Positions 1 through 21,439 of a stretch of DNA of 21,439 bases are shown piece by piece. Below the pieces are notes generated by a model. That model was not told the origin of the DNA. It saw nothing but the letters and a program-made list of their open reading frames with translations, and made no database searches. Source of the DNA: a virus. The stretch spans positions 1 to 21,439 of IMG/VR virus record IMGVR_UViG_3300027777_000179; one strand, 5' to 3'. Numbering within the stretch: position 1 is the stretch's first letter; each line of letters starts with the position of its first letter. The translations under genes and the position numbers were made by a program.

Positions 1-762
1 GGTTCCGGCGGCGGGTCTGTCACGCTTACTGCGGCTGCGGCTGCCACTGACACAACGCTGACGCTGCCCAATACGACTGGCACGGTCCTCCTCAACAATA
101 CAGCTGCTAATCAAAGCGCCAACGCGCCAACGCAACAAATTTTTACATCCAGTTCAGGCACTTATACAAAACCTGCGGGTGTAGTATGGCTGCGCGTCCG
201 CATGGTTGGAGGCGGCGGCGGCGGCGGTGGCGGTGGAAATGCTGGTACTGCTGGCTCTGGTGGTACTGGCGGAAATACTACATTTGGATCGTCTTTTTTG
301 ACGGCTAATGGCGGCGGTGGAGGAGTTCAATCCAATTCATCTACTGGAGGCATTGCCAGTTTGGCTGCCGGTGCCGTTGGCATAGCGTTGCAAGGATCTA
401 GCGGATCAGCCAGTCCTGTTGCTCCATATTACGCATCTGGGTCTGCAGGGGGTTCAAGCCCATTTGGAGGGTCTGGGGGGGGCGGATATGCTACGGGTCC
501 TACCGGTTCTGCTGGTGTCTCAAACAGTGGAAGCGGCGGCGGTGGTGGTGGTTGCTATAACAATCTTCCATCAACTGCGAATATTGGTGGTAGTGGGGGC
601 GCGTCTGGTGGATATATCGACGTTATTATTGCCGCTCCATCTGCGACTTACGCATACGCTATTGGCGCGGCTGGAACTGCGGGCACTGCGGGAACCAGCG
701 GACAAGTTGGGTATGCTGGTGGATCGGGCATAATTATCGTTGAAGAACACTATAACTACTGA
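1..762 (+). CDS. Glycine-rich tail fibre protein, 5'-truncated by window edge
   Basis: The frame is open from base 1 to the TGA at 760-762, so the start lies upstream; the internal ATG at 202 falls inside the glycine run and is not a credible start. The visible part begins with a Ser/Thr/Leu-rich stretch (LTLPNTTGTVL) typical of phage fibre shafts. A leader reading QQIFTSSSGTYTKPAGV follows, then a long glycine-rich domain with a run of ten or more Gly and many GG pairs, ending in the hydrophobic strand SGIIIVEEHYNY. Glycine-rich domains of this kind occur at the tips of phage fibres and are probably receptor-binding. The gene at 2032 has a paralogous leader and glycine domain. The next gene starts 12 nt downstream and its ribosome site (GAGGAG, 761-766) overlaps this stop. 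The tail role is secure by type; the receptor is unknown. Confidence 0.8.
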   Translation, partial: GSGGGSVTLTAAAAATDTTLTLPNTTGTVLLNNTAANQSANAPTQQIFTSSSGTYTKPAGVVWLRVRMVGGGGGGGGGGNAGTAGSGGTGGNTTFGSSFLTANGGGGGVQSNSSTGGIASLAAGAVGIALQGSSGSASPVAPYYASGSAGGSSPFGGSGGGGYATGPTGSAGVSNSGSGGGGGGCYNNLPSTANIGGSGGASGGYIDVIIAAPSATYAYAIGAAGTAGTAGTSGQVGYAGGSGIIIVEEHYNY

Positions 763-773
763 GGAGCTACGCC

Positions 774-1844
774 ATGTCCACACTCAAATCCATCAACGTC
801 ATCCACCCCTCCAGCGCGACGAATAACATCGTCAACGATGCGTCTGGCAATGTGGCGATAGGCAACAACCTGACGGTGGCTGGTACGGTCACATCTACCG
901 GCACCGTCGCTATGGGCTCCAGCTTCAAGCGCAACCGCTTGATTAATGGGAATATGATGATTGACCAGCGGAATGCTGGTGCGAGTGTGACGCCAACGGT
1001 TGACCCAACATATTGTATCGACCGTTTCTATGTTGGGTTTAGCCAAGCAAGCAAACTTACAGTGCAACAGCAATCAAGCGTTGTGCCTGTGGGGTTTTCT
1101 AACGCAATGAAAGTTACGGTCGCAGCAGCGGTAACCCCAGCGGCAGGTGATTTTTTTATCATTGGGACGAATATTGAAGGGGTCAATTGTGCGGATCTTA
1201 ACTTCGGGTCTGCTAATGCCGCAACTGTTACGCTTTCTTTTCAAGTGTATAGCAGTGTTTCCGGCAGCTATAGCGGCGCAGTGAAAAATAACGCTCAGGA
1301 CCGCAGTTATCCGTTCTCATTTTCAATTCCAACAGCAAACACATGGACACAAATATCTGTAACTATTTCGGGCGACACTACGGGAACTTGGCTTAAGACA
1401 AACGGGATTGGCATCACGGTGCAAATTTGTCTTGGGGTTGGAACCACATACGCTGGTACGGCAGGGTCTTGGGTCGGTTCGAATAAGGTGGGGGTAACCG
1501 GAACAACGAACTTCATTTCAACCTCCGGCGCAACCTTCTACATCACCGGCGTCCAGCTAGAAGTCGGCACCGTCGCCACGCCCTATGAGATGCAGATATA
1601 CAGCGATCAGTTGGCGCAGTGTTTCCGTTATTATTTTGCAAGTAGCGGTGTTAGCTACGTTTACAACAACGGGCTTGGCTACCAAGGAAGTGCATTTCCA
1701 ACATTTATGAGAACGTCACCAACAATGACATTCCCCAATTTATCTGGAGGAACGCAATCTGGGCTCCAAGCAACAGCTTCCGGCTGGTATTTTCTTTATA
1801 CCAACACGTCAGGCTACGGCGTAACAGCATCAGCGGAGCCTTAA
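774..1844 (+). CDS. Tail fibre / receptor-binding protein
   Basis: This 356-aa protein starts at an ATG with GAGGAG seven bases upstream. Its N-terminus (about residues 1-45, including ASGNVAIGNNLTVAG) resembles the short trimeric shaft repeats of fibre proteins. Residues about 50-85 carry the block NRLINGNMMIDQRNAG and residues about 250-285 carry FYITGVQLEVGTVATPYEMQ. These two blocks bracket a beta-rich, carbohydrate-binding-like domain seen in many phage fibres and should be near the receptor-contacting end. No transmembrane or signal sequence is visible. By eye the middle of the gene (about 990-1500) is richer in A/T than its two ends, which would fit exchange of the central domain. It sits between another fibre gene and a small tail accessory gene. 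Confidence 0.8.
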   Translation: MSTLKSINVIHPSSATNNIVNDASGNVAIGNNLTVAGTVTSTGTVAMGSSFKRNRLINGNMMIDQRNAGASVTPTVDPTYCIDRFYVGFSQASKLTVQQQSSVVPVGFSNAMKVTVAAAVTPAAGDFFIIGTNIEGVNCADLNFGSANAATVTLSFQVYSSVSGSYSGAVKNNAQDRSYPFSFSIPTANTWTQISVTISGDTTGTWLKTNGIGITVQICLGVGTTYAGTAGSWVGSNKVGVTGTTNFISTSGATFYITGVQLEVGTVATPYEMQIYSDQLAQCFRYYFASSGVSYVYNNGLGYQGSAFPTFMRTSPTMTFPNLSGGTQSGLQATASGWYFLYTNTSGYGVTASAEP

Positions 1845-1846
1845 TC

Positions 1847-2032
1847 ATGTACACCAACGCTCAATATTACAACAACACGCTGACCGGCCAATCTCCCGCA
1901 GGCATCCGCTGCGACATCAACGGCGTGACCAGCTTCGTGCCGCTTGATCCGGCCAACACCGACTACGCCAATCTAATGCAGCTTGTCGCTGAAGGTAAGC
2001 TGACCATCGCGCCTGCGGAAGGAGCAAACTGA
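1847..2032 (+). CDS. Small conserved phage tail-region protein
   Basis: This 61-aa protein starts at an ATG eight bases after GGAG and directly follows the fibre gene. Its stop overlaps the next start (TGATG at 2030-2034), so the two are probably translationally coupled. The C-terminal half reads VPLDPANTDYANLMQLV, followed by a GKLTI strand. I recognise this pattern from small proteins encoded beside fibre genes in many tailed phages, usually of unknown function. It could help fibre folding or attachment, but the sequence does not show this directly. There is no membrane segment or enzymatic motif. Confidence 0.7.
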   Translation: MYTNAQYYNNTLTGQSPAGIRCDINGVTSFVPLDPANTDYANLMQLVAEGKLTIAPAEGAN

Positions 2033-2832
2033 TGGCTATCACCCTGAACGGCACTACCGGCATTACCACCCCCGCAGACACCATCACGGGCAACGCCACG
2101 GTGGGCGGGACGCTGGCTGTTACTGGCGCTACGACAGTCGGCGGCGTTGCTGTTGTTGCAGTTGCGCCTAGCACTGCCGGGAATGTACTCACCAGTACGG
2201 GATCGGCTTGGACAAGCGCCGCTCCCGCATCGTCTGGCGGGCAATTGCAAACCCAAATTTTTACATCCAATACAACGTGGACTTGCCCCACTGGCGTGAC
2301 AAAAGTGTATGTTATCTGCGTTGGCGGCGGCGGCGGCACCGCATGGAACAAAATATATTGCACGGCAACTGCATATGGCGGGTTTGGTGGTATAGCAGTT
2401 GCTTCAGTTTCTGTTACGCCCGGAACAGTTTATACAATTACAATCGGCACACCCGCAAATAGCTCAACCGGATCGACCAGCGGAACAGTTAGCGGTGGGA
2501 ATGGCGCAACAGTTTCATTTGGTTCGCTAGTGACATCTACTGGCGGAACTGGGGGCTATTGCATTTCTGATACTCCATATTCCGGCGCAAGCGGAACTGG
2601 CTCCACTACGGGCACCCTTATAAGGTCAGCAACAATAAATGCCTATTCCGGTACTAACTCTCCTATTGCCGGTCCTTTGTTTGGAAACCAATATTTTGGG
2701 GGAGCTTCCGGTGTAGCATTTTCAACATCTTCTTCTTACGGCGCTGGCGCGTATGGGGGAACAACTGCCTCATTTGGCGGAATAGCAACAGGCGCAATTG
2801 GTGGCGCAATAATGATCCAGTACGCGGGGTAA
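2032..2832 (+). CDS. Glycine-rich tail fibre protein
   Basis: This 266-aa protein starts at an ATG preceded by GGAAGGAG and overlaps the upstream stop by one base. The N-terminal 50 residues (TLNGTTGITTPADTITG, then TVGGTLAVTGATTVGG) are a classic fibre shaft/attachment pattern. A leader LQTQIFTSNTTWTCPTGVTKVYV and then a glycine/serine/threonine-rich domain follow, ending in the hydrophobic strand GGAIMIQYAG. The leader and glycine domain parallel the gene at the left edge, including a 16-bp exact DNA match. It is probably an alternative or additional receptor-binding tip. The glycine domain is less extreme than in the first fibre, with only short poly-Gly runs. Assignment to a fibre is confident; which part of the virion it occupies is not known. 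Confidence 0.8.
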   Translation: MAITLNGTTGITTPADTITGNATVGGTLAVTGATTVGGVAVVAVAPSTAGNVLTSTGSAWTSAAPASSGGQLQTQIFTSNTTWTCPTGVTKVYVICVGGGGGTAWNKIYCTATAYGGFGGIAVASVSVTPGTVYTITIGTPANSSTGSTSGTVSGGNGATVSFGSLVTSTGGTGGYCISDTPYSGASGTGSTTGTLIRSATINAYSGTNSPIAGPLFGNQYFGGASGVAFSTSSSYGAGAYGGTTASFGGIATGAIGGAIMIQYAG

Positions 2833-2836
2833 TGGC

Positions 2837-3091
2837 ATGAAAGCTCTCATCTCTCCCAATGAAATAATTTACAACTATGATGCTCCGCCAATCGCGGTTG
2901 GGGTCAGGATTGCTGAAGTTGTTACAGCGGTGTTCGAAGTGTGCACCCCGTTGTTCTGGGTGGATTGCGATGAAACAATTATCCCAAACCAATTTTACTA
3001 CAATGAGGGCATGTTCTATCCCGCCCCTGTGAAGCCGGTGCCCCCAAAGCCGCCTGAAGCAACCGAAGCTACTGGCCCAGTGGTAATCTGA
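2837..3091 (+). CDS. Small tail-region protein with Pro-rich C-terminus
   Basis: This 84-aa protein starts four bases after the fibre stop. Residues about 24-60 contain a compact module with F-V-C-PLFWVDCDE and later NQFYYNEG. The C-terminal 25 residues are proline-rich (PAPVKPVPPKPPEA) and look disordered. I have seen similar small proteins (PLFWV, then FYY) next to tail-fibre genes in phages; no biochemical role is known to me. The ribosome site is poor (GGGG shortly upstream), so coupling to the fibre gene is likely. It could be a fibre accessory or assembly protein. Confidence 0.65.
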   Translation: MKALISPNEIIYNYDAPPIAVGVRIAEVVTAVFEVCTPLFWVDCDETIIPNQFYYNEGMFYPAPVKPVPPKPPEATEATGPVVI

Positions 3092-3092
3092 C

Positions 3093-3359
3093 ATGATGCA
3101 GACGATCCCCATCAAGTACGGTATCATCGGCGGGACGGTCTACGACTTCCCCGAAGTTGGTGACGTTCTGCCCATGCACACCCACACCGATGCGGATGTA
3201 CACATATCCATCGTCGCCAAGGGGAGCTTCAGGGCGCATGGGGACGGCTGGGAGCGCACACTGGTGTGTGGGAATGTGGTAGACTGGCCCGCGCATTACC
3301 CGCATGAGTTTGTGGCGCTGGAGGCGGGCAGCCGCCTTGTAAACATTCGCAAGGCATAA
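3093..3359 (+). CDS. Small cupin-fold protein
   Basis: This 88-aa protein has the two short motifs of a cupin barrel. Motif 1 is G23, five residues, H29-x-H31, then H37 and G44 (PMHTHTDADVHISIVAKG). Motif 2 is G60-NVVDWPAHYPH-E with H71. The three or four histidines could form a metal site. Cupins bind sugars, small acids or metals and include isomerases and dioxygenases; nothing here fixes the substrate. The position, last in the tail-fibre cassette and one base after the preceding stop, suggests a virion or tail-associated role, or a small host-modifying enzyme. Start choice is uncertain, since ATG codons occur at both 3093 and 3096 and no strong ribosome site is seen. Confidence 0.7.
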   Translation: MMQTIPIKYGIIGGTVYDFPEVGDVLPMHTHTDADVHISIVAKGSFRAHGDGWERTLVCGNVVDWPAHYPHEFVALEAGSRLVNIRKA

Positions 3360-3363
3360 AAAA

Positions 3364-3389
3364 CCCCGGCCTGACCGAACAGACCGGGG
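3364..3389. terminator. GC-rich hairpin with T-tract on the minus strand
   Basis: CCCCGG at 3364-3369 pairs with CCGGGG at 3384-3389. CTG/CAG extends the stem after one mismatch, leaving a loop of about six bases. Six A residues at 3358-3363 lie immediately 5' on the plus strand. On the minus strand the hairpin is therefore followed by TTTTTT, the form of an intrinsic terminator for leftward transcription. On the plus strand the following bases (CAAGTAGG) give no U-tract. It follows the cupin stop directly and may act as a weak rightward or bidirectional terminator. Confidence 0.5.
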
Positions 3390-3436
3390 CAAGTAGGTTC
3401 ACGACCAACCAACAGAAGCGGGGCTGCAAAGCTCCG

Positions 3437-3465
3437 TTCCCAAAGATTAGCGTTTGGAGTATAAT
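3437..3465 (+). promoter_or_regulatory. Candidate sigma70-type promoter for lysis genes
   Basis: A perfect TATAAT at 3460-3465 lies 17 bases after TTCCCA (3437-3442), which matches four of six positions of TTGACA. It sits in the 139-bp gap between the hairpin after the cupin gene and the first lysis gene, with the predicted start point about 25 bases before the chosen ATG at 3499. The rest of the gap (about 3390-3436) shows no gene that I can support. The perfect -10 hexamer makes this the best promoter candidate in the late region, but it is unproven. Confidence 0.4.
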
Positions 3466-3498
3466 CACGCATCGCCTGGCATGGCAATGGGGTCTACG

Positions 3499-3735
3499 AT
3501 GGATTCGCAATTTCTCCTCAACATCATAGGCGTTACGGCTGCTACCGTTGGTGGGTGGTTTGCAGTCGAGATTTGGAGTTCAGTGAAGGGTTTGCGGGAC
3601 GATCTGCACAGGCTTGAGGTTGAGCTACCGCAGAACTACGTCAGCAAGCTCGATATGGACAAGCGCATGGATAACATTGAAGCAATGATCCAACGCATCT
3701 ACGACAAGCTTGATGCAAAGGCTGACAAGCACTAA
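3499..3735 (+). CDS. Putative holin: one-TM protein with coiled-coil tail
   Basis: This 78-aa protein has one hydrophobic segment at residues about 6-25 (LLNIIGVTAATVGGWFAVEI). A charged helical tail follows (residues about 28-76), with heptad-like spacing and the stretch LPQNYVSKLDMDKRMDNIEA. Its position, directly before the endolysin gene and behind a candidate promoter, makes it the best holin or holin-related membrane protein. Similar small TM-plus-coil proteins lie beside lysozyme genes in many phages. The frame opens further upstream (TTG at 3454, ATG at 3481 and 3487). I chose the ATG at 3499 because GGGG at 3489-3492 is correctly spaced and because it places the hydrophobic segment at the N-terminus. 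Dual starts giving holin and antiholin forms are conceivable. Confidence 0.65.
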   Translation: MDSQFLLNIIGVTAATVGGWFAVEIWSSVKGLRDDLHRLEVELPQNYVSKLDMDKRMDNIEAMIQRIYDKLDAKADKH

Positions 3736-3755
3736 TTTCATAAAAGGAACTCAAC

Positions 3756-4487
3756 ATGCACATGAGCGTAGAGGGCATTGACGCCCTACTCAAGAAGTTC
3801 GAAGGGTGTAAGCTGAAGGCTTACAAGTGCCCGGCGGGCGTCTGGACTATCGGCTACGGCCACACCTCTGCTGCTGGTGCCCCTGAAGTTGTCCAGGGAA
3901 TGACGATCACCCAGGCTGAGGCAAACGACATCCTGCGGCGCGATCTTGTGAAGTATGAGCAGGGCGTTGAGGCTCTTGTCAAACAGCCTTTGACACAGAA
4001 CCAGTTCGACGTGCTGGTGGACTTTGCATACAACGCCGGGATTGGCGCTCTCAAGTCATCTACCCTGCTCAAGAAGGTGAACGCTGCCGACTTTGACGCC
4101 GTGCCTGCCGAGCTGATGAAGTGGACAAAGGGTGGCGGCAAGGTTCTGCCTGGCCTCGTTAACCGTCGCAGGACAGAGGCTGGCTGGTGGCGTGATCTTG
4201 ATGCGGAGCCGATTGATGAGCAGGAGCAACGCGCGGAGCCTGACGCAATCGTTCCGAAGACAATGGTGGAGAGTAAGCAGGGAAACGCTGCGCTTCTCAC
4301 GGCTGGCCTTGGAAGCGTCGCGGCGGCTAAGGAGGTGGCAGCGCAGGCGCAGGATGCGTCTGACACGCTGGGCACGTTCCTTAACCTTCTCGGCAATCCT
4401 AATTTTGTCGTCATGGTTGTGGTGGTTGGCCTAGCAGGCGCCATCTGGTACTGGCGCAAGAAGCACCTGGAGGAGCACGGTGTTTAG
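3756..4487 (+). CDS. GH24 lysozyme endolysin with C-terminal membrane anchor
   Basis: This 243-aa protein follows AAGGA by seven bases. Residues 10-150 are a phage-type (GH24) muramidase: FEG with E16, then CPAGVWTIGYGHT with C25 and T31. That is the E-8-C/D-5-T spacing of the family, with Cys where T4 lysozyme has Asp. NQFDVLVDFAYNAG and GLVNRRRTEAGWW are the usual core motifs. It should cleave the glycan strands of peptidoglycan. A flexible, charged linker follows (about 150-210). Residues about 216-233 (NFVVMVVVVGLAGAIWYW) then form a clear transmembrane helix, followed by RKKHLEEHGV. By the positive-inside rule the tail would face the cytoplasm and the enzyme the periplasm, but topology is unproven. 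There is no N-terminal signal. The stop overlaps the next gene's GTG start. Confidence 0.92.
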   Translation: MHMSVEGIDALLKKFEGCKLKAYKCPAGVWTIGYGHTSAAGAPEVVQGMTITQAEANDILRRDLVKYEQGVEALVKQPLTQNQFDVLVDFAYNAGIGALKSSTLLKKVNAADFDAVPAELMKWTKGGGKVLPGLVNRRRTEAGWWRDLDAEPIDEQEQRAEPDAIVPKTMVESKQGNAALLTAGLGSVAAAKEVAAQAQDASDTLGTFLNLLGNPNFVVMVVVVGLAGAIWYWRKKHLEEHGV

Positions 4488-4710
4488 CTTTCTCCTTTTC
4501 CCCATGGGCAGATACATCATCCTTGGCGTCTCCATCGTGATGATCGCGCTCGGCATTTACGGCAAGATCCGCGCTGATGCTATTGCTCAGGTCCAAGCCC
4601 AGGCTACTTCCGATGCTCTGAGGAGAACACAAGATGCGATACGCGCTGGCGATGCTGTTGATACTTCCCCTGACCGGCTGCTCCAGTCTGACGGGCACCG
4701 TCGAGACTAA
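4480..4710 (+). CDS. Putative i-spanin (Rz-like inner-membrane protein)
   Basis: This 76-aa protein starts at GTG 4480, six bases after GGAGG (4469-4473), overlapping the end of the lysozyme gene by eight bases. The ATG at 4504 has no ribosome site. Residues about 4-28 are hydrophobic (MGRYIILGVSIVMIALGIYG), and an Ala/Gln-rich helix (about 30-58) follows. That is the layout of an inner-membrane spanin subunit: a signal-anchor and then a periplasmic coiled coil. The o-spanin gene begins inside it in another frame and extends past its end. It is shorter than lambda Rz, so its periplasmic part is small. Assignment rests on position, topology and the overlapping lipoprotein gene. Confidence 0.7.
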   Translation: MFSFLLFPMGRYIILGVSIVMIALGIYGKIRADAIAQVQAQATSDALRRTQDAIRAGDAVDTSPDRLLQSDGHRRD

Positions 4711-4831
4711 CAAGTCGGTCTGCGGGGTCTGGCGGAACGTCTCCTGGTCATCGAAGGATACGCCTCAGACGATTGTCGAGGTGAAGGTCAATAACGCTCG
4801 TCGAGATGGATGGTGTCACGGCTCGAAATAA
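4634..4831 (+). CDS. Putative o-spanin lipoprotein (Rz1-like)
   Basis: This 65-aa protein starts at an ATG after AGGAG (4621-4625). A short signal peptide (RYALAMLLILPL) ends in the lipobox LTGC, so C16 should be acylated and the mature protein anchored in the outer membrane. The mature part contains GVWRNVSWSSKDTPQTIVEV and then NNARRDGWC, a segment I recognise from phage spanin-region proteins. It overlaps the i-spanin gene out of frame and runs 121 bases beyond it, a partly overlapping rather than fully nested Rz/Rz1 arrangement. With its partner it would fuse inner and outer membranes in the last step of lysis. Confidence 0.82.
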   Translation: MRYALAMLLILPLTGCSSLTGTVETNKSVCGVWRNVSWSSKDTPQTIVEVKVNNARRDGWCHGSK

Positions 4832-4846
4832 ATGCTAGGATAGAGC

Positions 4847-5500
4847 ATGGTTCAGACGACGACGTTCACCACTCTTCAGCAAGACATCCGGCGCTATCTT
4901 GAGCGTGGGTTTACGCTTGCCTCGGACCAAATCGTCTATGAGCAAATCCCCAGGCTGATCAACCTGGCGGAGCGCCGCATTGCGCGAGAGCTCAAGGTTC
5001 AGGGCCTGATCAACGTCATCACCAGCACGATGGTGCCTGGCCTTGCTGTCTACCCCAAGCCAGACCGCTGGCGCACGACCGTTTCCTTCAACTTCGGCAC
5101 TGGCGATCAGGGCAACGAATACAACCAGCTCTTTCCCCGCAGTTACGAGTACATCCGCAGCTATTGGCCCGACCGGACGCAGACCGAAGCCCCTCAGTTC
5201 TATGCTGACTACGACTACAACAACTGGATCGTGGCGCCGACGCCTGACGCTGCCTACCCCTTTGAGGTTCTGGTCTATCAACTCTTGCCGCTCCTCGACG
5301 ACGCGTCCCAGACCAACTGGCTGACGGAATACGCGCCGCAGGTACTTCTCTACGCCTCCCTGCTTGAGGCAACGCCATTCCTGAAGAATGACGAGCGTAT
5401 CCCGATCTGGCAGCAGATGTATGATCGCTCAGCCCAGGCTCTCAATGGAGAAGACCTGTCCAAGATCCTTGATCGTTCCGCCCGCCGGACGGAGGCATAA
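4847..5500 (+). CDS. Head-tail adaptor protein (SU10-type)
   Basis: This 217-aa protein starts at an ATG six bases after AGGA (4837-4840). The N-terminal region TLQQDIRRYLERG, then IPRLINLAERRIARELKVQG, is the helical pattern of podovirus adaptor proteins of the SU10 type. In the middle are LPLLDDASQTNWL and EYAPQVLLYASLLEA, also typical: the protein ends in helices that pack between portal and nozzle. It should form a ring below the portal and connect the head to the short tail. It lies directly after the lysis genes, which is unusual, and four bases or fewer separate the genes that follow. The capsid and portal genes must lie outside the window. Confidence 0.82.
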   Translation: MVQTTTFTTLQQDIRRYLERGFTLASDQIVYEQIPRLINLAERRIARELKVQGLINVITSTMVPGLAVYPKPDRWRTTVSFNFGTGDQGNEYNQLFPRSYEYIRSYWPDRTQTEAPQFYADYDYNNWIVAPTPDAAYPFEVLVYQLLPLLDDASQTNWLTEYAPQVLLYASLLEATPFLKNDERIPIWQQMYDRSAQALNGEDLSKILDRSARRTEA

Positions 5501-6736
5501 ATGACCACCTACACAGAAGTCTTCGGCGGCACGAACATCTACCCTGCGGATGTGTCCTACCTCGCCTACAATCTGACCACAGACGTGACACTCGCCTGGC
5601 CGGTCGAGACCAACGCCCCCAACGCGGCGGCTGACTACATTGCAGCCCGCATCATGGATGTGAACTGCACAGTGGCAAGCAAGAAGGTTTACCTTCCCGC
5701 CGCAAATCAGGCTTCGGTCGGCGAGGTTTTCTTGTTCCGAAACACCGGGACCACGCTCTTCACTGTAGTCACCAGCACGGGGGTCGTCGTGGCCAATGTT
5801 GGCGCAAGCCAGCTTTGGCAGGTCTACATGACCTCCAATACCACCGCATCAGGCGTTTGGGCTTCCTACCAGTTTGGCTCTGCTGTATCGACCGCTGACG
5901 CCGCCTCCCTTGCTGGCGCCGGTCTGAAGGCGATCACGACGACACTTAATCAGGCCATTACTGTCACGACTTTGAACAGCGCTTACACGCTCGGGGCCGC
6001 TGAGCGCGCCAGGTTCATCAACTGGACCGGCGCATCAAGCACCATCGCCCTGACTGCTGCCGCCACGCTCGGCCAAGATTGGTTCTGCTACATCCGCAAC
6101 AGCGGATCCAGCAACATCACGATTGACCCTGCGCTGGTCGAGCTGATCAATGGCCAGTCTACACTGACGCTGTCGCCCGGCAATTCCTTCATGGTGATTT
6201 GCGACGGCACTGGCTTCTACACGGTAGGCTTGTCGCAGGCCGCCTCATCTTCCTTCGACTACCTGTCGATTGATGTTGCTGGCACCGGCAACTACACGCT
6301 CTCAACCTTCCAGCTCAACCGCGTGGCCTACAATCTGTTTGGCGCGCTCACAGGCAACAGGTCGATCATCGTTCCTGCGACGGTGCAGCAGTACTGGATC
6401 ACGAATGCCACGACTGGCGCCTTCACGCTGACGGTGAAAACCCCGAGCGGGACTGGTATCGTGGTGCCTACTGGGCAAGCTTACATCTTGTACTGCAACG
6501 GTACGAATGTGGTGCAGGGACAGACAAGTTCCGGCGTCACGACCCCGATATCTATCGCTGACGGCGGCACTGGAGCAACGACTGCCTCCGGCGCCCGCGT
6601 CAATTTGGGTGGGACATCAACCGGCATTGCGGTGTTCACCTCGGCGAGCGCAGCTGCTGCAAGGACAGCCATCGGCGCCGTCTCTGCTGACGAGGCAACG
6701 GCGATTGCCATCCAATACGCGGTGGCGCTCGGCTAA
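5501..6736 (+). CDS. Virion structural protein with fibre-like repeats
   Basis: This 411-aa protein starts at an ATG right after the adaptor stop, with GGAGG just upstream. It is rich in Thr, Ala, Ser and Gly and looks all-beta, with repeated modules: FLFRNTGTTLFTVVTSTG, FCYIRNSGSSNITIDP and QQYWITNATTGAFTLTVKTP are three versions of one 'x-x-N-x-T/S-x-x-T-hydrophobic' unit at about residues 75, 200 and 295. The C-terminal part carries PISIADGGTGATTASGARVNLG, the attachment/shaft motif common in tail fibres. It is therefore probably a tail or neck fibre, or a head decoration protein assembled between adaptor and nozzle. Its stop overlaps the next ATG (TAATG). Confidence 0.72.
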   Translation: MTTYTEVFGGTNIYPADVSYLAYNLTTDVTLAWPVETNAPNAAADYIAARIMDVNCTVASKKVYLPAANQASVGEVFLFRNTGTTLFTVVTSTGVVVANVGASQLWQVYMTSNTTASGVWASYQFGSAVSTADAASLAGAGLKAITTTLNQAITVTTLNSAYTLGAAERARFINWTGASSTIALTAAATLGQDWFCYIRNSGSSNITIDPALVELINGQSTLTLSPGNSFMVICDGTGFYTVGLSQAASSSFDYLSIDVAGTGNYTLSTFQLNRVAYNLFGALTGNRSIIVPATVQQYWITNATTGAFTLTVKTPSGTGIVVPTGQAYILYCNGTNVVQGQTSSGVTTPISIADGGTGATTASGARVNLGGTSTGIAVFTSASAAAARTAIGAVSADEATAIAIQYAVALG

Positions 6737-8268
6737 TGGCGATCCAACCCTACACCATCAAATCACTGCCAGGCATTAAGCGCGATGGAACGCGGCTTGA
6801 GAACGGTTTTTATGTTGATGGGCAATGGTGCAGGTTCCAGCGTGGCCTACCCCGCAAGATGTTTGGCTACAGGCGCCTGAGCAATCAGATGCCCGAGATT
6901 TCTCGAGGCCTCAACGGCTACAACCAGGATGGCACGCTCCACCTGATGTCAGGCGGCCAGAGTTATCTGACACAATTTGAGCTGAATACAGACGGCAACG
7001 TCACAGGGATCTTCAATCGGACGCCATCCGCCCTCACACCCAACGCCAACAACCTCTGGACATTTGACGTGAGCTTTGACTCGGTCGGTGTTACGGCGGG
7101 CGCTTACATCTTCGCGCATCCTGGCAAAAATCTGAGCCAGATCGACGGCACGGCAACATCATCCATGTATTGGGGGCTCGTCAATGGAACGGGCCTTCTC
7201 ACAGCTAACACTGCACCTGCCGTATCAGGTGGCGTTGTTAGCCTGTACCCATACGTCTTTGTCTATGGCTCTGACGGCTATGTGGCATGGTCAGTAGCCA
7301 ACAATCCAAATGACTGGACAAATACGGGGTCTGGTGACGCCTACATCACATCGCAGAAGATCGTGGCGGCCCTTCCCCTTCGTGCTGGCCCAGGCAACGC
7401 GCCTGCTGGTCTGTTCTGGTCTTTGGACAGTCTGATTCGCTGCACCTTCGTGGGCGGCGACGCTGTTTTCCAATTCGACACACTGACCTCGCAGTCGTCG
7501 ATCTTGTCTTCCCAGTCCCCGATTGAGTACGACGGTATCTTCTATTGGGTCGGCGTTGATCGCTTCCTGATGTTCAACGGTGTCGTGCGCGAGATCCCGA
7601 ATCAGTTGAACCAGAACTGGTTCTTCGACAACCTCAATTATGCGCAGCGCCAGAAGGTCTACGCCTACAAAGTGCCACGCTTTGGTGAGATATGGTGGTG
7701 CTACCCGCGTGGCGATGCGACTGAATGCACCCACGCCGTCATCTACAATGTGCGCGAGAACACCTGGTACGACACAGAGTTGCCCAACTCTGGACGCTCC
7801 GCAGCCAAATTTGTGACCGTGTACCAGTATCCGATCACGGCGGGGATTGACGCCACGGATGGGTTCTACAAGCTTTGGCAAATGGAATACGGCTTGGACG
7901 AGATTGACGGCACGCAAGTGAGTTCGATTGAGTCGTATTTCCAAACGGCTGACATTTCGCTTGTGGCTGATCCTAATGGGCCACGGAATCGCTCTTTGCG
8001 TTGCGCCATGATTGAGCCTGACTTCATTCAGAGCGGCGACATGACCTGTGCTATAACTGGGCGCGCGAACGCTCGCTCACCCGAAACAAGCAGCGAGGTC
8101 AAAGTATTTCCTGATCAGGCTACGACGCCCGAGGAGCAGGTGATTTTCTTCAAGGAAACCCGGCGCGAAATGCGGTTCCTTTTCGGCTCAAATGTGGTCG
8201 GCGGAAATTACCAAATGGGGCAGTGCATCGCCCACATTGAGGCCAGCGACGGCACGGTGTTGGGATGA
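6736..8268 (+). CDS. Tail nozzle / packaged-DNA stabilisation-like protein
   Basis: This 510-aa protein overlaps the preceding stop by one base. Near the N-terminus (about residues 11-46) it has LPGIKRDGTRLENGFYVDGQ followed by WCRF-RG-PRKMFGYR, a signature of the podovirus protein that closes the tail tube below the adaptor. The remainder contains WD/GxxD-rich beta repeats such as LWTFDVSFDSVG, YPYVFVYGSDGYVAWS and IEYDGIFYWVGVDRFLMFNG, consistent with a propeller. The C-terminus returns to beta strands (MRFLFGSNVVGGNYQMGQCI). Position after the adaptor supports nozzle function: it would hold DNA in the head and let it out on infection. No enzyme motif is seen. Confidence 0.75.
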   Translation: MAIQPYTIKSLPGIKRDGTRLENGFYVDGQWCRFQRGLPRKMFGYRRLSNQMPEISRGLNGYNQDGTLHLMSGGQSYLTQFELNTDGNVTGIFNRTPSALTPNANNLWTFDVSFDSVGVTAGAYIFAHPGKNLSQIDGTATSSMYWGLVNGTGLLTANTAPAVSGGVVSLYPYVFVYGSDGYVAWSVANNPNDWTNTGSGDAYITSQKIVAALPLRAGPGNAPAGLFWSLDSLIRCTFVGGDAVFQFDTLTSQSSILSSQSPIEYDGIFYWVGVDRFLMFNGVVREIPNQLNQNWFFDNLNYAQRQKVYAYKVPRFGEIWWCYPRGDATECTHAVIYNVRENTWYDTELPNSGRSAAKFVTVYQYPITAGIDATDGFYKLWQMEYGLDEIDGTQVSSIESYFQTADISLVADPNGPRNRSLRCAMIEPDFIQSGDMTCAITGRANARSPETSSEVKVFPDQATTPEEQVIFFKETRREMRFLFGSNVVGGNYQMGQCIAHIEASDGTVLG

Positions 8269-8501
8269 TAGATCCCCGCAACATGACGGTTACTGACTGG
8301 ACCGACTCAATGGTGTATAGTCTGGAAAAGTATGGGACTATCGGGCGTCTTGATGACCCTGAGAAATGGCAAACGTGGGCGCTTGGTGTGGTTTCATTCT
8401 TCACCGTCGGCGCGCAGAACCCGCCAAATCCGATGGAATACAATGACTGGCAAGAGTGGGCCTTCGCCTTCACCCGCGCTGTAACCTTACCTGGTGGCTG
8501 A
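8265..8501 (+). CDS. Small conserved virion-region protein
   Basis: This 78-aa protein starts inside the nozzle gene's stop (ATGA overlap), so translation is coupled. The pattern MTVTDWTDSMVYSLEKYG, then RLDDPEKWQTWAL and MEYNDWQEWAFAF, is Trp-rich and looks like two similar halves (DW-x-D and DWQEW). I recognise it as a small protein that accompanies the nozzle and ejection genes in related phages; its role is unknown. It could be a minor virion component or assembly factor. No membrane segment or catalytic motif is visible. Confidence 0.7.
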   Translation: MIDPRNMTVTDWTDSMVYSLEKYGTIGRLDDPEKWQTWALGVVSFFTVGAQNPPNPMEYNDWQEWAFAFTRAVTLPGG

Positions 8502-8502
8502 A

Positions 8503-9831
8503 ATGACGATCAACTACCCTGACTATCCTTCTGAGTGGCAGCCGCTCGCCAATGATGCGGCGGATTCTGCACATCAGGGCTCGCCAATGAGCCGGTTCGC
8601 CAAGGGTGGCAGGGCCGGTTGCAAGCCGTTCGAGATTGTCGTTCCTAAAGAGCACACCGAGAAGATGGCCAAGGGCGGCCTAGCTGGTCAGGCCAAAAAT
8701 GTCGCCAATGCCGGTGTCGGCGGCGACACCATGGTCATCCACATCAACAAGGACGAGTACAAGAAGCTCTGCCAGGAGTGGGGCGAGCCCACGATGAACC
8801 CCCACACGGGGATGCCGCAGTTCACGCCGTTCTACAAGCAGTCTTGGTTCGCGCCTGTGGCTGCACTGGCTGGCACCGCGTTGATGGCGACGAGCGTTGG
8901 TAGCGCGCTCGGTGGGGCGCTTCTTGGCGAGGCGCTTGGCGGAACCACCCTTGCTGGCGCCACCGGCATCAGCGGGCTTGGCAGCGCCACGCTTGGCACA
9001 TTGGCTGGCAATGCGGCGTTGAGCGCTGGCATTGGCGGTCTGACGGGTGGCGGCAAGGGTGCGCTGACGAGCGGGCTTCTCGGGGCGGCTGGCACGATTG
9101 GCGCTTCGGCGTTGGGAAATTATTTGGGGGCAGCTAATACCTCCAGCCTCCAGCCCATGGGCGCGCTAGATTCTAACGCAGCTTCTGTTGGGGCATATGG
9201 GCCTCAAGTTCCCGCCGGGTCTGAAGCAGCTTTCAAGGCCGTTTCACCGGATTATATAGCTCCGTCTTCGGGCGGTGGTGGCATCATGTCAGGCATCAAA
9301 GGATACCTCACGGATCCCAACAAGATGGCGGCTGCCGCTGTTGGTCTTGGCGCTCTGGCTGGTGGCGGTGGTGGCAGTGAAACCCCGGCAGATGCGGCAT
9401 CAATGATGCCAAAGAGCAATGCCACGGACCCCAATCTAACGCGCCGTCTTGATACGACGCCGCTCAACCGCACGCGCCTCAAGGGCCCCATCGACTATTA
9501 CAACTACGGATCTCGCCCCGAGACGCAGTTCTATGCGCCTGCTGAGCAGCCTACCGTTCAAGCGGCACAGGGTGGACCGTTGAGCCGGTACGTTGAAGGT
9601 GGCGGCACCGGGCGCTCGGACAGCATTGACGCCAGGCTTTCTGACGGGGAATACGTCATTGACGCGGAGACAGTAGCTTTGCTTGGCGATGGATCGTCGA
9701 AGGCGGGCGCTCAGCGTCTTGATCAATTCCGTGCTAATATCCGCAAGCAGAAGGGCAAGGCCTTGTCTCAGGGCAAGATCAGCCCTGACGCACATTCGCC
9801 TGACAGGTATCTGATGGGTGGGAGAGCATAA
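8503..9831 (+). CDS. Probable internal virion / DNA ejection protein with xKGG repeats
   Basis: This 442-aa protein starts at ATG 8503, five bases after GGTGG. A GTG at 8494 is also in frame but has no ribosome site. Short repeats SRFAKGG (30-36), KMAKGG (54-59), SRYVEGG and a terminal RYLMGG are spread along the chain. Residues about 120-220 form a long Gly/Ala/Leu stretch with GxxxG spacing, which could insert in a membrane. Near the C-terminus is GRSDSIDARLSDGEYVIDAE, then LLGDGSSKAGAQRLD, a motif I know from phage virion proteins near tail and ejection genes. This suggests an ejected protein that helps DNA cross the envelope, but this is by analogy. Confidence 0.62.
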   Translation: MTINYPDYPSEWQPLANDAADSAHQGSPMSRFAKGGRAGCKPFEIVVPKEHTEKMAKGGLAGQAKNVANAGVGGDTMVIHINKDEYKKLCQEWGEPTMNPHTGMPQFTPFYKQSWFAPVAALAGTALMATSVGSALGGALLGEALGGTTLAGATGISGLGSATLGTLAGNAALSAGIGGLTGGGKGALTSGLLGAAGTIGASALGNYLGAANTSSLQPMGALDSNAASVGAYGPQVPAGSEAAFKAVSPDYIAPSSGGGGIMSGIKGYLTDPNKMAAAAVGLGALAGGGGGSETPADAASMMPKSNATDPNLTRRLDTTPLNRTRLKGPIDYYNYGSRPETQFYAPAEQPTVQAAQGGPLSRYVEGGGTGRSDSIDARLSDGEYVIDAETVALLGDGSSKAGAQRLDQFRANIRKQKGKALSQGKISPDAHSPDRYLMGGRA

Positions 9832-10820
9832 TGGCGTTCCTGAACTTCCTCACGCAGGGGCAACCCCTCCCCTCGACGACATCCTCGCTGACGACCTCGC
9901 AGGTTCCGCAGTATCTGTCGGACTACCTCTACAATCTCATGTCCGGCGCCTACAGCGCGGCGCAGCAGCCATATCAAGCTTATGAAGGCCCTCGCATCGC
10001 CGGGTTTACTCCGGGACAGACGCAGGCCTTTGGGGCTACAGAACAGGCTGCCGGGGCCTACAAACCCCAACTGACGGCGGCTGAGCAGACGGCGCAGCAG
10101 GCTGGCGGAATCAGCGCGATGGGGGCGGCTCAGCCTTACTTCAATCAGGCGAGCCAGAACCTGCCGAGCACGATTCAAAACTACATGAATCCGTATCAGC
10201 AAAACGTGATCAACACGATGGGCACCGAGGCCCAGCGTCAGTTGCAAGAAAAAATACTTCCTGCGATTGGCGATCAGTTTACGCGCGCAGGTCAATATGG
10301 CTCAAGCCGTCAGCAGGAGATCGCACAGCGCGGCATTCGTGATGTTGCGAGCGATCTTGAGGCTAACATCGGCAAGCAGCTTGCTGCTGGTTACACTACA
10401 GCCGGGACGCAGGCGCAGGCGGATCTCGCACGTCAGGCTTCTATTGGCCAGGCGGCAGGCACGCTTGCTGGCACCGAGGCGCAGCAGAAGGCGGCTTTGG
10501 CGAACGTGCAGGCTGGCCTGGGGCAGAAGGAGCAGGCGCTCGGTCTGACAGGTGCTGCGGCTCTTGAGACGACTGGCGCCGAGCAGCAAGCCATGAACCA
10601 GAAAAATCTGGATCTGGCCTATCAGGACTTTCAAAACCAAACCCAGTATCCACAGCAGCAGATCGGGTTCCTGAGCAACGTGATTCGCGGCCTGCCGTCT
10701 GGTGGTAGCACATCCACCGGCCAGACTGCTTCGATGGGTCAGACCTACTCCGCATCGCCGCTTGCTTCGCTGGCCAGCGCTGGTCTCAGCGCTGCTGCTC
10801 TTGGCAATCTACTCAAGTAA
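9831..10820 (+). CDS. Probable internal virion / ejection protein (Gln/Ala-rich)
   Basis: This 329-aa protein overlaps the previous stop (TAATG). The N-terminus has VPQYLSDYLYNLMSGAYSAA followed by YQAYEGPRIAGFTPGQTQAF, a recognisable start of a podophage internal protein family. A region with NYMNPYQQNVINTMG and GQYGSSRQQEIAQRG follows. The middle third is strongly helical and rich in Gln and Ala, compatible with a coiled-coil bundle. The C-terminus is Ser/Ala/Gly-rich. It probably travels in the capsid and enters the host with DNA. It lacks a catalytic motif. Annotated relatives are usually called DNA transfer or hypothetical virion proteins. Confidence 0.62.
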   Translation: MAFLNFLTQGQPLPSTTSSLTTSQVPQYLSDYLYNLMSGAYSAAQQPYQAYEGPRIAGFTPGQTQAFGATEQAAGAYKPQLTAAEQTAQQAGGISAMGAAQPYFNQASQNLPSTIQNYMNPYQQNVINTMGTEAQRQLQEKILPAIGDQFTRAGQYGSSRQQEIAQRGIRDVASDLEANIGKQLAAGYTTAGTQAQADLARQASIGQAAGTLAGTEAQQKAALANVQAGLGQKEQALGLTGAAALETTGAEQQAMNQKNLDLAYQDFQNQTQYPQQQIGFLSNVIRGLPSGGSTSTGQTASMGQTYSASPLASLASAGLSAAALGNLLK

Positions 10821-10829
10821 GGGCTGGAC

Positions 10830-11948
10830 ATGAGCGACATCAACGACGCATCTGAGGAAGTTGCCCAGCCGGTTGCGCCGGGGTTGGCGGCGCTTCAGTT
10901 TCAGGGTCCGTATCAAGCCCTTTATCAGCAGATGCAGCAGCAGGCCCAGCAGAAGCAAAAGGCCCAGCAGGAATATCTCGCGTCACTCCAGAAGCAGGAA
11001 GCTGCGCTCGGCCAGCAGGGCATGAGTGACTACGACCGCGCCTCAATGTTGTTTCAGGCCGCTGGCGCCCTCGGGCAACCTACCCGCAGTGGTGGTTTCG
11101 GTGAGACCTTGGGCAACGTTGCCACCTCTCTGTCTGGCCCCCTGTCGAAGGCGGCTGAGGCTCAACGCATGCGCGCTCAGCAGCTCCAGCAGCTCCAGAT
11201 GGCACGCCAGAAGCTCGGCATGGAAATGGCTGGCACCGGCGGCGTGGATCCGGGCCAGGCGTTGCAGTTGCTGAAGGCGCAGCAGGACCAGGAAGAGGAG
11301 AAGCCGACGCCCTCAGAGTTTGAGCGCGTGATTGGTCAACTTTCGCCTGAGGAAAGGGCGAAAGCTATTCGCGTTAAAGCAGGGCTTGAGGCTTCGGCTG
11401 AAAGGCCAAAACAAAAAGATATATCGGACACGACGCTTTCAACATTCTCAAAGGTTGGAACTGCGATTTATAATCTTGATGATCTTCAAGATAGATTTAA
11501 GGACGATTTTGCGGGTAAACTGTCTAACCAAATTGCAGAAGCGCAGAATGTTGCCGGAACTAAGGGGATTCTTCCCGGCTATCAAGATCAGGGAGCTTGG
11601 TGGGGCGATTATGCAGAACGCCGCAATCAGCTGCGTAAAGAATTGTTCGGTTCCGCTGTTACCTCAACAGAAAAACCTGAATTTGAAAAAGCAGACATCA
11701 TGCCGGGCATGGACCCTGCTGTTGTTAAACAGAAACTTGCGCGGCAGCGTGAGGTGGTTCGTCAGGCTGCTTACAAGCTTGCTAAGGCAAAACTGGCGCA
11801 AGGATATGACATTTCCCCGATTGAAGAAGCCATTGGCTACAAGCTGACGGATCTGGAAAAAAGTGTGAAGCCTGAAAAGAAAGGCGCTGCTTCCTCCGGC
11901 CCCTCGTTAGAAGATATTGACGCCGAACTTGCAAGACGGAACAAGTAA
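10830..11948 (+). CDS. Probable internal virion protein (Gln-rich N-terminus)
   Basis: This 372-aa protein starts at an ATG preceded by AAGGG. Residues about 30-60 are very Gln-rich (LYQQMQQQAQQKQKAQQEYL) and form a helix. Residues about 65-110 contain the SDYDRASMLFQAAGALGQPT and GGFGETLGN motifs seen in podovirus internal proteins. The second half contains YAERRNQLRKELFGSAVTST, then EFEKADIMPGMDP, again recognisable from this group, and ends with a charged helix. The DNA from about 11340 to 11840 is visibly richer in A/T than the flanking parts, so the 3' half may have a different origin. It is probably one of a set of ejection proteins with its neighbours. Confidence 0.6.
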   Translation: MSDINDASEEVAQPVAPGLAALQFQGPYQALYQQMQQQAQQKQKAQQEYLASLQKQEAALGQQGMSDYDRASMLFQAAGALGQPTRSGGFGETLGNVATSLSGPLSKAAEAQRMRAQQLQQLQMARQKLGMEMAGTGGVDPGQALQLLKAQQDQEEEKPTPSEFERVIGQLSPEERAKAIRVKAGLEASAERPKQKDISDTTLSTFSKVGTAIYNLDDLQDRFKDDFAGKLSNQIAEAQNVAGTKGILPGYQDQGAWWGDYAERRNQLRKELFGSAVTSTEKPEFEKADIMPGMDPAVVKQKLARQREVVRQAAYKLAKAKLAQGYDISPIEEAIGYKLTDLEKSVKPEKKGAASSGPSLEDIDAELARRNK

Positions 11949-13991
11949 ATGGCTGATCTGTCCAAATACAGCACCGAAGAGCTCCAAAAAATGCGTGAGG
12001 CAGCCCTTGCGCAGAAAAGCGCTGCTGCGGCAAAGCCCGAAGAGGCTCCATCTAATGAGGCCCCTAAGTATGATCTGTCTCAGGCAAAGACAGAGGATTT
12101 AATCGCCTACAAAGAACAGCTTGCTCGCGAGAAGCTTCGGGAGCAGGGCCGCCAGCAAGTGCAACAGCGCATGGCGGCTGAACCCGAATATATGGAATAT
12201 CCTATATATGGGCCGGACGGCGCCGCTACTGGCGCTACCGAGCGCGTCATGAGGCCCAAGGCTGACCCTATCGGCCCCGGAGTGATGTCAACCCTGCCCT
12301 TCGGCGAGGACATTGGTGCGTTTGGACGTTCTCTGTCCAGCGGTCGCACGATGGCCCAAGAGAAGGATATCGGCGAAGGCGTCAGGCAAGCTACGCAAGA
12401 GGCTTACCCCGGCGCTTATAGGCTGGGCCAGGCGGCAGGGTTTGTGCCTGCCTTGGCGCTTCCCATGGGCCTCGCTGGCCGCGCCACGGGCTTCGCTGGC
12501 AAGACAGCGCTGGGCGCTCTTGAGGGTGCTGGCTACGGCGGCGCCATGGGCTTTGGCGAGGGCAACACGCTTGAGGAGCGCGTTGCGGCGGCAAAGAGTG
12601 GCGCCATAGGCGGCGGCCTCCTTGGCGGCGCTCTGGGGCGCTTTGCTGCGCCTGCTGAGAAGGCTGCTGCGCCTGTTGTCCCCGGCTCTGTGCAGGCGGC
12701 TGAGCGCCTCGGGGTGGATCTTCCATATTATGCCGTGACTGATTCGCCGATGCTTCAGCGTGCCACCAAGGTCTCCGAGAGCATCCCGATGGCTGGCGAG
12801 CCTGTTGTCGCGGCCAGGCAGAAGGCTGTGTCGCAGCTTGAGGACGCGGTTGACGCTTTGGTCCCTAAAATGACGCCAGATCAGGCGGGCGAGAAGATTG
12901 GCACGGGCATCAAGGGTTGGATGACCTCCGGCGTTCGCGAAAAGGCCAAGGCTGCCTATGATGAGGTTGCCAGCCTGTTTGAGCGCCCTGACGCCACCAA
13001 GGTTTTGGAGAACACCCGCAATGCAGTTGCCGACATTATGGCCAAGCGCGCTGGCGCAAAGCTTGAGGGCACGACGCCTGCGATTGATTTGCTTATGCCT
13101 GCCGTGCGGTCTGGCGAGGGTTTAACCTATGATGGTGCGAAGACGCTCTATACCGAGTTGCGCAACCTTCGCTCTGAAAACATGATCAAGGGCGTCAAAG
13201 ACGCCAATGTGGACAGACTCTACAATGCGCTGAAGAACGACGTTCTCGACATCGCCGAAGAGGCCGGTGGCGAGCCCGCGCGCTTCTTCCTTCAAAAGGC
13301 CGACCGCCAATATCAACAAATGTCTGCGATGCGCGAGCAGCTTGCCAAGATCGTCGGCAAGAAGGAAGGCGCTGTCAGCGACGAAAAAATCTTCGCCCGT
13401 CTGTTCAACGCGGCGCGGTCGGGCGGTTCTGCTGACAACAAGCTGGTACAGCGCGCCCTCACCGTCATGGAGCCCGCGCAGTTAAAGGCGTTCCAGGCAG
13501 GGATCATGGCGAAGCTGGGCAGAGATGCAGCGGACAACTTTTCCCCTGACCGCTGGCTCGGCGCCCAAGGCATCAATGCCCTAAGCCCTCGAGCAAAGGC
13601 AATGATCTTCAAGGACGAGCCAAAGCTTCTTGCTGCTTTGGACGACGTGACAGCCATATCGGAGCGGTTCAAGAACTTGAACAAGTTCGGCAACCCGTCT
13701 GGGACGAGCCAAGGTGTTTTTGGGGGCCTTACCATCACGTCGATAATTCACAGCCCCATCAAGACGCTGGCTGCGTTAGCGGGCGCCAACGGCTTCACAC
13801 GGATCATGAGCAAGCCTGCAACGGCTCAGGGCTTTGCCGACTGGGCTCGCCGGTACGAGAACTTCGTCAGGTTCCCAACTGAGCAGAGCGGCAAGCTTGC
13901 CTATAGCGCCGGACAGCAGCTCAACCGGATGATCGCTGAGGAGTCTGGCAAGAAGGCAGACATCAACGAGTATCTCAATCAGCGTCGCTGA
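11949..13991 (+). CDS. Large internal virion / DNA ejection protein
   Basis: This 680-aa protein, the largest in the window, starts at the base after the preceding stop. The first 85 residues are charged, with two copies of an 'LSKYSTEELQKMREAAL / LSQAKTEDLIAYKEQLA' helix, often seen at the start of phage internal proteins. Residues about 158-225 contain Gly/Ala-rich hydrophobic helices with glycine zippers (GLAGRATGFAGKTALGALEG, SGAIGGGLLGGALG) that could insert in the host membrane. The rest is long and helical with no catalytic motif that I can find. It ends the late operon, where podophages usually place the biggest ejection protein. No lytic transglycosylase signature was seen. Confidence 0.65.
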   Translation: MADLSKYSTEELQKMREAALAQKSAAAAKPEEAPSNEAPKYDLSQAKTEDLIAYKEQLAREKLREQGRQQVQQRMAAEPEYMEYPIYGPDGAATGATERVMRPKADPIGPGVMSTLPFGEDIGAFGRSLSSGRTMAQEKDIGEGVRQATQEAYPGAYRLGQAAGFVPALALPMGLAGRATGFAGKTALGALEGAGYGGAMGFGEGNTLEERVAAAKSGAIGGGLLGGALGRFAAPAEKAAAPVVPGSVQAAERLGVDLPYYAVTDSPMLQRATKVSESIPMAGEPVVAARQKAVSQLEDAVDALVPKMTPDQAGEKIGTGIKGWMTSGVREKAKAAYDEVASLFERPDATKVLENTRNAVADIMAKRAGAKLEGTTPAIDLLMPAVRSGEGLTYDGAKTLYTELRNLRSENMIKGVKDANVDRLYNALKNDVLDIAEEAGGEPARFFLQKADRQYQQMSAMREQLAKIVGKKEGAVSDEKIFARLFNAARSGGSADNKLVQRALTVMEPAQLKAFQAGIMAKLGRDAADNFSPDRWLGAQGINALSPRAKAMIFKDEPKLLAALDDVTAISERFKNLNKFGNPSGTSQGVFGGLTITSIIHSPIKTLAALAGANGFTRIMSKPATAQGFADWARRYENFVRFPTEQSGKLAYSAGQQLNRMIAEESGKKADINEYLNQRR

Positions 13992-13992
13992 T
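13978..13992. repeat. Odd palindrome across the convergent gene junction
   Basis: ATCAGCG and CGCTGAT flank a single T, forming a 15-base dyad. It covers the last codons and stop of the large ejection gene and the last base of the opposing small gene. As RNA it makes only a short stem (AUCAG/CUGAU) without a U-tract, so it is at best a weak bidirectional terminator. It could equally be coincidence within coding sequence. Confidence 0.3.
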
Positions 13993-14219
13993 CACTTCCC
14001 CTTCACTCTCTTCGGCATATGCGAGAAGCAGGTGTAGAGTTCTCCTGTTTCCTTATCCCGACGGCAGTCGAGATAGACGGATAGGGCGTGCGCAGGGCGG
14101 CTGGTTAGCACCAGGTCGCCGTCTGGCTCCTCATAGCAATACATGCCGTCCTGATCGCATTCAGGGCGCCGCAGCCACCCGAAGGTCCAGTGCCACCCAT
14201 GCTTGACTACCTGATCCAT
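13992..14219 (-). CDS. Small Cys-containing hypothetical protein, isolated on minus strand
   Basis: This 75-aa protein is read leftward; its stop abuts the stop of the ejection gene. Upstream on its strand lies AAGAAGGGTGAACTC before the ATG, a plausible ribosome site. It is rich in aromatic and charged residues (KHGWHWTFGWLRRPE) with Cys at 21, 28, 52 and 64, which might bind a metal or form bonds, and a basic tail (PKRVKGK). I do not recognise the family. It is alone in its orientation between two rightward units and shares a 71-bp divergent gap with the metallophosphoesterase gene. It could be an accessory (moron-type) or early host-takeover gene. Confidence 0.6.
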   Translation of the reverse strand: MDQVVKHGWHWTFGWLRRPECDQDGMYCYEEPDGDLVLTSRPAHALSVYLDCRRDKETGELYTCFSHMPKRVKGK

Positions 14220-14290
14220 TTGAGTTCACCCTTCTTACTTACAATGGTCATGTTTCTGTGTTATGTGGCGTTATCTACAGGGAGGTTCCC

Positions 14291-15286
14291 ATGTATTTGA
14301 CAGCCAAGCAAGTCAAGGAACTCTACAACCAACACGGTTCAATCCGTCGCACAGCCGACTTCCTTGGAATACCGGAACGCACTCTGAGGGACAAGGTAAA
14401 GGACGAGAGAGACATTAAAGTGTCTGAGACCGTCTTCCGTGTGAAGGATCTGGAGGACGAGGTTGATAAACTAAAACATAAGCTGTCTCTGATCTCAACC
14501 ATCAAGCCAAGATATGTGGCGGGCCGCGAGGACGAGACCAGAGTCGTGGCGATAGGCGATACGCACGACCAGCCAGGCATGGACAAAGATCGGTTCAGGT
14601 GGATCGGTCGCCATTGCGCCAAGGTAATTCCCCACAGAATTATTCAAATCGGAGACTTTTGTTCGTGGGATTCGGTCTCGACGCACGATGCACCTGGCAG
14701 CGTGTCGCACTCAATGAGGCCGTCATTCAAGACGGATCTTGAGAGCTGCGAAGAGGCGATGGCCCTGTTCTTCAAGGAGATCAAGGATCTGACGATCCCC
14801 ATGGAGCTGACGGCGGGGAATCACGAAGACCGAATCCAACGATTCGAGAACAAAAACGCCGAGACTGTTGGAACGCTCTACATGCAGTTCGAGGAGCTGT
14901 GCGCTCGGTATCGCTGGCGCCTGCACACATATGGGCAGTGGCTATTTGTCGATGGTGTTGGGTTTACGCACGTTCCCAAGAATATAATGGGCAAGCCCTA
15001 CGGCGGCCAGAACAGCGAAAACCAGATAGCTAATCACGCAACTCACAGCGTAGTCTTTGGTCATACGCATCGCTCGTCCTTTCGTAAGGCGCCGAAGATC
15101 GGCATCAACAACAGCATCGAGGTCTTGAACCTGGGCAGCGCCATGCCTGACGGCTACGTCGCCAAGTATGCAGGAACCGCAACCTCGGGGTGGTCCTACG
15201 GCATCTACGAACTGTCCCTCAAGGCTGGCCACATAACGTCCCACAGGTTTATCAGCATGCGCGAGCTTCGGGAATTGTACGCTTGA
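14291..15286 (+). CDS. Metallophosphoesterase with N-terminal helix-turn-helix
   Basis: This 331-aa protein starts at ATG 14291, five bases after GGGAGG; a GTG at 14258 in the same frame has no ribosome site. Residues about 5-36 are a helix-turn-helix (GSIRRTADFLGIPERTLRDKV), and 49-68 are a charged helix. The calcineurin-like phosphoesterase domain follows with all metal-site motifs: GDTH (89-92), GDFCSWD (121-127), GNHED (176-180), FTHVPK with H227, and GHTH (257-260). Enzymes of this fold hydrolyse phosphate mono- or diesters with two metals; substrates range from proteins to DNA ends and cyclic nucleotides. The HTH suggests action on or near DNA. The intact metal ligands imply an active enzyme. 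Confidence 0.85.
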   Translation: MYLTAKQVKELYNQHGSIRRTADFLGIPERTLRDKVKDERDIKVSETVFRVKDLEDEVDKLKHKLSLISTIKPRYVAGREDETRVVAIGDTHDQPGMDKDRFRWIGRHCAKVIPHRIIQIGDFCSWDSVSTHDAPGSVSHSMRPSFKTDLESCEEAMALFFKEIKDLTIPMELTAGNHEDRIQRFENKNAETVGTLYMQFEELCARYRWRLHTYGQWLFVDGVGFTHVPKNIMGKPYGGQNSENQIANHATHSVVFGHTHRSSFRKAPKIGINNSIEVLNLGSAMPDGYVAKYAGTATSGWSYGIYELSLKAGHITSHRFISMRELRELYA

Positions 15287-15297
15287 GGCTCGACGAC

Positions 15298-15555
15298 ATG
15301 CACCCCTTCGCGGAGGAGCTTTGCGCAATGTTCCGCACCAAGCACGGCGTCATGGACGCTGAAAACGAAATGGCCAGGGAACTGATCGCGCTCAACTTGC
15401 GTGTGTTAGAGCTTGAAGGCCGCATGAAGGTGCTTGAGAGAGATCGCCACCGGGCATATCATAGGGAACCAAGCATCCACCACATGAGGAGCCTGTCGCT
15501 CCCCATTGATGACAACAACTGGTTTGCACCCGAGAAGGATGACGGCGATGCGTGA
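15298..15555 (+). CDS. Small coiled-coil hypothetical protein
   Basis: This 85-aa protein starts at ATG 15298 with GAGG at 15285-15288, which overlaps the stop of the phosphoesterase gene. A TTG at 15283 is an alternative start. Residues about 18-50 (ENEMARELIALNLRVLELEG and onward) form a Leu/Glu-rich amphipathic helix, likely a coiled coil for dimerisation. The C-terminus is polar and acidic (FAPEKDDGDA). No family recognised. It is co-transcribed with the phosphoesterase and overlaps the next gene by eight bases. Confidence 0.6.
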   Translation: MHPFAEELCAMFRTKHGVMDAENEMARELIALNLRVLELEGRMKVLERDRHRAYHREPSIHHMRSLSLPIDDNNWFAPEKDDGDA

Positions 15556-15778
15556 TGATGACGACGACATCGTGGAGTTGGTGGACGACGAAGTGCCGAT
15601 CTTTGACGACCCCGTCTCCCAGCGTGCCTACGCCTTCGTGCATCTTGGCAAGTTCGCTGAGACCTGCGCTGACGAGACTGCGCGGGATCTCACTTACACG
15701 ATGATGCGCAAGGTTTGCTCGTCGATCAAGGCGACATCCACGGCAGACATCAAGCTTCTGGACGGCGGTAAGAGCTAA
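15548..15778 (+). CDS. Small acidic hypothetical protein
   Basis: This 76-aa protein starts at ATG 15548, nine bases after AAGG, overlapping the previous stop. The first 20 residues are extremely acidic (MRDDDDDIVELVDDEVPIFD), which could mimic nucleic acid or bind a basic partner. The rest is a helical stretch with two Cys (AETCADETARDLTYTMMRKVC). No family recognised. It is the last gene of the rightward unit, and its stop overlaps the opposing gene's stop at 15775-15777. Confidence 0.6.
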   Translation: MRDDDDDIVELVDDEVPIFDDPVSQRAYAFVHLGKFAETCADETARDLTYTMMRKVCSSIKATSTADIKLLDGGKS

Positions 15779-15972
15779 TCCTTTGTCTCTAACGCCTCCA
15801 GAATGACCGTTCGGGCTAATATATTAGCCCCCCAATCGCCAAGGCTAAGCACCTCCCGCAGCGCCGCCTCCAGCTTCTCGATGCGCTTCTGGTAGACCTC
15901 ACGGGTTTGTTCGCAGCCCATCCTGTAGGCGGTGCAGACCACGTCGTTCAGTTCCTTGCCCTCTTTGATCAT
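15775..15972 (-). CDS. Small coiled-coil hypothetical protein
   Basis: This 65-aa protein is the last gene of the leftward block. Its start overlaps the upstream stop (ATGA) and GAGAAGGG precedes it closely. Residues about 20-45 (REVYQKRIEKLEAALREVLS) are a helix with coiled-coil spacing, and two Cys lie before it. No family is recognised; similar 'KRIEKLEAALREV' proteins occur in phage early regions. An 18-bp perfect palindrome (15813-15830) lies inside the gene and encodes GANILA. It ends convergently with the rightward unit. Confidence 0.6.
   Translation of the reverse strand: MIKEGKELNDVVCTAYRMGCEQTREVYQKRIEKLEAALREVLSLGDWGANILARTVILEALETKD
15813..15830. repeat. 18-bp perfect palindrome GGGCTAATATATTAGCCC
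   Basis: All nine base pairs of the dyad match, with no spacer. It lies inside the 3' half of the last leftward gene, about 35 bases from the convergent gene ends. As RNA it could form a stem with an AU-rich loop on either strand, but there is no U-tract. Possible roles are a protein-binding operator or a weak terminator between converging units. Confidence 0.5.
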
Positions 15973-16325
15973 AGCCCTTCTCCCTCTTCAAAATCCAATT
16001 CGACCTTGATGCAGGCGATGCGATCTGTGCCCGCACAAATATCCGCTTCCAATTTATTTTCGTAACCTCCGTGCTCTACATTTTTAAACACATTAAACCA
16101 CACCGTCCGCTTGTGGCGGGGGCGGACTTCGATGAGGTCATAGGGGTGGTGAACCCCATCATCATAATATCCACCATGCGCCGTGTACCAACTGACGGAT
16201 TGCCAATAGCCGCTTTCATTCTTCGCAGCGCCATGAGTCATACAACGTCCAAGCCCCCCATCCGTCGCATAGATGCGGACTTCACGGCCATCGCGGGTGC
16301 GGTATTGTTTGCTGATGTCGATCAT
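15969..16325 (-). CDS. Conserved phage hypothetical protein (IDISKQYRTRDGR family)
   Basis: This 118-aa protein starts at ATG 16325, overlapping the upstream stop (TGATG), with AAGGGGG upstream. It begins IDISKQYRTRDGREVRIYAT and later has HHPYDLIEVRP and RTVWFNVF. I recognise this pattern from small proteins in phage early regions and bacterial prophages; the function is unknown. The Trp/Tyr-rich strands suggest a small beta domain that repeats a 'W-x-x-V-x-W' unit. Neighbours are two DUF551-like proteins and other small genes in one coupled leftward run. Confidence 0.7.
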   Translation of the reverse strand: MIDISKQYRTRDGREVRIYATDGGLGRCMTHGAAKNESGYWQSVSWYTAHGGYYDDGVHHPYDLIEVRPRHKRTVWFNVFKNVEHGGYENKLEADICAGTDRIACIKVELDFEEGEGL

Positions 16326-16546
16326 CACTCATCCCCCTTCTTTGGCGGCGCAGGCAAAGGCATCCAGTGGGTTGGTTCGGCTTCCCAGCCCCAAGACCAT
16401 TCTGGATCAGGGTGTTCGCCATCCCACCACAAATAAGTCTCCCAATGCCCCTCACCCACTACTTGATCTCCACGATCATCAATACCGGCCAACAAGATTA
16501 TAGAATTGTCCCTTGGTGCGGTGTCGATTGGTTGCCATTCAGTCAT
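16325..16546 (-). CDS. DUF551-like protein, copy 1
   Basis: This 73-aa protein begins MTEWQPIDTAPRDNSIILLA and ends EPTHWMPLPAPPKKGDE. The Trp-x-Pro-Ile-x-Thr-Ala-Pro start and Pro-Thr-His-Trp-Met-Pro-Leu-Pro end are diagnostic of the DUF551 family, found in many phages and of unknown function. It overlaps the upstream gene's stop by eight bases and its own stop overlaps the next start. A paralogue lies at 16742-16942 with another small gene between them. GGGGAG upstream serves as ribosome site. Confidence 0.8.
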   Translation of the reverse strand: MTEWQPIDTAPRDNSIILLAGIDDRGDQVVGEGHWETYLWWDGEHPDPEWSWGWEAEPTHWMPLPAPPKKGDE

Positions 16547-16745
16547 CTATCTTTCTCCCCATCGTTGGATTGTTGCGCCCGCGCACTTGGGTGTTGGGCC
16601 AGACCCATATCTCGCCTGTCTCATCCTGAATGCAGACCCACAGCAGATGATGCTCATCGCCGTTGTCGATCATGAAGTGGCACAGGGCCTTCCCCAGCGG
16701 CGTGGTCAGGGGCAGGGTTGGGTTTAGCTGAACGATGTTGCTCAT
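16539..16745 (-). CDS. Conserved small phage protein
   Basis: This 68-aa protein starts at ATG 16745, seven bases after GGAGG, overlapping the upstream stop (ATGA). The frame runs further upstream, but those residues fall inside the neighbour and are not convincing. The pattern PTLPLTTPLGKALCHFMIDN, then HHLLWVCIQDETGEIWVWPN and NPTMGR, is known to me from many phage early regions. Its function is unknown. It reads as a compact beta domain with several Trp. It is placed between the two DUF551-like copies. Confidence 0.7.
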   Translation of the reverse strand: MSNIVQLNPTLPLTTPLGKALCHFMIDNGDEHHLLWVCIQDETGEIWVWPNTQVRGRNNPTMGRKIDD

Positions 16746-16942
16746 TTCGGCGCCTCCGGCATTGGCATCCAATGGGTCGGGTTCAGTTCGCAACCGTTGT
16801 GATCGCGCCACTCTTGGAAGTCGGTGTCGTAATACCCCACCACAAGAAGGCCCCCACCCGGCGATTCTTTCCACCAAGACGGCTCCCACAAAAGGAGGCT
16901 GACTTCAACATCTGCGGTATCAATCGGCTGCCACTGAGACAT
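16742..16942 (-). CDS. DUF551-like protein, copy 2
   Basis: This 66-aa protein begins MSQWQPIDTADVEVSLLLWE and ends NPTHWMPMPEAPK, matching the DUF551 ends although the middle differs from copy 1. The DNA at both ends of the two copies is visibly similar, pointing to duplication and divergence. The start overlaps the end of the DnaA-like gene by 23 bases. GGAGAAGAGAA precedes the ATG and supports this start. The function is unknown; duplicate copies of DUF551 genes occur in other phages. Confidence 0.75.
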   Translation of the reverse strand: MSQWQPIDTADVEVSLLLWEPSWWKESPGGGLLVVGYYDTDFQEWRDHNGCELNPTHWMPMPEAPK

Positions 16943-17348
16943 TTCTCTTCTCCATCCTTGCTTTGAACCTGCGCACGCTGCTTAAGACTGTCGTGTGGTC
17001 CCTTCCACCACACAACAACCCAATCTGTGGATATGACCACCCGCGCCCCTTGAGGAAGATGTAGACCTCAGCGCGAACGGCGAGCAAGTTGTTCGTCCTG
17101 CCTGGCCCAATGGCACGACGCCAAGTCATTCCATGACGCTCCAAAATCTTCGCAATCTCCTCCTTCGCTTCATATGAGCAGGGGACACCACGCATGGGGT
17201 GGGGCGGCACGTACACCACCTCTTCAACGGGCTCTGGATCGGGCTGGGGAGGCTCAGGAACCACTACAAGCTTCGGAGGCGGCATTGACCCCAGACGAAT
17301 CTTGATGGCCTTGTAATGGGCGTAGAAGTCTTGGATTGGCTGGTTCAT
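16920..17348 (-). CDS. DnaA domain IV-like DNA-binding protein
   Basis: This 142-aa protein starts at ATG 17348 after AAGGGGG and overlaps the upstream stop (ATGA). The first 50 residues are Pro-rich and probably unstructured. Residues about 83-131 match the C-terminal DNA-binding domain of the replication initiator DnaA: RTNNLLAVRAEVYIFL, then SYPQIG and the signature GGRDHTTV (114-121). This part of DnaA contacts the DnaA box. The AAA+ ATPase and DnaB-loading domains are absent, so it cannot act like full DnaA. It could bind host or phage DnaA boxes as a repressor, a competitor of host replication, or part of phage origin recognition. Confidence 0.82.
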   Translation of the reverse strand: MNQPIQDFYAHYKAIKIRLGSMPPPKLVVVPEPPQPDPEPVEEVVYVPPHPMRGVPCSYEAKEEIAKILERHGMTWRRAIGPGRTNNLLAVRAEVYIFLKGRGWSYPQIGLLCGGRDHTTVLSSVRRFKARMEKRNVSVAAD

Positions 17349-17572
17349 TTTTCCCCCTTCAGTGCTGCAAGGGCGTGTTTGCGGATCTCGGTTCGAACGT
17401 CGTCATCCCTGATGTGTTGGAAGGCGACAGTCATGATTGCGCCGAAGTGATGCACCATGTTGTCAATGTAGAGGGCGGCCTCTACACCGTCGGCGTTCGC
17501 CGGGAGCTCAAAGGCCCCCGGCTGGTCGTCGTACTGCTTAATGGTGCGAAGCAGTTTGTCGCGCATCATCAT
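17345..17572 (-). CDS. Hypothetical small protein
   Basis: This 75-aa protein starts at one of several consecutive start codons (GTG 17575, ATG 17572, 17569, 17566). I chose 17572, which overlaps the upstream stop by one base (TGATG). It contains RDKLLRTIKQYDDQPGAFEL and then EAALYIDNMVHHFGAIMTVA, a helical protein with no membrane segment long enough to be certain. No family recognised. Its stop overlaps the start of the DnaA-like gene, so they are probably translated together. Confidence 0.6.
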   Translation of the reverse strand: MMMRDKLLRTIKQYDDQPGAFELPANADGVEAALYIDNMVHHFGAIMTVAFQHIRDDDVRTEIRKHALAALKGEK

Positions 17573-17751
17573 CACAGATTTCTCATGGCCTTGAGGCGCT
17601 TCTTGTGACTTGCAACTGACTCGCCGTGCATGCGGCGAGGGCGCTTGTCTGGGCCGCGTGGGTTCCTCTTTTTCCTTACCGGCTCAATGGTTGCTTCGGG
17701 CGCCGGTTCTGCTTTTTTGGAGAAAAGCTTCTGGATCAGGTTGATAAGCAT
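17572..17751 (-). CDS. Small basic protein, possible nucleic-acid binder
   Basis: This 59-aa protein starts at ATG 17751, five bases after GGAG; the GTG at 17757 is too close to that site. After an N-terminal hydrophobic helix (MLINLIQKLFSKKAE), the rest is strongly basic: RKKRNPRGPDKRPRRM and ASHKKRLKAMRNL. Such charge suggests DNA or RNA binding. The RNPRGPDKRPRR segment vaguely resembles an AT-hook but lacks the usual Arg-Gly-Arg-Pro core. No family recognised. It lies between the GcrA-like and DnaA-like genes. Confidence 0.55.
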   Translation of the reverse strand: MLINLIQKLFSKKAEPAPEATIEPVRKKRNPRGPDKRPRRMHGESVASHKKRLKAMRNL

Positions 17752-17766
17752 ATTCACTCCTTCAGT

Positions 17767-18129
17767 TTAGATTAACCCCTCAAGAGAGAGCGGGTCTTTG
17801 GGTGGTAGGTAACACAGGCTTGCATGGTGTGCGCAGTAAGACCCTCGAGACACCTCGTCCAAGCAGTATTCCGGGCTCGACATGTCTTCATTCAGAATGT
17901 ACCGGCAGGTTCGCATATTCAAGGCCAAAATCGCCTCATGGTTTCCGATTGGTTGATATCTGCGGTAGCTTGATCTCTTTGATCTTGGTTCAAAGTAGGC
18001 GCCCGCATGCCTCGCCCTATAAATCATCCCGGCAATCTCGTTTCGAGTTGCCCCCATGAGAGCTGCGATCTGGCCCATACTCAGACCGCTATTCCATAAT
18101 TTCAGAACCTCCTTCAGATCGTCATTCAT
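17767..18129 (-). CDS. GcrA-like cell-cycle transcription regulator
   Basis: This 120-aa protein starts at ATG 18129; the frame continues upstream into neighbour sequence that looks non-coding. The N-terminal part is the GcrA DNA-binding helix-turn-helix: LW at 11-12, SMGQIAALMGATRN (17-30). The C-terminal part has the GcrA end pattern, CRYILNEDMSSPEYC followed by SYCAHHASLCYLPP, with C75, C89, C99, H101 and H102. Host GcrA in Caulobacter and relatives joins sigma70 holoenzyme and stimulates promoters with CcrM-methylated GANTC sites. A phage copy could redirect host RNA polymerase to phage promoters or alter the host cell cycle. The ribosome site (GAG) is weak. Confidence 0.82.
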   Translation of the reverse strand: MNDDLKEVLKLWNSGLSMGQIAALMGATRNEIAGMIYRARHAGAYFEPRSKRSSYRRYQPIGNHEAILALNMRTCRYILNEDMSSPEYCLDEVSRGSYCAHHASLCYLPPKDPLSLEGLI

Positions 18130-18152
18130 TTTGATCTCGTTTGGTTGGGGCG

Positions 18153-18416
18153 TTACCCCTCTGTGGCGAACTGCGCCGAGAAGGCCGTGTAGTTGATTTG
18201 GTCTACGTAGTTGTCGGCATATGCAGGATCCGCCTTCCTTCGCGCCAGCTTGGCGCATTCAAAGATGGTAGACACTTCGTACTTGGTAACCTCCCGGCCT
18301 AGAATGATTGTTGCCAGGTCAGCAATATCATTGTGTACATTAATGACATCACCATACGCAGCGCCACGCTCCTCGAACAGCTCTCGGGATCTATCCATAA
18401 CGGCTTCGTATTTCAT
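18153..18416 (-). CDS. DUF6378-like protein
   Basis: This 87-aa protein starts at ATG 18416, overlapping the upstream stop by one base (TAATG); a longer frame to 18431 lies inside the neighbour. The pattern RGAAYGDVINVHNDIADLA, then ECAKLARRKADPAYADNYVD followed by QINYTAF, matches DUF6378, a small helical family frequent in phages. I am fairly confident of the family but not of a function. Relatives have been compared to all-alpha nucleotide pyrophosphohydrolases; the metal-binding Glu/Asp residues needed for that are not obvious here. Confidence 0.7.
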   Translation of the reverse strand: MKYEAVMDRSRELFEERGAAYGDVINVHNDIADLATIILGREVTKYEVSTIFECAKLARRKADPAYADNYVDQINYTAFSAQFATEG

Positions 18417-18655
18417 TACCGTTCTTCCCACTCTTTCACTTTGCCAATGTAACGATGGTTGAGAGCGATCAGCCCGTGCGATTCCAGAACGTCCTTGTTG
18501 TACTTCGAGGGGAAGAACTCCTCGACGATTACAAAATCGCAGTTGTGAAGGACATGCACGAACTTCTCAAGGTTGGCTGCCGTGTGCTCGACGATCAGCC
18601 TGTGGACCAGGTCGCCGCCCCTTACAGGCATATGCAGGATTATTTCAAACCTCAT
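18416..18655 (-). CDS. Hypothetical small protein
   Basis: This 79-aa protein starts at an ATG five bases after AAGGAG, the clearest ribosome site in the leftward block. A strong hairpin (18672-18693) sits just upstream. The sequence (MRFEIILHMPVRGGDLVHRL, then NCDFVIVEEFFPSKYN and ALNHRYIGKVKEWEER) reads as a mixed alpha/beta domain. I do not recognise it. It is the first gene after the SSB-like gene, and its expression may be set apart by the hairpin. Confidence 0.6.
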   Translation of the reverse strand: MRFEIILHMPVRGGDLVHRLIVEHTAANLEKFVHVLHNCDFVIVEEFFPSKYNKDVLESHGLIALNHRYIGKVKEWEER

Positions 18656-18671
18656 CTCAACTCCTTGTGGA

Positions 18672-18693
18672 GGGGACGCCCGTAGGCGCCCCC
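18672..18693 (-). promoter_or_regulatory. Stable RNA hairpin with UACG tetraloop between SSB-like and next gene
   Basis: On the leftward strand GGGGGCGCC pairs with GGCGTCCCC across TACG, giving nine base pairs closed by C-G around a UACG loop, one of the most stable RNA tetraloops. One pair is G-U on this strand; the plus strand would have an A-C mismatch, so the structure favours leftward RNA. No U-tract follows; AAGGAG begins five bases later. It is unlikely to be a standard intrinsic terminator and may act as an RNA-stability or translation-control element. Confidence 0.55.
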
Positions 18694-18700
18694 AGTTTTA

Positions 18701-19384
18701 TTAACCAAAATCCTCAACGTCTTCCTCGACCTTCTTTGGGGCAGGCGCAGAGGCGCGTGTAGCCCCCGTAGCAGGCGGCTGGTTGGTGGGAGCCGGTGTC
18801 GCCCAGTTCGGGACGGCAACCGGCTCAGCCGAGGCGCGGGGGGATGCTACGAGATCCTTGGGACGCGAAACCCACGAAAGAATCTCGAAGACGGGGCGAT
18901 AGTTGGTGGACTTCATGCCTTGGCCCTTGCTTTCAATCGGAATTGTCTTAGCAAGGCGAACCACAGGCAGTTTGCCGGGGTTCTGCTTCAGGCCACTTAA
19001 ATAGTCATCATGCAGAACTTCCATACCATCCTTAAAGACACCAGAATTAGCAGCCAGCTCGCGAATGTCGCCGCCGATCTCGCCGCCAAGCTTCACGCAA
19101 ATGCGAACGCCTTGCTTGTGGTCTTTGGTGGGCTGTGCAGGCAGTGGCGACCCAAAAGGAACCATGCAAAAGTCAGGAGGCGAGCCCGCAGCAAAAAGCA
19201 AGTATCCGACCTCAACATTTTCAAAATCGAACACGGCCTTAAAGTTATGTGTGATGTCTGTTGGCGTCAGAACGCCATCTTCACGATCCATGCGGAAAAT
19301 GCGACCAGCTCGAGCATCATACTTGATGATCGGGAGGAAGTCCTTGCCGCCAGTGGAGTTGCTAAGGTTGAGACCAAGTGCCAT
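18701..19384 (-). CDS. Probable single-stranded DNA-binding protein
   Basis: This 227-aa protein starts at ATG 19384, eight bases after AAGGA; the frame extends to 19405 but without a site. It begins MALGLNLSNSTGGKDFLPII and continues with FKAVFDFENVEVGYLLFAAG, a family I have seen in alphaproteobacterial phages. Residues about 175-215 are Pro/Ala-rich and flexible. The chain ends in a short acidic tail, VEEDVEDFG, with a near-terminal Phe, as in ssDNA-binding proteins that recruit partners through that tail. An OB fold is likely but cannot be confirmed by eye. It would protect ssDNA during replication and recombination with the adjacent nuclease. Confidence 0.62.
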   Translation of the reverse strand: MALGLNLSNSTGGKDFLPIIKYDARAGRIFRMDREDGVLTPTDITHNFKAVFDFENVEVGYLLFAAGSPPDFCMVPFGSPLPAQPTKDHKQGVRICVKLGGEIGGDIRELAANSGVFKDGMEVLHDDYLSGLKQNPGKLPVVRLAKTIPIESKGQGMKSTNYRPVFEILSWVSRPKDLVASPRASAEPVAVPNWATPAPTNQPPATGATRASAPAPKKVEEDVEDFG

Positions 19385-19412
19385 TTTCAGTTTTCCTTCT
19401 ACCAATGCGCCT

Positions 19413-19424
19413 GTCTGGCCAGAC
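19413..19424. repeat. 12-bp palindrome in the nuclease/SSB-like gap
   Basis: GTCTGGCCAGAC is a perfect 12-bp dyad in the 66-bp gap between the nuclease stop (19451) and the SSB-like start (19384). It could be a regulator's operator or a small hairpin in the leftward transcript. There is no U-tract. The remaining bases of the gap show no gene. Confidence 0.3.
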
Positions 19425-19450
19425 GCTTGCCTTCGCCCACTCGGGCAGAA

Positions 19451-20200
19451 CTAAACTCCCCAGACCTCAAACACCGCCTGCCGGGCGGCTGGATCAGAGA
19501 AGTAGAAACTTTCAATGTCTGGAACCAACAGGGACGCCAGCTCAAGAGGGTCTTCACTGACCGACAGAAACCTTTGGATCGTGAGGGCGATCTTCTTCAG
19601 GCTATCGACGTGCTCAGGCACGTTCTCAAGCTTGTAGGTGGCCACCTTCTTCGGCGTGACATAAGTCAACCGGGCATCTGTGCCCTCGCCCATGCAGGCC
19701 GCATACAAAGACACCTGACGAGCGTGATTAATCTTGATTTTGTTGGGCAGAGCGTGCGTCGTCTTCAGGTCGATCAGGATCCCGTGATCTTCCCACGCAA
19801 CGTCATAGTATCCGATCATGGGGACATGCAAGCCCTCAATTTCCAAAGACACCTTGCCCTGCGTTGAAGACGGCTTGCCGTAGGGGCGCAGCTCAGCAAG
19901 GCCCTGACGCACCATCTCGGGCACAGCATCGCGCTCTTTCTCGAGGCGGGGATCGCCACACAGAGCAGTCAGGCGGCCAAAGGTATCTTGCGCCACCTTG
20001 ACGCACTCGTCGTCTGAGACGCCATTCACAAGCCCGTGGACGACGCCCTCTTCGACCGAGGTTCCGCGATGCGCTGCGGCGCCTACCTTGGACTTTCGCT
20101 GAAGCAACCGCTCCAGGACGAATGCCGCTGGCGAACCTATGAAGGTGTTGCAGGCGCTGGGGGACAGGTGCTCAATGCCGTAGGCAGGGAAGGGGTTCAT
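19451..20200 (-). CDS. PD-(D/E)XK nuclease, RecB/Cas4-like
   Basis: This 249-aa protein starts at ATG 20200; the frame continues upstream into the control region with no site. It opens with LSPSACNTFIGSPAAFVLER, a common start of RecB-type nucleases, then HRGTSVEEGV (44-53). The catalytic core is IGYYDVAW with D133, ILIDLKTT with D144 and K146, and HARQVSLYA with Q162. These are the metal and nucleophile-orienting residues of the PD-(D/E)XK fold. There is no helicase domain and no Cys cluster like that of Cas4. It is probably a DNA exonuclease for recombination or end processing, paired with the SSB-like protein next to it. Substrate polarity is unknown. Confidence 0.83.
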   Translation of the reverse strand: MNPFPAYGIEHLSPSACNTFIGSPAAFVLERLLQRKSKVGAAAHRGTSVEEGVVHGLVNGVSDDECVKVAQDTFGRLTALCGDPRLEKERDAVPEMVRQGLAELRPYGKPSSTQGKVSLEIEGLHVPMIGYYDVAWEDHGILIDLKTTHALPNKIKINHARQVSLYAACMGEGTDARLTYVTPKKVATYKLENVPEHVDSLKKIALTIQRFLSVSEDPLELASLLVPDIESFYFSDPAARQAVFEVWGV

Positions 20201-20332
20201 TTGATTCGCTCTGTTTTCGACGATGGCGATACTGCACACCGCAATAGGGGAAGTCAACAGGGGTGATTCCCCCTTGACTAAAATTAAAATTTCCACAAGC
20301 ATCCCGGTCGTGATTCATCAAGCGAGGCCAAC
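20201..20332. promoter_or_regulatory. Divergent control region with dyad and three GANTC sites
   Basis: The 132-bp gap separates the leftward nuclease and the rightward resolvase. GTCAA-2-GGGG (20253-20263) and CCCC-1-TTGAC (to 20278) form a dyad. It places TTGACT on both strands: 20274-20279 (plus) and 20257-20252 (minus). The minus copy has CAGTAT 17 bases on, giving a start about 20 bases before the nuclease ATG; the plus copy has only AAGCAT, so that promoter is weaker. GATTC (GANTC class) occurs at 20203-20207, 20265-20269 and 20312-20316. A TTGACT-adjacent A/T-rich tract (20279-20292) contains two TAAAAT. Promoter activity is not proven. Confidence 0.5.
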
Positions 20333-20806
20333 GTGACCCTTTTCATCGGCATAGATCCCGGCCTCACAGGCGCCATCGCATTCTATGATCTTGAGTCTGG
20401 CAGGCTTGCTGTAGACGACATGCCGACCGTTGAAATTAAAAGGAACGGGAAGGATAAGAAAGAAATCAATCCTCACGTTCTAGCAGACTTTTTCACGGGG
20501 ATCAGCGTTCCGTGCTCCGCAGTTTTGGAACGTGTGGGGGCCATGCCCGGCCAAGGCGTCACGAGCGTCTTCAGCTTCGGGCGCAGCGTCGGCGTGATTG
20601 AGGGCGTGTTGGCGGCAAGCTTTATCAAAGTGACAATCGTCACCCCACAGACGTGGCAAAAGGCCGCAGGTGTGCGCGGTGGGAAGGATGGCGCCCGTCT
20701 CAGGGCGGCTGAGCTTTTCCCCGCCTATGCCGGGATGTTCAGCAGAAAGAAAGACGACGGGAGGGCTGACGCGGCCCTCATGGCGTGGTATGCCGCAACC
20801 AAGTAA
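20333..20806 (+). CDS. RuvC-like Holliday junction resolvase
   Basis: This 157-aa protein starts at GTG 20333, five bases after GAGG. It has the RNase H/RuvC fold motifs in order: FIGIDPGLTGAIAFY with D8, SAVLERVGAMPGQGVTSVF with E66, and RKKDDGRADAALMAWY with acidic residues D141, D142 and D146. Together these give the metal-binding Asp-Glu-Asp set. The phage version of RuvC cuts branched DNA and is often needed to resolve replication and recombination intermediates before packaging. Length is right for the family. It precedes the primase by about 20 bases and is probably co-transcribed. Confidence 0.85.
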   Translation: MTLFIGIDPGLTGAIAFYDLESGRLAVDDMPTVEIKRNGKDKKEINPHVLADFFTGISVPCSAVLERVGAMPGQGVTSVFSFGRSVGVIEGVLAASFIKVTIVTPQTWQKAAGVRGGKDGARLRAAELFPAYAGMFSRKKDDGRADAALMAWYAATK

Positions 20807-20826
20807 ACAACCAAATGAGACCAGAC

Positions 20827-21439
20827 ATGTCATTTGATCCAGACTTCGCAGACCCGACGGAATGGGCGCGCATGTACCGAGGCTGCGGCCTTCAGGTCGT
20901 GCCAGCCATGAGCCCTCGAGACAACAAGACGCAGTGGAAGCGTCCAGCCCTTCCCAAATGGCGGGAGCTAGAGCACGATCTCGCCCCCGACTTTACCTTC
21001 GAGCGCTGGTATGGCGATAATGGCGAGCACGCCAGGCGCTACAACATGGGCGTCATTGCTGGCGCCTGTTCATCGGGCGTCTTCGTCATTGATTTGGATT
21101 TACACAAGAATCCGGCTGCGCAGGCATGGTGGTACGAGATGCTTGACCTCCAGCAAGGTGCAGGCGATCTGGAAACCGCCGAGCAGGCCACCGGCGGTGG
21201 GGGCGTTCAGCTTTTCTTTCGCGCTCCAGCGAACTGGACGCCCCCGACATGCAAGACGTCGATCGGTGTAGACATTCGCGGCCAGGGTGGGTTTGCGATG
21301 ATGCCGCCCTCAATGCACGAAAGCGGAAAAAATTACCGATGGAAGCCCGGACTTGAGCCGTGGTCTGTCGAGATTGCTGAGGCGCCGATGTGGCTCTGTG
21401 AGCAGATTACCAGCCTGGCCCGAGAGCACGGCGGATCCA
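20827..21439 (+). CDS. Prim-Pol (bifunctional primase/polymerase), 3'-truncated
   Basis: The frame is open from ATG 20827 to the window end (204 codons visible); an in-frame ATG at 20815 is an alternative start. Neither has a strong ribosome site. Features match the archaeo-eukaryotic-type primase/polymerase N-terminal domain: VFVIDLDLHKNP with the metal-binding D89 and D91, a GGGGVQLFF motif (123-131), VDIRGQGGFAMMPPSMH (148-164), then GKNYRW. This makes primers and can extend DNA. In phages the domain usually continues into a superfamily 3 or related helicase, which would lie beyond the edge. It marks the start of a replication module. Confidence 0.85.
   Translation, partial: MSFDPDFADPTEWARMYRGCGLQVVPAMSPRDNKTQWKRPALPKWRELEHDLAPDFTFERWYGDNGEHARRYNMGVIAGACSSGVFVIDLDLHKNPAAQAWWYEMLDLQQGAGDLETAEQATGGGGVQLFFRAPANWTPPTCKTSIGVDIRGQGGFAMMPPSMHESGKNYRWKPGLEPWSVEIAEAPMWLCEQITSLAREHGGS

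Follow-up and report, generated by a model that had tools for sequence, protein, structure and literature searches.

The mom promoter of phage Mu is gated by the Dam methylation of its host. It is a phage promoter under host adenine methylation, but the system is that of GATC and Dam in enterobacteria and not that of GANTC with CcrM and GcrA. Mid-cycle promoters of Caulobacter carry GANTC between the -35 and -10 elements, as in ctrA P1 at -29 and podJ P2 at -24 (PMC4287350), and for promoters activated by GcrA an extended motif, YGAKTCG, has been given (PMC7987155). GcrA itself combines an HTH, by which methylated promoter DNA is recognised, with a sigma-interacting domain (SID) (PMC7403470).

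The phiCbK-like phages of Caulobacter also encode a GcrA homologue, gp222, for which an action on host replication genes was proposed; the available part of that report discusses no GANTC phage promoter and does not contain the word GANTC (PMC3556154). In Brevundimonas subvibrioides the phage genes of a prophage operon are likewise expressed in a GcrA-dependent manner, but this operon has 26 genes, the prophage is probably defective, and the available text describes no fixed spacer site (PMC7987155). CtrA control in phiCbK, Brevundimonas phage Delta and a Mesorhizobium phage is a further case of alphaproteobacterial phages reading a host cell-cycle regulator, although here the regulator is CtrA and not GcrA with CcrM, and predicted GcrA sites had no positional asymmetry in the phages scanned there (PMC9437464). 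Pelagiphages resemble the phages considered here in that related phages are split into those with and those without a near-total loss of GANTC, but no retained promoter site is described in the sections available (PMC9516812). The literature searched, which lacks most subscription journals, yielded no description of a phage promoter with GANTC that GcrA reads.

The main new result of this study is a GANTC slot at a constant place in the leftward promoter of relatives of the phage under study. As in ctrA P1, podJ P2 and mipZ of Caulobacter, GANTC in these relatives lies in the -35/-10 spacer. Unlike those promoters, theirs is a phage promoter, its control by GcrA and methylation is proposed, and the window itself has no site in the spacer.

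Results

The window, by which we mean the whole stretch of 21,439 nucleotides analysed, contains at 20201-20332 the divergent control region that had been recognised from its letters, with a nuclease operon leading leftward and a RuvC/primase operon rightward, and the homologous region could be aligned in relatives. The first gene of the leftward operon encodes a PD-(D/E)XK nuclease (19451-20200, minus strand; PF12705), for which PADLOC gave a single weak DruK-like match (E=0.00067). It is followed on the same strand by a conserved protein of the operon (18701-19390) and by a GcrA-like protein of 119 aa (17767-18126). To the right are a RuvC-like Holliday junction resolvase (20333-20806, plus strand; phrog_1770) and a primase/polymerase that runs off the window (20827-21438, plus strand; PF09250).

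A promoter scan of the region at strict settings returned no consensus promoter, and the promoters of the window are inferred from conservation. The putative leftward promoter has its -35 element (TTGACT) at 20252-20257 and its -10 element (CAGTAT) at 20229-20234, both on the minus strand, in the layout of the relatives, with which the position of the -35 and the 17-bp spacing are shared. The putative rightward elements, equally missed by the scan, lie on the plus strand at 20274-20279 (-35, TTGACT) and 20297-20302 (-10, AAGCAT). By eye the two -35 elements are about 17 bp apart in the window as against about 24 in relatives, and an imperfect inverted repeat (20252-20279; 11-nt arms, 82%) joins them around a central GATTC. 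A terminator stem was considered for this GATTC and rejected, as no terminator was found in the window region; so was a repeated operator, AGGGG-N6-CCCCT occurring exactly once without mismatch. There was no Rfam match in the window.

Searches support a GcrA-like protein with DNA-binding and sigma-binding parts. PF07750 matched at 41.4 bits against a cut-off of 26.9, and GcrA in the PDB (7ye1) at E=2.4e-8 over two stretches. Residues 6-59, the HTH, align to residues 10-64 of GcrA. The structural model has a three-helix N terminus at pLDDT about 80 and is weak outside the HTH, and a fold search with it gave generic HTH proteins, none of them at E of 0.001 or less. The SID is placed by sequence only (residues 55-108 matching profile positions 92-147), the model there being below pLDDT 50. 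Near this gene, a 142-aa protein (16920-17348, minus strand) resembles the DnaA DNA-binding domain, with a PF08299 score of 29.1 bits that falls short of the cut-off of 31.5; together with the GcrA-like protein, this makes two that are reminiscent of host cell-cycle regulators. A phage-borne CcrM-type methylase was considered and found no support, PF01555 having no match in any of the 30 records searched, many of which are fragments.

A search for relatives by ruvC kept the best 80 loci, so that the family was sampled and not exhausted. The gene order nuclease, ruvC, primase recurs in many viral contigs among the matches listed. None of these is a closer relative of the window that spans 20201-20332 (the match of L091 to the window ends at 18657), and in trees L004 is the sister of the window (support 89/84 and 94/91). 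A single-sequence search of bacterial genomes for relatives gave nothing, and an alignment-based search gave 10 loci, some in bins that seem mis-assigned (Opitutae, Lentisphaerae). Three of the family's contigs (L129, L130 and L132) are binned in Opitutae MAGs without a RAMA domain and are probably mis-binned; one bin holds both L129 and L130, contigs of different GANTC regimes. Related nucleases are also encoded on alphaproteobacterial sequences such as a Bradyrhizobiaceae chromosome and a 1.7 Mb Xanthobacteraceae contig. The RAMA domain, sought as a sign of a CcrM-type methylase, was present in six of the nine genomes or bins in which a related nuclease lies, and among 14 control genomes in Caulobacter only. 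The hosts of the phage family are likely to be Alphaproteobacteria.

When the leftward promoters of relatives are aligned by TTGAC, their layout is constant: TTGACG, nine bases, a slot of five, three bases and the -10 element. The slot was found by inspection and had not been predicted beforehand. The alignment comprised 45 distinct cores, eight loci without TTGAC in range and those with nuclease identity below 55% having been left out. The slot reads GACTC in 11 cores, GAATC in one (L132) and AAATC in 13. The remaining 20 have other sequences; they comprise the window with GCGGT (20238-20242, minus strand), L004 with GCCTT, L021 with AGATC and L027 with AACGC, and also 16 more distant loci, in which the TTGAC chosen may not belong to the promoter. 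The five slot columns do not vary at all across the 11 GACTC cores, whereas each of the 12 other spacer columns does, and between the L018 type (seven cores) and the L154 type (four cores) identity is 1.00 in the slot as against 0.40 in the nine bases before it and 0.19 in the three after it. Of the 13 distinct cores of these two types, 11 carry GANTC between the putative -35 and -10 elements, and within the L018-type clade the slot was lost in L021 and L027. The slot of relatives stands at about -20 to -16, mostly inside YGAKTCG. On the tree its three states need five changes, where the minimum for three states is two. The suggestion of a GANTC-bearing promoter switch in this control region is partly supported, by the site strongly conserved in the spacer of the relatives' leftward promoter, and is not supported for the three sites of the window.

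The L154-type phages are represented by four records with 53.8 kb in all. GANTC occurs 3, 5, 3 and 6 times in L188, L190, L191 and L192, where 47, 78, 30 and 65 were expected, so that it has been purged ten-fold or more, and still all four keep GACTC in the slot. Taken record by record, the chance of GANTC in the slot is about 2.5e-4 to 4.4e-4, the four being related. Each has exactly one copy of YGAKTCG, and that copy is the slot. Over the four records GAATC and GATTC together number 0 against 116 expected, and GACTC and GAGTC 17 against 104. Full-length GcrA is above the Pfam cut-off in three of the four (GcrA in the PDB at E=1e-10); the fourth, a 6.8-kb fragment, gave no GcrA match. A fifth record, L189 (L155), with the promoter core of L188, has 4 GANTC where 58 would be expected, and it too encodes a full GcrA.

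In the family at large, eight loci including the window have 212 GANTC against 414 expected, and the 15 loci of the clade with AAATC in the slot (188 kb) have 16 against 780, while in these 15 the other fifteen palindromic 5-mers with a central N are at 0.55 of expectation or more. Larger stretches of ten of these records gave observed-to-expected ratios of 0.01-0.11 in seven and 0.47-0.60 in three. Within the AAATC clade GAATC and GATTC are avoided more than GACTC and GAGTC (6 of 555 expected versus 53 of 497). Several 6-bp palindromes are also nearly absent from its 15 loci, CCGCGG at 1 of 115 expected, CCATGG at 1 of 91, CTCGAG at 0 of 59 and GCCGGC at 10 of 161, which suggests restriction avoidance in general. 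In the record of L017, a single 5-kb bin (L110, 10001-15000; 50-55 kb of the record) holds 12 of the 24 GANTC in 60 kb examined, perhaps a recent import into DNA otherwise free of GANTC.

One search found PF07750 in 17 of 30 records and another in eight of ten. The GcrA-like proteins of the window and L091 have HTH and SID, and those of the L018-type phages, L004 and most AAATC-clade phages the SID only. The record of L029 has an HTH of another kind (L095). Most of the relatives' GcrA-like genes (L092-L101 and L103-L107) thus encode a SID with no HTH in frame, even where the phage has hardly any GANTC. On its own, a SID could target the sigma70 of the host or compete with host GcrA.

On the rightward side, close relatives have a gene of 62-66 aa after the promoter. 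The model of its product has a mean pLDDT of 87 and is closest to the prophage Cro 3bd1 (TM about 0.65), with N15 Cro as a weaker match (TM 0.5); the Foldseek E-values of these Cro-like matches are poor (2.1 and 8.5). A palindrome, TTGGANNTTTTGTCCAA, lies over the rightward promoter of relatives, and the AAATC clade has GACANNNTGTC in its place. The first occurs once per record or piece of its kind that covers the control region, and the second twice in the control region in most AAATC-clade records. Neither palindrome is present in the window, nor was the Cro-like gene found in it. In the window the layout of the leftward promoter persists, whereas the site in the slot is gone, and so are the Cro-like gene and its operator.

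The window has instead three GATTCs in its control region, and a check of the letters confirmed them at 20203-20207, 20265-20269 and 20312-20316 (plus strand). The first lies two bases upstream of the nuclease ATG in the context TGATTCG and is the only one of the three to fit YGAKTCG; the matching site is GATTT in most relatives and GATTC in L021. The second is at the dyad between the two -35 elements and the third just downstream of the rightward -10. Counted from the start of the putative leftward promoter, 20203 falls at +16 to +20 and 20265 at about -43 to -47; counted from that of the putative rightward promoter, 20265 falls at about -44 to -40 and 20312 at +4 to +8. All three are outside both spacers, and the window's slot holds no site. 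L004, the nearest relative with the region, has none of the three. The sequence-only reading, which took the three sites for a methylation switch, had named loss in close relatives as evidence against itself; an ancestral conserved switch made of these three sites is rejected on the same finding.

That reading had also contrasted the cluster with its surroundings, and the local counts bear it out: the nuclease gene (19451-20200) has no GANTC and the next 1.1 kb has two, at 20393 (GAGTC, the fourth near the triplet) and 21108. Over the whole record there are 33 in 21,439 bases, or 1.54 per kb, a depleted background (81.7 +/- 8.1 in dinucleotide shuffles; 69.8 and 44.1 expected from second-order and third-order Markov models). 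For 20201-20332 alone, a region picked by eye and with no correction applied, three sites have a probability of 0.0012 at the record's own rate, 0.005 at the clade's intergenic rate and 0.016 in mononucleotide shuffles of the region itself. When the 33 sites are placed at random over the record, however, a trio within 110 bp arises in 30% of trials (P=0.30), and the record has two other separate triplets, at 10108-10191 and 14818-14845. Both are tighter than the triplet of the control region, and the latter is inside a metallophosphatase-like gene (14258-15286). The cluster is above expectation locally and is not remarkable for the record as a whole.

Across ten GANTC-containing records or loci, the window included, GANTC is enriched between genes, at 2.60 per kb against 1.67 in genes, a ratio of 1.56 (73 in 28,092 intergenic and 300 in 179,256 genic bases); the intergenic counts are somewhat inflated, since several short genes of the window, the GcrA-like gene among them, went uncalled. 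The control regions of 11 GANTC-containing loci, again with the window, hold 13 GANTC against 3.0 at each locus's own rate, and mononucleotide shuffles of these regions have a mean of 6.1 and reach 13 in 19 of 2000, figures that overstate independence as the loci are related.

Discussion

Sites, gene order, conservation of the slot and the losses in the window were observed directly, and from these we propose an arrangement that takes in promoter activity, operon structure, methylation, the action of GcrA and repression by the Cro-like protein. Two promoters would stand back to back, the leftward one leading into the nuclease genes (the GcrA-like gene being farther along that strand) and the rightward one into ruvC and the primase. 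The small Cro-like protein, the first gene on the right in most close relatives, would probably bind the palindrome and shut the rightward promoter off. GACTC in the slot, nine bases after the -35 and three before the -10, would be a CcrM site. It could be read by GcrA, either that of the host or that of the phage where this is full length, together with sigma70, and the leftward genes would then respond to the methylation state of the host. The window lineage has lost this slot site, and with it the Cro-like gene and the operator.

Because the slot lies in the spacer and mostly within YGAKTCG, and in view of the architecture of GcrA, we think that GcrA probably reads the leftward promoter of the L018-type and L154-type phages when its DNA is methylated. 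The L018-type protein has no HTH and yet the slot is kept, so the GcrA of the host must be invoked for these phages. The explanation that we put first, and would accept about as readily as reject, is that the leftward slot of the wider clade is a CcrM site read by GcrA, that the window lineage lost it, and that the three GATTCs of the window are stray. More tentative is an account in which phages, probably of Alphaproteobacteria, keep one CcrM site in the leftward promoter while their other GANTC is thinned or nearly erased, GcrA, which some members encode themselves, reads its methylation, and the window lineage has rewired the control region through loss of that site and of the Cro-like repressor. 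For the family, a promoter read through GcrA and CcrM is plausible by inference; for the three sites of the window it is not supported.

It is somewhat unlikely that there is no methylation gating in the family at all and that the window's GATTCs are mere background in non-coding DNA of a phage thinned of GANTC in its genes. Chromosomes of CcrM-bearing Alphaproteobacteria are depleted of GANTC at least 2-fold and have it over-represented between genes by more than 1.5-fold (PMC3973325), and the intergenic excess in these phages is of the same kind. As this bias is common to such chromosomes, part of what had been noticed in the window is ordinary, and random triplets are common as well. Background of this sort fits the sites of the window, but it does not fit a fixed slot kept in relatives nearly free of GANTC.

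That the slot serves the promoter or a regulator in a way independent of methylation, such as an extended -10-like contact or the binding of an unknown factor, and that its states GACTC and AAATC differ as CcrM sites by accident, is unlikely. This view has in its favour the strongest counter-evidence to the methylation reading, namely AAATC in the same slot. AAATC is a conserved non-site in the most GANTC-poor clade, and the slot may therefore serve the promoter in another way. Its conservation within the clade matches that of GACTC in the other (means of 1.93 and 2.00 bits), and the positions are the same. If methylation played no part, however, the GANTC-avoiding L154 type would be expected to drift to an AAATC-like state by a harmless one-base change, and none of its four records has done so.

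That the three GATTCs of the window form a rewired methylation switch, read after the losses by the window's own HTH-containing GcrA, is quite improbable. In its favour, the window has the most GANTC (three) of the control regions examined, it has the HTH that L004 and the L018 type do not, its middle site is at the dyad of the inverted repeat, and 20203 fits YGAKTCG, as does the corresponding site of L021, which is also without the slot; against it, two of the three sites miss the extended motif, none is in a -35/-10 spacer, and the matches listed include no second sequence of the window lineage over the region. To return to the explanation put first, it is most likely that the three GATTCs were simply tolerated outside coding DNA and form no switch.

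For the window itself the outcome is mostly corrective, in that a cluster picked out by eye is not a conserved element. For the family, our analysis suggests that some relatives read the DNA-methylation clock of their host. The phages from which GANTC has been erased offer an almost clean system, with one promoter-placed site of the GcrA motif per genome fragment. If the proposal is true, phage homologues of GcrA, whose role has only been guessed at in phiCbK, would gain a testable target on phage DNA, and if the slot is a CcrM mark, the Caulobacter-type cell-cycle methylation clock would also time phage recombination and replication genes.
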